Below, piece by piece: positions 1 to 64,000 of a stretch of DNA of 64,000 nucleotides. This DNA comes from Vulcanimicrobiota bacterium (GTDB lineage Bacteria; Vulcanimicrobiota; Vulcanimicrobiia; Eremiobacterales; Eremiobacteraceae): the NCBI GenBank assembly GCA_019235715.1, contig JAFAKE010000068.1, positions 62,001-126,000 of the forward strand, in the 5' to 3' direction. Each line of letters starts with the position of its first letter. The stretch's first letter is position 1. The notes under the pieces are model-generated. The model was not told where the DNA came from. It did no database searches and saw only the letters and a list, made by a program, of their open reading frames with translations. Position numbers and translations under genes: made by a program.

Positions 1-1113
1 TTCCATGCGCACCCGGAGCTCGGCTTTGAAGAAGTGCGCACCGCCGGCATCGTTGCCGAACGCCTGCGCGCGCTCGGCTACCAGGTGCGCACCGGCGTCG
101 GTCAGACCGGTGTTTTGGGCATTCTGCGCTCGCAGCGCCCCGGCAAGACAATCTTGTTGCGTGCGGACATGGACTGTCTTCCGATCGACGAACGCAGCGG
201 CGTCGAGTTCTCCTCGACCGTCGCAGGCAAGATGCACGCGTGCGGCCATGACGGACACACGGCGATGCTGCTCGGCGCGGCGCAGATGATCATGGAGCGG
301 CGCGATCTCATCCACGGCACCATCGTGCTGTGCTTCCAACCTGCGGAGGAAGGCAAAGGCGGCGCGCGCGCGATGATCGAGGACGGCGCGCTCGACGATC
401 CCGCAGTCGATCGGGTCTACGGCCTCCATCTGACCTCGCTGTATCCCACGGGCCAAGTTTTGGTGCGCCCCGGACCGGTGATGGCCTCAAGCGATTCCAT
501 CGAAGTGACGATCCGCGGCCGCGGCGGTCATGGGGCCGCACCGCATCAGACCGTCGATCCCATCGTGACCTCCGCGTATTTCATCGCGCAGTTGCAATCG
601 GTCGCAAGCCGCAACGTCGATCCGACAGAACCGGCAGTGGTGACCATCGGCGCCATTCACGGTGGCACGATCCACAATGTGATCCCTGACAGCGTCGACT
701 TGCTGGGCACCGTGCGCGCGTTCTCGGAGGCCGAGCGGGCGGCGATGAAGCCGCGCATCGAGCGCGTGCTCTCCGGCTGCTGCGACGCCGCGGGCGCGGG
801 CTACGATTACCGGTATATCGACCGCTATCCGATCACGGTCAACGACGAGAAGGAAGCCGGGTACGTGCACCAGCTGGCGGTGCGCACGCTGGGAGAGCGA
901 CGGCTTGGGCATTTGGCGATGACGATGGGCGCGGAAGATTTCTCGTTCATGCTGCAGCGCAGGCCCGGCTGCTTCTTCTTCCTCGGCTCGCAGTCAGACG
1001 AGCGCACGGCCGTGCCGCATCACAACGCCCGCTTCGCGATCGACGAGCGCTGTCTGGCGACCGGCGTGCAGATGATGACGGCGCTCGCGCTGGACGCGCC
1101 GCAAAGACCCTAG
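1..1113 (+). CDS. M20-family amidohydrolase/peptidase (hippurate hydrolase-like), 5' end outside window
   Basis: Frame is open from base 1 (FHAHPELGFEEVRTAGI...); motifs RADMDCLPI, HACGHDGHTAMLLGAA, GAEDFSFM. Confidence 0.9.
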   Translation, partial: FHAHPELGFEEVRTAGIVAERLRALGYQVRTGVGQTGVLGILRSQRPGKTILLRADMDCLPIDERSGVEFSSTVAGKMHACGHDGHTAMLLGAAQMIMERRDLIHGTIVLCFQPAEEGKGGARAMIEDGALDDPAVDRVYGLHLTSLYPTGQVLVRPGPVMASSDSIEVTIRGRGGHGAAPHQTVDPIVTSAYFIAQLQSVASRNVDPTEPAVVTIGAIHGGTIHNVIPDSVDLLGTVRAFSEAERAAMKPRIERVLSGCCDAAGAGYDYRYIDRYPITVNDEKEAGYVHQLAVRTLGERRLGHLAMTMGAEDFSFMLQRRPGCFFFLGSQSDERTAVPHHNARFAIDERCLATGVQMMTALALDAPQRP

Positions 1114-1154
1114 CGCTCGCAAGACGTCGCGCTCTGGACAACGAATGGACCTGC

Positions 1155-1937
1155 ATGGCGCGTGCCTTGACGGACGCTGACTTTATTTATCGCCGGCCGG
1201 CTCACGGGTTTCCTCATGTCGTGCTGCTCCCGGGTTTGGTCGCCGGCAAGTGGATGTGGGAGCCGACGCTGCATGCGCTCCACGAAGCAGGGTACGGGTA
1301 TCTGACGCTGGTCGGCCCGATGGCCGGCGAGCACGATCGAGCCGAACCGATCACCGGCACCGTCATCGAGTTGATGGACCGTTGCGGCATTGGGTCGGCG
1401 GCACTGGTCGGCGGCTCGTTCGGTTCGCTCATCGCGCTCGACTGTGCGCTGCGCTTTCCCCAACGCGCGAGCATGGTCGCCCTGTCGGGCGCTCCCGGCA
1501 TGTTCACCGCACGCGACGTCGCTGCGCCGTTCAAAGGAAAAGCGACGCGCACGTTCGGCAATGCGCTTGTCGACCGGCTCTTCTTCGATCGCCGCTGCGC
1601 TCCCGAATACGGCGTGAACGAGACGATGATGCTGTTCCAAGATCAGCGTCGTTTGGCGGTCGCCGCGCGCCTCATGCGCGAAAGCAACCATTACGATTAT
1701 GCGGCGGCGCTTTCCAAGATCGATGCGCGCGTGCTGATGATCTGGGGCGCGGACGACTGCATCAGCCCGTGCAGGCTGTGGGAATCGCACCTCGCACCGA
1801 GCGCGCGGCGTGGCATGTTCTTCAAGATCCAGCGCTGCGGCCACGTTCCGATGATCGAGCGGCCGCGCATCTTCAACGCGCTATTGATGGACCAGCTCGC
1901 ATCGGCGCCGCTCGGACGATTCGGGCACACGAGCTAG
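1155..1937 (+). CDS. alpha/beta hydrolase
   Basis: GGSFGSLIALDCALRFP nucleophile elbow; C-terminal GADDCISP and CGHVPMIERP. Confidence 0.85.
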   Translation: MARALTDADFIYRRPAHGFPHVVLLPGLVAGKWMWEPTLHALHEAGYGYLTLVGPMAGEHDRAEPITGTVIELMDRCGIGSAALVGGSFGSLIALDCALRFPQRASMVALSGAPGMFTARDVAAPFKGKATRTFGNALVDRLFFDRRCAPEYGVNETMMLFQDQRRLAVAARLMRESNHYDYAAALSKIDARVLMIWGADDCISPCRLWESHLAPSARRGMFFKIQRCGHVPMIERPRIFNALLMDQLASAPLGRFGHTS

Positions 1938-1940
1938 CGC

Positions 1941-2627
1941 TTACTCGCGCAAAAAGCCGTCTTCGATATTCAACACGCGGTCGGCGACTTCGACGATGCG
2001 CGGATCGTGCGTCACGGTGATCACCGTACAGCCGTGCGACTTCGCGAGCTCGCGCAGCATCAGCGTGATGTGCTTGCCGTTATCGGAGTCGAGCGACGCG
2101 GTAGGCTCATCGGCCATGATCAACCGCGGCGCCCCGGCAAGGGCGCGGGCGATGGCGACGCGCTGCTTTTCGCCCGCCGAGAGATCGGCCGGCGCGCGCT
2201 CGCACTTGTCGCCAAGCCCCACTTCGTCGAGCAGTCCGCAGGCGCGCTCGCGGCCCTCTGACGCCTTCACGCCTTTGAGCGAGAGCGCGAGCTGCACGTT
2301 CTCGCGCGCGCTCAGCGCGCCGAATAGATTAAATCCCTGGAACACGAAGCCGACGTTGTGCAAGCGGAACTCGGCGAGCGTGCGCCGATTCAGCCGCGTC
2401 AGCTCGACGCCCGCCACGACGACCGCGCCCGAGGTCGGCGTCAAGATGCCGCCAAGAATCGAAAGCAGCGTCGTCTTGCCGGATCCGGACGGCCCCATCA
2501 AGAGCAGAAATTCACCGGCCGGCACGTCGAGCGAGACCCCGCGTAGCGCCTCGACGCGCGTCGAGCCGATGCGGTACGTCATGCGCACGTTGCGCACCGC
2601 CACCGCCAGCGGCGCCCGCACGCTCAT
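1941..2627 (-). CDS. ABC transporter ATP-binding protein (LolD/MacB/DevA-like)
   Basis: Walker A GPSGSGKTT, signature LSAGEKQRVAIARAL, Walker B LIMADEPTASLD. Confidence 0.92.
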   Translation of the reverse strand: MSVRAPLAVAVRNVRMTYRIGSTRVEALRGVSLDVPAGEFLLLMGPSGSGKTTLLSILGGILTPTSGAVVVAGVELTRLNRRTLAEFRLHNVGFVFQGFNLFGALSARENVQLALSLKGVKASEGRERACGLLDEVGLGDKCERAPADLSAGEKQRVAIARALAGAPRLIMADEPTASLDSDNGKHITLMLRELAKSHGCTVITVTHDPRIVEVADRVLNIEDGFLRE

Positions 2628-3943
2628 GCGCGGAACACCAGCGCGGGATCGACGCGCAGCGCGCGCTGCACCGCGAAGACGCCCGACGCGATACACATCG
2701 CGGTGATGATAACCAGCGTCAAGCCCGCGCTGCCGGGCGTGATGAGGATGATGACGCCGCGCGTCGCAAACGCCCAGTTCGCGATGATCGCGCTGAGAAT
2801 GATGCCTGGTATGAATCCGAGCAAAGCCATGATCGTCGCCTGTTCGGCGACGACCGCATAGAAGAGCGAATCCGGGGCGCCGATCGCGCGCAACGTTCCG
2901 TACTCGCGGATGTGCTCGACGACCGACGTGTACAGGATCTGTCCTGCCACGGTGACGCCGACGACGAGTCCGACGATCGCGATCAAGCCGAGGATGAAGC
3001 CGATGTTCGTGCGCTTGATCCAGTAGTTCGACGTGCGGTTCTCCATTTCGGTCTTCGTGTACGCCGCGGTGCCGCGCAATTCGCTCGTCAACCGCCCCTT
3101 GAGCGCGTCAAGATCGGTGTGCGGCTGCGCTTGCACCATGATGTAGCTGATGTCGTCGCCGGGGTCGAGCGTGCCGGCATCCTCAGGGCGCACAGCCGCC
3201 GGCTTAGGCGCCGGCGTGGGTTTCGGCGCGGGCACGATGCCTTGCTCGATGAGGTAATGCTCGATGTCCAGCGCGTTGAGATAACGCGCGAGTTCGTCCG
3301 GGTCCAATACAGACTTGGCCGCGCTGATGTCCGACGCAGTCCCGGTTCCGACCGCAGGTTCTAGATAGGACTTGGCGTTGCGCAGCGACGCGAAGATGAA
3401 CGTCGCCGACACGACCGGCTGCGCGCCGTGCGTGAGTCCGACCACGCGCACGTCGTGATTGCCGATGGAGCCGGAACCGCCCACGCCGTCGATGCCGAGG
3501 TTGCCCAGCTTGCTGTCGTCGACGAGCGCCGAATCCGGTGCGTTCAGCCGCGCGAGCTCATCGGATGACACGTTGCCGGGCGACCATAGCTCGCCGTTCG
3601 GGTCGAAGCCGATCACGCGGATATATTCGAGCTTGTGTCCGGCGCCGCGCCATGCCGACGTCTTGAGAAATAGCGCTTCAGCGCGCTGCACGCCCGTCAC
3701 GGTGCGCGCGCGTGCGACCGCGTCGTAGCGTAGCGGCACGGTGAGTTCGAAGTACGGCATGCCGCGCGCCGAAACCCAGACGTCCGCGCGCGATTCCTGG
3801 ATCGGCAAGATCGTCGACTTGATGAAGCCGAGATAGATGCCGGCCTCGATCGCGATCAGGCCGACGGCGAACGCGACGCCCGCCTGCGCCACGAGAAAGC
3901 GCGGCACGTCCTTGAACAACGTCTTGCGGCCGAGCGGCACCAT
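2624..3943 (-). CDS. ABC transporter permease (FtsX/DevC-like)
   Basis: N-terminal TM, large periplasmic domain, C-terminal TM cluster; 4-nt overlap with the ATPase gene. Confidence 0.85.
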   Translation of the reverse strand: MVPLGRKTLFKDVPRFLVAQAGVAFAVGLIAIEAGIYLGFIKSTILPIQESRADVWVSARGMPYFELTVPLRYDAVARARTVTGVQRAEALFLKTSAWRGAGHKLEYIRVIGFDPNGELWSPGNVSSDELARLNAPDSALVDDSKLGNLGIDGVGGSGSIGNHDVRVVGLTHGAQPVVSATFIFASLRNAKSYLEPAVGTGTASDISAAKSVLDPDELARYLNALDIEHYLIEQGIVPAPKPTPAPKPAAVRPEDAGTLDPGDDISYIMVQAQPHTDLDALKGRLTSELRGTAAYTKTEMENRTSNYWIKRTNIGFILGLIAIVGLVVGVTVAGQILYTSVVEHIREYGTLRAIGAPDSLFYAVVAEQATIMALLGFIPGIILSAIIANWAFATRGVIILITPGSAGLTLVIITAMCIASGVFAVQRALRVDPALVFRA

Positions 3944-3956
3944 CAGCGCGCCGCGC

Positions 3957-4886
3957 TCAGCTCTTCAGATACTTCGCGAACCACGCCAGCGTGCGCGTCC
4001 AGGAATCGGTGGCTGCCGATGGGACATACGATGCGCGCGTGTCGTCGAAAAACGCGTGGCCGGCCTCATCGTAGATCTTCACGTCATTGGGCACTGTCAG
4101 GCGCTTGGCCATCTCGCGCACGTCGTCGGCGAGAATGCCCGTATCGCGCGCGCCGTAGTTGCCCATCATCGGCACGCGCACTTTATCGGTCCACGCCAGC
4201 GCCATGTCCGTGATGGGACCGTCGTCGCTCTGGCCCCAGCGGACTTTGCCGTAGAAGATGTCCGCGCAATCGAAGTTCGCATCGTCGACGGCTGCGCGGA
4301 TCGCGATCGCCCCGCCCATGCAAAAACCCATGACGCCGACCTTCGGTGGGCGCTGCTCCTGCGCCGCGTTCGCCCGCGTGCGGATCCATGTCGCACCCGC
4401 GGCGATGTCGCCATCGACTTGGGCGTCGACGAGCGCGTCGATGAATGGACGGAAGAGAGAAAAGTCCGTCACGCCATCGCCCGACGGAACGTTCTTCGAA
4501 CGCGCGAAGAGGTCGGGCGCGATCGCGACGTAGCCCTCTTTCGCCAAGCGGCGCACCGTATCGCGGATCTGCGCGTCGACACCCCACGCATGCTGGCACA
4601 CGACGACGCCGGGCGTCGTCTGCGTCACGTTCTTCGGATAAGCGGCGTACGCCGAGATCGGCTGGTCGGGGCGCGGCAGCATGACGCGCTCGACCTTGAT
4701 CGCGGGATCGTGTTCTGAGACGAACGGCGCGTGCGGCTGACCCAGCGTCTCGCCGGCAAGCGCCGCCGCTGCGCCGCCTGCCGTTGCCGCGCTCGCGGCC
4801 GCCGCGCTCGCGCTCAATCCGATGAACGCTCTGCGATTGAGCTCTAACGCGGTTGCGGCCGCCGGGTCGATGTGCTCGGTCATCAT
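3957..4886 (-). CDS. dienelactone hydrolase family protein with Tat/Sec-type N-terminus
   Basis: GVVVCQHAWGVDAQIRDTVRRLAKEGYVAIAPDLFAR, VGVMGFCMGG, DEAGHAFFDD. Confidence 0.88.
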   Translation of the reverse strand: MMTEHIDPAAATALELNRRAFIGLSASAAAASAATAGGAAAALAGETLGQPHAPFVSEHDPAIKVERVMLPRPDQPISAYAAYPKNVTQTTPGVVVCQHAWGVDAQIRDTVRRLAKEGYVAIAPDLFARSKNVPSGDGVTDFSLFRPFIDALVDAQVDGDIAAGATWIRTRANAAQEQRPPKVGVMGFCMGGAIAIRAAVDDANFDCADIFYGKVRWGQSDDGPITDMALAWTDKVRVPMMGNYGARDTGILADDVREMAKRLTVPNDVKIYDEAGHAFFDDTRASYVPSAATDSWTRTLAWFAKYLKS

Positions 4887-5500
4887 GTACCCTTCATGGT
4901 GCGTGCGAAGGCGGCAAGTCCTTCGAGCAGCGCGCGCATGTCCGCCTTCACCTGCTCGTCGGTCAGCGTGCCGGAAGCATCAAAACGCTCGGCCGCACGC
5001 GACACGTGCACCATCGGCTCATCGAGCACGTGCATTCCGGTGAAGACGAAGACGGGAAGCAGCGCGATCTTGGCCCGCGCCGTGCCGAAATAACCGGACG
5101 AGCAGCCGGCCAAGCCGACCGCTTTGTCATCGAGGCACGAATCGTCGGGTGGCCGCGACGCCCAGTCGATGACGTTCTTGGTGACGCCTGACATCGACCA
5201 GTTGTATTCGGGCGTGATGATAAGCAGCGCATCGGCGGCGCGGATCGCCTCGCGCATGCGCGCGACCGGCGGCGGCGGCGGATCCTCAATGTCGGCGTTG
5301 AACAGCGGAATGTCGCTGATGTCGATTTCGGCGACGCTGACGCCGGCCGGCGCGAGCGCTTGCGCGTTGCGCAGCAACATCTTATTATACGAACCCGCAC
5401 GCAGGCTGCCCGCAAACGCGGCGATGGTCAGCGCTGCATTCAGCTGCGCGCTCAGCGCTTCAGACTCTCGCTCGCGCGCGCGCAGTGGTCGCCCACACAT
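4883..5500 (-). CDS. NADPH-dependent FMN reductase-like flavoprotein
   Basis: FAGSLRAGSYNKMLLRNA and PEYNWSMSGVTKNVIDWASR; start codon uncertain. Confidence 0.88.
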   Translation of the reverse strand: MCGRPLRARERESEALSAQLNAALTIAAFAGSLRAGSYNKMLLRNAQALAPAGVSVAEIDISDIPLFNADIEDPPPPPVARMREAIRAADALLIITPEYNWSMSGVTKNVIDWASRPPDDSCLDDKAVGLAGCSSGYFGTARAKIALLPVFVFTGMHVLDEPMVHVSRAAERFDASGTLTDEQVKADMRALLEGLAAFARTMKGT

Positions 5501-6254
5501 AGATGCCGTCGAGCACGAGCCGCTCGTCTTTGACGTCGAAGATGTCCGTGTGCGGCACGATAAGGTCGGCGAGGCCGCCCGTGGCGATCGTCAACGCGCG
5601 TTCGCCCATCTCCGATGTCATACGCTCGACGATGTGCTCTACCTGGCCGACGTATCCGAAGATGATGCCCGACTGCAGGGCGGTCGCGGTGTCGGTGCCG
5701 ATCGCGGCAGGGGGCTTGACCAGCGGCACGTCCATAAGCTTGGCCGCGCGCCCGATGAGGGCGTCGACCGACACTTCGATGCCCGGAGCGATCGCGGTGC
5801 CAAGATATTCCCCGCGCCGCGAAACGGCGCCAAAGGTCGTCGCCGTGCCGAACTGCACGATGATGAGCGGCGCTGCGTGCTTGGACAGCGCGCCGATGGC
5901 GCCGCCGATAAGATCCGCGCCTAATTCGCCCGCGTGCTGCGTCTTGACCGGCACGATGGCCTGCCGCGCGGCCGACAAGAATTCAGGCCGCACGCCGAAG
6001 TAGCGCGTCGACATGTCGGACAGCGCCCGGTACAGCGGCGGCACGACGCTGGCGACGGCGACTCGTTTGACCGCCGATCTCGACACCGAGTTGAGGCGCA
6101 GCATCGAATCGACGTGTGCCGCCAAGTCGTCGCCGGTCTGGCGGCGTTGCGTGATCGAGCGCCAGCTGTGGACCAGCGTGCCGGCCGCTGCTCCTTCGAG
6201 TTCGAAAAGGCCGAACTTGACGTTGGTGTTGCCGACCTCGATCGCCAGCAGCAT
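5460..6254 (-). CDS. coaX: type III pantothenate kinase
   Basis: MLLAIEVGNTNVKFGLFE; LGADLIGGAIGA; FGTATTFGAVS. Confidence 0.93.
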   Translation of the reverse strand: MLLAIEVGNTNVKFGLFELEGAAAGTLVHSWRSITQRRQTGDDLAAHVDSMLRLNSVSRSAVKRVAVASVVPPLYRALSDMSTRYFGVRPEFLSAARQAIVPVKTQHAGELGADLIGGAIGALSKHAAPLIIVQFGTATTFGAVSRRGEYLGTAIAPGIEVSVDALIGRAAKLMDVPLVKPPAAIGTDTATALQSGIIFGYVGQVEHIVERMTSEMGERALTIATGGLADLIVPHTDIFDVKDERLVLDGIYVWATTARARARV

Positions 6255-6258
6255 CGCG

Positions 6259-7482
6259 TCAGCGCGCGCTCTCGCGCAGCGTGCTCGCGAGGTCGAGGAC
6301 GGCGGCCGCGACATCGGTCTTCGCGCGCCGCCCGAGCACGCGCCGGCCGCCGGGCCACAGCAGCGTCGCTTCGCTGTCGTCGCCGCCGTACGCGGAGCCT
6401 TCGCCGCCGATCGGATTAGCGACGATCGCGTCGAGGTTCTTCCTTTGCAACTTGTCGAGCGCGTTTTGTTCGACGCGTTCGGATTCGGCTGCGAAGCCGA
6501 TCACGAGACAGCCCTGCGGACGGTGCTGTGACACCTCTGCGATGATGTCGGGATTGCGCGCCAGCCGGATCTCCGGCCACGCGTCTTCCTTCTTCACCTT
6601 CTGCGCGACGACGGTCTCGGGCCTGAAGTCCGCGACCGCCGCCGAGCCGATGAACAGCGTCGTGCCCGGTAGATGTTCCAATACCGCGGCGTGCATCTCG
6701 CGCGCGCTCGTCACGCGGATCACCTCGACGTTGGCCGGATTGCGCAGTTCCGTCGGACCGGTCACGAGCGTGACGCGCGCACCGCGCGCCGCAGCTTCGG
6801 AAGCGAGCGCAAAGCCCATGCGGCCGGTCGACGGGTTAGTGAGAAAGCGTGCGGGGTCTGCGAATTCGCGCGTCGGGCCGGCGGTGATAAGCACGTGCTC
6901 GCTGCGCAGCTGCTGCGTGCGCGCAAGGACGCGGCGCACTGCCGCGACGATATCATCATCGCTGGCCAGACGTCCGCTGCCGACCTCGCCGCACGCCAAG
7001 AATCCCGCTCCAGGCTCGACGAACTCCAGACCGCGCGCTTGCAGCGTCGCGATGTTCGCTTGCGTCGGCGCCGCCTCGAGCATCGCGGTGTTCATAGCCG
7101 GCGCCACGATGACGGGCTTGCGCGTCGCGAGCACGCACGTGGTGAGCAAGTCGTCGGCGATGCCGTGCGCGAGTTTGGCGATCGTGTTGGCCGTCGCGTT
7201 CAGCACGAGCATCAGATCGCTCTTGCGCACGAGGCCGATGTGCGCGATGTCCCACGTCGACCCGGCAGCGAACATGTCGGTGTGCACGTCGTTGTTGGAG
7301 AGCGCTTGAAAGGTCAGCGGCGTCACGAATTTCGTCGCCGCTTCCGTCATGATGACGTGTACGTCCGCGCCGGCTTGGCGCAGCGTGCTGACGATGCCGG
7401 CGCACTTGTAAGCCGCGATGCCGCCGCACACGCCGACGAGCAGTGTCGAGCCGGAGAGATCGCGCGCTTCTTTCGAATTCAT
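6259..7482 (-). CDS. coaBC: bifunctional phosphopantothenoylcysteine decarboxylase / phosphopantothenate-cysteine ligase
   Basis: LLVGVCGGIAAYKCAGIVSTLRQAGADVHVIMTEAATKFVTPLTF; VLITAGPTREFADPARFLTNPSTGRMGFALASEA. Confidence 0.95.
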   Translation of the reverse strand: MNSKEARDLSGSTLLVGVCGGIAAYKCAGIVSTLRQAGADVHVIMTEAATKFVTPLTFQALSNNDVHTDMFAAGSTWDIAHIGLVRKSDLMLVLNATANTIAKLAHGIADDLLTTCVLATRKPVIVAPAMNTAMLEAAPTQANIATLQARGLEFVEPGAGFLACGEVGSGRLASDDDIVAAVRRVLARTQQLRSEHVLITAGPTREFADPARFLTNPSTGRMGFALASEAAARGARVTLVTGPTELRNPANVEVIRVTSAREMHAAVLEHLPGTTLFIGSAAVADFRPETVVAQKVKKEDAWPEIRLARNPDIIAEVSQHRPQGCLVIGFAAESERVEQNALDKLQRKNLDAIVANPIGGEGSAYGGDDSEATLLWPGGRRVLGRRAKTDVAAAVLDLASTLRESAR

Positions 7483-7484
7483 TG

Positions 7485-8321
7485 TCAGGGCGTCTGCACT
7501 TCCACGTTGTCGATCAGGCGCGTCGAACCCGCAAAGGCAGCTCCGACGGCGAGCAGCGCCGCCTTACCCGGCGCCGTGCGCAGCGGCTCGAAGACGGCGG
7601 GGTCGACGACCGCAAGATAGTCCATCTTCAAGGGCGGCAGAGCGGCTTCCGCCTGCGCTACGGCTGCACAGACGTCGCGTTGTCCGCCTTCGAGCGCGTG
7701 CGCGATCTGCACGAGCGCGGCGTGCAAGTGCGGCGCTGCAGCGCGCTGTGCGTCGTCGAGATATGCGTTGCGAGACGAAAGAGCCAATCCGTCAGGCTCG
7801 CGTACCGTCGGACATGCGGCGACGCGCACCGGAACGTCCAGATCGCGCACCATGCGCGTGACGACCGCCAACTGCTGCGCATCCTTTTGGCCGAAGTAGG
7901 CGACGTCCGGCGTGACTATGTTGAAGAGCTTGAGCACGACGGTCGCGACGCCGGTGAAAAAGCCGGGGCGGCGATCGCCTTCCAGATACGTGGCGAGAGA
8001 GCCGGGCACAACGCTGAACTGCGCGCCTGGCGGATACATCTCGGCGCGTTGCGGCGCGAAAAGCACGTCGACCCCCGCGCGCGCGAGCGCTTGTGCGTCG
8101 CGGTCCGGCGTACGCGGATAGCGTTCGAAATCCTCGTTGGGACCGAACTGCAGAGGATTGACGAAGATCGAGGCGACGACCGTCGCGCATTCCGTGCGCG
8201 CGCGCTCGACCAGCGAGAGATGACCGGCGTGCAACGCGCCCATCGTGGGAATGAAACCGAGCGTGCCCGACAGCGAGCGCCGTACGCGGCGCATGTCAGC
8301 GACCGTCGCAACCGTCCGCAT
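7485..8321 (-). CDS. panC: pantothenate synthetase
   Basis: LGFIPTMGALHAGHLSLVERAR; VNPLQFGPNEDFERYPRTPDRD; YFGQKDAQQLAVV. Confidence 0.95.
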   Translation of the reverse strand: MRTVATVADMRRVRRSLSGTLGFIPTMGALHAGHLSLVERARTECATVVASIFVNPLQFGPNEDFERYPRTPDRDAQALARAGVDVLFAPQRAEMYPPGAQFSVVPGSLATYLEGDRRPGFFTGVATVVLKLFNIVTPDVAYFGQKDAQQLAVVTRMVRDLDVPVRVAACPTVREPDGLALSSRNAYLDDAQRAAAPHLHAALVQIAHALEGGQRDVCAAVAQAEAALPPLKMDYLAVVDPAVFEPLRTAPGKAALLAVGAAFAGSTRLIDNVEVQTP

Positions 8322-8331
8322 CGCAGTGTCG

Positions 8332-8736
8332 CTACGCCGGTGCGGCCAACTCGAGCACGCGCAGCATTGTGCGCCCGACCACAAACGGCTGGCCAACAGT
8401 GATGATCACACTTCCGTCGATCGCGTGGCCGTCGACATACGTCCCATTGCTGCTGCCAAGGTCGGTCAAGCGCAGGCCTGTGAGGTCTGCGCACACTTGC
8501 GCGTGGGTTCGTGAAACTGTGCGGTCGGTCGGCACGACGGCCTGGACTGCCGACGCATCTCTGCCGATATTGATGCTCTGTTCGAACGGCCAGATCTTTC
8601 CGTCGAACGGCCCGTTCATCGCCTCGATCGCGAACATGTCGGCGCCCGCTTTTCGCGCCGCCGGCGCACGGCTCCCGCGCTGAAAGCGCGCGCAAAAGCG
8701 CGTTGCGCCAGGGACGTCACATCTTGTGTGTGCCAT
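8332..8736 (-). CDS. FHA domain protein
   Basis: NIGRDASAVQAVVPTDRTVSRTHAQV...LTDLGSSNGTYVDG. Confidence 0.85.
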   Translation of the reverse strand: MAHTRCDVPGATRFCARFQRGSRAPAARKAGADMFAIEAMNGPFDGKIWPFEQSINIGRDASAVQAVVPTDRTVSRTHAQVCADLTGLRLTDLGSSNGTYVDGHAIDGSVIITVGQPFVVGRTMLRVLELAAPA

Positions 8737-8856
8737 AATACCGCGCTCAAGTGGCCAGTTGGGGTGGCCGATAGTTAGGGTATAAGGGCGACGCCGCCAA
8801 GGAGCAGGCGGCCGGCTCTGGGCCCAAACTTCAAAACGGGCGGAGCGAAACTGGGA

Positions 8857-9078
8857 GTGGACAACTCAAGCGTGAAAGATCTGCAATCGGAACTTGTCGA
8901 TATTGACGCAGACGCACTGCGCGAGGCAGAGCGCGTGTTCGCGCAAGGCATCTTGGACACGATGCCGGGGAAGTCGGTGGCACGAGCTTCCTATGAAGAA
9001 ACACGCGTCGTCCTCACGATGACGGACGGCACCGAATACTACTTCTACGGGTTCTTGGGCGAGTCAGGTCTTCGGTAG
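8857..9078 (+). CDS. small conserved-looking protein, function unknown
   Basis: 73-aa ORF following a non-coding gap; convergent 15-nt overlap with the PilZ gene. Confidence 0.5.
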   Translation: MDNSSVKDLQSELVDIDADALREAERVFAQGILDTMPGKSVARASYEETRVVLTMTDGTEYYFYGFLGESGLR

Positions 9079-9414
9079 TACGTTCGCGTCAACGAAGTCG
9101 GCGATAGCGCGCCGGTCTTCCGGGTCTATCGACGTGAACGCGATTCCATGATGGAACGTCTTCTCGGCGCCGAGGAACGCGCTTAGCACTGCGCGCCCGC
9201 GCACGCGGATCGCGCTCGCTTGGCCGGGTAGGCGGAACTTGATGTCGAGCGTCGCGCGCGGCGGCACGTCGAAGGGCGCGACCAGGCGCATCCCGCCGGC
9301 GCCCAAATCGAGCACCGAGCCCGCGCGCGCCGTCGCGTCGCCTTCCAATGAGAATTCGACCGGCAGCGATACCGGAACGCGCACGTACTGACGCCTATGC
9401 AGGTCACCCGTCAT
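9064..9414 (-). CDS. PilZ domain protein (putative c-di-GMP binding)
   Basis: RRQYVRVPVSLPVEFSLEG...VLDLGAGGMRLVAPFDVPPRATLDIKFRLPG. Confidence 0.85.
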   Translation of the reverse strand: MTGDLHRRQYVRVPVSLPVEFSLEGDATARAGSVLDLGAGGMRLVAPFDVPPRATLDIKFRLPGQASAIRVRGRAVLSAFLGAEKTFHHGIAFTSIDPEDRRAIADFVDANVLPKT

Positions 9415-9450
9415 GGCGCGACTATTCGGTTTTCCACGGGCAAAACGCCT

Positions 9451-10737
9451 CTAGGCAAGCACACCGGCCGCGGCGCTCATCAGCGCAAGCATGCCGTGCG
9501 TCACGTCGAGCCCACCTTGCAAATATACGTCATACGGTTCGCGCAGCGGCGCGTCGCTTGAAAGCTCGAGCGTGGACCCACTGATAAATGCGCCACCGGC
9601 CATGATAACGGGATCCGCATAGCCCGGCACCGGCCCTGGCTCGGGCAGCGCGCGTGCGTTGACCGGCAGCATGCGTTGCAGTCCGCGGGTGAACCCGCTG
9701 ATTCGTGCGCTACTGCCAAGCTTTAACGCCTGGATAATATCTGAGCGCGGCGCGCCGGCCTGCGGATCGACGCCAAAGCCCAGCGCGGCAAAGAGCGCCG
9801 CTGCGAAATCCAGCGTCTTCAAACTCTCCACGACCGCGTGCGCGGCGCGATGTAAGCCCGCGAAACACCAACGCGCCGTGTCGAGCGTCGGACCCACCGC
9901 GCTGCCCAGGCCAGGCGCGAAGACGCCGTCCGCGATGCGCGCGATCAGGTCCGCACGCCCCGCGACATACGCGCCGCTGGTCGCCAACCCGCCGCCTAGA
10001 TTCTTGATAAGCGAGCCGACGACGAGATCTGCGCCGCCTGCCGTCGGTTCGCGCTGCTCGACAAGCTCGCCATAGCAGTTATCGACGAGCACGATGGCGC
10101 CGGGCGCGTGTGCGCGCACCAGCTCGACCAGCCGCTCTATCTGCGCGACTGAAAGCGATGGACGCGGCGCGTAGCCGCGCGAGCGCTGCACGAAGACGAC
10201 ATCCGGCACGCGCCGCAGGGCGTCCATGACATCTTCATCGCGTGGCGCGATCCCGCCGTTCCAGACCGCCTCGCTATAGCGCACGCCGTGCGCGTGCACG
10301 AGGCTCGACGGATGATCCGCGATCGCCATGCGCAGCGTGTCGTACGGCGCTCCCGTGATCGAGCACAGCGTGCCGCCGCTGGGCAACAGGGAGCGCAGCG
10401 CCGCGACGATTGCATGCGTACCGCTGACGAGCTGCAGGCGCGCGAGTGCTGCCGGCGCATCCATGAGGCCGGCCAGCAGCGCTTCGTACGCTTCGCGGCC
10501 GCGGTCGTGGTAGGCGTAGCCCGTGCTGCCCGCCAGATGCGATTCGTCGATGCCCGCTCGCGCAAACGCCGCGACGACTTTGGCGCCGACTTCGAGACCC
10601 AGCGCCTCGCGCGCGCGCCAGGCGGGTTGCACCTGTTCGAGCGCGTGGACGCCGGCATCGATGACGCTTGCCGGCAGCTCAAAACGTTCGGCAGCAGTCG
10701 CAAGCGCAGCGCCTAACGAGCTTTGGGCAGCCTTCAT
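9451..10737 (-). CDS. methionine gamma-lyase family PLP enzyme ('aluminium resistance'/YnbB-like)
   Basis: GYAYHDRGREAYEALLAGLM, VSGTHAIVAALRSLLPSGGTLCSITGAPYDTLR, VDNCYGELVEQREPTAGGADLVVGSLIKNLGGG. Confidence 0.9.
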   Translation of the reverse strand: MKAAQSSLGAALATAAERFELPASVIDAGVHALEQVQPAWRAREALGLEVGAKVVAAFARAGIDESHLAGSTGYAYHDRGREAYEALLAGLMDAPAALARLQLVSGTHAIVAALRSLLPSGGTLCSITGAPYDTLRMAIADHPSSLVHAHGVRYSEAVWNGGIAPRDEDVMDALRRVPDVVFVQRSRGYAPRPSLSVAQIERLVELVRAHAPGAIVLVDNCYGELVEQREPTAGGADLVVGSLIKNLGGGLATSGAYVAGRADLIARIADGVFAPGLGSAVGPTLDTARWCFAGLHRAAHAVVESLKTLDFAAALFAALGFGVDPQAGAPRSDIIQALKLGSSARISGFTRGLQRMLPVNARALPEPGPVPGYADPVIMAGGAFISGSTLELSSDAPLREPYDVYLQGGLDVTHGMLALMSAAAGVLA

Positions 10738-12062
10738 GCGCTGGGTTCCTCGTCGCCCTCAGCGGTCTCGGGATGGCGCTCGAGCGCGAGCTCGTGCTCG
10801 CGGATCGCTTCTGCCGTCTTCACGAGCGCTGCCTCTTGCTCGGGTTTCGCGCGCAGCGCTTCTTCGAACGATCGGTAGAACGGTGCGTAGAGCACGAAGG
10901 CCAGCACGATGTTGCCGAGCACGAGAACGACGGCGCGCCAGTCACCGTTCGTCGTCAGCCACGCCGCGATGGGCGCCGGTATTGCGCTGGGCAAGAAGAC
11001 GACGGTCTTGTCGACGAGCCCGAAATACATCGCGACGTATGTCGTGGTCGCAAGGATGAGCGGCACGCAGATGAACGGGATCGTCAACGTCGGGTTCATG
11101 ACCAGCGGCAAGCCGAAGATCAAGGGCTCGTTGACGTTGATGATACTGGGCAGCAGCGACGCATATCCGAGCCTGCGTATGCGCGGGATCTTCGAGAAGA
11201 GCATCAACAAGTTGAGCGGCAGCGTCGCGCCCGAGCCGCCGGGAAAAAAGAACAAGAACAAGGTGATGGTGACGATGTGCGGCGGCGCTTCGTGGTGCAG
11301 CAGGGCCTGGCCGTTGGCGTCGATCGCGCCGAGGAAGATCGGCGTCGTCAGCGCGGCGAGGAAGCCAGGGCCGTGCACGCCGGCGGTCCACAGCAGCACC
11401 TGTAAGAACACGACGAGCAAGAGCGCGGGCAGGGTGTCGCCGACCCCGATGAGCGGCTTGACGGTGGCCAGCAACACGTCGGCGACGCTTTGATGCGAAG
11501 GCGCGAGCAGTGCGGCGATGCCCGCAAACACGACGATCACGGCCAACGCGCTGACGGCGAGTGCCAGTGGAAGGTTACTGATGAAGCGGCGGATCCAGCG
11601 CATCATCTCGCCGCTTATGCTCGCGACGATGATGGCGAGGAACAGGCTGCTTGCCGAGAGCGTGCCCAGCAGCACCAGCGGCGAAAGCGGAACCGGCCGG
11701 GGCAGCGACAGCGCGAACGCGATGGAAGTCAAGATAATGGCGGCGATGCGGTTGTAGTGCAGCCGCAGCGCGAGGTTGTTCGCGAGCAGGAGCATCAACG
11801 CGACGCCCATCGCGCCGAATCCGATGTGGTACGCGTCGAGAAAACGCGCGAACAGCGCGGAGAGGTGCCACGCGATCGGCCGCGGAGGAATCCAGAAGTA
11901 GACGAGCACGGTCGTCGCGGCCATCACCCAGAACGCAGGCTGAATCGATGCGCGCACCGCGGCGAAATGCGGCTCGTCGGCGGCGCGCTGCAAGCGGGGC
12001 AGCAGCCGCATTTCGAGCGCGCCGACTGCGGCGTCGAGCCCACGCGCCGCGGAGAGTTTCAA
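10734..12062 (-). CDS. PTS EIIC component, cellobiose/lactose type (orphan)
   Basis: Multi-TM; SIINVNEPLIFGLPLVMNPTLTIPFICVP motif typical of EIIC-Cel. Confidence 0.85.
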   Translation of the reverse strand: MKLSAARGLDAAVGALEMRLLPRLQRAADEPHFAAVRASIQPAFWVMAATTVLVYFWIPPRPIAWHLSALFARFLDAYHIGFGAMGVALMLLLANNLALRLHYNRIAAIILTSIAFALSLPRPVPLSPLVLLGTLSASSLFLAIIVASISGEMMRWIRRFISNLPLALAVSALAVIVVFAGIAALLAPSHQSVADVLLATVKPLIGVGDTLPALLLVVFLQVLLWTAGVHGPGFLAALTTPIFLGAIDANGQALLHHEAPPHIVTITLFLFFFPGGSGATLPLNLLMLFSKIPRIRRLGYASLLPSIINVNEPLIFGLPLVMNPTLTIPFICVPLILATTTYVAMYFGLVDKTVVFLPSAIPAPIAAWLTTNGDWRAVVLVLGNIVLAFVLYAPFYRSFEEALRAKPEQEAALVKTAEAIREHELALERHPETAEGDEEPSA

Positions 12063-12071
12063 TCGGCCGCC

Positions 12072-12824
12072 TTAGGACGCGCGCGCCGTACGCTGCTGCG
12101 CGCGCTGTTCCGCGCTGGCGACGAATCCGCGGAAAAGCGCCCGGCTCGGTTCGTCGCGCTTGACGAGCTCTTCGGGATGCCATTGGACGCCGACAAGCAG
12201 TGCGCGCGAGGCCGGCGCCTCAACCCCCTCAACGATGCCGTCGCGCGAACGAGCGACCGCGGTCAACGCCGCCGGGATGCGCCGCACCGCCTGATGATGC
12301 AGCGTGTTCGTGGCGATCGTCGTCGCGCCGACAAGCGCCGCGAGTCGCGACCCGGCAGCGATCTCGATGACGTGCGTGGTTTCGTCGCGCGCATGGTCCG
12401 GCGTTTGGTAGTGGCGCACGCGCAGGCCGTCCTGCACGCGATATTGATCGTCGATGTCCTCGTAGAGCGAACCGCCCAGCGCGACGTTGATGACCTGCAT
12501 CCCGCGGCAAATGCCCAACAACGGGATGCCGTCTCGAGCGGCGACTCGTGCGACGGCGATCTGGAACTCGTCGGTGCCCGCGCGCGCCGGCTCGACGGCC
12601 GGATGCGCGGCGCCGCCGTACAACTGTGGCGAGACATCTGCGCCACCGGGCAGCAACACGCCATCGAAGCCCGCTAACACATCTGCAACGGAGGCTAGAT
12701 ATGCGGGCGGGGTCACAAGCTCAGGACGGCCGCCGGCTTGTTCAACCGCAAAGCGGTAGGTCGCGTACGTGTTGGGACGGTCCGCCGATTGCGGTCCGAC
12801 CGCGATGGCGATCCGCGGTGTCAT
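12072..12824 (-). CDS. gamma-glutamyl-gamma-aminobutyrate hydrolase family (class I amidotransferase-like)
   Basis: GVLLPGGADVSPQLYGG, PLLGICRGMQVINVALGGSLYEDI, GVQWHPEEL. Confidence 0.9.
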   Translation of the reverse strand: MTPRIAIAVGPQSADRPNTYATYRFAVEQAGGRPELVTPPAYLASVADVLAGFDGVLLPGGADVSPQLYGGAAHPAVEPARAGTDEFQIAVARVAARDGIPLLGICRGMQVINVALGGSLYEDIDDQYRVQDGLRVRHYQTPDHARDETTHVIEIAAGSRLAALVGATTIATNTLHHQAVRRIPAALTAVARSRDGIVEGVEAPASRALLVGVQWHPEELVKRDEPSRALFRGFVASAEQRAQQRTARAS

Positions 12825-12850
12825 GCTTTCTCGAGGTTACGGGCGGATAA

Positions 12851-12880
12851 GAAAGATGGCCTGCCATGCGGCACGCCATC
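12851..12880 (-). terminator. predicted intrinsic terminator downstream of lexA
   Basis: GATGGC (12855-12860) pairs with GCCATC (12875-12880); minus-strand T-rich tail TTTCTT. Confidence 0.5.
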
Positions 12881-12917
12881 TCGGCTTTCTGAACGCGCTG
12901 GAGCGCGCTGAATCCGG

Positions 12918-13532
12918 CTAGAGCTTGCGGATGACCGCGGAGACTTTGCCGACGATCTGCACCTTCTCGGCGTAGATCGGCTCCATATACTTGTTGGCCG
13001 GCTGCAAGCGTACGCGGTTCGCTTCCTTATAGAAGGTTTTCACTGTCGCTTCGTTCTCGCTGCCGGGTCCTTCGACCATCGCGACGACGATGTCACCGTT
13101 GTCAGCCACGTTCTGCGGCTGCACGACGATGAGGTCACCATCTAAGATCGCCGCATCGACCATCGACTCGCCCTTCACGCGTAACATGAAGGAACCGGAC
13201 TTCGCCGCGAGATGCGAGGGCAGCACTACTTCGCCCTGTACGTCCTCGATCGCCGTCGCCACAGGACCAGCCGCGATGCGACCGATGAGCGGCAGTGTGA
13301 CGACATCGCGTGCGACTTCGCTGCCCGTGACGAGCGCACGAGGTTTGGTTGCATCGCGATGGATGAGCCCCTTGCGCTGAAGGGTGCGAAGATGGCTCTG
13401 GACGGTTGAGCTGCTGGACAGCCCTACGCGTTCGCCGATCTCGCGAACCGAAGGCGGATAGCCGTGTTCCCGTTGGAACTCTTTGATGACGTCGAGGATG
13501 GCCTGTTGTCGCGGGGTCGTCTTGCGATCCAC
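12918..13532 (-). CDS. lexA: LexA SOS repressor
   Basis: TPRQQAILDVIKEFQREHGYPPSVREIGERVGLSSSSTVQSHLRTLQRKG; S24 motif LRVKGESMVDAAILDGD. Confidence 0.97.
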   Translation of the reverse strand: MDRKTTPRQQAILDVIKEFQREHGYPPSVREIGERVGLSSSSTVQSHLRTLQRKGLIHRDATKPRALVTGSEVARDVVTLPLIGRIAAGPVATAIEDVQGEVVLPSHLAAKSGSFMLRVKGESMVDAAILDGDLIVVQPQNVADNGDIVVAMVEGPGSENEATVKTFYKEANRVRLQPANKYMEPIYAEKVQIVGKVSAVIRKL

Positions 13533-13631
13533 GAGAGTCCTACCGCCCTTTCCCTAGTCAAGGTCGTCGCCGGCGGGACAATAGGCGACGAAGACGTCCA
13601 TCGTAGCGTTGTGCGCTCGACGGTACCCTGG

Positions 13632-13661
13632 ATTCTAGCACACCGCGACGCCCGAATGCAA
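13632..13661 (-). promoter_or_regulatory. putative lexA promoter
   Basis: Minus strand TTGCAT-18 nt-TAGAAT; the -35 overlaps a LexA-like box. Confidence 0.55.
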
Positions 13662-13672
13662 ACGTTTGTTCG
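13659..13672. promoter_or_regulatory. putative LexA/SOS box 1 (CAAACGTTTGTTCG)
   Basis: One mismatch to the dyad CGAAC-N4-GTTCG; adjacent to lexA. Confidence 0.65.
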
Positions 13673-13680
13673 AAAAAACC

Positions 13681-13710
13681 TTGACACCGGGCTTTATGCA
13701 GGGGTAAGAT
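13681..13710 (+). promoter_or_regulatory. putative promoter of the LysM gene
   Basis: TTGACA-18 nt-TAAGAT. Confidence 0.6.
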
Positions 13711-13716
13711 GACACC

Positions 13717-13730
13717 AGAACATACGTTCG
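13717..13730. promoter_or_regulatory. putative LexA/SOS box 2 (AGAACATACGTTCG)
   Basis: Perfect GAAC-N4-GTTC dyad just downstream of the -10. Confidence 0.75.
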
Positions 13731-13758
13731 AGCCGAGCCGGCTCGGAGGATAGCTCTG

Positions 13759-14055
13759 ATGCGCTCCTATCACCGCAAGACGCGGGTCACGCTGATTCCC
13801 TTCATCCAACTTGTCTCCCTCGTGCTGGTGTTCGCCCTGCCGGTGGTGTGGGCGTCGCAGGTCTATACGTCCAGCCCGGCACGCTACGACAAAGTGGTCG
13901 TGGGACAGGGTGATACGGTCTGGGGCTTAGTCGCACAGAGATCGGCGCAGGGCAGCGACATCAACGAGCTGGCCTACAACGTCATGAACCTCAACCACCT
14001 GAAGCCGGGTGCGCACTTGCACCCGGGTCAAGTATTATTGCTGCCGCGCCAATAG
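13759..14055 (+). CDS. N-terminal TM plus LysM domain protein, candidate SOS cell-division inhibitor (YneA/ChiZ-like arrangement)
   Basis: Single TM (FIQLVSLVLVFALPVVWA) followed by LysM-like VVVGQGDTVWGLVAQRS...MNLNHLKPGAHLHPGQVLLLP; divergent from lexA. Confidence 0.75.
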   Translation: MRSYHRKTRVTLIPFIQLVSLVLVFALPVVWASQVYTSSPARYDKVVVGQGDTVWGLVAQRSAQGSDINELAYNVMNLNHLKPGAHLHPGQVLLLPRQ

Positions 14056-14080
14056 CGCCCTGATTTCATAGGCCGTACGA

Positions 14081-14106
14081 GCCCCGCGAAGCGCGGGGCT
14101 TCTTCA
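14081..14106 (+). terminator. intrinsic terminator
   Basis: GCCCCGCGAAGCGCGGGGC followed by TTCTTC. Confidence 0.65.
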
Positions 14107-14130
14107 TTCGGTCGAACGAGTCGGCGCTTC

Positions 14131-14562
14131 ATGTTCAAGAAGCTGCTCGTACTGATCGGCGGGTCCGAACTCTCGCGCGCTGCGACGCGGCTGGCCATCG
14201 CGCAAGAACAGGGTGCTAGCATCGCGTTTTGTCACGCGCTCGACACGTCTAAGCGTGCCCTGCTCGACGAAGCGGTACGCGACGCGCGCAGCGGCGCAGT
14301 GAGCGCGATGAGTGACGCGGGAGAAGCCGATGCGGTCCCATTCATCCTTGCACGCGCGAGCGAAGAGCATGTCGACCTCATCGCGATGGGCGCGCATGGA
14401 CGCAGCGGTCTCGCGCACGCGTTCTTAGGCAGCACTGCGGAGGGCGTGCTGCGCAGCGCCCCCGTTCCCGTCATGGTGGTGACCCGTCACTCACCGCTGC
14501 CGCGATTCGCGAAAACCGCCTTGCGACAAAAGGCATGCCCGCAACCGCAACCCCTGATTTGA
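14131..14562 (+). CDS. universal stress protein (UspA family)
   Basis: LVLIGGSELSRAATRLA...DLIAMGAHGRSGLAHAFLGSTAEGVLRSAPVPVMVV. Confidence 0.9.
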   Translation: MFKKLLVLIGGSELSRAATRLAIAQEQGASIAFCHALDTSKRALLDEAVRDARSGAVSAMSDAGEADAVPFILARASEEHVDLIAMGAHGRSGLAHAFLGSTAEGVLRSAPVPVMVVTRHSPLPRFAKTALRQKACPQPQPLI

Positions 14563-14588
14563 CGCGGTTTGCGCGCCTATGGTATCCT
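14559..14588 (+). promoter_or_regulatory. putative rpsO promoter
   Basis: TTGACG-18 nt-TATCCT about 100 nt upstream of rpsO. Confidence 0.5.
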
Positions 14589-14688
14589 TAACGGCGTTAC
14601 CCCGGCCGTCGGCTCCGAGCGCACACTTCAAGCGAGCGGCATTGCGGCTGACCCGTGGGCGAATGTGAGTGGAAGGAACCATCACAGC

Positions 14689-14958
14689 ATGGCATTGAGC
14701 AAGGATCATAAGAATTCGGTCATCGCGAAACATAAGCGCGCCGACAACGACACCGGATCTCCCGAGGTCCAGATCGCGCTGCTGACCGAATCGATCAACG
14801 ACCTCACCGAGCACCTGAAAACGCACAAGAAGGACCATGCCAGCCGGCGCGGTCTGCTCATGAAGGTCGGCAAGCGGCGGCGCCTGTTGCGCTATCTCGA
14901 AAGCAGCGACCTCGAGCGCTATCGTAAGATCGTCAGCGAGCTCGGGTTGCGGCATTAA
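14689..14958 (+). CDS. rpsO: 30S ribosomal protein S15
   Basis: [70 protein letters not shown]. Confidence 0.97.
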
Positions 14959-15095
14959 TCCAGGCGGAGCTCGCGTTCGCCTGTTCCCGTCGCGCAGCGA
15001 CACAAGTAGGGCGCAGCGCTGCTGTGGTCCAGGGAAGCGCGGCATACATTAAGAAGAAGAAACCTGTCATATCAAAACCATATAACGAATATAGA

Positions 15096-15115
15096 TCCGC
15101 GGTCTTGACCGCGGA
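15096..15115 (+). other. pnp leader hairpin
   Basis: Perfect inverted repeat CCGCGGTC-TT-GACCGCGG about 20 nt upstream of the pnp start. Confidence 0.6.
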
Positions 15116-15135
15116 CGAAAAGGAGTAACCTCCCC

Positions 15136-17253
15136 TTGTCAGAGTCCGTCAGCATGGAGCTGGGCGGGCGCACGCTTACCATCGAGACCGGTGAGCTCGC
15201 GCGCCAAGCCAGCGGCTCCGCATTCGTACGTTTCGGAGATACCTGTATACTCGCGGCGGCGACCGCAAGCGCGAATCCGCGCGAAGGCATAGAATTTTTC
15301 CCACTCACGGTCGATTACGAAGAGCGCATGTACGCCGCCGGCAAGATCCCCGGCGGTTTTATCAAGCGTGAGGGCCGGCCATCTGAAAAGGCCACGCTCA
15401 CCGCGCGCCTGATCGACCGTCCGATCCGCCCGCTCTTCGCAGAGGGCTTCCGTCATGACATCCACATCGTAGTCACGACGCTCTCGGTCGACCCCGATGC
15501 GGACCCCGACGTGGTCGCCTTGGTCGCTGCAGGCGCTGCGCTCGCGCTCTCGGACATACCGTTCGAGCAGCCGGTCGCGGGCGTGCGCGTCGGCATGGTC
15601 GACGGTGAGTACGTCGTCAACCCGACCGCCGCACAGCAAGAGCAAAGCATCGTCGATGTCGTCGTCGCCGGTACTGCCAAAGCGGTGATGATGGTCGAAG
15701 GCGGCGGCAAGGAAGTCTCCGAGGAGACGTTCTTGGGCGCCGTCGAGTTCGCGCACGATCGCATACGCGACATCTTGCGCATCGTCGATCAGCTCGTAGC
15801 CAAGGCGGGTAAGCCGAAGCGCGAGTTCCCGCTCTTCCTGCCGTCCGCCGAGATGCGCCAGTTCGTCGACGAGGCGTTCGGCGCCGACATCGCACGCGCG
15901 ATGCGCGTCACCGGTAAACAAGATCGCAACCGCGCGTTCGACGCGATCACGCGCCAAGAGGCGCTCGTCCGCATCGCCGGGCACCGGCTCGAAGCGCACG
16001 TGCGGCCGCAGCTCGAAGACTCAAAGAATCACGATTTCGAGAAATGCGTGAAGGCGCGCGAAGAAGACGAGCTGCGCACGATGGTCGTCGACGAAGGCCG
16101 GCGTCCGGACGGGCGCAGGCTCGACGAAGTGCGCCCGATCAGCGCGCGCACGGGCATCGTGCCGCGCACGCACGGCTCGGGATTGTTCACGCGCGGCGAG
16201 ACGCAGATCTTCACCGCCGCGACGTTGGGCTCGCTCTCGGACGAGCAGCGTATCGACGGCCTTGGGCCGATGACATTCAAGCGCTTCATGCACCATTACA
16301 ACTTCCCGCCGTACTCGGTCGGCGAGACGCGTCCGATGCGCGGCCCCGGCCGGCGCGAGATCGGACACGGCAACCTGGCCGAGCGCGCGATCGCTCCCAT
16401 GCTGCCGCCGGCCGAAGCGTTTCCATACACCCTGCGCCTCGTCTCGGAGACGTTCGAGAGCAACGGCTCGTCCTCGATGGGATCGGTGTGCGCGAGCACG
16501 CTCGCGCTCATGGACGCGGGCGTGCCGCTGCCCAAGCACATCGGCGGCGTCGCCATGGGCCTCATCCTCAAGGACGGCAGGCCCGGCATCCTCACCGACA
16601 TCCAGGGACTCGAAGATGCGCTCGGCGAGATGGACTTCAAAGTCGCCGGCACCGTCGACGGCATCACGGCCGTGCAGATGGACATCAAGGTGCAGGGCAT
16701 CACGCTCGATATCATGCGCAAGGCGATGGCGCAAGCGCACGAGAGCCGCCTGTTCATCATCGACAAGCTGAAAGAGGCGATCGCTGCACCGCGCCGCGGA
16801 CTTTCGAAGTACGCGCCGCGCATGATCGTGCTCGAGATCCATCCCGACAAGATCAAAGACGTCATCGGTCCCGGCGGCAAAGTCATCAACAAGATCGTCG
16901 CCGAGACCGGCGCCAAGATCGATATCGAAGACGATGGGCGCGTGTTCCTCGCATCGCCCGATGCGGCGTCGGCCGAAAAGGCGCGGCGCATGGTCGAAGA
17001 CATCGTCAAGGACGTCGAGATCGGCGAAGTCTACACCGGCGTCGTCAAGCGCATCATGAACTTCGGCGCCTTCGTGCAGATCCTGCCGGGCAAAGAAGGG
17101 CTCGTGCACATCTCGCAGCTGGCGCCGCACCGCGTCAACCGCGTCGAGGACGAGGTCAAGATCGGCGACGAGGTCGTCGTCCAAGTGCGCGAGATCGACG
17201 AAAAAGGCCGCATCAACCTGACGCGCAAGCACCCGGAAACGGCCAAGCGCTGA
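15136..17253 (+). CDS. pnp: polyribonucleotide nucleotidyltransferase (PNPase)
   Basis: Full-length RNase PH repeats plus KH (VIGPGGKVINKIVAETGAKIDIEDDG) and S1 domains; TTG start. Confidence 0.97.
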   Translation: MSESVSMELGGRTLTIETGELARQASGSAFVRFGDTCILAAATASANPREGIEFFPLTVDYEERMYAAGKIPGGFIKREGRPSEKATLTARLIDRPIRPLFAEGFRHDIHIVVTTLSVDPDADPDVVALVAAGAALALSDIPFEQPVAGVRVGMVDGEYVVNPTAAQQEQSIVDVVVAGTAKAVMMVEGGGKEVSEETFLGAVEFAHDRIRDILRIVDQLVAKAGKPKREFPLFLPSAEMRQFVDEAFGADIARAMRVTGKQDRNRAFDAITRQEALVRIAGHRLEAHVRPQLEDSKNHDFEKCVKAREEDELRTMVVDEGRRPDGRRLDEVRPISARTGIVPRTHGSGLFTRGETQIFTAATLGSLSDEQRIDGLGPMTFKRFMHHYNFPPYSVGETRPMRGPGRREIGHGNLAERAIAPMLPPAEAFPYTLRLVSETFESNGSSSMGSVCASTLALMDAGVPLPKHIGGVAMGLILKDGRPGILTDIQGLEDALGEMDFKVAGTVDGITAVQMDIKVQGITLDIMRKAMAQAHESRLFIIDKLKEAIAAPRRGLSKYAPRMIVLEIHPDKIKDVIGPGGKVINKIVAETGAKIDIEDDGRVFLASPDAASAEKARRMVEDIVKDVEIGEVYTGVVKRIMNFGAFVQILPGKEGLVHISQLAPHRVNRVEDEVKIGDEVVVQVREIDEKGRINLTRKHPETAKR

Positions 17254-17267
17254 ATCCGTCGAAAGGC

Positions 17268-17861
17268 ATGGCGATGACCCATCTGCGATTGCGGGCGATC
17301 GCGGCGGCTTGCGCCGTTGCGTCGCTCGCCACAACGCTCGCGCTCGCGATGCCGCGGATGGCGAGCGCCGCGCAGACGATACCCTCCGGATATGGGCTCA
17401 ACGGAAGCCTCAACAACGCGCTCGATACGAAGAGCTCGTATGCGGGTCAGCCGGTTTCGATATCGGTCGTCGCGCCCTATCCGAATGGCGTTTCTTCGCT
17501 CGCGGGATCGACGATCTACGGACACGTCGGTGAAGCGGTCTCCGGCGGACGCGGACGCAATCCGCAGCTCTCGATCGTTTTGGACAAGATCAAATACCGC
17601 AACGGCTCTTCTGCGCAGATCGGAGCCGTCGTCAGTAAGCTCGAGCCCAAGAAAGACAAACACGGACGAGTTCTGCTCGGCACTGCGGGCGGCATGTTCC
17701 TCGGCAATTGGGCTGGCAAGGCGCTCTTCGGCGGCAGCGCGGGCGGTGCGGTCGGCGCCGCGACCGGCTTCTTGCTCAGCTCCAACAACAAACAGGATTT
17801 CCACGTGCCGGCCGGTTCGCCGGTCGGCATTCAGCTCACGCGCTCGTTGTCAGTTCCCTGA
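17268..17861 (+). CDS. exported hypothetical protein with glycine-rich segment
   Basis: Signal peptide; GTAGGMFLGNWAGKALFGGSAGGAVGAATGFLLSS. Confidence 0.7.
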   Translation: MAMTHLRLRAIAAACAVASLATTLALAMPRMASAAQTIPSGYGLNGSLNNALDTKSSYAGQPVSISVVAPYPNGVSSLAGSTIYGHVGEAVSGGRGRNPQLSIVLDKIKYRNGSSAQIGAVVSKLEPKKDKHGRVLLGTAGGMFLGNWAGKALFGGSAGGAVGAATGFLLSSNNKQDFHVPAGSPVGIQLTRSLSVP

Positions 17862-17862
17862 C

Positions 17863-19305
17863 TTAGAGCAGTCCGGCCGCGCGCTGCAACTCGATCAGCG
17901 CAGTGCTCTCATCGGCGAGAGCCGTCGCGTACGTCACCTGCGTCTGCGTGAAGGTCAACAGCGCATCGGTGAGATCGAGCGCCGTGCCCACTCCAGCGCG
18001 ATAGCGCAACTGCGTCACGCGCAAACTTTCCGCGGCTGACGTCTGCCCCGACAGCGCCGCGACGGCGGCCGACTGCGCGGCGACGTAATTGAAGTACGCC
18101 TGGCGGACTTGCAGATCAACGCTGTTACGCAGCTGCTGCAGATTGATCTTCGCCTTGTCGACATCGGCTTGCGCCTGCACGACTTTGCCGTGCGTGAACC
18201 CGCCGTCGAACAGCTTCCAGTACACGGCTAGTGTCTCGGACAGCTGCGGCTGCGGCACGTTGAAGAAGTTCGGCTTGCTCGAGGCGTCTGTGATCCCGAG
18301 GCTGATCTGCGGCAGCGTCCCCGAGCGCGCTTCTGTCACCGTTTTCTCAGCGATCGTCACTGCATCGATGGCCGACGCGATCTCCGGGCGGCGCACCTGC
18401 GCCTCTTGCAGCAGGTCGGCCAGTGAATAGACCGGCGGCGCGGTCGGCGCGAACTGCGGCGTGATGACGCTGTTCAGATTGATGTTGAGCAGGTTGGCGA
18501 GATTCGCGTTCGCGAGGTACGCGCTGTTATGCGCTCGTACGGCGTCCACTTGCGCATTGGCCAGCGCGACTTGCTGACGCAAGACGTCGGCGCGCGCTGC
18601 CGTGCCGGCGGTGAACAGCTCCTGCGACGTCTTGAGGTTCTGGTTGGCGACGTCGACGGCCTCATCGCTGATGACCGCGGTGCGCTGCGCCAGGAGGAGC
18701 GAATAGTACGCTGACGTCGTATTGTTGATGACGTCCGCGCGCGCGGCGGCATAATTGCTTTGCGCGGCTGAATAATTCGCTGCGGCCGCGCCGATCGCGG
18801 CCTGCACGGCGCCGCCCGTGTAGATCGCGTACTGCAGCGTCGCGTTGACGTTGTTGATGTTCGCGGCGGAGAAGATCTCTTTTTGCAGGATGGGCGGACC
18901 CACCGGCTGCGGCACCGGGAAGAAGACGAAACCCTCGTTCTGATAGTGCTCGTACGAATAGCCGGCCGAGACGACCGGATAGGCGTTGCCGCGCGCCGAG
19001 ATGAGCTGTCCTTGCGCGAAGAGCACGTCTTGCGCGGCCGATTGGTACGCGAGATTGTTGGTCAAGGCCATCGTGATCGCTTGTTGCACGCTGAGCGATA
19101 CGGCCGGACCCGTTGGCACGAAGACCGTCGGCGCCGGGGCGGGTAGCGGAGGGCTCGAGGGCTGCGAGGCGGGCAGCGGCACCGGCGTCGGCGTCGGTGC
19201 CACCGGTTGGGCCGCGACCGGTGCGTGCGCGGCGAGAATCGCCAAACAGGCTCCGGCGCTTGCAGCCAACGCCGAAAGACTGCGGACGACGACGTTGATT
19301 TTCAT
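17863..19305 (-). CDS. TolC family outer membrane efflux protein
   Basis: Two coiled-coil repeats (AARADVLRQQVALANAQVDAVRAHNSAYLANANLANLLNI; VDLQVRQAYFNYVAAQSAAVAA...RYRAGVGTALDLTDALL). Confidence 0.92.
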   Translation of the reverse strand: MKINVVVRSLSALAASAGACLAILAAHAPVAAQPVAPTPTPVPLPASQPSSPPLPAPAPTVFVPTGPAVSLSVQQAITMALTNNLAYQSAAQDVLFAQGQLISARGNAYPVVSAGYSYEHYQNEGFVFFPVPQPVGPPILQKEIFSAANINNVNATLQYAIYTGGAVQAAIGAAAANYSAAQSNYAAARADVINNTTSAYYSLLLAQRTAVISDEAVDVANQNLKTSQELFTAGTAARADVLRQQVALANAQVDAVRAHNSAYLANANLANLLNINLNSVITPQFAPTAPPVYSLADLLQEAQVRRPEIASAIDAVTIAEKTVTEARSGTLPQISLGITDASSKPNFFNVPQPQLSETLAVYWKLFDGGFTHGKVVQAQADVDKAKINLQQLRNSVDLQVRQAYFNYVAAQSAAVAALSGQTSAAESLRVTQLRYRAGVGTALDLTDALLTFTQTQVTYATALADESTALIELQRAAGLL

Positions 19306-19393
19306 AGGCCGCCCCATAGTGCTCAATGTTCCCAATGTCAGGGACGGCGTGATTGTTTAGTGCCTTACGACTTTTCCTGTTTGGACGCGGTGC

Positions 19394-20809
19394 CTACGGC
19401 TGGACGGCTTGCGAGAAGTCGAAGGCGTTGGCGAGCGGGTTGGCGTTGGCATCGCGGCTTCCCAGCGGCCGCAATCTCCAGCGCGCCTCGATGAACGACA
19501 GGATCGATACCGTCTCGTATTGCGTGTGGTCGACATAGTTGTGCTTCGCATAGGGCGACACGATGATGGTCGGCACGCGCGTCCCCGGTCCCCAGCGATC
19601 GATCACCGGCGGCGCGACGTGATCCCAGCGCCCGCCGTTCTCATCGTACGTGATGATGATGACGCTGTCGTTCCAATAGGGGCTCGTACGGATCGCCTTG
19701 ACGATGTCGGCGACGTGTTGTTGGCCGCGCTGCAAGTTCGCGTAGCCGGGATGTTCGTTGTCCGGCCCGAGCGGCTTGATGAACGACACGGCGGGCAATT
19801 GCTTGCTCGCGATCGCGGCGAAGAACTCGCTCTCGTCCTTGAGATGCTCTTTCTTGCCGGACGTACCATCGGCATAGTTGGCGAAGTACGCAAACGGTTG
19901 ATGGTGGAATTGGAACAGCTTGTCGGGATGGCCGGCGAGCGCGTCGTTCCAACCGCCGGCGTACCACGCCCACGACACGCCGGCCGCACTGAGCCGGTCG
20001 CCGATCGTCGGCATTGTCTGGTTTGGCACGAGCTGCGCCGGATCGGTCACAGTCGCCGGATGCGGGTTATTGACGGTGTATGCGGTGTTGACCGCATAGC
20101 CGTCGGGCGTCACCTGCTTGTCCGCAAGATTGTTCGCATCGGGATTGGAGACGAACGATGCGGGCGCGTTCGGCCATGTCGGCATGCACGCGCAGACCAA
20201 GAAGAAATGGTTCGCGAACGACCCGCCAAACGCGCTGTGGAAGAAATTGTCCGACATGACGAATTCGGCGGCGAGCTTACCTTCGGGCATCGAGCTCGCG
20301 TCGTAGTAGCTGAGGACGAGACCACCGTTGTCGCTCCACGCGACGAATTTGTCCATCTTGCCGCCGTCGATTTGCAGCTGCTCGTGATAGAAGCGATGGA
20401 TGAGGTCGCCGGTCGTCTGGTCGGGTTTCACATAGCTGTTGACGTCGTACGCCGCGACGGGCAGCGTTGCGGGAAAGCGCGGATCCGGCGTTCCGTTGAC
20501 GAGGGGCTGCGGGACCGAGGTCAACGGCTTGCCGTCTTTATCCAGCTGCGTGATCGCGCCGGCACTCGCGAGATTGTTGGAGCCGGGAAATTTGCCGTAC
20601 AATCCGTCGTAGCTCCAATTCTCTTGATAGATGACGATGACGTGATCGATCTTGTCGATGCCCGGTGGACGCGCCGCTGCAAGCGCCGTCGCCGGCCGGT
20701 CGCCGGTCAGCGTTCCGAGCGCGACGAGCGCGCTGCACATGGCAAGAACGATCGCACGGCCACGATTCATAAAGCCTCCACTCGTACGACGATTTCGCGA
20801 GAGCATCAA
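19394..20809 (-). CDS. secreted phosphoesterase (phospholipase C/acid phosphatase AcpA family)
   Basis: KIDHVIVIYQENWSYDGLYGKFPG; DNFFHSAFGGSFANHFFLVCACMP; VIIITYDENGGRWDHVAPP. Confidence 0.9.
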   Translation of the reverse strand: MMLSRNRRTSGGFMNRGRAIVLAMCSALVALGTLTGDRPATALAAARPPGIDKIDHVIVIYQENWSYDGLYGKFPGSNNLASAGAITQLDKDGKPLTSVPQPLVNGTPDPRFPATLPVAAYDVNSYVKPDQTTGDLIHRFYHEQLQIDGGKMDKFVAWSDNGGLVLSYYDASSMPEGKLAAEFVMSDNFFHSAFGGSFANHFFLVCACMPTWPNAPASFVSNPDANNLADKQVTPDGYAVNTAYTVNNPHPATVTDPAQLVPNQTMPTIGDRLSAAGVSWAWYAGGWNDALAGHPDKLFQFHHQPFAYFANYADGTSGKKEHLKDESEFFAAIASKQLPAVSFIKPLGPDNEHPGYANLQRGQQHVADIVKAIRTSPYWNDSVIIITYDENGGRWDHVAPPVIDRWGPGTRVPTIIVSPYAKHNYVDHTQYETVSILSFIEARWRLRPLGSRDANANPLANAFDFSQAVQP

Positions 20810-20892
20810 GAGTGCAGGCTTTCAGGATAACCCGGCTGGGGTTATGCCTGGGTTAAGGAAACTGACTGCGCAAGAACCTGGACCTAAACGAA

Positions 20893-20915
20893 GAGAGCGG
20901 CGATATGCCGCTCTC
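20893..20915 (-). terminator. predicted terminator downstream of the STAS gene
   Basis: GAGAGCGGC-N5-GCCGCTCTC inverted repeat. Confidence 0.55.
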
Positions 20916-20939
20916 GTTCTCTCGCAGGAGGGCCGGCGG

Positions 20940-21284
20940 TCAGGCCGCGGTCGCGCCTTGCAGCATCGGCGAGGGCGCGAGATGGAACACGCGCGACAGA
21001 CCCGTGAGCTCCATGACGCGGCGGATGTGCGGCTGCGATGCCTTGACGCGCACGTCGCCGCCGCGGTTGCGCGCTTTGCGCAACGTCGCGATGAGCGCCG
21101 CAAGGCCGCCGGAGTTGAGCGTGCCCACGTTGTCCAGGTCGATCATCAGGTTGACCTTGCCCGACTCCACGGCGCGCGCCAGCTGGCGCCGCGCCAGCTT
21201 GCCGCCGCTGTCGTCCAGGTCGCCGATCAATGCAACGTGTGCATCGGCGGGGTTTCTGAGTTGAGTCAATTCGATCCGCATCAT
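20940..21284 (-). CDS. STAS-domain anti-sigma factor antagonist-like protein
   Basis: LMIDLDNVGTLNSGGLAALIATLRKARNRGGDVRV. Confidence 0.85.
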   Translation of the reverse strand: MMRIELTQLRNPADAHVALIGDLDDSGGKLARRQLARAVESGKVNLMIDLDNVGTLNSGGLAALIATLRKARNRGGDVRVKASQPHIRRVMELTGLSRVFHLAPSPMLQGATAA

Positions 21285-21349
21285 GCTAACTGCCCTTGGG
21301 AACTGTCTCGCACGGGAGGTTTGTTGGCCGCCGTACTGTTTACCAGCTT

Positions 21350-21378
21350 ACTATAACCCGGCTTACAGTAAATTGCAA
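21350..21378 (-). promoter_or_regulatory. putative promoter of the STAS gene
   Basis: Minus strand TTGCAA-17 nt-TATAGT. Confidence 0.5.
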
Positions 21379-21514
21379 GATAGTTTCCTGATAAGTACTT
21401 ACGTCCCCCATTCCGGTACAAGTTGGAACCGCTCGGCGCTTCCTTCCGGTCAACGAACGCTGGCGATCGGCGGATTGATACCCGCCTGCCCGTATGACGG
21501 TTTCAGGGGCGCCC

Positions 21515-21532
21515 TTGTGCGCGAGCGCACAA
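21515..21532. promoter_or_regulatory. 18-bp palindrome TTGTGCGCGAGCGCACAA, Rex-operator-like
   Basis: Perfect 8-bp arms; TTGTG-N8-CACAA outer half-sites as in Rex operators. Confidence 0.45.
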
Positions 21533-21670
21533 AGTGTGACCATCGGTCCGCTGATGTTGCCGTCCGCAAGGACTTCTTCGCTTCCTCCGTCTTTAAGACG
21601 CGCGGGCGCTGCGGCATCAGACACGGCGCTTCGAGGCTTTCGCGGAGACCCTTGAGAACAGCGGCACGCC

Positions 21671-23131
21671 GTGTTCGATACGCTTAGATCGTTCGTCGAC
21701 GCCTTGCGCGCCGCGGGCGAGCTGCGCGAGATCAGCGTCCCTGTCGATCCGCACCTCGAGATCACCGAAATCGCCGACCGCTGCATCAAACGCGTGGACG
21801 GCGGCAGCGCGCTGCTCTTCACCAACGTCAAAGGCTCCGACTATCCGCTGCTGATCAACGCGCTCGGCTCGCAGCGGCGCATGGCGCTGGCGCTCGGCGT
21901 CGCTGCGCTCGACGATCTCGGCGCGAAGGTCGAGCGGCTGCTCGATCTCGTCAAACCGGGCGGCGGCAATCCGCTCGGGCGGCTGCTTGAAGCGCGTGAA
22001 TTCTTGGGCATCGGGCCTAAGACGGTGCGTTCCGCGCCGTGTCAGGATGTCGTCGCAAACGCAAGCGACGTCGACTTGCGCGCGCTCCCCGTTCTGACGT
22101 GCTGGCCGATGGACGCCGGCCCGTTCATCACGCTGCCGCTGGTCTTCACGAAGAACGAGCACACCGGAACGCAGAACGTCGGCATGTATCGCATGCAGGT
22201 CTACGACGAGCGGACGACCGGCATGCACTGGCAGCGGCATAAGCATGGCCGCGAGCACCAAGATGACGCGGGCGCCGGCGCGAGGATGCCGGTCGCCGTC
22301 GCGCTGGGCGGCGATCCCGTTCTCACCTATGCGGCAAGCGCTCCGCTGCCGTCGGGCTTTGACGAGATGCTGCTCGCGGGCTTGCTGCGCGGCAGCAGCG
22401 TCGCCATAGTGCAGTGCAAGACCGTCGACCTAAAAGTGCCGGCGAGCGCCGACTTCGTGCTCGAGGGCTACGTGGACAACGCGGAGCTGCGCCGCGAGGG
22501 CCCATTTGGCGACCACACCGGCGTCTATTCGCTTGCCGATGACTATCCGGTCTTCCACGTCACGTGCATGACGCGCCGGCGCGAACCCATCTATTGGACG
22601 ACGATCGTCGGCAAGCCGCCGATGGAAGATGCATGGCTGGGCAAGGCGACCGAGCGTCTGTTCTTGCCCGTCCTCAAGCAGATGCTGCCCGAGGTCGTCG
22701 ACTATAATTTCCCGGTCGAAGGCGGCTTTCAGAATTTGGTCATCGTGTCGATCCGCAAGCGCTATCCCGGCCAGGCGAAGAAGGTCATGTATGCGCTGTG
22801 GGGACTCGGACACATGATGATGCTGACGCGCAACATCGTCGTCGTGGACGCCGATGTCGATGTGCAGCGCGTGAATGACGTCGCCTGGGCTACGCTCAAC
22901 AACGTCGATGCCGGCCGCGATCTCGTCCTCGCGCCCGGACCGGTCGACGCGCTCGATCACGCAGCGCCGCTGCCGTGCCTTGGGACTAAACTCGGCGTCG
23001 ACGCGACGCGCAAGACCGCGGAAGAAGGCTACGCGCGGGAGTGGCCTCCCGACATCGCGATGAGCGACACCGTCAAGGACTTGGTCAGCGCGCGCTGGCG
23101 CGAATACGGCCTGCCTGAGACGCGCACGTGA
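21671..23131 (+). CDS. ubiD: UbiD family decarboxylase
   Basis: DTLRSFVDALRAAGELREISVPVDPHLEITEIADR...GPFGDHTGVYSLADDYPVFHVTCMTRRREPIYWTTIVGKPPMEDAWLGKATERLFLP; GTG start. Confidence 0.93.
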   Translation: MFDTLRSFVDALRAAGELREISVPVDPHLEITEIADRCIKRVDGGSALLFTNVKGSDYPLLINALGSQRRMALALGVAALDDLGAKVERLLDLVKPGGGNPLGRLLEAREFLGIGPKTVRSAPCQDVVANASDVDLRALPVLTCWPMDAGPFITLPLVFTKNEHTGTQNVGMYRMQVYDERTTGMHWQRHKHGREHQDDAGAGARMPVAVALGGDPVLTYAASAPLPSGFDEMLLAGLLRGSSVAIVQCKTVDLKVPASADFVLEGYVDNAELRREGPFGDHTGVYSLADDYPVFHVTCMTRRREPIYWTTIVGKPPMEDAWLGKATERLFLPVLKQMLPEVVDYNFPVEGGFQNLVIVSIRKRYPGQAKKVMYALWGLGHMMMLTRNIVVVDADVDVQRVNDVAWATLNNVDAGRDLVLAPGPVDALDHAAPLPCLGTKLGVDATRKTAEEGYAREWPPDIAMSDTVKDLVSARWREYGLPETRT

Positions 23132-24006
23132 ACGCCATACGCGCCTTCGTCCGCGACATCAAACCCGAGCACACGCTCTTCGCATTGCCCTTCGCGTATG
23201 CCGGCGCGCTGCTCGCACAAGGCGGTCTCCCGCCGTTGCGGATGCTCGCATGGATCACCGTCGCGGTGCTCGGCGCGCGCACAGCGGCGATGGCGGCGAA
23301 CCGGCTCATCGATGCGCGCATCGATGCGCGCAACCCGCGCACCGCGGCGCGGCCGTTGGCCACAGGTGAACTGCACCCAGCCGTCATGGCGGTTGCCACC
23401 GTCGTCGGCCTCGTGCTGCTGACCATCGCCGCGTGGCAGCTGAATCCGCTCTGCCTTGCACTCGTGCCGCTCGGCGCGCTGCTGCTGGTCGTCTATCCAT
23501 TCGTCAAGCGCTTTTCGTGGGGCGTGCACTTCTTGTTGGGCGCCGTCGATGCGCTCGCACCGCTCGGCGGCTGGCTCGCGGTGACCGGACGCTTCGAGTG
23601 GCCGTCGCTCATCTTGTTCTTGGCCGTGACGCTGTGGGTCGCCGGCTTCGACATCCTGTACGCGCTCATGGACTACGATTTCGATGTGCGCGAAGGCATC
23701 CGTTCGATCCCCGCGCGCTTCGGCACCGCGGCCGGGCGCATGTTGCCGCTTGTCTTGCACGTCGTGATGCTCGTGCTGCTCGCTTGGCTGGGCGTCATCG
23801 TGCACGCGCATCCGCTTTACTGGTGCGGCCTACTCGCCGGAATCGTGCTCGTCGCTTACGAAGCGGTCCTCATCCGCCGGCGCGCGGGCGATGTGTTCGC
23901 CCTCAATGCCGCGGTTTTCAACGCGAACATGACCTTCTCGGTCATCTTCCTCCTGACGACTGCGGCATCGCTGCTGATCGCGCAGTCGTCCCCCGGTTCA
24001 TCGTGA
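23128..24006 (+). CDS. ubiA: UbiA family prenyltransferase (UbiA/MqnP type)
   Basis: KPEHTLFALPFAYAGALL...NRLIDARIDARNPRTAARPL...ALMDYDFDVREGIRSIPARFG. Confidence 0.92.
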   Translation: MNAIRAFVRDIKPEHTLFALPFAYAGALLAQGGLPPLRMLAWITVAVLGARTAAMAANRLIDARIDARNPRTAARPLATGELHPAVMAVATVVGLVLLTIAAWQLNPLCLALVPLGALLLVVYPFVKRFSWGVHFLLGAVDALAPLGGWLAVTGRFEWPSLILFLAVTLWVAGFDILYALMDYDFDVREGIRSIPARFGTAAGRMLPLVLHVVMLVLLAWLGVIVHAHPLYWCGLLAGIVLVAYEAVLIRRRAGDVFALNAAVFNANMTFSVIFLLTTAASLLIAQSSPGSS

Positions 24007-24020
24007 GAATAAAGGATCAC

Positions 24021-25184
24021 ATGTTCTCGTCAATATCGCGAACCTTGCTCGCCGCGTTGCTCGTGCTGTCGATCGGTGCCGCTCAGGCTCGTGCAGACTT
24101 CCCGCCGTACGCGAAGATCGTGGGCATCGCATTGGTCGCGCCGCTGTCGGGCGATCAGAAAGCGTACGGCATCCAGCTGTCCAACGGCATGAATCTGGCG
24201 ATCGACCAGTTCAACGAGCGCCGCAATCTCGCCGATTACGGCTTCGTGTTCCACTCATTCGACGACCAGGGCGATCCCGGCGTCGCCCAGCAGCAGGCCG
24301 ACTTTTCGATGGTCGATCCACAGACCGCCATCGTCGTCGGACACGTCGGCGCTGAGGAGACGCTGCTGTCGATCCCGGTCTACCATCAAAAGAACATGCC
24401 GCTTATCATCCCGACTTCGCCGCAGGCCGCGGAGACGCGCACCGGCGATGACGACATTTTCCGTCTGTGCCCCACGGACGTCGTCGAGGGCCAGCAAGCG
24501 GCGCGCTACGCCGAGCGGCACCTGCACGCCAAGAAGGCAGCCGTCTTATATCAGGAGACGGACTACGGCGCCGACGCCGGCGGCGGTTTCGTCGATTATG
24601 CGAGCGCGGGCACGGCGCTGACCGCCAAAGACTTCGCCGTTCATTTCGATGAGAGCAATATCAAGCAAGAGATCGCGCAAGTCGTCGCGTACGCGCCCGA
24701 CGTCGTGTATCTGTCCGGCAACGGCAAGGACATCGGAACCGCGCTGGCCGCATTGCGCGGCGCCGGCGTCACCGCGCCGGTGCTTGCGACGCAAGCCGCC
24801 TACGACGACCGCGCGGTGAAGGCCGCGGGTCCGGCCGCCGAGTCGCTCATCGTCAGTTCGTGCGTTCCACCGGTGCAGCTCATGCCGACGGCATCGCTAT
24901 TCGTCCGCGATTATCAGGCGCGCTACGGGCAAGTCACATCCTTCGGGCTTATGGGATTTGTCGCGGCGCAAGTGGCGATCGACGCCGCGGTGCAGGCGCA
25001 CTCCGGCGATCCGGGGGCGATCGTGCGCCAGCTGCAGGTCGGGACGTTTCCGACGATCTTGGGGAATTACAGCTTCGTGCGCGGCGGCGACCCGGCCAAC
25101 CCGATCGTGTATTTCTATCAGTACACGGGCGGCCAGTTCAAATACCTGACCTCGTCCTATCCGAACCCGCTGGTGAGCCGTTAG
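24021..25184 (+). CDS. branched-chain amino acid-type ABC substrate-binding protein
   Basis: Signal peptide; KIVGIALVAPLSGDQKAYGIQLSNGMNLAIDQFN; Leu/Ile/Val-binding fold. Confidence 0.88.
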   Translation: MFSSISRTLLAALLVLSIGAAQARADFPPYAKIVGIALVAPLSGDQKAYGIQLSNGMNLAIDQFNERRNLADYGFVFHSFDDQGDPGVAQQQADFSMVDPQTAIVVGHVGAEETLLSIPVYHQKNMPLIIPTSPQAAETRTGDDDIFRLCPTDVVEGQQAARYAERHLHAKKAAVLYQETDYGADAGGGFVDYASAGTALTAKDFAVHFDESNIKQEIAQVVAYAPDVVYLSGNGKDIGTALAALRGAGVTAPVLATQAAYDDRAVKAAGPAAESLIVSSCVPPVQLMPTASLFVRDYQARYGQVTSFGLMGFVAAQVAIDAAVQAHSGDPGAIVRQLQVGTFPTILGNYSFVRGGDPANPIVYFYQYTGGQFKYLTSSYPNPLVSR

Positions 25185-26035
25185 GTTTTCTTCGCGACGA
25201 CTCTGCGCAGGCCCGGCGCGCTGCCCGGCGCAAGCGCCGCCACTTCGAATCGCGCGGACTCGAGCAGATCGCGAATCGCGGATTCGGTGTAGTACTGCCG
25301 GCAACGCGTGAAGGCGCGCGTCCGGCCGTCGGTCGGCACCACGTACGCGCGCTCGACTTCTGCGCCGCTCTGCGCATCGAAGGAGCGCTCGTCGAGCTGC
25401 AGGTGCGGAACGTCGAGGAATAGCGACGATTCGGCCTGGACGAACTGCCACGCCCGGCGCTGCGCTGGAGCGGAAGTTGCCTCAGCATATTCGCCGACAA
25501 ACGCGCCGCCCGGCACCAGCGCACGCTCGACCAGCTGCAGCATCGTGCGCGCATCCTCAGGACTGAAGTCGGAGATGCCCGCGCAGCTCAGATATGCCCC
25601 GTCGAACGCATCTTCGAATGAGATGTGCAGCACGTCGAGCTGGCGGAAGTCGATGCCCAGGCCGAGGTTGCGCGCCGTATCGCGCGCCAGCGAAACCGCG
25701 CCCGGTCCGATGTCGATGCCGGTCAGCTTGTAGCCACGCAGCGCCATCGCGATCGCGTGGCGGCCGTTGCCGGCGCACAGATCGAGCAGCCGCGCCTTCG
25801 CCGCGGGTTTGAGGTGCCCAAGGATATCTTCGACGTCATCGCCGGTCTCTTGCATGTCGTACAGCTGCTGATAGTTCGCGCGCCGCACGTAGCGCGACGA
25901 GAAATCTTCTTCGGACCACGGATAGGTGCCGACGTCGACCCACGGGCGGGGCTGCTCGCGCTTTTCTCCGACAGCGCGGATGAGTTCGTCGAACGCGTTG
26001 GGCTGCGTTGCGACGGGCTGGATGTCAACGGCCAT
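25181..26035 (-). CDS. SAM-dependent methyltransferase
   Basis: ARLLDLCAGNGRHAIAMALRGYKLTGIDIGPGAVSLAR. Confidence 0.88.
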   Translation of the reverse strand: MAVDIQPVATQPNAFDELIRAVGEKREQPRPWVDVGTYPWSEEDFSSRYVRRANYQQLYDMQETGDDVEDILGHLKPAAKARLLDLCAGNGRHAIAMALRGYKLTGIDIGPGAVSLARDTARNLGLGIDFRQLDVLHISFEDAFDGAYLSCAGISDFSPEDARTMLQLVERALVPGGAFVGEYAEATSAPAQRRAWQFVQAESSLFLDVPHLQLDERSFDAQSGAEVERAYVVPTDGRTRAFTRCRQYYTESAIRDLLESARFEVAALAPGSAPGLRRVVAKKT

Positions 26036-26127
26036 GGCGGCACCTCGAACTGACGAGCGATGGCGTGTAGGGACCGAACGTATTGGCGTATCCACAGACA
26101 GAGTCTTGCGGACCGCACGTATGTTCG

Positions 26128-26883
26128 TTACCGGCGCGCGCAGCTCCGAATCGCTTCGCGCAACGCATGGGGCGATGGATCGCATGCGACCGCTGTTACC
26201 GCAATACCAGCGCCGGAAGCGGCGGCGGCAGTGACGGGCCCGATGCACACCACGGCCTTGCCGGCGAGCGCTTCGAGTCCCGGCTCGAGCGCTAACCCCT
26301 CGGCAAGCGCGCGCGCCCCTGAGCCGGATGTGAGCACGATGATGTCGGCGCCCGCGACGCTGCGCGCGAGATCGCGGTGCGCCACGGCGCGCGTCGCGTA
26401 TGCGACTGCGGCATCCACGCGAAGACCGGCCGTGCGCAGACGCTGGACCAATGCCGGACCCGCATCGAGCGCGACGAACACGGCGATGCGCGCACGTTCG
26501 TGCGCGCGCCCGACAAGCTCTTCGGCCAGCCCCTCCGCATCCGGCCGAGACGGAACCAAGTCCGCCGGCCTGCCCAACTTCACGTCGACGGCGCTCGCGG
26601 TCGCACGTCCGACGGCGGCGATGAAGGTCCCCGGCCGCAGCGGTGCGTCGCGCATGCGCGCGAACGCCTCGACGCCGTTGACGCTGCTGAAGACGACCCA
26701 GTCCGCATCGTCAGCTGCATCGACGGCGGTCTGCAGCGCCGCCGCGTCGGGTGCAGCGGTGATCTCGATCAGCGGCGCGCACACGACATCGGCGCCGTCC
26801 GCGCGCAGCAGCGGTTCGAGTTGATCGGATGTGCGAGCCGGGTGCGTGAGCAGCACGCGCACGCCGGCGAGCGGCGCGCTCAT
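26128..26883 (-). CDS. hemD: uroporphyrinogen-III synthase
   Basis: HemD-like two-domain pattern (VRVLLTHPARTSDQLEPLL; VVFSSVNGVEAFARM; GPVTAAAASGAGI); adjacent to hemA. Confidence 0.85.
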   Translation of the reverse strand: MSAPLAGVRVLLTHPARTSDQLEPLLRADGADVVCAPLIEITAAPDAAALQTAVDAADDADWVVFSSVNGVEAFARMRDAPLRPGTFIAAVGRATASAVDVKLGRPADLVPSRPDAEGLAEELVGRAHERARIAVFVALDAGPALVQRLRTAGLRVDAAVAYATRAVAHRDLARSVAGADIIVLTSGSGARALAEGLALEPGLEALAGKAVVCIGPVTAAAASGAGIAVTAVACDPSPHALREAIRSCARR

Positions 26884-26893
26884 CGCGCTGCGC

Positions 26894-28222
26894 TCAGCGA
26901 TCTCCGGCCGGGAGCTCCGGCGGGCGCAATGCGCGCGCGAGCTGGGCTTCCAGCTGTTCTCCCAGTCCGGCGAGATCCGAGAGACGCGTTGCAAGATCCG
27001 CCGCGGACATGTCCATGCCGTCGGCGGCGGTCTCGCGCAATTTGGTCACCGGCGCGTGCAGCAGCCGGTTGAGGATCGATACGCTCATGCCCGCGATCAG
27101 TTCGCGCTGGCGATCGTCGAGCTCGGGCAGCCGAGCGAACAGGCGCGTGAGTTCGGTACGCCGGATATCTTCGGCCTTGGTACGCAACGTCGCGATGAGC
27201 GGCGCCGCTGCGCGCGACTGGTACCAGCGGACATATGCCGCCACGCGTTCGGCCACGATCGCTTCGACCGCCGGTATCTCGGCTTTGCGATCGTCGAGCG
27301 TCGCATCGACGATCTCGCGCAGGTCGCCGATCTGATAGAGCGTCACGCCGGGGAGCGCGCCCGCGTTCGCTTCAACGTCGTTGGGAACGGCGATGTCGAC
27401 GATCAGCATGCGGCCGCCGTTGTGTGCGAGCGCGTGTGCGACCATCGGCGCGGTGACGACGTGGCCGCCGCCGCCGGTCGCGGTGATGAGCAGATCACAG
27501 GCGCGCAGGGTGCTGGGAAGATCTTCAATGGGCGCGGCTTGTACGCCGATCGCCGCCGCCAGGCGTTGGCCGCGGGCAAGCGTGCGGTTGACGACTGCGA
27601 GCGCGGCGACGCCGCGCGCGTGCAGATGTTTGGCGACGATGGTGCCCATCTTGCCGGCGCCGACGACGACGGCGCGGGCAGCGCGCAACGCGCAGTGGCG
27701 GGCTGCGAGTTCGACCGCCGCAGCGCCAAGCGACACGACGTCGCTGCCGATGCGCGTCTTGGTACGCGCGCGCTTGCCGGTCTCAAGCGCCGTGCGGAAC
27801 AACTTATTGAGATGCGGACCCGCCGAGCCGGTGCGCTGGGCGAGCGTGAGCGCGTCCTTGACCTGGCCGACGATCTGCTCTTCGCCGACCAGCATCGAAT
27901 CCAGTCCGCACGCCACGCGCAGCAGCTGCTCGACCGCCTCGGCGCCCAGCATCGTATAGAGGTACTTGTCGAAATCCTCGACGCGCATGCGCCGATAGGT
28001 GGTGAGAAAATCCTTGATCTGCTCGACGCCGGATTCGAAGTCCGACACGTCGGCATAGATCTCAAGCCGGTTGCACGTCGAGACGATGGCGGCTTCGCGT
28101 ACGGCGGCATAGTCGCGCAAAGCCGCGAGCGCCTGGCCGATGCGTTCGGCCGGAAACGCATGGCGATTGCGCACTTCGTCAGGCGCGGTTTTATGGCTGA
28201 GTCCTATGACGACGATCGGCAC
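26894..28222 (-). CDS. hemA: glutamyl-tRNA reductase
   Basis: VVIGLSHKTAPDEVRNRHAF; STCNRLEIYADV; LRVACGLDSMLVGEEQIVGQVK. Confidence 0.96.
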   Translation of the reverse strand: MPIVVIGLSHKTAPDEVRNRHAFPAERIGQALAALRDYAAVREAAIVSTCNRLEIYADVSDFESGVEQIKDFLTTYRRMRVEDFDKYLYTMLGAEAVEQLLRVACGLDSMLVGEEQIVGQVKDALTLAQRTGSAGPHLNKLFRTALETGKRARTKTRIGSDVVSLGAAAVELAARHCALRAARAVVVGAGKMGTIVAKHLHARGVAALAVVNRTLARGQRLAAAIGVQAAPIEDLPSTLRACDLLITATGGGGHVVTAPMVAHALAHNGGRMLIVDIAVPNDVEANAGALPGVTLYQIGDLREIVDATLDDRKAEIPAVEAIVAERVAAYVRWYQSRAAAPLIATLRTKAEDIRRTELTRLFARLPELDDRQRELIAGMSVSILNRLLHAPVTKLRETAADGMDMSAADLATRLSDLAGLGEQLEAQLARALRPPELPAGDR

Positions 28223-28395
28223 GCTGTCTCGCTTTGCTGGATGGGTCCGCTCATGCCAGCTTTTCGGCCGGCGAGGGCCTTCCCTCGCGCGCGCGGGCGC
28301 CGGCAGCCGCCCATGCCGACAACAGTAGCCTGCGCGTCAGGCTCTGCTATGAAGAACGTGTGAAGCCGCACGCGACTGCGCCACATGCTCCACGA

Positions 28396-29046
28396 TCATG
28401 TACCCGGACGCGAGAGATGGTGTGTGAGAATGGAGAGTTCTGAGGCGAGATCGATCGAGCGCACGGCGACGCGCGCGGGCAGGCGCAGCGTCGCCGGTGC
28501 GAAATTCAAAATGGCGCCAAGTCCGGCTTTCACAAGGCGCTGCGCGACGGCTTGCGCTTCGGGCGCGGGCACCGCGATGACGCCGATGCCGCAGTCGAGC
28601 ACCGGCAGCACTTTCTCTAGGTCGTCGACCTGGCTGATGCGCACACCGTGCCAACGCGTGCCGACAAGCTCCTTCGCCACATCGAAGATCGCGGCGATGT
28701 GGAACTTCTCTTCGCGGTATTCCAGAAACGTCGCGAGGGCATGACCGAGATAGCCGAAGCCGACGATCGCGATGCGCCAGTCGCGATCGAGCCCGAGCAC
28801 GCGCGAAAGCATGCGCACCAGCATGACGACGTCGTAGCCCTGCCCGCGCCGGCCGAACGTGCCCAAATACGAAAGGTCTTTGCGGATCTGCGCGGACGAC
28901 ACACCTCGGCCCACGCGCGTCGCCAGTCCGCCGGATGTGACGACCGACGTGCCTTCGCGCACCGCATCCTCGAGCGCGCGATGGTAGAGGAAAAGGCGCG
29001 GCAGGCTAAGCGCGCTTGCGTCTTTAGGTTTACGCCGCCGCGGCAT
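28396..29046 (-). CDS. rex: redox-sensing transcriptional repressor Rex
   Basis: LSLPRLFLYHRALEDAV...GVSSAQIRKDLSYLGTFGRRGQGYDV...RIAIVGFGYLGHALA (Rossmann); ATG at 29046 overlaps hemL. Confidence 0.94.
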   Translation of the reverse strand: MPRRRKPKDASALSLPRLFLYHRALEDAVREGTSVVTSGGLATRVGRGVSSAQIRKDLSYLGTFGRRGQGYDVVMLVRMLSRVLGLDRDWRIAIVGFGYLGHALATFLEYREEKFHIAAIFDVAKELVGTRWHGVRISQVDDLEKVLPVLDCGIGVIAVPAPEAQAVAQRLVKAGLGAILNFAPATLRLPARVAVRSIDLASELSILTHHLSRPGT

Positions 29047-30316
29047 CGAGCGACTCGCGCGCAGCAGCGACCGTCTGCTCGATGTCGGCCTTGCTGTGCG
29101 CAAGGTTGATGAAGGCCGCTTCGAACTGCGACGGCGGCAGATAGATGCCGTGTTCGAGCATCGCGTGGAAGAAGCGCGCGTAAGACGCCGCATCGGCGCT
29201 CTTCGCGCTGTCGAGATCGACGACCGGGTCGCGCGTGAAGAACAACGTCCACATCGAGCCGACGCGCGCGACGCGCGCCGGTACGCCGGCATCGGCGAGA
29301 GCGCGCGTGAGGCCGGATTCGAGCGCCGCGCCGCTGCTTTCCAGCCGGTCATAGACGTCGCTGTCCTTGAGCGCGCGCAGCTGCGCGATGCCGGCGGACA
29401 TCGCAAGCGGATTGCCCGACAGCGTGCCGGCTTGATACACGTCGCCCAGCGGCGCAAGCTGCGCCATGACGTCGGCGCGTCCGCCGAACGCGCCAACCGG
29501 CAAACCGCCGCCGATGATCTTGCCCAAGCACGTCAGATCTGGTTGGATGTCGTAGCGCGCTTGCGCGCCGCCATAACCGACGCGGAATCCCGTCATCACT
29601 TCATCGAAGATCAACAGCGCACCGTGACGCGCGCTCAAATCGCGTGCCGCTCCCAAGAATCCCGGCAGCGGCGCGACGACGCCCATGTTGCCGGCGACCG
29701 GCTCGACGATGACGGCTGCGATGTCTTCCGCCTGATCGAATGCACGCTCGAGCGCGATCGGGTGATTGTACGGCACCACGATCGTGTCGGCTGCCGTGGC
29801 GACCGGTACGCCCGGTGAGTCTGGAACGCCGAGCGTCAGCGCGCCGGAACCGGCCGCGACAAGCATGCTGTCCGCGTGCCCATGATAGCAGCCGGCGCAT
29901 TTGATGACTTTGTCACGGCGCGTAAAAGCGCGCGCCAGGCGCAGCGCGCTCATGCACGCCTCTGTGCCGGAGTTCACGAAACGCACTTGCTCGACCGAGG
30001 GCATCGCCTGCACGACGAGTTCGGCGAGCTCCACTTCCAACGCCGTCGAGGCGCCGAACGATGTGCCCATGCGCGCCGCGCGTTCGATCGCGGCGATCAC
30101 CGGCGGAAACGCGTGCCCGAAGATCAGCGGCCCCCAAGAGCCGACGAAGTCGACGAACTCGTGGCCGTCAGCGTCGAAGACGCGCGAGCCTTCGCCGCGC
30201 GCGATGAACAGCGGCGTGCCGCCGACCGAGCGGAACGCGCGCACCGGGGAGTCGACGCCGCCGGGTATGACGCGCGAGGCGGCTTCGTACAGCGCCTGCG
30301 ACCGCTTGAGGTTCAT
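29030..30316 (-). CDS. hemL: glutamate-1-semialdehyde 2,1-aminomutase
   Basis: VIPGGVDSPVRAFRSVGGTPLFIARGEGSRVFDADGHEFVDFVGSWGPLIFGHAFP; LTCLGKIIGGGLPVGAFGG. Confidence 0.97.
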   Translation of the reverse strand: MNLKRSQALYEAASRVIPGGVDSPVRAFRSVGGTPLFIARGEGSRVFDADGHEFVDFVGSWGPLIFGHAFPPVIAAIERAARMGTSFGASTALEVELAELVVQAMPSVEQVRFVNSGTEACMSALRLARAFTRRDKVIKCAGCYHGHADSMLVAAGSGALTLGVPDSPGVPVATAADTIVVPYNHPIALERAFDQAEDIAAVIVEPVAGNMGVVAPLPGFLGAARDLSARHGALLIFDEVMTGFRVGYGGAQARYDIQPDLTCLGKIIGGGLPVGAFGGRADVMAQLAPLGDVYQAGTLSGNPLAMSAGIAQLRALKDSDVYDRLESSGAALESGLTRALADAGVPARVARVGSMWTLFFTRDPVVDLDSAKSADAASYARFFHAMLEHGIYLPPSQFEAAFINLAHSKADIEQTVAAARESLDAAAA

Positions 30317-30912
30317 TTCGCGATCCTCTCGTAGTCGGCAGGTGTGTTGACGTTCAGGAGCTCGTCTTCATCCGCTCGCCCTAGTCTGTAGGCAAGCACG
30401 CGAGCGCCTTTAAGCCCGGCGGTCACTTTGCGCTTGCCGGCGCGCAACGCCGCGACCGCGCGCTCGATCAGCGCACTGCGATCGTACAGCGCGGCGAGCG
30501 GCTCGACGTGGCCGTCGCTCCATGTCGGCAGCACCGCATCCGGCCTGTCGCGCGCGCCGTCATACGCGCTCACCAGCCGCTCCGCGAAGTCCGCGCTCAA
30601 GTTGGGCATGTCCGCGGCGGCAGCGAAGAGCAACGGAGTTTGCACGCGGCGTGCGGCGCTAAGCAAGCCGCTAAGCGGCCCCGCATCGGCGAGCTCGTCC
30701 AACACGACCGAGACATCCCCCAGCGCCGCCGCGATTTCCGGCGCCAAGGGCGTGCGCGCCGAAATCACGCAGGGTAAGCCTGTCGCGGTAAGGCGCCGGA
30801 ACGAACGCGCGAGCATCGGCTCGCCGGCGACGTCGAGCGCCAGTTTTCCAGGAAGCCGCGTGGCAGGTCCGCCGGCGAGCAAGACGATCGTGGCGCGGTC
30901 GCCCGCGTTCAC
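30313..30912 (-). CDS. mobA: molybdenum cofactor guanylyltransferase-like nucleotidyltransferase (MobA)
   Basis: TIVLLAGGPATRLPGKLALDVAGEPMLARSFRRL; FAAAADMPNLS; GTG start overlapping hemB. Confidence 0.8.
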   Translation of the reverse strand: MNAGDRATIVLLAGGPATRLPGKLALDVAGEPMLARSFRRLTATGLPCVISARTPLAPEIAAALGDVSVVLDELADAGPLSGLLSAARRVQTPLLFAAAADMPNLSADFAERLVSAYDGARDRPDAVLPTWSDGHVEPLAALYDRSALIERAVAALRAGKRKVTAGLKGARVLAYRLGRADEDELLNVNTPADYERIAK

Positions 30913-31946
30913 CGCCGCGCTGCTGCCGCGCGTGCGAAATATGTGATGATCATGTCTGCGCCCGCGCGCTTGCACGAAACGAGTATTTCGTCGACGGCGC
31001 GCGGCTCGTCTATCCAACCTTTGGCGCCGGCAGCCTTGATCATCGCATATTCGCCGCTCGTGTTATAGACCGCGACCGGCACGTTGACTTCGGCGCGCAC
31101 GCGCAGCACGACGTCCAAGTAGCCGAGCGCGGGCTTGACCATGACGATGTCTGCGCCTTCGGCGACATCGAGCAGCGCTTCGCGCACGGCCTCGCGCGCA
31201 TTGGCCGGATCCATCTGATGCGTACGGCGGTCGCCGAATGCAGGCGTGGACGCTGCGGCTTCGCGGAACGGTCCGTAAAACGCAGATGCATACTTGACCG
31301 CGTACGAAAGGATGGCGGTTTCCGAAAATCCGCGCGCGTCGAGCGCGAGCCGAATGGCGCGCACGCGCCCGTCCATCATGTCGGAGGGTGCGACGACGTC
31401 GACCCCGGCCGCCGCGAGCGAAACGGCTCCGGCCGCGAGCAACGTAAGCGTGCGGTCGTTGTCGATGTTCGCATTCGCGTCGAGCAGTCCGCAGTGCCCG
31501 TGCGACGTGTACTCGCACGCGCACAGATCTGCGATGACGAGAAGCTCTGGAAGCGCGCGTTTGAGCGCGGCAGCTGCGCGCTGCACCGGACCGCTGGGGT
31601 CCGTCAGTCCCGACGCAGCTTCATCTTTGCGCTCGGGTATGCCGAACAGGATGACCCCCGGAATGCCCAGATCGTGCGCAGCGCGCGCATCCTCGACGAT
31701 GCGGTCGACCGACTGGTGGTAGACACCGGGCATCGAGCCGATCTCGGTGCGCACGCCGCTGCCCGGCACGACGAACATCGGCTCGATCAAATCCTCAACG
31801 CGCACCGCGTGTTCGGCCACGAGTGCGCGCATCGTGCTAAAACGGCGCAAGCGGCGCGGCCGTTCGAGCGGCGTTGGTATTTCGGGCTCAAGACTCGGTT
31901 GCGGCTGCGGCTGCGCCGCCTGCACGATCCGTCGCATCGTGCTCAT
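30909..31946 (-). CDS. hemB: delta-aminolevulinic acid dehydratase
   Basis: RPRRLRRFSTMRALVAEHAVRVEDLIEPMFVVPG; CACEYTSHGHCGLLD; VKPALGYLDVV. Confidence 0.97.
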   Translation of the reverse strand: MSTMRRIVQAAQPQPQPSLEPEIPTPLERPRRLRRFSTMRALVAEHAVRVEDLIEPMFVVPGSGVRTEIGSMPGVYHQSVDRIVEDARAAHDLGIPGVILFGIPERKDEAASGLTDPSGPVQRAAAALKRALPELLVIADLCACEYTSHGHCGLLDANANIDNDRTLTLLAAGAVSLAAAGVDVVAPSDMMDGRVRAIRLALDARGFSETAILSYAVKYASAFYGPFREAAASTPAFGDRRTHQMDPANAREAVREALLDVAEGADIVMVKPALGYLDVVLRVRAEVNVPVAVYNTSGEYAMIKAAGAKGWIDEPRAVDEILVSCKRAGADMIITYFARAAAARR

Positions 31947-32896
31947 CCTCCCTTATGCGCGGCGAGCACCCAACGCGCGCCGGACTCGAGCATTTCCTCA
32001 GCGATATCTTCGACGGCGGCGGTCGCATCGGCTTCATCGTGCGTGATGCCTTCTGCGTCGCGGCGCATCGCGTGCTTGCCATCCACTGAGCCGACGAATG
32101 CGTGGAAAAGCCAGCGGTCCCCGAATACGCTCGCATTGGCGCCGACGGGCACGACGCAGCCGCCGCCCAGACGCGTCAAGAATGCGCGCTCGATGGCGAC
32201 ACCCATCGCGCTCTGCGGCTCGTTCAGCGGAGCGACCAGCTGCTGCATTCGTAAGTCCGCTTCGCGATATTGCACGAATAGCGCGCCCTGGCCGACCGCA
32301 GGCACCATCTCTTCCATCGGGATCGGGCTCGCTTCGCCGACCTCGGGTGGAAGGCCGAGCCGCTGCACACCCGCCAGCGCGACGACAAGCGCGTCGAATT
32401 GACCGTCGAGCATCTTCTTGATGCGCGTGTCGATGTTGCCGCGGCATTCTTTGACATGCACCAGCGGCTTGATCGCGTGGATCTGGGCGGCGCGGCGCAG
32501 AGAGCTCGTGCCCACGACCGCGTTGTTGGGCAGTTTGAAGATAGACCTGTGCGCGTTGGCGCGCGACAGCAGCACATCGCGCGCGTCGGCGCGCATGGGC
32601 ACGACGCCGGCGCGCACACCCGCCGGCAGCTCCATCGGCATGTCCTTCATCGAATGCACGGCGACGTCGGCGCGGTTACCGAGCAGCGCTGATTCGAGCT
32701 CTTTGACGAACACGCCGTCGCCGCCGATCGACGTGAGCGAACGGTCCTCCTCTTGATCGCCGCGCGTGCTGACCTTGACGATTTCGAAATTTATCTCACC
32801 GTGAAGCGTGGTGAGCATGTCCATGACGATCTGAGCCTGTGCCAGCGCGAGCGCGCTTGGACGTGTCGCGACGCGAACCGTGGTGACAGTCTGCAT
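31943..32896 (-). CDS. hemC: hydroxymethylbilane synthase
   Basis: VRVATRPSALALAQAQIV; DVAVHSMKDMPMELPAG; LGGGCVVPVGANA. Confidence 0.96.
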   Translation of the reverse strand: MQTVTTVRVATRPSALALAQAQIVMDMLTTLHGEINFEIVKVSTRGDQEEDRSLTSIGGDGVFVKELESALLGNRADVAVHSMKDMPMELPAGVRAGVVPMRADARDVLLSRANAHRSIFKLPNNAVVGTSSLRRAAQIHAIKPLVHVKECRGNIDTRIKKMLDGQFDALVVALAGVQRLGLPPEVGEASPIPMEEMVPAVGQGALFVQYREADLRMQQLVAPLNEPQSAMGVAIERAFLTRLGGGCVVPVGANASVFGDRWLFHAFVGSVDGKHAMRRDAEGITHDEADATAAVEDIAEEMLESGARWVLAAHKGG

Positions 32897-32970
32897 GGGC
32901 TTGCCCGCCTTCAAGGCGCTAAAAAGGGCCTCCTTTGGACGCATGCTGCGAGCGCGAACAGGAGAACGCA

Positions 32971-34623
32971 ATGGCGCGTGCCGCAAGTTTCTTGCATCCG
33001 ATGGTGACGTCGCAACCGCGCGCGCCGTGGTCGATCGCAGCCGTTCGAGCCGGCTCGCTGGCGCTTGTCGCCGCGCTGTTCTTTCTCGGGCTCGGCAATG
33101 GCAGCTTGTGGGATAACAGCGAACCGACCTATGGCGAAGTCGTCAAAGAGATGTTCGTGCTGCACGACTGGCTGTCGCTGCACTACAACTACGCGCCGTG
33201 GTACATCCATCCGCCGCTGTGGATGTGGACCACGGGCTTGGCGTGCATCGCGTTCGGGCTCAACGAATTCGCGCTGCGCTTTCCGAGCGCGCTGTTCGGC
33301 GTTGCCGGCGCCGTCGCGACGTACCTCGCCGGCCGCCGGCTGTACGGTGAAGTCGCGGGCGTCGTCAGCGGGCTTGCGTTAGCGACTAGCCTCGAGTACA
33401 TCGTGCTCGCGCGCCTTGCGATCCTCGACACGATGCTGATCTTCTTCATGACGCTGGCGACCCTGTGGGGTTACTTCGCGCTGCGCGACGGCGACAGGCG
33501 GGCGTTTTGGATCGCGACGGTCGCGGCAGCGCTTGGCGTGATGACCAAAGGACCGGTCGCAATCGTCATCCCCTTGCTCGTGCTTGCGGCGTGGCTGTTC
33601 TTCGTTCCGCGCGCGCGCAGAGCCGCGCTGCGCGCTTCGATACGCTCGCTTCCCTGGGTCGCCGGCGTCGCTCTCTTTGCGCTGCTTGCCGGTTGGTGGT
33701 TCGCGCTGCAAACGATCCTTCACGGCAGCGCATTCTTGGTGGAGTATGTCGGGCGCTCGACGTTCAGCCGTTATCTGACGCCGTTCGAGAATCAGCCCGG
33801 TCCCGTCTATTACTACGTCCCGATCCTGCTGCTCGGGCTCTTTCCGTACGTCGCCTTCTTGCCGAAAGCGATCAAAGAGGCGTGGCGCGCGCGCACGAGC
33901 GACGACATCTTCTTACTGTGCGCCGCGGCCGTGCCGTTCGTGTTCTTTTCGGTCGCGCAGACGAAGCTGCCCAATTACCTCGGCATCCTGCTGCCTGCGC
34001 TGTCGATTCTCGTCGGCGATCTTGTCGGACATGCGATCGAACGCAACGATCTGCGCAGTTTGCGCGGCGCGCTGATCGTGCTGCCGCTCGCACTCGTGCT
34101 TCTGACGATCGCGATCGTGCTCTACGTGCAGGCGCAGCGTTTGGGCGACGTGGCGCAACTCGCCGCGCCGCTGTCGCTGTTAGGATGGGTCGTCGTGCCG
34201 ACAACAGTCGTGACCGTTGCGCTGACGCTGCTGCTGCGGCGCGCGTGGATCGCGCCGCTCGGACTGACCGTCATGATGGCCGGCGTCGTGGGCGCGCTCG
34301 TGCTTGCCGTCTTACCCGGCCTCGAAGCGCGCAAGCCGATGAAGGCGATGGCTCATCATATCCAGTCGTTGTGGCGCCCGGGTGATAAGATCGCCATCAC
34401 CGGGGTGCACGGGGGCTTCTCGCTGTTGTTCTACACCGACGCCGGACCGATCTATTTCCTGCGCACCGAGACCGAGAAGGCCAACGCCGACGCGCTGCTG
34501 CGCGGGCCGGCCCGCGTGTATGCCCTTATCGTCCCGTACGAATACGCGGACCTGCAGGAGCGGCACATCCGCGTCCGCATCCTCGAGCGCGAATCGAACA
34601 TGTGGCTGGTCACGAACCGCTGA
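32971..34623 (+). CDS. ArnT/PMT-like membrane glycosyltransferase (GT-C)
   Basis: Multi-TM; LWDNSEPTYGEVVKEMF, PLWMWTTGLACIAFGLNEFALRFPSALFG. Confidence 0.88.
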   Translation: MARAASFLHPMVTSQPRAPWSIAAVRAGSLALVAALFFLGLGNGSLWDNSEPTYGEVVKEMFVLHDWLSLHYNYAPWYIHPPLWMWTTGLACIAFGLNEFALRFPSALFGVAGAVATYLAGRRLYGEVAGVVSGLALATSLEYIVLARLAILDTMLIFFMTLATLWGYFALRDGDRRAFWIATVAAALGVMTKGPVAIVIPLLVLAAWLFFVPRARRAALRASIRSLPWVAGVALFALLAGWWFALQTILHGSAFLVEYVGRSTFSRYLTPFENQPGPVYYYVPILLLGLFPYVAFLPKAIKEAWRARTSDDIFLLCAAAVPFVFFSVAQTKLPNYLGILLPALSILVGDLVGHAIERNDLRSLRGALIVLPLALVLLTIAIVLYVQAQRLGDVAQLAAPLSLLGWVVVPTTVVTVALTLLLRRAWIAPLGLTVMMAGVVGALVLAVLPGLEARKPMKAMAHHIQSLWRPGDKIAITGVHGGFSLLFYTDAGPIYFLRTETEKANADALLRGPARVYALIVPYEYADLQERHIRVRILERESNMWLVTNR

Positions 34624-34659
34624 GTCCTGCCGATGTAATGACAAAGGGAGGGCTTTGCT

Positions 34660-35631
34660 TTGCTTAGGAAATTGCCGTATCTGGTCGTGGGCGTCGCACT
34701 GCTGGCGTCAGCGTGCAGCAGCTCGTCGACATCGACCAGTCCGACTCCCGGGCCGCAGACGCTGTACGTCGGCAACTGCGGCTCGACGATCAGCATCACC
34801 GAATATCCGGCGAGCGCGACCGGTAATGTCGCCCCGACGGTCACGATCGCCGGCGCCGCCACGCTGCTTCAGTGCCCCGAGGGACTCGCATTCGACTCTG
34901 CAGGAACGCTTTACGTCGCCGATTACAGCAGCAACAGCGTGATCGAGTTCGCGCCTGGCGCCAGCGGCAATGCGACGCCCGTTCGGCAGATCACCGGGCT
35001 CAGCGGACCGGTTGACGTGGCGTTCGACTCGAGCGGCAACCTGTACGTCGGCCAGTACACGGGCAACAGAGTCGACGTCTTCGCGCCGCTCGCGAACGGC
35101 GCTGCGACGCCGATCCGCTCGATCAATACCGGCGCGGCCGGTCTGCTTCACGCAGACTACGTGCACTTTGACACTTCGGGCAACCTCTGGGTTTCCGAAG
35201 AGGTCAATCCAGCCGGTAATCACGTCGTCGCCTACGCGCCGGGTGCGTCGGGAAATGCGACGCCGGTGTTCAGCATCACCGGTGCGAACACGCAGCTCAG
35301 CGGCGCGCTCGGCATGACGCTCGACAGCGCGAACAACATCTACGTCTCCAACTACGGCTCAAGCGCGGTCACAGTCTATGCCGCCGGCAGCAACGGCAAT
35401 GTCGCGCCGATCCGTACGGTAAGCGGTGCGCTTACGCAGATCCACATCCCGTATGGAATCGCGTTCGATAACGCCGGTAACTACTACGTCGCAAACTGCA
35501 GCGGTGCCGGCCCGCCGCCGGACAACGTCGCAGTGTTCCCGTCGACGGCTAACGGCAATGTCGCACCGGCGCGCGACATCGCCGGCGCCGCTACGGGACT
35601 CTCTTGCCCGTGGGGTATCACCTTACACTAG
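34660..35631 (+). CDS. lipoprotein with NHL-like beta-propeller repeats
   Basis: Lipobox LLASAC; repeated GxLYVADYxSNSVIEFAPGASGNATPVRxITG units; TTG start. Confidence 0.8.
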   Translation: MLRKLPYLVVGVALLASACSSSSTSTSPTPGPQTLYVGNCGSTISITEYPASATGNVAPTVTIAGAATLLQCPEGLAFDSAGTLYVADYSSNSVIEFAPGASGNATPVRQITGLSGPVDVAFDSSGNLYVGQYTGNRVDVFAPLANGAATPIRSINTGAAGLLHADYVHFDTSGNLWVSEEVNPAGNHVVAYAPGASGNATPVFSITGANTQLSGALGMTLDSANNIYVSNYGSSAVTVYAAGSNGNVAPIRTVSGALTQIHIPYGIAFDNAGNYYVANCSGAGPPPDNVAVFPSTANGNVAPARDIAGAATGLSCPWGITLH

Positions 35632-35699
35632 AACCTCGCGCCAACGAAAGGGAAGCGCGTGCAGGAATTGCGCGCGCTCCTTTTTTGCGACCTTGCCGG

Positions 35700-36011
35700 C
35701 TACGTCTTGCGTTTTCTCGGAGAGCGTGCGGCCGGTGCGATGCGCTTAGGCGGCTCGGGCAGCGCGAGCGTCTCACTTACCGTCAGCTCTGCAACGCGCA
35801 AGCGGCGCACGACGAGCTCGTCGATCTCGATTCTGCCGATGTTCGCGTGCTCGATCTCGCTCTCACGTACCTGAAGCCGGCGCACCGCGGCGGCACCGAC
35901 CGCCAGCGTGCCGATCGCCAGTGCGCCGACCGCAAGCGCGCCGACCGCGGTGGCGCCCAGCGCGAGTGCGCCGGCGGCACGCGCGATCGCCGCAAACGCC
36001 TTGGAGTTCAC
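35700..36011 (-). CDS. small protein with [AT]LA[VI]G pentapeptide tandem repeats
   Basis: MNSKAFAAIARAAGALALGATAVGALAVGALAIGTLAVGAAAVRRLQVRESEIEHANIGRIEIDELVVRRLRV. Confidence 0.7.
   Translation of the reverse strand: MNSKAFAAIARAAGALALGATAVGALAVGALAIGTLAVGAAAVRRLQVRESEIEHANIGRIEIDELVVRRLRVAELTVSETLALPEPPKRIAPAARSPRKRKT
35896..35985. repeat. 15-bp tandem repeat, six imperfect copies, in-frame coding
   Basis: ccgaccgccagcgtg/ccgatcgccagtgcg/ccgaccgcaagcgcg/ccgaccgcggtggcg/cccagcgcgagtgcg/ccggcggcacgcgcg. Confidence 0.8.
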
Positions 36012-36018
36012 GCGTCCC

Positions 36019-36969
36019 TCACTTGTAGGAGTGCAGGCCGCTGATCACGATATTGACCGCGAAATAGCTGAACAGCACGGTCGCAAAGCCGATGATCGAC
36101 ACCCAGGCGGTGACCGGACCGCGCATCGACGGCTTGGTATGCAGATGGACGTAGGCGGCATAGACGATCCAATTAACGAGCGCCGCTGTCTCTTTCGGAT
36201 CCCACTGCCAGTAGCTGCCCCACGATACGTGCGCCCACAGCGCGCCCAAGATGATGCCTGCGGTGAGCAGAATCTCGCCGATCGAGTTGACGCGATAGGC
36301 GGCGACGTCGAGTTTCGCCGATGCCGGCAGCGCATCGACCCACGATAACCATCCGGGTCGGGCGATACCGAGATCGGCCGTTTTCGTCGAGACGGCCGCG
36401 CCTACCGACTGGCCTGCCGCGCGCGCGACGCGGTCCTCATCGGCCTTCTTGAACAGGTACATGATGCTGAGCACGCAGCCGATGAGAAACGCCGCGTACG
36501 ATGCGAGGACGACCGGCACGTGGATGTAGATCCAGCTGCTTTGCAGCGACGGCACGAGCGGCTCGAGCCCCTTGTTCCACCCCTTCGCATAGGCCAGCAG
36601 CGCGTCGGAGAACGCGAAGGCGAGCGGCGCCGCGAACCAGATCCGATAGCGCGCGCCGAAGATCAAGAAAAGCACCGCAGCGAAGAGCGAGACGACGGAA
36701 AGCGACCCATAGAGATCGTTCCACGGCACGTGGCCGCTGTAGTGCCAGCGCAAGCCGAGGCTAATGGTTTGCGCGACGATGCCGAGCGACGCGAACACGA
36801 TGCCGGCTCCGATCGCCGTCCAGCTGCGGAAGAACCAATAGCCGGCGAACACGATCGCCGCGATCAGATACAGAACGACCGCCGCCTCGTACCACGACAT
36901 GTAGGCGGCGACGTGCGCATCCATCAGCGCCGCGGCGTTGGTGTTGTATTGCGTGTAGGAGTTAGGCAT
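36019..36969 (-). CDS. ccsA: cytochrome c biogenesis protein CcsA/ResC
   Basis: Multi-TM; WGSYWQWDPKETAALVNWIVYAAYVHLHT tryptophan-rich WWD-type motif. Confidence 0.94.
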   Translation of the reverse strand: MPNSYTQYNTNAAALMDAHVAAYMSWYEAAVVLYLIAAIVFAGYWFFRSWTAIGAGIVFASLGIVAQTISLGLRWHYSGHVPWNDLYGSLSVVSLFAAVLFLIFGARYRIWFAAPLAFAFSDALLAYAKGWNKGLEPLVPSLQSSWIYIHVPVVLASYAAFLIGCVLSIMYLFKKADEDRVARAAGQSVGAAVSTKTADLGIARPGWLSWVDALPASAKLDVAAYRVNSIGEILLTAGIILGALWAHVSWGSYWQWDPKETAALVNWIVYAAYVHLHTKPSMRGPVTAWVSIIGFATVLFSYFAVNIVISGLHSYK

Positions 36970-38368
36970 ACGCGTTCACCGTTTCGCCGACGGCGCCGCT
37001 TTGCGGCGCGCGCAGGCGTTCGGCCAAGCCGTTCACCAGCGCGTTGAAATCATCCTCATACATGGCGTTGCCCTTCGTCGTCGTCGCGGCGACATCGACG
37101 ACAGGCGCGCCGCCGGCGTCGCGCACGCGCGCGTACAGCTTGATCGGCATGAAGAACAGCGCCATCACAAAGCCGGCCGTGAGGATGAGCGCACCGACGC
37201 CGACCCATGCCTCGCCTGGGTCGTAACGATACGTCAGACCCGACCATGCGACCGGCGGCAGCGCTCTGATCGTGTAGCCGTCACCCGCATAGTATGTCGC
37301 GCCGACCGGCAGCAATATCGGCCGTTGCGTCGTCGGGATCTGGTCGTGGAAGATCCACAGCGCGTAGGTATCGGCCTTCGGCAGCGGCACTCCCGGAGGC
37401 GCTTGCGACGGATCGGATGGACCGAGCATCGTGCCGTATTCGATCACGCGGCTGGTGCCTGGCAGCGGCACGACATCTTGCGGTCCAAGCCGGCCGGCGG
37501 CGTCCGACGGCGAAACGACCTTGCCGTCGCGCGCGATCTGCAAGTTACCGCCAAAACCGTACGAGGCCTGGTAAAGATAGACTGAATTCGCAGTCACGAA
37601 CGGGTGATTGACGAGAATGCTCGTCACCGAGTCGGTCCTTTGGCCGACGACGTGGACGTCGGATTGGAAGCGCGACGCCTGGTAGACGACACCTGCCTTC
37701 GTCTGCACCGGTTCGAAGCGTCCGACGAAGTGGGATAAGGTGACGAGCAGGCCTGCCTGCGGCACGCTGACCGTCTGGCCTTCATAGATCTGCATCTCGC
37801 CGCGATATCCCCACAGCCAACCGATGAACGCGCCGATGGCGATGACTGCGAAGCCCACGTGCGCGACCAGCACGCCGTAACGCGCCCATTTCTGCTTGTC
37901 GGCGAACAGCCAGCGCGCGCCGTCGATCGTCTGCGTCCGGACCGCAAAGCCGCGGCGCGCGACATAGTCCTCTACGGCGCTCGCGGTGGCGTCGAAATCA
38001 AGCGACGATTCGCGCGCCGCGTGCAACCCCAAGTTTTCGATGGGCAGCGCGCGGTCTTTGGGGAAACGTTTGGGAATCACGCGCCGGAACGTGCAGACTG
38101 ACATCGACAGCAGCAGCAGCAGCACGAGCGCGATGTAGGGCCACGAGTGGAAGACGTTGGTCAGGTGCAGGCGCAAGATCGCGTTGGCCATCGGCGCCGG
38201 GTACTCTTCATAGTAGCGCTGCGCCGGCATGTTCTGGTCGACGCTCGTGCCGACAAGCGTCAACGCCGCCCACACGGCGAAGACGAATACGGGGAACATG
38301 ACGTTCGACAGCAGATCGAGCGTCTGATCGTACAGACCGCGCTCGCGCGCGACCGCGCTCGCGCTCAT
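36962..38368 (-). CDS. resB: cytochrome c biogenesis protein ResB
   Basis: DLLSNVMFPVFVFAVWAALTLVGTSVDQN; VLVAHVGFAVIAIGAFIGWLWGYRG; GLTYRYDPGEAWVGVGALIL. Confidence 0.92.
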   Translation of the reverse strand: MSASAVARERGLYDQTLDLLSNVMFPVFVFAVWAALTLVGTSVDQNMPAQRYYEEYPAPMANAILRLHLTNVFHSWPYIALVLLLLLSMSVCTFRRVIPKRFPKDRALPIENLGLHAARESSLDFDATASAVEDYVARRGFAVRTQTIDGARWLFADKQKWARYGVLVAHVGFAVIAIGAFIGWLWGYRGEMQIYEGQTVSVPQAGLLVTLSHFVGRFEPVQTKAGVVYQASRFQSDVHVVGQRTDSVTSILVNHPFVTANSVYLYQASYGFGGNLQIARDGKVVSPSDAAGRLGPQDVVPLPGTSRVIEYGTMLGPSDPSQAPPGVPLPKADTYALWIFHDQIPTTQRPILLPVGATYYAGDGYTIRALPPVAWSGLTYRYDPGEAWVGVGALILTAGFVMALFFMPIKLYARVRDAGGAPVVDVAATTTKGNAMYEDDFNALVNGLAERLRAPQSGAVGETVNAYA

Positions 38369-39156
38369 GCCGGGTTCTCTTGCGATGCCAGACGCGGCTC
38401 CGTGAAGCGCACGACGATGATGCTCAGGAAGTACAGGCCTGCGAGCGGCGCCGCGAGGAGAAGCATGGTGAGCGGGTTTCCATCCGGTGCGCCGATACCT
38501 GCGAGGATGAGGATGACGATCATCGCATGCCGCCACTTATCCGTCAGCATGCGCGAGTTCACGATGCCGACGCTGGCGAGCAGCGCGAGCACGATCGGAA
38601 GTTGGAACATCACCGCGAAGATGCCCAGCAGGATGACGATGAAGCCGATCGTTGGATCGAGCTGGTAGGTTCCGACCAAACCCGAGCTCTGCGTGATGTT
38701 GAGCAACGCGCGCAGTACGAGCGGCAGCACGAGCAGGCCGCAGAACGCGATGCCCGCCAGCGACATCGCAAGCGACGGGATCGCGTACCACAGCACTTTT
38801 GCCCGCAGGCGCTGATCGAGCGCAGGCGCGACGAACGCGTAGATCTCGTACAGCACGATCGGAAATCCGACGACGACGCCGACCAGCAACGAGAGCTTGA
38901 TGTAGACGCGGATGATCTCGGCCGGCGAGAACACGTGCAGCTGGATGCCGGGTATGAAGTAGCGCTCGAGCAGGACGAGCAGCTTGGGCATCAGCGGGAA
39001 CGCGATGAGCGACAGCACGCCGACGGTGACGATCGAGACGATGAGGCGGGTGCGCAGCTCGGCGAGGTGTTCGGTGAACGTCATCTCGCCTTCGTCATCC
39101 GCACGGGCGCGAGGCGGCGTTGTGCTTTCCGACGTCGGGCTCACCTGCGTCGACAT
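38365..39156 (-). CDS. tatC: Sec-independent protein translocase TatC
   Basis: MTFTEHLAELRTRLIVSIVTVGVLSLIAF; VLYEIYAFVAPALDQRLRAK; LAGIGAPDGNPLTMLLLAAPLAGLYFLSI. Confidence 0.96.
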   Translation of the reverse strand: MSTQVSPTSESTTPPRARADDEGEMTFTEHLAELRTRLIVSIVTVGVLSLIAFPLMPKLLVLLERYFIPGIQLHVFSPAEIIRVYIKLSLLVGVVVGFPIVLYEIYAFVAPALDQRLRAKVLWYAIPSLAMSLAGIAFCGLLVLPLVLRALLNITQSSGLVGTYQLDPTIGFIVILLGIFAVMFQLPIVLALLASVGIVNSRMLTDKWRHAMIVILILAGIGAPDGNPLTMLLLAAPLAGLYFLSIIVVRFTEPRLASQENPA

Positions 39157-39210
39157 GTTCCTTCTATTATAATGTACGGACGCGCCGCGCGCGGCGCCTC
39201 ACCGCAGGTG

Positions 39211-39492
39211 CTAGTGCGGCGGCGGAGCGGTGGGCGCCGGTCCGGGCGTGTCAGGCGTCGTGCTCGAGGTCGCCGAGCTGCTGCCGCTCGCGGACGGAGG
39301 CGGTGCCTCGACCGAAGGGGGAGCGTCGGGCGGAGCTTGGGGCTGCTTTGTCACGGCGGCGTCAAATTCGCGCTTGGCTTGGCCCATGGAGCGCGCGAGC
39401 TTGGGCAGCCGCTCAGCGCCGAACAGGATGATCGCCGCGCCGATGATGACGGCGATGATAGGCGCATCGATCATTGCGTAGACGGGCGACAT
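39211..39492 (-). CDS. tatA: TatA/E-like twin-arginine translocase subunit
   Basis: AVIIGAAIILFGAERLPKLARSMGQAKREFDAA. Confidence 0.92.
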   Translation of the reverse strand: MSPVYAMIDAPIIAVIIGAAIILFGAERLPKLARSMGQAKREFDAAVTKQPQAPPDAPPSVEAPPPSASGSSSATSSTTPDTPGPAPTAPPPH

Positions 39493-39551
39493 GTATCAGA
39501 AAGCTCCTTTCCGGCTGGAGGTTCGGCAGGGAGGTAAACGCGTCCCCCGGG

Positions 39552-40559
39552 TCAGGATGAAAAAGCGCTCAGATCGCGCGCGAGCCCGGTGAGCTCATCG
39601 CGCGCCGGCGACGCGGGCAACGCCGCAAGCGCGTGCTGCGCCTCTTCTGCGTAGCCGCGCATCGTCTGCGCGGTGCGCTCGATCACCGCGCGCTCGCGCA
39701 GGCTTTCGACGACCTCGTCCAGCGCCGCTTGCGCGCGTTGGGCCGCGGCATCCTCAAACGTGAACAGGCGCTCGACGCGCGTGCGCACGCCCGGGCCTCC
39801 GGTCTCAATCGCGTAGATGAGCGGCAATGTCATCTTCTTCTCGCGCAGATCGCTGCCGGCCGGTTTGCCGAGCTGCGCTTGGGTCGCGACGGCGTCATAC
39901 AGATCATCGCGTATCTGGAACGCCAGTCCGAAGAGCCGCCCGAATTCGCGCAGGGCCCGTACCTGCGGGTCGGAGCGCAGCGCATTGCCGGACGGCCGGC
40001 CGGCGTGCAGCAACGCGTTGATCGCGCCGACTTCGGCGCACGAGCCGAAGAGCTCCGCAGTCTTCTTGCCGATGATCTCGAGATAGCGTTGCGGCGTCAT
40101 CGCCAGATCGCCGGCGGCGCGCAGCTGTTTGACCTCGCCGTTGCAGATCTCGGCGAGCATGGCCGCGAGGATAGTCGGCACGGGCGGCGCGTAGTTGAAT
40201 GTGATCTTCTTGAACACCCACGAGAACAGATAGTCACCCGCGAGCACGGAGAAGCGGTTGCCGTACGCGCGGTTCGTGGATTCGCGCCCTCGCCTGACGT
40301 CGGCATTGTCGAGCACGTCGTCGTGGATGAGCGTCGCGACGTGGATGAGCTCCATGTAAGAGGCGAGCACGGGATCGTCGGGGGACGCTGGTGCGACCGC
40401 GCGTCCGGCAAGCATCGTGATGCGCGGGCGCAGTTGTTTGCCGCCCGCGTCGAGCATCGCCCAGACGGCGCCGGCGATGTGCGCGTTCTCTTGCGAGAGC
40501 TCCTCGCGCACGAATTGCTCGACGACGTCGTGGATCGAAGAGCGCGACTGCTCGATCAT
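39552..40559 (-). CDS. polyprenyl diphosphate synthase
   Basis: LIHDDVLDNADVRRG (DDxxD region) and AFQIRDDLYD. Confidence 0.94.
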   Translation of the reverse strand: MIEQSRSSIHDVVEQFVREELSQENAHIAGAVWAMLDAGGKQLRPRITMLAGRAVAPASPDDPVLASYMELIHVATLIHDDVLDNADVRRGRESTNRAYGNRFSVLAGDYLFSWVFKKITFNYAPPVPTILAAMLAEICNGEVKQLRAAGDLAMTPQRYLEIIGKKTAELFGSCAEVGAINALLHAGRPSGNALRSDPQVRALREFGRLFGLAFQIRDDLYDAVATQAQLGKPAGSDLREKKMTLPLIYAIETGGPGVRTRVERLFTFEDAAAQRAQAALDEVVESLRERAVIERTAQTMRGYAEEAQHALAALPASPARDELTGLARDLSAFSS

Positions 40560-41404
40560 GCGAGCAGATCTTTGCCGGGAGCGATGCTGCGGCCGTTCGG
40601 CGCCCGATCGGTCGTGCCGATATGCATGGCGACGATCCCGCCCATCAGCCGCACGTAGCGCACGTGCGCGAACTTGTCGGCTTGGAACAACGCGGCGAGC
40701 GCATCCGCGTCCGGGAAGCTGACGAGCGATTGCGGCAGATAGCGGTAGGCCGCCGCGTCGCCGCCGGCGGCGCCGCCGATCAGCGGCAGCACGTTATAGA
40801 AATAGAAATAGAAGAGCCGGCGCCACAGCGCGTTCGGCGGCTTGCTTATCTCGAGGTTGACGAAGGTTGCACCGGGTTTGAGCACGCGCGCCACTTCGCG
40901 CAAGCACGCGCCGATGTCGACGATGTTACGCATCGAAAAGCCCATCGCCGCGCCATCGAACGTCGCGTCTTCAAATGGAAGCGCGAGGACGTCGGCTTGG
41001 TGCCACTCGATGTTGCGCGGGCCTGGCCGCGCGCGCGCGACGTCCAGCATCTTCGAGCTGAAGTCGACCGCGTCGACGCTGCCCTCCGGCACTTTGCGCG
41101 CCATCACACGCGACAACCCGCCGGTGCCACAGCACAGATCCAACAGACGCGCATCGTCGGCCACATGGAGCTGATCGGCCGCGGCCACACGCCACAGTTC
41201 GTCCATGCCCGCGGTCATCATCGTATTCGCGCGGTCGTAGCGAACCGCGATGCGATCGAACAGGTCGCGCACCACGTCGCTTTTGTGCGGCAGATAGCCC
41301 GTCAGAGCCCCGGCCTGTTGCGGTTGGGCGCCTTCCACACTCACTTCGAGCCGCTTCGAATGGTTTTCCGCGCTTTCCTGGGTTTGCTCCGCGCGGACCC
41401 TCAC
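40556..41404 (-). CDS. menG: demethylmenaquinone methyltransferase (UbiE/MenG)
   Basis: VRDLFDRIAVRYDRANTMMTAGMDELWR; DLCCGTGGLS; GFSMRNIVD. Confidence 0.93.
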   Translation of the reverse strand: MRVRAEQTQESAENHSKRLEVSVEGAQPQQAGALTGYLPHKSDVVRDLFDRIAVRYDRANTMMTAGMDELWRVAAADQLHVADDARLLDLCCGTGGLSRVMARKVPEGSVDAVDFSSKMLDVARARPGPRNIEWHQADVLALPFEDATFDGAAMGFSMRNIVDIGACLREVARVLKPGATFVNLEISKPPNALWRRLFYFYFYNVLPLIGGAAGGDAAAYRYLPQSLVSFPDADALAALFQADKFAHVRYVRLMGGIVAMHIGTTDRAPNGRSIAPGKDLLA

Positions 41405-41437
41405 AACGCACTAGACGGAAGCCGCAATCCGCGTGAC

Positions 41438-42376
41438 ATGACGCGCGTGTCACAGCTGCATGCGAGCATCGGTACGGCCGCACGCACGGCGCTCTGCGAT
41501 GCGATTGCGTCAGCGCGGCGCTCGATCGTCGCGCAGTTCCATAGCATGGGCGATCTCGACGCGCGCAGCCGTATGCGCGCCGGCCCTGTCGTCGACGCGC
41601 TCAACGCGGCGGCGCGCCGCGGCGTCGACGTGACTTTACACGTCGAAGCGGATCGTTGCCGTTACGATCATCGCGGCGTGCATGAGCCGGAGAACGCGCA
41701 CGCGCGCCGCACCTACGAAGGCTACGCGCGCGCGCTCGATGCGCGCATCCATGTGATCGCAGATGCCGATCCGCTCGTGCTCGAGCATGCGAAAGCGGTG
41801 GTCGTTGATGGCGCGCGCGCGTTTATCGGCACGGCGAATCCGAATCGCAGCGGCTTCGACGAGCCGGGTGCGGTGATGATAGAGGACGACGATCCGTCAG
41901 ACGTCGCTGCGGTCGCTTCCTCGATCGGGGACGCGCCTTCGCAAACCGCGCGCGTTGTCAGCGGTCCGGCTGCTGCAACGCGCGAACGCATCTCCGGGTT
42001 GCTGAGTGAACGCGCCGACGAACGCATCGCGATCGAGGATCTGTCCGACACGGCGGTCGTCGATGCGCTCATCGCGCGCCGCCGCGATGGATTGCACGAC
42101 GAGATCCTCGTCAAGTGCGAGCGCGGTGTGTCCGCATCGCTGCAGCGGCTGACTGTGGCTGGCGTCGACGTGCGCACGATCGCGGGCGCGTATCTGCACG
42201 AGAAGTACATCGACGCCGGTGACCGCATTTATGTCGGCTCGGCGAATCTGACGCGCAACGGCCTGGATGAGGCGCGCGAGATCGGCATCGTCGCTCGACC
42301 GGATGAATTCGATGACGGCGCGGCGGCTTTGCGCGCGGACTTCAATCGCATGTGGAACGTGGGGGCGCCCGTCTAA
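41438..42376 (+). CDS. phospholipase D-like protein with two HxK motifs
   Basis: HAKAVVVDGARAFIGTANPNRSGF and HEKYIDAGDRIYVGSANLTRNGL. Confidence 0.88.
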   Translation: MTRVSQLHASIGTAARTALCDAIASARRSIVAQFHSMGDLDARSRMRAGPVVDALNAAARRGVDVTLHVEADRCRYDHRGVHEPENAHARRTYEGYARALDARIHVIADADPLVLEHAKAVVVDGARAFIGTANPNRSGFDEPGAVMIEDDDPSDVAAVASSIGDAPSQTARVVSGPAAATRERISGLLSERADERIAIEDLSDTAVVDALIARRRDGLHDEILVKCERGVSASLQRLTVAGVDVRTIAGAYLHEKYIDAGDRIYVGSANLTRNGLDEAREIGIVARPDEFDDGAAALRADFNRMWNVGAPV

Positions 42377-42395
42377 GAGCGCCAAAAGCGCGGGC

Positions 42396-42860
42396 TTATG
42401 TCGCGGTACGCAGGTCCTTGCGGAAACGCACCGCCTGCTCGACCTCGGCGTAACCGAGATGCTCGTGCGCGCGCCGCCCGTTCTCGTTATCAAGCAGCGA
42501 ATCCGACGCCATTTCGCTGCAGCCGCGTGCCCGCGCCCACTGTTCGGCAGCCGCGACAAGGCGACGGCCAATACCACTGCGCCGCGACGCGGGCTCGACA
42601 TACCAACCCTCGATGTAGCCGACGGGACTCGTATCGCAGCCGTCGGCATATGGGCGAAGCCGCACTTCGATAAAACCGCTTAGGCGTTGATCCGATTCGC
42701 TGACAAAGACGGCATACGAGGGATCGGCGAGCAGCTGCGTGCACTCGTTGGCCGCTTCGGCATCGTCGATGTCGGGCCAGAGCAGCCTTCGCAGTCTGCT
42801 CCAGCTCGCGACGTCGCCCGATCCCGCGGCGCGGATCTGCGCGGTATCTTCTGCGTTCAC
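42396..42860 (-). CDS. GNAT acetyltransferase resembling aminoglycoside 6'-N-acetyltransferase AAC(6')-I
   Basis: RLRRLLWPD...DTSPVGYIEGWYVEPASRRSGIGRRLVAAAEQWARARGCSEMASDSLLDNENGRRAHEHLGYAEVEQAVRFRKDL; GTG start. Confidence 0.82.
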   Translation of the reverse strand: MNAEDTAQIRAAGSGDVASWSRLRRLLWPDIDDAEAANECTQLLADPSYAVFVSESDQRLSGFIEVRLRPYADGCDTSPVGYIEGWYVEPASRRSGIGRRLVAAAEQWARARGCSEMASDSLLDNENGRRAHEHLGYAEVEQAVRFRKDLRTAT

Positions 42861-43636
42861 GCGGGAACCGTCAGCTTTGGGAAAAGGCGCGCTGCATTCG
42901 CACTCGTCGCCTCTGCGATCGCGATCGCGCCGGCACCGCGCAACTCGGCGACGCGCAGGCACGTCAGTGAAATGTTGGCGGGCTCGTTGCGCTTGCCGCG
43001 ATGCGGCGCGGGCGTCATGAACGGGCAGTCGGTCTCGAGCACCAACTGCTCCAAGGGCAGCCGCGCGGCGGCGTCATGAAGCTCGATCGCCTTTTTGAAC
43101 GTGACCGCGCCGCCGATGCCGAGATACAATCCGAACTCGTCGATGAGTCGCATACCATCTGCATAGCTGCCTGTGAAGCAATGCACGACGCCCAGCCTGC
43201 CGCGTGCGAACCGATCGCGCAAGACCGCGATAAGATCGTCCTGTGCCTCGCGGCAATGCAGGATGACCGGTAGATCGCGCTGGGCAGCCATGTCGAGCTG
43301 GCGGCCTAAGACGTCGCGCTGCACATCGCGCGGGCAGTGGTCGTAGTGATAGTCGAGTCCCATCTCGCCGGCGGCGACGACGGCTGGGTCGTCGAGCATG
43401 GTACCGAGCCACGACATATCGCCGGCGGTGCGCGCCTCATGCGGATGCACGCCGACGGCCGGGGCGATGATCGGGTACTCGCGCGCAAGGCGCAACGTCT
43501 CGCGGCTCGTCGCCTCGTCTTGGCCGGCGGACACGATGGCGCGCACGCCCACCGTCGCCGCACGTTCGAGCACCGCGCCGAGGTCATCGGCGAATGCGGG
43601 CCCATCGAGATGCGCGTGCGTGTCGGCAAGCCTCAC
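42857..43636 (-). CDS. tatD: TatD family deoxyribonuclease
   Basis: LADTHAHLDGPAF; GEMGLDYHYD; VLETDCPFMTPAPHRGKRNEPA; GTG start. Confidence 0.95.
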   Translation of the reverse strand: MRLADTHAHLDGPAFADDLGAVLERAATVGVRAIVSAGQDEATSRETLRLAREYPIIAPAVGVHPHEARTAGDMSWLGTMLDDPAVVAAGEMGLDYHYDHCPRDVQRDVLGRQLDMAAQRDLPVILHCREAQDDLIAVLRDRFARGRLGVVHCFTGSYADGMRLIDEFGLYLGIGGAVTFKKAIELHDAAARLPLEQLVLETDCPFMTPAPHRGKRNEPANISLTCLRVAELRGAGAIAIAEATSANAARLFPKLTVPA

Positions 43637-45177
43637 GACGCGGCGTCTTGCGCCTCGATGCGTGGGAAGAGCGGCGGCGGAATCGTGGTCGTCGTGCCGT
43701 GCGGCAGCGTACCCCAGATGAGCTGCGTTTCCCAGCGATCGCCCGGGACACCGCGTTGGCCGAGCGCACTCCACATCGCCGCCGCGCTGAAGGGCATGAA
43801 CGGATAGATCAGCGCAGCGATCCAGCGCACGCCTTCGCACAGCTCGTAGAGCACGTCGCTCAAGCGCGCATCCTCATTTCGCTTGGCTAGCTCCCACGGT
43901 TTGGTCTTCTCGACGTGCAGGTTGAGCGCTCCGACGCGCTCCCATATCGCCGCGAGCGCGCCGCGATAGTCGAGCTCTCCAAGCGCCGCGGCCACTGCGT
44001 CGCGCGCGCTTTCGAACCCGGCCGCCAGCGTCGACACGCCGCTGGACTGCGGCACCACGCCGCCGCGGTAGCGCGCGAGCATCGACAGCGTGCGCTGCAC
44101 GAGATTGCCCAGATCGTTCGCGAGATCGGCATTGTAGCGGCGCGACATACCTTCGTCGCTGAGGCTGAAGTCCGTGCCGAACTGCGCTTGTGCGAACAAC
44201 AGATAGCGCGTTCCGTCCACGCCGAAACGCTCGACCATCTCGTCGCCGGTGATGATGCTCTCCTTGATGCTCTTGCTGATCTTCAGGCCTTCATTAGTGA
44301 TCCAGCCGTTGGCGAACACGAGGCGCGGCAGCGGTACGCCCAGACCCATGAGGATCGCCGGCCAGATGATCGTATGGAAGCGCGCGATCTCTTTGCCGAT
44401 GAGATGCACGTCTGCGGGCCAGAGCGTTTCGAAGCGCGCCATGTCGTGCGGATAGCCGGCTGCTGTCGCATAGTTGCAAATAGCGTCGAACCAGACGTAG
44501 ATCGTGCGCGTGTCGTCGCCGGGCACGGGGATCGCCCATTCGACGCTCGAGCGCGATACGCAAAGGTCTTCCAGTCCGCCTTCGAGGATCGCCATCATCT
44601 CGTTATAGGCGCTTTGCGGACGCACCCAGTTCGGGTGCGCGCGAAAATGTTCGAGCAGCCGGTCGCGATACGCCGACAGCTTGAAGAAGAGCGCGTCTTC
44701 AGAGACCCATTCGACCGGGCGGCCGCATTCGGGATTCGGGCAGCGGCCATCGATGAGCTTGCTCTCGACCCAAAACGTCTCGTCGGTGCGGCAGTACCAT
44801 CCTTCGTACTTGCCCGGCACGATGTCGCCGCGATGGCGCAGCGTCTCGAAGATGCTCTGTACGGCGGCTTCATGCTCGGGATCCGTCGTGCGGATGAATT
44901 GATCGAATTCGATGCCGAGCAGCCGCCATTGCGCTTTCCAGCGCTCGACGATCTCGTCGACGAACGCTTTGGGCGTTTTGCCTTGCGCGGCCGCCGCATC
45001 GGCGATCTTCTGCGCGTGCTCGTCTGTTCCGGTCAAAAACCACACTCGGCCCGTGCCGGTCACGTGTTTGAAGCGCGCGAGGATGTCGGCCGCGATCGTG
45101 CTGTACGCATGGCCGATGTGCGGCGTGCTGTTCGTGTAATACAGCGGCGTGGTCAGGTAATACGTATCTTTGGCCAT
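43633..45177 (-). CDS. metG: methionyl-tRNA synthetase
   Basis: YYLTTPLYYTNSTPHIGHAYSTIAADILARF; LKISKS (KMSKS-equivalent). Confidence 0.97.
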   Translation of the reverse strand: MAKDTYYLTTPLYYTNSTPHIGHAYSTIAADILARFKHVTGTGRVWFLTGTDEHAQKIADAAAAQGKTPKAFVDEIVERWKAQWRLLGIEFDQFIRTTDPEHEAAVQSIFETLRHRGDIVPGKYEGWYCRTDETFWVESKLIDGRCPNPECGRPVEWVSEDALFFKLSAYRDRLLEHFRAHPNWVRPQSAYNEMMAILEGGLEDLCVSRSSVEWAIPVPGDDTRTIYVWFDAICNYATAAGYPHDMARFETLWPADVHLIGKEIARFHTIIWPAILMGLGVPLPRLVFANGWITNEGLKISKSIKESIITGDEMVERFGVDGTRYLLFAQAQFGTDFSLSDEGMSRRYNADLANDLGNLVQRTLSMLARYRGGVVPQSSGVSTLAAGFESARDAVAAALGELDYRGALAAIWERVGALNLHVEKTKPWELAKRNEDARLSDVLYELCEGVRWIAALIYPFMPFSAAAMWSALGQRGVPGDRWETQLIWGTLPHGTTTTIPPPLFPRIEAQDAAS

Positions 45178-45198
45178 GGTTCAGAGATTGGTTGGCGG

Positions 45199-45960
45199 TT
45201 AGCGGTGGAGCGCCTGCAGAAGCAGCCGCGCCGCCAGCACCCAGACCAACGCGAGAAAGACGTAGCGCACGAAACGCGCGCCGTGCGCGAGCGCCAATCG
45301 CGATCCCGCGAAGCTGCCCGCGATCGCGCACGCGGCCATCACGACGCCGATGCGGTAGTCGATGGTGCCCGCCAGCGCAAACACCACGATCGCGCCCAGA
45401 TTCGATGCGAAGTTGATGAAGCGCGCGACGCCGGCTGCCGCCAGGAAGTCCAGGCCAAGCCAGACGACGAGCAGGAAGATCATGAACGCCCCCGCTCCGG
45501 GGCCGAAGAAACCGTCGTAGAAGCCGGTGGCGGCTCCGATCGCACCCGAACGCCACAACGAGCGTTCGGCCGGTGAGCGCGAGGTGACGCCGATGTCAGG
45601 GCGCAGCGCGATGACGGCCGACACGACGATCAGCAGCACCGACACGATGACGCGTTCGGCGTGAGGGTCGAGCGCGAGAATGGTACGCGCACCCGCGAGT
45701 GCGCCGGCGAATGCGGTGATCGCGCCTGCCGCGACCAGCGGCCACCTGATGGCGCCCGCTGCCGCATACGTGATGGAAGCGGTCGCTGTGCCCGCGATTC
45801 CCGCAAGTTTGTTCGTGCCAAGCGCGGTCGGAACGGGCAAGCCGAGCAGCAACAGCACGGGCAGGTTGATGAGTCCGCCGCCGCCGACGATCGAATCGAG
45901 CGCTGCAGCGACGAACGCCGCCGCGCCGAGCACGGCGAACATCCACAACGACTCGTGCAC
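45199..45960 (-). CDS. TSUP family transporter (TauE/SafE)
   Basis: AALDSIVGGGGLINLPVLLLLGLPVPTALGTNKLAGIAGT; GFYDGFFGPGAGAFMIF. Confidence 0.93.
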   Translation of the reverse strand: MHESLWMFAVLGAAAFVAAALDSIVGGGGLINLPVLLLLGLPVPTALGTNKLAGIAGTATASITYAAAGAIRWPLVAAGAITAFAGALAGARTILALDPHAERVIVSVLLIVVSAVIALRPDIGVTSRSPAERSLWRSGAIGAATGFYDGFFGPGAGAFMIFLLVVWLGLDFLAAAGVARFINFASNLGAIVVFALAGTIDYRIGVVMAACAIAGSFAGSRLALAHGARFVRYVFLALVWVLAARLLLQALHR

Positions 45961-45962
45961 GC

Positions 45963-46811
45963 CTAGCGCTTCTTCGCGCTGTCGATCGCCAGCCGGTAGA
46001 GCGCGTTCTTGGGCGCCCCGCTCGCGATCGCGATGGCGGACGCCGCATCGCGTGCGCTGACGCCGTGCGCAAGCAGTTCTGCGAGCGCCGCGCGCGCGCC
46101 GGCGCTCACTTCACGCTGCGCGGCTGCATCAACCGTAGACGACGCGCCTTCGAGCACGATCGTGAATTCGCCGCGCGGCGGCCGCGCGATCTGCACGCTC
46201 ACCTCCGAGGCAGTGCCAAGCGCATGGTGCTCGAACATCTTCGTGTATTCGCGCAGCGCGAACACCTGCCGGCCGGGAAGCTCGCGTTCGACGTCCTCGA
46301 GCAGACCCACGACGCGCGTCGGCGCCTCGTACCAGACGATCGCAGCGCGTTCTGCGCGCAGCGCGCGCAGATACGCCTTTCGTTCGCCGCGCTTGCGCGG
46401 CGGAAAACCTTCGAAGCGAAAGCGGCTGATGTCGAATCCGCTGAGCACGAGCGCGCCGACGAACGCGCTGGGACCTGGCAGCGCATCCACCGCCGCGCCT
46501 GCCGCGCGCGCAAGGCGCACGAGCTCGCTGCCCGGGTCCGAGATGCCGGGCATACCCGCGTCGCTTGTCAGCACGACCGTCTTGCCGGCGGCCAATGCCG
46601 CGCGGATCTCGCGCTCGCGCGCCGCACGCACGCGCTCGTGGAACGACCGAAGCGGCTTGTCGATGCTGAAATGCCGTAACAGCGCGCCCGTGACGCGCGT
46701 GTCCTCGGCGACGACGAAGTCGCATTCGCGCAGCGCGCGCAGCGCGCGCGCCGTGATGTCGTCAAGATTGCCCAGCGGCGTCGGGCACAAAACAAGCCGG
46801 CCGGCTGTCAT
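45963..46811 (-). CDS. rsmI: 16S rRNA (cytidine-2'-O)-methyltransferase
   Basis: LVLCPTPLGNLDDITARALRALRECDFVVAEDTRVTGALLRHFSI; LTSDAGMPGISDPGSELVRLA. Confidence 0.96.
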   Translation of the reverse strand: MTAGRLVLCPTPLGNLDDITARALRALRECDFVVAEDTRVTGALLRHFSIDKPLRSFHERVRAAREREIRAALAAGKTVVLTSDAGMPGISDPGSELVRLARAAGAAVDALPGPSAFVGALVLSGFDISRFRFEGFPPRKRGERKAYLRALRAERAAIVWYEAPTRVVGLLEDVERELPGRQVFALREYTKMFEHHALGTASEVSVQIARPPRGEFTIVLEGASSTVDAAAQREVSAGARAALAELLAHGVSARDAASAIAIASGAPKNALYRLAIDSAKKR

Positions 46812-46917
46812 ATGTCAGGCGGCGACTTCGGGGAGGCATGTGCCATCCCTCGGCAGCCGACGGGCACAAGCCGAGGCCGCACTAGGACCCGCGCCGAAGT
46901 CGCCCGATATTGACAGC

Positions 46918-48132
46918 ATGACCGCGCCATCATCGCCACGCTCCGATGCACGCCTCGACGTGCTCGACGGTCTCCGCGGCATCGCCATTTTAATGGTGGT
47001 GTGGTGGCATTTGTGGCTGTTCTCGTGGCTCACACCGTATGTGACGATCAAGGGCACGCAGTACGGCTTCTTGCTCATCATCCCCGGCACGGGACTCATG
47101 GGCGTCGAGCTGTTCTTCTTCATCAGCGGCTTCGTGCTGTTCTATCCGTACGCGCGTTATCTGTTCGAAGGGCGCCCGCTGCAGACGGTCAAGCATTTCG
47201 CCGAACGGCGCTTCTTGAAGATCGTGCCGTCATACGCGATCGCGCTCGTCGCCGCCGCGATCATGATCGGCCAGTTCACCTCCGTGCGCGACGTCGTCTG
47301 GCAGATCGCATCGCACCTGTTGTTCATCCACACGTTCTGGGTGAACACGTGGGTCGGCGTCAACGGCGTGCTGTGGAGCCTTGGCGTCGAGATCCAGTTC
47401 TATCTGATCTTCCCCGCGCTGTGCTGGGCGTTCCGCCGCCAGCCGGTGCTCGTCTATCTGGGGATGGTGGCGATCGCGGTCGCGTATCGCATCGTCGCGA
47501 GCCACATCGATGTCGCGGACTACGTGTTGATGGGCCAGCTGCCCGCATATCTCGATCTCTTCGGCACGGGCATGCTCGCGGCGTACGCATTCGTGTGGCT
47601 GCGCAATCGCTCCAAAGCCGAGCAGGTCCCGTGGCTTGCGACGATCGTCGCCGCCGGCGCGGCGGTCGGCTTGTACGCGCTGCTCGCCAACATGCTCACC
47701 AAGATCTATGTCACCAATGGATACGCTGCATGGCAAGCGGTGAACCGGCCGTACTTCGCGCTCCTCGTCGGCGTGTTCACGGTGGCCGCGCTCTTCTCGT
47801 ACCGCTTCGTTCATCTCGCGATCGCCAACCCGCTGTTCCGCTACCTGGGCATCATCTCGTACAACTTGTACCTGTGGCACAACGTCATCATGCTGTACAT
47901 GCTGCAGCGGCGCATCCCCGCGCCGTCGACCGCCGATCCGCATCTCGACGATCACTGGAAGTGGATCTATACGTTCTGGTCGCTGCTGATCTCGCTCGCC
48001 GTCTCGACGCTCGTCACGTACGCGATCGAGCTGCCCATCCTGAAGAAGGGCTGGCGCGCCTTCGGCGATCTTTTCCAGCGCCGCCCGCAGCAAAACCCGG
48101 GCGCGCCGGTCGCAACCGCAAGCGATGGTTGA
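46918..48132 (+). CDS. acyltransferase 3 family membrane protein (copy 1)
   Basis: RLDVLDGLRGIAILMVVWWHL; GVELFFFISGFVLFYPYARYLFEG. Confidence 0.92.
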   Translation: MTAPSSPRSDARLDVLDGLRGIAILMVVWWHLWLFSWLTPYVTIKGTQYGFLLIIPGTGLMGVELFFFISGFVLFYPYARYLFEGRPLQTVKHFAERRFLKIVPSYAIALVAAAIMIGQFTSVRDVVWQIASHLLFIHTFWVNTWVGVNGVLWSLGVEIQFYLIFPALCWAFRRQPVLVYLGMVAIAVAYRIVASHIDVADYVLMGQLPAYLDLFGTGMLAAYAFVWLRNRSKAEQVPWLATIVAAGAAVGLYALLANMLTKIYVTNGYAAWQAVNRPYFALLVGVFTVAALFSYRFVHLAIANPLFRYLGIISYNLYLWHNVIMLYMLQRRIPAPSTADPHLDDHWKWIYTFWSLLISLAVSTLVTYAIELPILKKGWRAFGDLFQRRPQQNPGAPVATASDG

Positions 48133-49381
48133 GACACCGCGCGCCGCCGCCAAGGGGCCGCTCGATTCAGCCGCGCATCTCGCGGTGCTCGACGGCTTGC
48201 GCGGCATCGCGATCTTCGTCGTGCTGTGGTATCACGTGTGGGAGTGGAACTGGCTCGCCGCAGAGTTCCACGCGTTCGGCCGCACGATCAGCTTGCAGTT
48301 CATCGCCGAGACCGGGTTCACGGGCGTCGACTTGTTCTTCTTCATCAGCGGATTCGTGCTGTTCTATCCCTACGCTCGCGCGCTGTTCGAGGGAGCGCCC
48401 CTGCAGACGGTCGCCCATTACGCCTACCGCCGCTTCATCAAGATCGTTCCATCGTACTATCTGCAGCTGCTGATCCTGACGCCGTGGATCGTCGCCGCGT
48501 TTTCCGGCGCGACGCTGCTCAAGGTGTACGTGACGCACCTGCTGTTCATCCACAACTGGTTTCGCGACACGTTCGGGTCGGTCAACGGCGTGTTGTGGAC
48601 GCTGGCGGTCGAAGTGCAATTCTATGTCATCTTCCCGCTGCTATGCTGGGCGTTTCGCCGCCGCCCGTTCCTGACGTTCGCCGCCATACTGGTCATCGCC
48701 AACGGCTATCGCATTCTGCGCGGCCATTGCTGCCTCGGCGACTACGTCGTCATGACGCAGATGCCCGCGTTCTTAGATCTTTTCGCGTCAGGCATGCTCG
48801 CGGCATGGCTTTTCGTGTGGCTGCGCACGCACGTAGCCGGCTTGGCGCGTTGGCAACACTGGCTCACCGTCGTCGCGGTTGCCGGTTTCGTCTGCTACGG
48901 CGTGCTGCTTTACTCGCAGTTCAAACTGCGCGTCGTGCCCAACTGGCAATACGTGTGGGCGAATGGCCACATGACGCTGCTCGGCGCGACGTTCATCGTC
49001 TTGACCGTCGCGTCGTGTCTGGCAGCTTCATGGTGGCGCGCGTTGCTCGCGAATCGTCTGCTCGTCTTCTTATCGGTGATCTCCTACAATCTTTACCTGT
49101 GGCACCAGCTGATCGCGACGTTCATCGCGCGCCACGCGCTGCCGTTTCCGCGCACCGCGGATTTTGCAAGCGATCGAGTGTGGCAATGGACGTACCTCGC
49201 CGAAACGGTCGCGATCTCGATCGCGGTGGCTTCATTGATCACATACGCGTTCGAGCGCCCGCTGCTCAAGCGCGGCTTCAAAGCGGTGACCGATCTGTTC
49301 TCGCGGCGCTGGCCGCCGGCGCCGGCGAGAGCCAATGGCAGGCCGTCTCCGGTCGCCGATAGTCCGCAGACGCGCGCATGA
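48125..49381 (+). CDS. acyltransferase 3 family membrane protein (copy 2)
   Basis: LAVLDGLRGIAIFVVLWYHVWEW; GVDLFFFISGFVLFYPYARALFEG; 8-nt overlap with copy 1. Confidence 0.92.
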   Translation: MVETPRAAAKGPLDSAAHLAVLDGLRGIAIFVVLWYHVWEWNWLAAEFHAFGRTISLQFIAETGFTGVDLFFFISGFVLFYPYARALFEGAPLQTVAHYAYRRFIKIVPSYYLQLLILTPWIVAAFSGATLLKVYVTHLLFIHNWFRDTFGSVNGVLWTLAVEVQFYVIFPLLCWAFRRRPFLTFAAILVIANGYRILRGHCCLGDYVVMTQMPAFLDLFASGMLAAWLFVWLRTHVAGLARWQHWLTVVAVAGFVCYGVLLYSQFKLRVVPNWQYVWANGHMTLLGATFIVLTVASCLAASWWRALLANRLLVFLSVISYNLYLWHQLIATFIARHALPFPRTADFASDRVWQWTYLAETVAISIAVASLITYAFERPLLKRGFKAVTDLFSRRWPPAPARANGRPSPVADSPQTRA

Positions 49382-49758
49382 TCCGGTATCCGTTCGATCA
49401 CGTCGACCACCGCGTGCGCAGCATCGAGCGCGTCCGCCCGTTTTACGACGCGCTCATGCCCGCGCTCGGCTACACGCACGTCGACAATTGCGGCAGCGCC
49501 CGCGAGTACTATTGCGAAGACGACGCCAACCAGTTCTTCGGTTTGCACGAGCGCGCGCATCATACGCCAAGCGAAACGCGCATCGCGTTCGCGGCGCCGA
49601 GTCGTGCCGACGTCGATCGCATCGGTGCGTTGCTAGCCGAGATCGGCGCGCGCGCGATCGAGGGCCCGCAGGACTGCCCCGACTATATCCAGCCCTACTA
49701 CGCCGTTTTCTTCGAAGATCCCGACGGGAACAAGCTTGAGGTCTGCTGCCGGCGCTGA
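49378..49758 (+). CDS. VOC/glyoxalase superfamily protein
   Basis: FDHVDHRVRSIERVRPFYDALMPALGYTH...YYAVFFEDPDGNKLEVCCRR. Confidence 0.92.
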   Translation: MIRYPFDHVDHRVRSIERVRPFYDALMPALGYTHVDNCGSAREYYCEDDANQFFGLHERAHHTPSETRIAFAAPSRADVDRIGALLAEIGARAIEGPQDCPDYIQPYYAVFFEDPDGNKLEVCCRR

Positions 49759-49777
49759 CCTCCAGACCGGGGGTTGA

Positions 49778-49855
49778 CTTTGCGCCGAACACGAGACGCT
49801 GATCTTCGATCTTCCCGACGACGTGAAGCCCGCATTCAACCTGCGCTACGACTAA
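49778..49855 (+). pseudogene. possible 3' remnant of a degraded gene
   Basis: Open frame LCAEHETLIFDLPDDVKPAFNLRYD* has protein-like composition but is preceded by an in-frame stop. Confidence 0.3.
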
Positions 49856-49891
49856 CACCGGATAACCGATCGGCGCATCCGAAAGATAGGT

Positions 49892-49921
49892 TGACACCAG
49901 CCCTAGATGCCGGGTATTATC
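49892..49921 (+). promoter_or_regulatory. promoter driving the M-box leader
   Basis: TTGACA-18 nt-TATTAT immediately upstream of the M-box. Confidence 0.75.
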
Positions 49922-49930
49922 GGGCAGTAG

Positions 49931-50165
49931 ATTCCTCGTTAGGTGAGGCGTCTGCACAAAGATAGGCCGCTACCCGGAAAGGTCGAGAGACCCCAATGGG
50001 TGACCAGGCATCGCCGAACCAAGGCGGTACCTAACGCGGCTAGCCGAACCGGCTTCATGTTGTGCAGTGCCAAAACTCGACGCATGAGGAAGCCGCTGAC
50101 CCTAGGGTCAGCGGAAACCGCATGGACTGTCGAGTGCGAGGAGCGCGACAGTCTTTTTGATTTTG
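49931..50165 (+). ncRNA. M-box (ykoK leader) Mg2+-sensing riboswitch with intrinsic terminator
   Basis: Matches remembered M-box conserved blocks: CGTTAGGTGAGGCG; GCTACCCGGAAAGGTCGAGAGACCCCAATGGGTGACCAG; TTGTGCAGTGCCAAAACTCGACGCATGAGGAAG; then terminator GACTGTCG-N13-CGACAGTC-TTTTT. Confidence 0.9.
50125..50158 (+). terminator. M-box expression-platform terminator
   Basis: GACTGTCG (50125-50132) / CGACAGTC (50146-50153) + TTTTT. Confidence 0.8.
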
Positions 50166-50318
50166 TCCAAGCCTTATCGGCGCCGCTGATAAGCCGAAAA
50201 GGGGGTGATCGGACCGTGGACGGCTGTGAAAATATCCGCCATTTATTTTTTCCCGCATCGGGGGGCGGCCTCGCCTGCCGCCGCGGGAACAACTACTGAC
50301 GAAACGGAGACGCGTGCA

Positions 50319-50438
50319 ATGACGAACTTCATCATCATTCTTCGCCGCACGGGCACCGCAGTGCTCGGCATCTTCGACGCGCTGTGCGATCGTTATGAAC
50401 GCAGCCAAGCGTGGTCGGACAAGCTCTTCCTACGCTGA
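50319..50438 (+). CDS. 39-aa small protein downstream of the M-box
   Basis: MTNFIIILRRTGTAVLGIFDALCDRYERSQAWSDKLFLR*; first good ATG after the riboswitch, 20 nt before the next CDS. Confidence 0.5.
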   Translation: MTNFIIILRRTGTAVLGIFDALCDRYERSQAWSDKLFLR

Positions 50439-50458
50439 GCGCAGACCGGCCCTATCCG

Positions 50459-52456
50459 ATGCGACATGGCTATGGGTATGACCATAAGAACGACGTGCGC
50501 ATGGGCCGCCCTGCGTTCATAGGCCTCGTCTTCATGTTCGCCGGTACGCTAGTAACGTACGGCACGCTTGGCGCACGCATCGCTCTCGCATCGCCGTCGC
50601 CCGATGCGTCGTTCGCGCCGACACCGGGTGCAACGCCATCAGTAGCGGCAACTGCGACGCCGTCGCCCGCGCCGCCAAATGGTTTGCGTTATTCGGGCGA
50701 CGCGTTCGTATCGTTCGCCGATCACGCGCAATCCGGACCGGGTCTCACCCCACCCGAGGGACCCGCGTTCGCCGCTGGTTCGCCGCTCTCGCCGATGACG
50801 CCGTACGACGTCTTCTCGAGCGCGCCGGATTCGCCGGGCATCGCCGGCGTTGGCCAGTTCGATCTGCGCGCCGATTATTCGAGCCCGGCCTTGAAGGCGT
50901 CGGCGACGATCGGCGCGGCATACGCCACCGGCAGTATTCAGAACGCGGCGTACTGGGGCGCAAACTTGCTCCCCGCGCTCAATCCTCATCTCGGTTCGAC
51001 TGCCTTGCCATACCAGATCGCATTCACGACGCATGCGGGTCAAGATGATGGAAGTGCTGCCCGCGTCTCGCTGCTCTCTGGTTCGCTCGGAACGCACGAC
51101 GGCGTGCTGAACGTGCGGGGCGGCTGGTTCGACCTCGTACAATCCGATGCGTTCGTCTTCGCGCCGCCGCCGCTGACGAACGTCACGCCGAACATCGGTC
51201 TGCAGCCCGCTGAGTCGTTGGGCACCGGTCCGCCGGCACTCGAGGTGTGGCCGGCCGCACCGCCGGGTTTGCCGCTCGACGGAGCCGATCTCGTCGGGCA
51301 CACGGGCGTCGCGACGCTGGAGGTCTCCAACGCATCGTTGCCGGCATTGCCCGGCACGTCGGCGCGTCTGACGCTAGGCTCGCTCGTGCTCGATCACGGT
51401 GAAGGAACGCGCTGGTCGGCGGATTTCTTGCACGTCAGCACGGGAGGCGCGACGCTGTCGACAACGACGATGTTCGGCGCAGGAGCGATGACGAAGCCGG
51501 GGCCGCAGGGCCCGCTTCCAATGAGTCAGCTTGGCGGACAGCAGCAGACGGTCGCCGGTTTGCGCGGCGCGTTCCACGCCGGCCGGCGCGTAGACGCAGT
51601 CGTCGAGATCGGACAAGCGTGGTACAACGCGCAAGACGTGCTAGAGCCGGGCACGCAAAAGCCGGGTGGCTTCTATCATGCAGGTGCTTCCGACTCGTTC
51701 GGGCGCGCGAAGATCGGGCTCGATCTCTATCGGTTCGAAGCGCGCTATGCGTCAGCGATCCTGCCCTACGGCGCGCCCGAGAACGTATGGAGCGTCGCCT
51801 GGTCGTGGCCGGGCGTGTGGCTCAAATCGAACTATCAGCTCGCGAACAACACCACGATCGGTTCAAACCGGCAAGGCTATCGCATCTCATACGCGCTGGA
51901 CCACGGTGCGATCGACATCCATGCCGCCTACGCTCAATACTGGCAGATCGACCCCGCTGTGCTGAGCACCGTCAACCAAGTCGGTTTTGTCGAAGGCTTC
52001 TTTCTGCCGCAAGACGATGGAGCGGGCACGTCGGGCGTCATGCACCAGTACGCGCTCTGGACCGCATGGCATCCGCGCGTCGGCGATCTGATCATCGATT
52101 ACGTCAATGATACCGAGCATCGCGATTTTCTGCCGGGCCACCCGCAAGACGCGGTGTCGTATCAAGCGCCCCAAGTCGTCTTCACGTTCGCGCACGCTTT
52201 CGGCAAGCGCGCCATCGCCGACGCCGGATTTGGGAATTATGCGATGCGCGGCTCGTGGGCGTTCGGCGCACTGACGAACGTCGATTACCAGCAGAGCACA
52301 TTCTTTGCCGGTGCGCAGTACGCTGAAACGCAGCACGCGTTCGTGCTCGTGCAGTACCGCCTTTCAAATTTCACCGGGTTGCCATCGCAGCCGGGCGGTC
52401 CGTCTCCGGATTTCAGCGGCGGCGTCTTTGTGCTGGAGCAGCGCTATCACATCTGA
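50459..52456 (+). CDS. putative outer-membrane beta-barrel protein under M-box control
   Basis: Signal/anchor segment, Pro/Ala/Thr linker, alternating beta-strand-like segments, C-terminal ...FVLEQRYHI. Confidence 0.6.
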   Translation: MRHGYGYDHKNDVRMGRPAFIGLVFMFAGTLVTYGTLGARIALASPSPDASFAPTPGATPSVAATATPSPAPPNGLRYSGDAFVSFADHAQSGPGLTPPEGPAFAAGSPLSPMTPYDVFSSAPDSPGIAGVGQFDLRADYSSPALKASATIGAAYATGSIQNAAYWGANLLPALNPHLGSTALPYQIAFTTHAGQDDGSAARVSLLSGSLGTHDGVLNVRGGWFDLVQSDAFVFAPPPLTNVTPNIGLQPAESLGTGPPALEVWPAAPPGLPLDGADLVGHTGVATLEVSNASLPALPGTSARLTLGSLVLDHGEGTRWSADFLHVSTGGATLSTTTMFGAGAMTKPGPQGPLPMSQLGGQQQTVAGLRGAFHAGRRVDAVVEIGQAWYNAQDVLEPGTQKPGGFYHAGASDSFGRAKIGLDLYRFEARYASAILPYGAPENVWSVAWSWPGVWLKSNYQLANNTTIGSNRQGYRISYALDHGAIDIHAAYAQYWQIDPAVLSTVNQVGFVEGFFLPQDDGAGTSGVMHQYALWTAWHPRVGDLIIDYVNDTEHRDFLPGHPQDAVSYQAPQVVFTFAHAFGKRAIADAGFGNYAMRGSWAFGALTNVDYQQSTFFAGAQYAETQHAFVLVQYRLSNFTGLPSQPGGPSPDFSGGVFVLEQRYHI

Positions 52457-52459
52457 AGT

Positions 52460-53200
52460 TCACTTGCAGGCGTTGGCGGCGTTCGACCACTCCAGCTGGA
52501 CGGTGTATGCGCCCACCTTCTTCGTCTGCCACGCGCAGATGTCGCCGATCTCGCCGTTCGCATCGTCGTACCATCCCTGGCCGGGGACCGGATCGGTCAC
52601 TGCTTCGCACAACTCGTGCGACGAGGTGATGGTCAGCGCGTCGAACTCGCTCGCGCCCCCGAGACATCCCTGGCAATCCGGATATGGCTCGACCGCATAG
52701 AACGTCGCTTCGTTGATCGCATCGTGATAGCCGCAGAACGCCTGGCACGACGCCTGGCCGCTCATCGTCACGGTGACGCCGCTGGGCAGATAGATGAAGT
52801 ACAGCGAATTCTTGCCGGCGGCGGGAACGCTGCCCGCCTTGAGCTGCGCGTCGAGGAACGATCTGATCGCGGTATCGTCGACCGTCGTCGCGGGCGACTG
52901 AGCGACCGTCAGCGTCGCGACGCGCGAGCCGTGGCCGATCTTCATGCCGGCCACATCGTATTCGGCCAACTGATCGATGAGCGCGCTCGTGAGGATATAA
53001 TCGAAGAACGCGTTGAGCTCACTTGCCGTGGTGCTCTGCGGCGCCTGCTTCCACCACGCTCCCCAGAAAATCGTTGTCACTTCGACTGCGGTGAGCAGCG
53101 CGCCGCCCCGATAGGTCAGCTGCGGCGTTGTCGGCGGCGCGGCGCCGGCAAGACGCATCGGCACGATGCGGATGATGTCGATCGGTTGGCGTCTGCTCAT
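52460..53200 (-). CDS. EXORDIUM/phosphate-induced-protein-1-like protein with HELCE motif
   Basis: VEVTTIFWGAWW..., TITSSHELCEAVTDPVPGQGWYDDANGEIGDICAW; several Cys residues. Confidence 0.5.
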   Translation of the reverse strand: MSRRQPIDIIRIVPMRLAGAAPPTTPQLTYRGGALLTAVEVTTIFWGAWWKQAPQSTTASELNAFFDYILTSALIDQLAEYDVAGMKIGHGSRVATLTVAQSPATTVDDTAIRSFLDAQLKAGSVPAAGKNSLYFIYLPSGVTVTMSGQASCQAFCGYHDAINEATFYAVEPYPDCQGCLGGASEFDALTITSSHELCEAVTDPVPGQGWYDDANGEIGDICAWQTKKVGAYTVQLEWSNAANACK

Positions 53201-53329
53201 AGAGCGGACGAGCTTCGGCTGCGACGCGCGCGTGCCTGCGTGCGGTTTTCAGGAAAAAGTGTGACGGTTCGATGCGTTTCGAAGCGGGTAGAATGAATGA
53301 CACGGTCGCGATTTGGGGGAGGGAAGATC

Positions 53330-53398
53330 GTGGATGCGTTGATCATCGTGTTGCTGGTGCTGATTCTTCTAGCAGTGACCGGCCATCTGAAACTCTAG
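53330..53398 (+). CDS. 22-aa TM micropeptide P1: MDALIIVLLVLILLAVTGHLKL
   Basis: GTG start preceded by GGGGGAGGGAAG; shares C-terminus with three other tiny ORFs in the window. Confidence 0.8.
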   Translation: MDALIIVLLVLILLAVTGHLKL

Positions 53399-53528
53399 CC
53401 CGCAAAGATTGCGCGCGCATGCGCGCTGACGAAGAGCGCGTCACAGCTACGGCAGTGGCGCGTTTCTCTTTATGCTTTTGTGGGTATATGTATAACACCG
53501 AATCAATATTGAAGGAGAGTGACAGCAA

Positions 53529-53597
53529 GTGCTGACAGCGATCCTCGTAATCGTCGCCCTTATCTTCTTGATAGTCAGTGGACACCTGAAGCTCTAG
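53529..53597 (+). CDS. 22-aa TM micropeptide P2: MLTAILVIVALIFLIVSGHLKL
   Basis: GTG start with AAGGAGAG upstream; followed by a strong terminator. Confidence 0.8.
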   Translation: MLTAILVIVALIFLIVSGHLKL

Positions 53598-53628
53598 GGG
53601 AACCGGCGAAACCGAAACCTCGAAACGA

Positions 53629-53666
53629 GCCTGCGGGCGGTGCACACGCGCCGCCCGCGGGCTTTT
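53629..53666 (+). terminator. strong intrinsic terminator after micropeptide P2
   Basis: GCCTGCGGGCGG / CCGCCCGCGGGC stem followed by TTTT. Confidence 0.75.
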
Positions 53667-53679
53667 GCGCATACGCCCA

Positions 53680-54216
53680 TCAGGCTGTCGACCTCTGTGG
53701 CGGCGTCCACGACACGCGCTGGGCCTCATATCGTCTCAGATCGGGCAAGTGATAGTACGTTGCAAGTCCGGTGAAGCGCATGCCCGCTTTTTCGACGACG
53801 CGGCACGAGCCGACGTTCCCGGGCATGACGATCGCGATGACATCGTCGAGTCCGACCGACCGAAACGCGTGGTCGAGCACGGCGATCGCAGCTTCGGTTC
53901 CATACCCCTTGTTCCACGACGCCGTGTTGTAATGATAGGCGATCTCAATCTCGGGTCCTTTGCCCTCTGCGGGAAAAAGACCGCACTGGCCGATGAACGC
54001 GCCGGTCTCCTTCAGCTCGACGCTCCACAGCGTGTAGCCGCGCTCCTCTTCCATCTTACGGCGCCGCTCGAGCACGCCCGTGTAACTGTCCAACGTCATA
54101 TCGGGACCGGCCGGCAGAAAGCGCTTCACTTGCGGGTCGTTGATCATCGCGAGCCACGCTTGCGCGTCGCGCGGCTCCGACGTGCGGATCACTAAACGCG
54201 CTGTCTCGATGTGCAT
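53680..54216 (-). CDS. RimJ/RimL-type GNAT acetyltransferase
   Basis: IETARLVIRTSEPRDAQAWLAMINDPQVKRFL...SWNKGYGTEAAIAVLDHAFRSVGLDDVIAIVMPGNVGSCRVVEKAGMRF. Confidence 0.92.
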   Translation of the reverse strand: MHIETARLVIRTSEPRDAQAWLAMINDPQVKRFLPAGPDMTLDSYTGVLERRRKMEEERGYTLWSVELKETGAFIGQCGLFPAEGKGPEIEIAYHYNTASWNKGYGTEAAIAVLDHAFRSVGLDDVIAIVMPGNVGSCRVVEKAGMRFTGLATYYHLPDLRRYEAQRVSWTPPQRSTA

Positions 54217-54262
54217 GCAGGTGGGCCGCGTTTGCACGAAAGCCCTCCAAAACCTCGTCGGC

Positions 54263-56689
54263 CTAGCGGCGAACGGCGCCGGTCTTGACGACAAACGTAT
54301 TTCCATCGCTGGTCGCGGACACTCCGCCATCCTCATCGGTGCGATACACCGCTGCACGCACGGCCAAGAGCGCCAAGAGCGTGCGCGGACTTGGATGGCC
54401 AAAAACATTGTGGCGGCCGCAGGAGATGATCGCGATCTTCGGGCGCACTGCCGCCAGAAACTCGGGCGTCGACGAGTAGGCGCTGCCGTGATGCCCTACC
54501 TTCAAGATGTCCGCTCGCAGATCGATGCCACCGTGCGAGAGCAAGCGCGCTTCGGCTTCCGATTGTGCGTCCCCGGTCATGAGCATCGCGGTATTGCCGA
54601 ACTGGATCCGCAGCACAACCGAGTTATTGTTGATGTCCGACGACGTGCCGGTGATCAAGGGAAGTTCAGGAGCGAGAATCGCGACATGCGTTCGTGGCCC
54701 AAGATCAAACGAGCCGCCGCGGGCGGCGCGGCGCCACGTGATGTGGCGATCGCGGACGACGTCAAGCGCGCGGTGGTAGGCCGGCCCACCGTACAGTTGC
54801 GCGGAATCCCACAGCGTGTCGACGCGCTCGCGCGCTAAAATAACCGGTAGTCCGCCGGCATGGTCGCCGTGCGGATGCGTGAGGACAACCGCATCGAGAT
54901 GCAGCACCCAGTGGCGCAGCAAGAACGGCAAAACGGTGCGCGTCGCGACGCGGTCGCCGATCGGCTGCGCGACGACTCCGCTGCCGGCGCGCTCCAATTT
55001 TCCGCCGCCGTCGACGAGCATCGCATGCAAGCCGGGCGCGCGCACGAGGATGCAATCCGCCTGGCCGACATCGATCGCGTCGACGTGCAACCCGCGGTCG
55101 CACAGCGCGTACAAGCCCGGCGTGCAATACACGACTGCGAGCAACAGTATCGCGCCCGCGACGCACGCTGTCAGACGCCGCCTAGGCACGCGTGCATGCA
55201 CCCCCCATGCGAATGCGCACAGACATGCCCAATAGAGTGCGATGAACGCGTTGGTTGGCGGCGGCACGTCGATGTGCGCATGGGGCAACGCCGCGAAACG
55301 CTCAACGGCGCCGGTCATGATCGTCACCGCCCAATACGTGATGTTCGACAGCGGCCATGCGAGCGGCGTGAAGAACAGGGCGCAGGCGGCATATGCCGCG
55401 CCAGCGGCCATCACCAAGCCGACGAGCGGCACAACGACGAGATTTGCCGCCACCGCGTAAGGCGTGAACGCGTTGAAGTAGAGCGCCTGAAGCGGTGCCA
55501 GCGCAACTTGCACGGAGATACCAGTACGCGCGAGCTCGGCAAGCCATTGCGGCCCCCAGTCGCCTTCGCGTATTCCAATTTGCGCAAGCGCGGGCCCGAT
55601 CAGCGCGATGCCGCACACGCAGGCGAATGACATCGAAAATGACGGCGACAGCAGGGCAAGCGGGTGGGGCAACACGACTGCGAACGCCGCCGCAGCCAAG
55701 ACGGCGCTGGCGGTTCGAGCGCGCCCGCTTTCGACGGCGACGAGGCCGACGGTGAGCATCGTGGCCGCACGCAGCGTGGGAATGTGCAGACCGGCGAGCG
55801 CCGCGTAGAACCAGGCGCAAAGCACCAACAATACCGCACGCGCCGGCCGCGGCAGCGGCGTCTGCGCCAGCAGCGCGGCGACGAGCGCCGCCATGATGCC
55901 AAGATGTAGGCCGGCGGTCGTGAGCACGTGCACTGTGCCCGTGTCTGAAAACTCTTGGCGCAAACTCCAAGGCAGGTCGCCGCGATCGCCCCATAGCACG
56001 CCCTCGAGAACCGTCGCTTGTAACGCGGGGAGGCGGGACTCTACCGCCTCTGCGAACTGGCTGCGCATACGCGTCCACCACGCGCGCCAACCGCTCGCCG
56101 GGCCGATCACCACCGCGTCGCGCGCGCGATGAACCGTGAGCATCACCGTGACGCCTTGGTCGAGGAGCTGCTCGCGCTCGCCAGACTCGCCGTCGTTGCG
56201 CGGACCAGCGGGCAGATCGACGCGCGCGCGGATGCGTTCGAGATAGCCCGCGCGCCAGCCAGCGATGTCGGCCGGTAGCTGCAGCAGCGCCGTGCGACCG
56301 CGCAACGTGTCAGCATCCGCACCCGACGACTCGCGTAGGAGCACGCGCGTGGCATCGCCTCCGCCTGAAGGATGGGCCCGTTCGAGCGTTTCGACAATCG
56401 CGACGACGTGATGGCCATCGACTCCAGCGAGCTGCGCGTCGGCTCGCAAGCGCTCCGCGCCCCATGCCGCCCCAGCGCCGGTCGCCGCGCAACAGCCGAA
56501 GAATGCGACCGCTTTCTTGATCTCAATCGGGGTGCGCCGCGCGAAGAAGCTGACGGTTATACACAGGGCGCAAGACGCTGCGAGCGCCGCATTGTGGCGC
56601 GCAAAGAGCATAATTCCGCCGGCATAGCCGGTGAAGGCGATCGCCAAAATATGCGCACGCACCAAATCCGCCATACGATAGACCGTCAC
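54263..56689 (-). CDS. comEC: DNA internalization-related competence protein ComEC/Rec2
   Basis: Competence TM domain plus metallo-beta-lactamase-like DAIDVGQADCILVRAPGLHAMLVDGGG...VVLTHPHGDHAGGLPVIL...LMTGDAQSEAEARLL. Confidence 0.95.
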   Translation of the reverse strand: MTVYRMADLVRAHILAIAFTGYAGGIMLFARHNAALAASCALCITVSFFARRTPIEIKKAVAFFGCCAATGAGAAWGAERLRADAQLAGVDGHHVVAIVETLERAHPSGGGDATRVLLRESSGADADTLRGRTALLQLPADIAGWRAGYLERIRARVDLPAGPRNDGESGEREQLLDQGVTVMLTVHRARDAVVIGPASGWRAWWTRMRSQFAEAVESRLPALQATVLEGVLWGDRGDLPWSLRQEFSDTGTVHVLTTAGLHLGIMAALVAALLAQTPLPRPARAVLLVLCAWFYAALAGLHIPTLRAATMLTVGLVAVESGRARTASAVLAAAAFAVVLPHPLALLSPSFSMSFACVCGIALIGPALAQIGIREGDWGPQWLAELARTGISVQVALAPLQALYFNAFTPYAVAANLVVVPLVGLVMAAGAAYAACALFFTPLAWPLSNITYWAVTIMTGAVERFAALPHAHIDVPPPTNAFIALYWACLCAFAWGVHARVPRRRLTACVAGAILLLAVVYCTPGLYALCDRGLHVDAIDVGQADCILVRAPGLHAMLVDGGGKLERAGSGVVAQPIGDRVATRTVLPFLLRHWVLHLDAVVLTHPHGDHAGGLPVILARERVDTLWDSAQLYGGPAYHRALDVVRDRHITWRRAARGGSFDLGPRTHVAILAPELPLITGTSSDINNNSVVLRIQFGNTAMLMTGDAQSEAEARLLSHGGIDLRADILKVGHHGSAYSSTPEFLAAVRPKIAIISCGRHNVFGHPSPRTLLALLAVRAAVYRTDEDGGVSATSDGNTFVVKTGAVRR

Positions 56690-56748
56690 GCCTGCGCGGT
56701 CACGCTGCCGGCCTCGGCGGTCAAGCAGATGCTATCTACGCTGCGAGG

Positions 56749-56762
56749 GAAACATATGTTCG
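56749..56762. promoter_or_regulatory. weak candidate SOS-like box (GAAACATATGTTCG)
   Basis: AAAC-N4-GTTCG, resembling the two boxes at lexA; between comEC and P3. Confidence 0.3.
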
Positions 56763-56820
56763 ATGCGGAACGAGCCAAACCCAAAGGTCCGTCAAGACGG
56801 GCCCCGAGAGGAGGCTCATC

Positions 56821-56892
56821 GTGGGCACAGCGTTGATCATCATCCTACTCGTGCTGATTCTGCTGGCCGTATCTGGGCATCTGAAGTTATAG
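56821..56892 (+). CDS. 23-aa TM micropeptide P3: MGTALIIILLVLILLAVSGHLKL
   Basis: GTG start with strong SD (GAGAGGAGG) upstream; paralogous to P1/P2/P4. Confidence 0.85.
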   Translation: MGTALIIILLVLILLAVSGHLKL

Positions 56893-56935
56893 CTTTGCGC
56901 GCCGCGCTTCGCTTCTCGGAAGGGAGTGAATGGCC

Positions 56936-57004
56936 ATGACGACGTTCATCATCGTCCTGCTGATCTTGGTTCTACTGCTGGTCAGCGGCCACTTGACGCT
57001 CTAG
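56936..57004 (+). CDS. 22-aa TM micropeptide P4: MTTFIIVLLILVLLLVSGHLTL
   Basis: ATG start (alternative in-frame ATG at 56930) with GGAAGGGAG upstream; paralogous to P1-P3. Confidence 0.82.
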   Translation: MTTFIIVLLILVLLLVSGHLTL

Positions 57005-57011
57005 GCGCTGT

Positions 57012-57935
57012 TTGCGCGTCCTTGTCACCGGCGGCGCGGGCTTCATCGGCTCGCACATCGTCGACACGTTTGTCGCCGCCGGGCATGACGTCGCGGTCGT
57101 CGACAACTTCTGGGAGCATGGCGGCGGCCGGCGCTCCAATCTCAACCCAAAGGCCAGATTTTTCCAGCTCGATATCCGCGACCCAGCGCTCGCTGACGCC
57201 TTCGATTCATTCAAGCCGGAGGTCGTGAGCCACCACGCGGCTCAGCACAGCGTCGCCATTTCCACCAAAGATCCGCTGTACGACGCGGACGTCAACGTCA
57301 AAGGGCTGATCAACGTCGCGCAAGCCGCCGCGCGCAGCGGCGTAGGCAAGATCGTCTACGCCTCATCGGCCGCGACGTACGGCACGCCCGAACGCATTCC
57401 GATCGACGAAGACCATGCGCAACGGCCTGAGTCGCCCTATGGGATCACGAAGATGGCCGGCGAGCATTACCTGCGCTATTTCGCCGCCGCGGGCGGGCCG
57501 GCGTTCACCGCATTGCGTTATGGCAATGTCTTCGGCCCGCGACAGGATCCAGCCGGCGAAGCCGGCGTCATCGCGATTTTCGTGTCGCGCATCCTAAAAG
57601 GCGAACCCATTCGCATCGACTGGGATGGCGAGCAGCAAAAGGATTACGTGTATGCGGGCGACGTTGCGCGGGCGAATCAGCTCGCGCTGAGCGGCGCTGA
57701 CGGCGATGTCATCAATATCGGTACCGGCATCGGCACATCCGTCAACGAGCTGCATCGGCTCATCGCGCAGGCGGTGGGGCGCGATGTGGCCGTCGAGCAC
57801 GCGCCCAAACGTGCAGGCGATATCGGCTTGTGTGTCTTTGCGAACGCGCGCGCGAAAAAGGCGCTGGGCTGGGAGCCGACGGTTTCATTACGCGACGGCA
57901 TTGCCCGCACAGTCGACTACTTCAAATCTCTCTAG
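57012..57935 (+). CDS. NAD-dependent epimerase/dehydratase (UDP-glucose 4-epimerase-like)
   Basis: MRVLVTGGAGFIGSHIVDTFVAAGHDVAVVDNF; SPYGITKMAGEHYLRYF; TTG start. Confidence 0.93.
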   Translation: MRVLVTGGAGFIGSHIVDTFVAAGHDVAVVDNFWEHGGGRRSNLNPKARFFQLDIRDPALADAFDSFKPEVVSHHAAQHSVAISTKDPLYDADVNVKGLINVAQAAARSGVGKIVYASSAATYGTPERIPIDEDHAQRPESPYGITKMAGEHYLRYFAAAGGPAFTALRYGNVFGPRQDPAGEAGVIAIFVSRILKGEPIRIDWDGEQQKDYVYAGDVARANQLALSGADGDVINIGTGIGTSVNELHRLIAQAVGRDVAVEHAPKRAGDIGLCVFANARAKKALGWEPTVSLRDGIARTVDYFKSL

Positions 57936-57944
57936 AGCCGTCCG

Positions 57945-58562
57945 TTAGGAATCGCGCGCGCCGGCAAACGTCACCTTGCCGGTTTTTAGATCGTACATCG
58001 CGCCGGCGATGACAAGGCCACCCTTTTTCTCGAGCTCGGCGAGGATGCGGCTGCGCCGGCGCACGCTTTCGACCATGAGCATGACGTTGGTCTGCGCGAC
58101 CGCATCGACGTACGCCGCGTCGCTGCTCGAGCGTTCGCCCGTGAACGCCGTCGCGGTGATGGCGGCTTTGATCTGCGCGAGCAGAGCGGTGAGCTTGCCG
58201 AGCTTCACGCCCGCAATCGCTCCCTGAATCGCGCCGCAACCGGTGTGGCCGAGAACGACGACGACCTGTGCGCCCGCGACCGCGCAGGCGAATTCTAAAC
58301 TGCCGAGCACGTCGTCGTTGACGACGTTGCCCGCGATGCGCACGATGAACGCGTCGCCGATCCCCAAGCCGAAGACGATCTCGGCGGGCACGCGTGAGTC
58401 GATGCAGCCGAGGATCACCGCGGATGGATGTTGTTCGGTAGCAGTCGGGCGTCCGCGCGCGATGTACGTGCGCACCAAGCGTTGCTTCGCTCGGAAGCGG
58501 TCGTTGCCGCGCTTGAGCGCGCCCAGCACCCGCGCGGGCGTCATCGAACGCTTAGCCGACAA
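57945..58562 (-). CDS. beta-class carbonic anhydrase
   Basis: AVILGCIDSRVPAEIVFGLGIGDAFIVRIAGN...VVVLGHTGCGAIQGA. Confidence 0.95.
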   Translation of the reverse strand: MSAKRSMTPARVLGALKRGNDRFRAKQRLVRTYIARGRPTATEQHPSAVILGCIDSRVPAEIVFGLGIGDAFIVRIAGNVVNDDVLGSLEFACAVAGAQVVVVLGHTGCGAIQGAIAGVKLGKLTALLAQIKAAITATAFTGERSSSDAAYVDAVAQTNVMLMVESVRRRSRILAELEKKGGLVIAGAMYDLKTGKVTFAGARDS

Positions 58563-61035
58563 CGATGTTCAGCAGCTTGTCTTTGACGAAGATCGTCTTG
58601 CGCACGGTCTTGCCGCCGAGCTGCGCGCTCACGGTCGGAACGTCTTTGGCCCGTTCGAGTACGGCGTCTTGGGATGAGCCGGGCGGCGCTTCGATCGTGC
58701 CGCGATGCCTGCCGTTGACCTGGATGACGTAGGGGATGAGCGATCGTGCCAGGGCGCTTTCATCATACGCGGGCCACGCTTCGAGATGCACGCTGCGCAT
58801 CTGCCCCGCACGCTCCCATAATTCTTCGGTGATGTGCGGCGCAAACGGGGCAAGCATGAGCACGAGCGCGCGCAGACCGGCGGCGAATGTCGCGGACTTT
58901 GACGCGTCTTCGTGCCGTTCCGCATACGCTTCGAGATCGTTGAGTAGCGTCATCAGCGCCGCGATGCACGTGTTCAGGTGCATGCGGTCGCCGATCTCAT
59001 CGGTCAGCTGCTTGATCTTCGAATGAATGCTGTAGCGCAGGTCCGCATCTGCGCTGCCGTTGGCCGCAGCGGCCGTTGGCGGGTTGCGCAGCGCATTGAT
59101 ATGCGTGAGAACGAGCCGCCAAACGCGGTTGAGCGTGCGCGTCGCTCCGGCGATGCCGGTGGTCGACCATGGGTAATCGGTTTCCGGAGGGCCCGCGAAC
59201 ATCTCGAACAGCCGAAGCGCATCGATGCCGTAACGGTCGGCTGTCTCGTCGATGCCGATCACGTTGCCCCGCGACTTGCTCATCTTCTCGTGATTTTCGC
59301 CCAGCACAAAGCCTTGATTGAACAAGCGCGTGAACGGTTCGTCCGCCGGCACCATGTTCTCGTCGTGCAGCACCTTATAGAAGAAGCGCGCGTACATCAA
59401 GTGCATGACCGCATGTTCCGCGCCGCCGATGTAATGGTCGACCGGCGCCCAATAGAACGCTGCGTCGCGCTCCCACGGCGCGCGGGCATCGTGCGGGCTG
59501 AGATAGCGCAAGAAATACCACGAGGAGCACATGAACGTGTCCATCGTGTCCGTCTCTCGTTTGGCCGGGCCACCGCACTGCGGACAGGTCGTGTTGACGA
59601 ACGACGGCACGTTTTCGAGCGGACTGCCTTGCGTGCCCGTGAACGGCGCATCGTAGGGCAGTAAGACGGGCAGCTGATCCTCTGGCACGGGCACAAGGCC
59701 GTGCTCTGGACAGTTGACGATTGGGATCGGTGCGCCCCAATAGCGCTGCCGCGAGATGAGCCAATCGCGCAGTTTATAGTTGATGGTCTCTTCACCGATG
59801 CCGCGCTCGATGAGCTCTTCTGCGATCGTGCGGCGCGCGTCTGCACTGGTCAGTCCGTCGAACTCCCCCGAGCGCGTCAGGACGCCATCGTCGACATAGG
59901 GCATGTCGCGCGCGACAAAACTCGGGTCGTTCGGCGGCACGACGACCGTCTTGACGTCGATATTGTGCGTGTGCGCGAATTCGAAGTCGCGCTCGTCGTG
60001 TGCGGGCACCCCCATGACCGCGCCGGTGCCGTAGCTTGAAACGACGTAATTCGTGACCCATATCGGTACGCGCTCGCCGGTCAGCGGATGACGCGCGTGC
60101 ACTCCGCCGAACACACCGAGCTTCTCCATCTGCGTGCGCTCGAGCTCGGTCTTGCCCGCGATCTCCGCTACGAACCGGCGCACCTGAACCGCATGCTCGT
60201 TGCCCTCGAGCAATCGTTCTAGCAGCGGATGGTCCGGCGCGAGCGCGATAAACGTGACGCCGTAGACCGTGTCTAAGCGCGTCGTGAAGGTGCTGATCGA
60301 CGCGTTGGCCGCCGGAATATCAAATGAGAACGTGACGCCTTCACTGCGTCCGATCCAATTGCGCTGCATCGTCTTGATGCGCTCGGGCCAGCCTGGCAGT
60401 CGATCGAGTCCCTCAAGCAGACGATCGGCGTATGCGGTCGTCTTGAAAAACCACTGGTTGACCAAACGCTGCTCGACGCGTGTGCCGCACCGCCAGCACA
60501 CGCCGCCCTCGGCCTGCTCGTTGGCCAGAATCGTCTGGTCGAACGGGCACCAGTTGACCGGCGCTTCCTTCTTATAAGCGAGTCCCTTGCGATACATCAA
60601 CAAGAACAGCCACTGCGTCCACCGATAGTATTCGGGCGAGGAGGTATCAACGACGCGCGACCAGTCGTAGGCGACGCCCAGGCGATGAAGCTGGCGCGTC
60701 ATGTTCGCGATGTTCGCTTCGGTCCAGTCCTGCGGGTGCGTACCGCGCTGGATCGCGGCCGCTTCTGCCGGCAATCCAAACGCGTCGAAGCCCATAGGAT
60801 GCATGACGTTGAACCCGCGCATGCGCCGGAAGCGCGCGATGACGTCGCCCAGCGTGTAATTGCGCGCGTGGCCGACGTGCAGGTCTCCGCTGGCATACGG
60901 CAGCATCTCGAGCAGGTAGAACTTCTGGCGCGCGGGATCTTCGCGCACGTCGTTCTGGCAGCGCTCTTCCCAAATGCGCTGCCACTTAGGCTCGATCGCC
61001 TGCGGCTCGTACGGCGAGATATGAGCGGTCTTCAT
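58552..61035 (-). CDS. leuS: leucyl-tRNA synthetase
   Basis: YLLEMLPYASGDLHVGHARNYTLGDVIARFRRMRGFNVMHPMGFDAFGLPAE; KMSKSRGN. Confidence 0.97.
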   Translation of the reverse strand: MKTAHISPYEPQAIEPKWQRIWEERCQNDVREDPARQKFYLLEMLPYASGDLHVGHARNYTLGDVIARFRRMRGFNVMHPMGFDAFGLPAEAAAIQRGTHPQDWTEANIANMTRQLHRLGVAYDWSRVVDTSSPEYYRWTQWLFLLMYRKGLAYKKEAPVNWCPFDQTILANEQAEGGVCWRCGTRVEQRLVNQWFFKTTAYADRLLEGLDRLPGWPERIKTMQRNWIGRSEGVTFSFDIPAANASISTFTTRLDTVYGVTFIALAPDHPLLERLLEGNEHAVQVRRFVAEIAGKTELERTQMEKLGVFGGVHARHPLTGERVPIWVTNYVVSSYGTGAVMGVPAHDERDFEFAHTHNIDVKTVVVPPNDPSFVARDMPYVDDGVLTRSGEFDGLTSADARRTIAEELIERGIGEETINYKLRDWLISRQRYWGAPIPIVNCPEHGLVPVPEDQLPVLLPYDAPFTGTQGSPLENVPSFVNTTCPQCGGPAKRETDTMDTFMCSSWYFLRYLSPHDARAPWERDAAFYWAPVDHYIGGAEHAVMHLMYARFFYKVLHDENMVPADEPFTRLFNQGFVLGENHEKMSKSRGNVIGIDETADRYGIDALRLFEMFAGPPETDYPWSTTGIAGATRTLNRVWRLVLTHINALRNPPTAAAANGSADADLRYSIHSKIKQLTDEIGDRMHLNTCIAALMTLLNDLEAYAERHEDASKSATFAAGLRALVLMLAPFAPHITEELWERAGQMRSVHLEAWPAYDESALARSLIPYVIQVNGRHRGTIEAPPGSSQDAVLERAKDVPTVSAQLGGKTVRKTIFVKDKLLNIVVG

Positions 61036-61088
61036 ATGACTGGGAACTATTGTACCATGAGCAACGCAGCAAGCCCTCGGATGACGGC

Positions 61089-61631
61089 GTGATCGGACCG
61101 CTGCCGCGGCTGGAGAGCGAGCGCTTTCGCGCGTTCCCGTTGACGCCAGAGCACGGTCTAGCACTGGCGCGCCTGCTCGACGCGAGTGCGGACTACTCGC
61201 TGCTCGTGATGGGGCGCGCGCCGGAGCCCGGCGACGCGAATACCGTGTACATGGCGGGTCCCGAAGACGGCCGCGAGCCAGGCGACAAGGTCTTGCTGGG
61301 CATTGAAGCGATTCCGCGCACCGCCGCAGCCGACGAACTCAGCGGCGTGCTCGACGCCTTTCGCGACTACCCCGAGCCGGGTGTGTGGTACATCGGGCTG
61401 CTGCTGTTCTCTCCCGAGCAACGCGGACGCGGACTGGGCGAGGCGGTCGTTGAGGCATTCGCGGCGGCTGCCAAAGCGGGTGGCGCGCACGAGCTGCAGC
61501 TCAACGTCGTCGAACAAAACGGAAACGGCCATCGTTTTTGGAAGTCGCGCGGCTTTATCGAAGCGCGGCGTTGGCGGGCGCGGTTCGGCGAGCGCGAGAG
61601 CATTTTCATTCGCATGCGCCGTCCGCTCTGA
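61089..61631 (+). CDS. GNAT acetyltransferase
   Basis: VWYIGLLLFSPEQRGRGLGEAVVEAFAAAAKAGGAHELQLNVVEQNGNGHRFWKSRGF; start codon uncertain. Confidence 0.85.
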   Translation: MIGPLPRLESERFRAFPLTPEHGLALARLLDASADYSLLVMGRAPEPGDANTVYMAGPEDGREPGDKVLLGIEAIPRTAAADELSGVLDAFRDYPEPGVWYIGLLLFSPEQRGRGLGEAVVEAFAAAAKAGGAHELQLNVVEQNGNGHRFWKSRGFIEARRWRARFGERESIFIRMRRPL

Positions 61632-61686
61632 CGGCTCAGCGCGGGTTATCGCACCATTGGTCTTGACGCCTGCGCTCGGGTGAGGG

Positions 61687-62367
61687 ATGCAGCAGGCGAT
61701 GCAATCGTTCGACAAGCGCTGGCTTGCTGCCGGCGCCGGCGTCGTGGCGCTGGTAGTTGGAATACTGTTGCCGCGCCAAGGCGGTTCTGTTCAGCCGCAA
61801 GCACACGATGCGACCGTTCCGCCCACGCTGATCCATGCTACCGGGCCGCCGCTTGCCGGCGATCCGTCGCCGACGCCGTCATCGTTGACGGTCTATGTCT
61901 GCGGTGCGGTGCGCTCGCCGGGCGTCTATACCTTCGCACCCGGCTCACGCGTTATCGACGCACTCAAAGAGGCCGGCGGTCCACTTGCGGATGCCGACGT
62001 CGAGCAGATCAATCTCGCTGCGCCGCTCGCGGACGCGATGAAAGTGACCGTACCGCACAAAGGGCAAACGCTTGCGATCGATCGGGCGATGACTGTCGAC
62101 GGCGACACGCCGGCCACCCATCGACATCGCGGTCACTCACGCGGCGGGCGCAGTGCGCATAAGCTCTCGGAAGGGGAGTCGCTCGACGTCAATACCGCCA
62201 GCGCGGAGGAGCTCGTCCAACTACCGGGCGTTGGTCCAAGTTTGGCGCAACGCATCGTCGACTACCGGCAGCAGAACGGTCCGTTCCAGACCGTTGACGA
62301 TCTCCAAAACGTGCCAGGGATCGGTCCGTCCAAATTCGACCGGCTTGCGCCCTTCGTGCGCTTGTAG
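61687..62367 (+). CDS. comEA: competence protein ComEA (SLBB + helix-hairpin-helix)
   Basis: LTVYVCGAVRSPGVYTFAPGSRVIDALKEAGG; LDVNTASAEELVQLPGVGPSLAQRIVDYRQQNGPFQTVDDLQNVPGIGPSKFDRL. Confidence 0.95.
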   Translation: MQQAMQSFDKRWLAAGAGVVALVVGILLPRQGGSVQPQAHDATVPPTLIHATGPPLAGDPSPTPSSLTVYVCGAVRSPGVYTFAPGSRVIDALKEAGGPLADADVEQINLAAPLADAMKVTVPHKGQTLAIDRAMTVDGDTPATHRHRGHSRGGRSAHKLSEGESLDVNTASAEELVQLPGVGPSLAQRIVDYRQQNGPFQTVDDLQNVPGIGPSKFDRLAPFVRL

Positions 62368-62368
62368 T

Positions 62369-63043
62369 TCAGCCCAGAATGTTGACGGCGCGAGCGGCGA
62401 CGATGACGATGGTGATCAACGATAACGCGCTTTCGCCCATCATCAACAACTTCGCGCGCTGCGTGAGGGGCATATCGTCGGTCGAGCTGAACGCGGTTGC
62501 GGTTTCATACGCCAAGTAGAGGTAGTCCAAGAAGACCGGGCGCCAGACACCGTATCGGTCCGGCAAACTCTGCTGAGGGAAATACCAGTCGGAGGATTGG
62601 CCTGCGGCGCGCGCCTCCGGACCTCCGCCGTCGATCGACCAATAGACGAGCGAGAACAGCAAGAAATTGCCAACCCATATCACGATCGCCGACGCCAGCA
62701 ACGTCAAGCCGGTGATCTGCCCCGCTCGCCCAACGATCGACAGAATCAAGTGATAAAGGCTGATCAACAAGAGCACCTCAGCGATGGCGACAAACACAAA
62801 TATCGCAAGTCTCTCAATCTTACGCCACAGCTCCGTGCGGAAGCGCATGAAAGCGATCATCGATCCGACCGGAAGCAACACGGTGGCGAATGCAACCCAC
62901 TCCGGCGCGACGCGATAGCGACCTGGCAGCACTGCGAGCAATCCTAACATGAGCAGCAGCGCAATGATCGGAACCCAGCGCGATTCGATCGAGTCGTAGC
63001 GGTCGGGCGCCGGTTGCCGGATTCGCGTTTGGACGCCGCTCAT
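62369..63043 (-). CDS. DUF1345-like integral membrane protein
   Basis: Multi-TM; FLDYLYLAYETATAFSSTDDMPLTQRAKLLMMGESALSLITIVIVAARAVNIL. Confidence 0.7.
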   Translation of the reverse strand: MSGVQTRIRQPAPDRYDSIESRWVPIIALLLMLGLLAVLPGRYRVAPEWVAFATVLLPVGSMIAFMRFRTELWRKIERLAIFVFVAIAEVLLLISLYHLILSIVGRAGQITGLTLLASAIVIWVGNFLLFSLVYWSIDGGGPEARAAGQSSDWYFPQQSLPDRYGVWRPVFLDYLYLAYETATAFSSTDDMPLTQRAKLLMMGESALSLITIVIVAARAVNILG

Positions 63044-63390
63044 GCGGCCTCGACGCGATCAGTGGCGATATCCCGCTCTTCGCGCGTGAGCGAGATGGTG
63101 ATGACGATGCGGATGGCGACGATGGCCGCGAGCTGGCCGATCTCGACCCACGATGGCGCGACGCCTGTGCGCAAAATGTCGCCCGCGATCAAGAAATCGA
63201 GCGCAAGCGCGAGCCACCGGCCGAAGCGCCAGCGGATCAACTGAACGCCCTGCCGGGCTTGGCGGAAGTGCGCAAACGCGATCGCCGAGCGGATCGCCGC
63301 TTCGAGCGTCGCGACCAAGATCACGAAGGTGGCGCACGCGTCGGTCAAATCCGCGACGCGCAAGCTCCATGTCAAGATGAAATCCTGCAC
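63040..63390 (-). CDS. DUF1622-like small membrane protein
   Basis: RFGRWLALALDFLIAGDILRTGVAPSWVEIGQLAAIVAIRIVITISLTREE; GTG start at 63390. Confidence 0.7.
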   Translation of the reverse strand: MQDFILTWSLRVADLTDACATFVILVATLEAAIRSAIAFAHFRQARQGVQLIRWRFGRWLALALDFLIAGDILRTGVAPSWVEIGQLAAIVAIRIVITISLTREERDIATDRVEAA

Positions 63391-63496
63391 GAGAAAATCC
63401 TTGGCGTAATAGGAAGCATGAGCCTGCGCGGCAGGGCAGCGCCGCGTGGTGATGAGAACCGCAGGTCCTTCACTCCGCTTGAAGGAGCCACCACTG

Positions 63497-64000
63497 ATGT
63501 CCGATTCCGCACGTGACTTGCAGCGCGAAGTGCTTCCTATTCCTGACCGGCAGTACGTCGGCGTGACGACGTACGATGCGAAAGATCCGGATACGAAGTA
63601 TCCGCCGATCGAGCCGGTGCGCCCGCCAAAAGATGCGCCCAACGTGCTCGTTGTGCTGATCGACGACGCGGGCTTTGCCGCCTCCAGTCCGTTCGGCGGC
63701 TTCATCAACACGCCGACGGCCGACCGCTTGGCCAAAGGCGGCTTGCGTTACAATCGTTTTCATACGACCGCGTTGTGTTCGCCGAGCCGCCAGGCGCTGC
63801 TCACGGGGCGCAACCATCATGCGGTCGGCATGGGTGGGATCACCGAGCTTGCGACATCTGCACCCGGTTACAGCTCCGTTCGACCGAAAGCCGCCGCGCC
63901 GTTGCCGGAGATCTTGCGCCTGAACGGATATGTGACGGCGCAATTCGGCAAGTGCCATGAAGTGCCGGTGTGGGAGACGAGTCCGATGGGACCATTCGAC
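63497..64000 (+). CDS. arylsulfatase-type sulfatase, 3' end outside window
   Basis: APNVLVVLIDDAGFAASSPFGGFINTPTADRLAKGGLRYNRFHTTALCSPSRQALLTGRNHH (CxPSR formylglycine motif). Confidence 0.93.
   Translation, partial: MSDSARDLQREVLPIPDRQYVGVTTYDAKDPDTKYPPIEPVRPPKDAPNVLVVLIDDAGFAASSPFGGFINTPTADRLAKGGLRYNRFHTTALCSPSRQALLTGRNHHAVGMGGITELATSAPGYSSVRPKAAAPLPEILRLNGYVTAQFGKCHEVPVWETSPMGPFD

Follow-up and report, generated by a model that had tools for sequence, protein, structure and literature searches.

PEP1, a family of predicted single-pass membrane micropeptides conserved in Candidatus Eremiobacteraceae and in part probably controlled by sigma-B

Can open reading frames of little more than 20 codons, too short for standard annotation, form a real gene family, and what might their products do? 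This question is raised by four plus-strand open reading frames in the window, the stretch of 64,000 nucleotides analysed here. The original prediction described them as encoding peptides of 22–23 residues with one helix and the tail [ST]GHL[KT]L, and this is what we found, including the synonymous codons quoted for the tails. The peptide sequences are as described but their starts require revision: three of the four (copies A, B and C) begin with GTG, and a 33-residue form of copy A from the ATG at 53297 is unlikely because a promoter-like -10 element lies at 53286-53291 and the orthologues begin at the short start. The peptide family is here named PEP1, and its locus in the window is composed as follows.

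53267..53290, + strand: sigma-B-type promoter-like site GTTCGATGCGTTTCGAAGCGGGTA upstream of PEP1 copy A (motif match; it also precedes the sigB operon of the same genome)
53330..53398, + strand: PEP1 copy A, stand-alone, GTG start, MDALIIVLLVLILLAVTGHLKL (open reading frame, relatives, profile)
53438..53461, + strand: weak hairpin (-12 kcal/mol) followed by GTTTCTCTTT, a possible copy A terminator overlapping the start of promoter B; terminator-like match, yet without excess over shuffled sequences
53462..53486, + strand: sigma-B-type promoter-like site GTTTCTCTTTATGCTTTTGTGGGTA upstream of PEP1 copy B (motif match)
53529..53597, + strand: PEP1 copy B, GTG start, MLTAILVIVALIFLIVSGHLKL, TAILV subtype (open reading frame, relatives, profile)
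53628..53663, + strand: strong 16-bp hairpin directly 3' of copy B, terminator-like (-36.5 kcal/mol, then TTTGCG)
54266..56689, - strand: comEC-like competence channel gene, divergent neighbour (PF03772 and metallo-beta-lactamase domain)
56746..56764, + strand: AGGGAAACATATGTTCGAT, 56 nt upstream of copy C; the sequence does not differ among three species of the genus
56821..56892, + strand: PEP1 copy C, syntenic, GTG start, MGTALIIILLVLILLAVSGHLKL (open reading frame, relatives, profile, synteny)
56936..57004, + strand: PEP1 copy D, ATG start (56930 also possible), MTTFIIVLLILVLLLVSGHLTL (open reading frame, profile, synteny); its stop lies 7 nt upstream of the epimerase start
57012..57935, + strand: GalE-like NAD-dependent epimerase, TTG start, downstream of the syntenic PEP1 copies

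Very short open reading frames are common (146 of at least 20 residues in 10 kb), and chance or non-coding frames are the obvious first explanation. However, a degenerate DNA pattern for a hydrophobic stretch plus GHxxL-stop recovered one to four copies per genome in 13 of 14 Eremiobacteraceae genomes, in which the reversed control pattern had no match, and profile searches reached E-values down to 7e-11 per genome. The conservation in relatives on which the original prediction hinged is thus present: the family comprises about 30 unique copies of 22–26 residues from nine genera of this family of the phylum Eremiobacterota, among them orthologues of copy B in G001 and in G004, which belongs to another genus. 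The proposed Shine-Dalgarno sequence precedes all 30 copies, with at least 4 nt of complementarity 4–14 nt upstream of the start compared to 21% of random positions, and a pN/pS of 0.11–0.16 among sister copies agrees with the suggested selection on the peptide. Conserved length, start, Shine-Dalgarno sequence, tail and synonymous substitution pattern over nine genera refute chance, which can be set aside as virtually impossible. We show that PEP1 is a genuine protein-coding gene family specific to Ca. Eremiobacteraceae; its products are, judged by composition, single-pass membrane peptides.

The tail is less uniform than predicted. Glycine at -5, histidine at -4 and the final leucine are indeed invariant, as is the leucine at -9 (30/30 copies each), while the other positions are wider, giving the consensus [STA]GH[LA][KHRTN]L. 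Each invariant residue is written with two to six codons, the last leucine with three, and the alignment points at G-H-L-x-L as the likely functional residues. Neither Pfam-A nor NCBIfam holds a fitting model (best E about 0.35–3, single members only; the best NCBIfam scores, MgtU with E=0.4 and PsbN with E=0.35, are noise), as expected from the prediction that no named family applies. Profile and pattern searches of 117 genomes of the class and 149 of the phylum yielded only partial, isolated matches outside Eremiobacteraceae. Scanning 85,462 species for the tail motif returned nothing convincing beyond the family; four extra-phylum matches, which read GHF or sit within longer frames, were dismissed. 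We found no report of such peptides in the literature on Eremiobacterota or pilus operons.

The four window copies had been treated as one set. They are paralogous, but copies A and B stand alone behind sigma-B-type promoters, whereas C and D precede the epimerase. Across the family, 13 copies are stand-alone minimal units of promoter, Shine-Dalgarno sequence, 22 codons and often a terminator; a strong hairpin follows the stop of most, and we found no neighbour gene shared among them. In seven of the 13, GTT[TC]-N15/16-GGGTA lies 30–51 nt upstream of the start, a motif present in 0.17% of background windows and before 1 of 193 genes. This enrichment spans four independent lineages (P about 1e-9). 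At the same distance one further copy carries a GTTG variant and another GGGTAT only, and the GGGTA box is absent from 4/13. The sigma-B consensus of B. subtilis is GTTTAA-N15(+/-2)-GGGTAT (PMC9847131), and regulon membership was judged by a -35/-10 match to GTTTAA-N12..17-GGGTAT at promoter distance. GTTT-N15-GGGTA also precedes the DUF948-YtxH-RsbV-RsbW-SigB operon in six Eremiobacteraceae genomes of three genera, which fits the expectation for an autoregulated sigma-B, as well as an rsbW-like gene. A SigB/F/G-type sigma factor scored above the NCBIfam cut-off in all 21 genomes tested. The motif shows no genome-wide excess (47 occurrences in G000 versus 83 for the reversed control), so the argument for sigma-B rests on its position upstream of PEP1 and the sigB genes. 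Since the sigB operon is preceded by this motif too, the motif-bearing stand-alone copies are probably under sigma-B control and made in general stress. For several PEP1 copies a probable control system is therefore at hand.

Every sampled genus carries one PEP1 copy or a tandem pair between the divergent comEC and the GalE-like epimerase, which acts on sugar nucleotides. No sigma-B motif was found upstream of 17 such syntenic copies, and stress control is therefore not the common denominator of PEP1. All that was found there is a conserved GCGAGGAAC/AGGGAAACATATGTTCGAT stretch of no recognised kind. The syntenic copies end 7–121 nt upstream of the epimerase, with 7–12 nt from stop to start in five genomes, a spacing that would suit a leader peptide or translational coupler, whose role would be to control the epimerase and not to work as a product in its own right. 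We consider this hardly tenable: the 13 copies elsewhere have a promoter of their own and precede no gene that they could lead, the distance of the nearest copy to the epimerase varies from 7 to 74 nt, and conservation lies in the amino acids, not in RNA pairing. No peptide was found upstream of the orthologous epimerase in 17 f2/f3 loci.

What PEP1 might do instead is suggested by its architecture. We see about an even chance that the peptides act as small regulators in the membrane, docking through their invariant tail on a membrane partner, with the syntenic copy anchored and the stand-alone copies probably stress-made. The leucine/isoleucine/valine helix would insert into the cytoplasmic membrane and the C-terminal [ST]-G-H-L-x-L would serve as recognition site through which PEP1 binds and modulates a membrane protein, a model taken from other small stress-induced membrane proteins; alternatively, PEP1 could homo-oligomerise through the tail. 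Copies with a sigma-B-type promoter would be produced under general stress.

An Ibs/TisB-like type I toxin, that is, a short hydrophobic peptide that depolarises the membrane, is silenced by antisense RNA and has been amplified in tandem, appears rather unlikely. By composition and length PEP1 is a short hydrophobic single-helix peptide like Ibs, the 19-residue IbsC being an example (PMC8309996), its tandem multi-copy layout is similar, and some type I toxins are stress-responsive. However, for IbsC about 10 hydrophobic residues in 15 are enough, and even the frame-shifted peptide remains toxic (PMC8309996, PMC7192591), whereas the polar tail of PEP1 is invariant across genera. One PEP1 copy is, moreover, syntenic family-wide and reads toward a metabolic gene. 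Around the window copies no antisense promoter was evident in a sigma-70 scan, a weak test that covers one promoter type, and no antisense RNA antitoxin near PEP1 matched Rfam. Of the three roles suggested in the original prediction, the sigma-B-type regulon and the tail constraint make that of a regulator or subunit more likely than that of a generic toxin.

The search for PEP1 uncovered a second unannotated micropeptide, PEP2, of 19–26 residues with one helix. It occupies the pilT-pilC gap in every case in which the region upstream of an Eremiobacterota type IV pilus pilC was inspected. PEP2 resembles PEP1 in its short N-terminus, single helix, V-G-x-L-x-x-L/I end and host organisms, and some PEP2 tails (GHLTTL, GHLTNV), within the general end V-G-x-L-[TS]-x-[IL], recall the GHLTL of PEP1. 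In contrast to PEP1, it has an invariant tryptophan near the N-terminus, is phylum-wide and occurs as a single copy in the pilus operon. Searches of plasmids, PDB and 82 KSB1-phylum genomes gave no PEP2 match, though short queries have little power there.

PEP1 could be a small structural or assembly subunit of an envelope machine, possibly for type IV pili or DNA uptake; it would then be an amplified relative of PEP2 whose main copy adjoins comEC. This reading is conceivable but doubtful. It would account for the shared architecture and tail, the position of the main copy beside comEC in all genera and the confinement of PEP1 to a lineage with the PEP2 pilus operon, f2/f3 being without both. 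However, comEC lies on the opposite strand, stand-alone copies as a rule lack pilus neighbours (PEP1 was located at comEC-epimerase or alone, never between pilT and pilC), and the co-occurrence rests on few transitions. With three PEP2 profiles set against full, tail and core shuffles of PEP1, the mean score of 0.4–0.7 bits equalled that of shuffled PEP1; a profile-profile comparison gave 53% probability over 14 columns. Homology is unsupported and the two are therefore treated as separate families. A broader proposal, to which we attach little probability, would make both one unseen class of membrane peptides of ~20 residues servicing type IV pili and DNA uptake, with PEP2 an obligate inner-membrane platform component by PilC that Eremiobacteraceae amplified and relocated as PEP1, the extra copies under sigma-B. 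If true, stress would retune piliation or competence.

Genes of 19–26 codons fall below the standard annotation length limit, and yet PEP1 is kept by a whole bacterial family and PEP2 by a phylum, as conserved single-purpose genes. PEP2 suggests that, in at least one phylum, the motor platform of type IV pili, itself much studied, has a tiny partner. With the type I toxins Ibs, TisB and TimP, PEP1 shares a length of about 20–30 residues, one hydrophobic helix, frequent multi-copy occurrence and, for some, stress induction; it differs in lacking a sequence match and in having the invariant polar tail GHLxL and family-wide epimerase synteny. The stress-induced small membrane regulators MgtS, AcrZ and KdpF/CydX-like subunits are single-pass peptides with their own promoter, as predicted for PEP1, and probably act by binding to a larger protein of the membrane, but PEP1 is shorter and has no sequence in common with them. 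The general stress regulon of Bacillus and relatives is matched by GTTT...GGGTA before seven of the 13 stand-alone copies and by the motif-bearing RsbV-RsbW-SigB-type operon, with the difference that membership of PEP1 is deduced from sequence.

The four micro-ORFs of the original prediction are present exactly as described (start codon GTG in three, ATG in one) and are part of a real, new and lineage-specific micropeptide family, PEP1, whose members are 22-26 residues long and combine a single predicted helix with the tail [STA]GH[LA][KHRTN]L ([ST]GHL[KT]L in the four window copies). A one-peptide blast, a profile and a degenerate DNA pattern concurred on 31 strong places, or about 30 unique genes, as two matches at contig ends of genome G009 look like one gene. 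That the ORFs form a family is borne out by matches in 13 of the 14 sampled genomes of Ca. Eremiobacteraceae, among them the window's own 2.5-Mb draft (G000, with the window at C43:62001-126000). The sole genome without PEP1, G012, is 81% complete, and the epimerase that adjoins many copies was likewise not found in it. Outside the family, the 103 further genomes searched from its class and the 32 from other classes yielded only partial, non-reproducible matches. Over 85,462 species, the strict tail pattern returned Eremiobacterota-type contigs and four false positives; two further matches lay on contigs labelled 'Proteobacteria' whose lengths are those of G009 contigs. An apparently decayed copy of the TAILV subtype, which includes window copy B, was seen at L053 (G013:C31), where only VAVIFLIVHGHLKL and the stop are kept and the start region is lost.

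We demonstrate the coding status, conservation and layout of PEP1 as well as a promoter resemblance. The predicted selection on the peptide holds: four residues are the same in all 30 copies (L at -9, G at -5, H at -4 and L at -1), L at -3 has one exception, and -2 can be K, H, R, T or N. The pN/pS was 0.11 for copies C and D in three sister species, 0.15 for the copy A group, and 0.16 both for the copy B group and for the epimerase-linked set with GHLRL/GHLHL; taken across all paralogues it was 0.34. With synonymous sites close to saturated, these values are qualitative. Within the genus, the sequence separating copies C and D is scrambled, while both reading frames stay aligned, and a Shine-Dalgarno match precedes every copy.

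Copies C and D are syntenic: in every genus sampled, PEP1 lies between a divergent comEC and a GalE-like epimerase, followed by a convergent leuS. The syntenic peptide is doubled in G000, G001, G002 and G006 and single elsewhere; upstream of the orthologous epimerase in two other families of the phylum (f2, f3) no hydrophobic micro-ORF was found. A box precedes the syntenic peptide by about 55-75 nt:

Window 56746-56764: AGGGAAACATATGTTCGAT, conserved in the genus

Its counterpart in other genera is GCGAGGAAC. The box resembles a GGAAC-type -35, with no matching -10 found, and a sigma-B-type motif precedes 0 of 17 syntenic copies.

The 13 stand-alone copies, including A and B, have varied neighbours. 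Nine carry GGGTA 30-51 nt before the start, seven of these with GTT[TC] 15-16 nt further upstream, and a G+C-rich hairpin (-20 to -36 kcal/mol) soon follows the stop of most. The promoter motif occurs in 0.17% of background windows and before 1 of 193 larger genes; with orthologues counted once, it is found in 4 of 9 stand-alone lineages (P about 1e-9). As no genome-wide excess of the motif exists, its placement is what counts. The Bacillus subtilis sigma-B consensus is GTTTAA-N15(+/-2)-GGGTAT with a reported optimal spacer of 14 nt (PMC9847131); counted in the same way, the spacer of the PEP1 sites is 13-14 nt. Judged from sequence, the stand-alone copies are probably linked to sigma-B.

A SigB/F/G sigma factor scored above the curated cut-off in 21 of 21 genomes tested. 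Its operon was located as follows:

G000:C92, L208:6749-9256, minus strand: DUF948 - YtxH-like - RsbV-like (STAS) - [RsbW-like] - SigB; orthologues at L294-L304 and L209

Apart from the sigma factor, the Rsb-type, DUF948, YtxH and MEDS names were read from sequence motifs rather than profile scans. GTTTGCT...CCGGGTA (GTTT-N15-GGGTA) precedes the first gene in six genomes (G000, G001, G002, G004, G011 and G006), which suggests sigma-B autoregulation in Eremiobacterota. Further motifs lie ahead of a lone rsbW-like gene and of a MEDS-type gene beside RsbU/RsbV-like genes.

The window also holds a regulatory RNA:

Window 49928-50095, plus strand: M-box magnesium riboswitch (140 bits), upstream of ORF 50411-52456

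The ORF product (681 residues) had no Pfam or NCBIfam match; by eye, its N-terminus is signal-peptide-like and its C-terminus barrel-like, so that it is possibly a magnesium-regulated outer-membrane protein.

A relaxed version of the PEP1 DNA pattern first exposed a separate set, PEP2:

G000:C47, L198:4728-4796, outside the window: unannotated 19-26 aa single-helix peptide, e.g. MWWWLIPLAIFIVGNLSKI
Other PEP2 loci: L223, L225-L231, L237, L239, L253-L266, L268-L276, L278-L282

In Ca. Eremiobacteraceae these peptides are MQMSLLWLLILLVILVVGQATKL-like and always lie between pilT (PF00437) and pilC (PF00482) of the type IV pilus operon; a SigB/F/G-type sigma gene comes next. By profile search and direct gap reading, PEP2, with sequences such as MWWWLVPLAILLVGELSKI, MSAIWWLVPVLCILVGSLSRI, MGIFWWVVPVAVIIVGHLTTL and MWWFLLIIGFILVGQYTEI, is present in every family of the phylum for which a pilus-type pilC could be read together with upstream sequence. 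Neither of the two G131 loci counts as positive: one starts at pilC without upstream sequence, and at the other (G131:C501, about 55% identical to pilC) the short upstream stretch available contains no micropeptide. Of the more distant pilC/gspF paralogues, at 30-38% identity, none of those read has one, and f2 and f3 have only such distant forms. One gap contains a tandem pair (G003:C262, L281:621-692 and 708-779). The sigma gene stands directly after pilC (L198:6043-6798, G000:C47, and orthologues in the family), a position that suggests a pilus-linked sigma factor; such a gene is also found near a pilC-like gene in f2 (G014, G020). The phylum-wide pilus-operon peptide may be a more consequential result than PEP1. 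PEP2 shares the build of PEP1 and sometimes a similar tail; however, PEP1 scores on the PEP2 profile equal those of shuffles, and common descent is therefore only a hypothesis.

As to mechanism, about 15-17 hydrophobic residues would form a membrane-spanning helix, and the invariant tail would serve as the contact site. A peptide that generically disrupts membranes would have no need of an invariant polar tail. IbsC is functional with little sequence specificity, even when frame-shifted (PMC8309996, PMC7192591), whereas PEP1 keeps its polar tail invariant; given this difference, we favour binding of PEP1 to a specific membrane partner.
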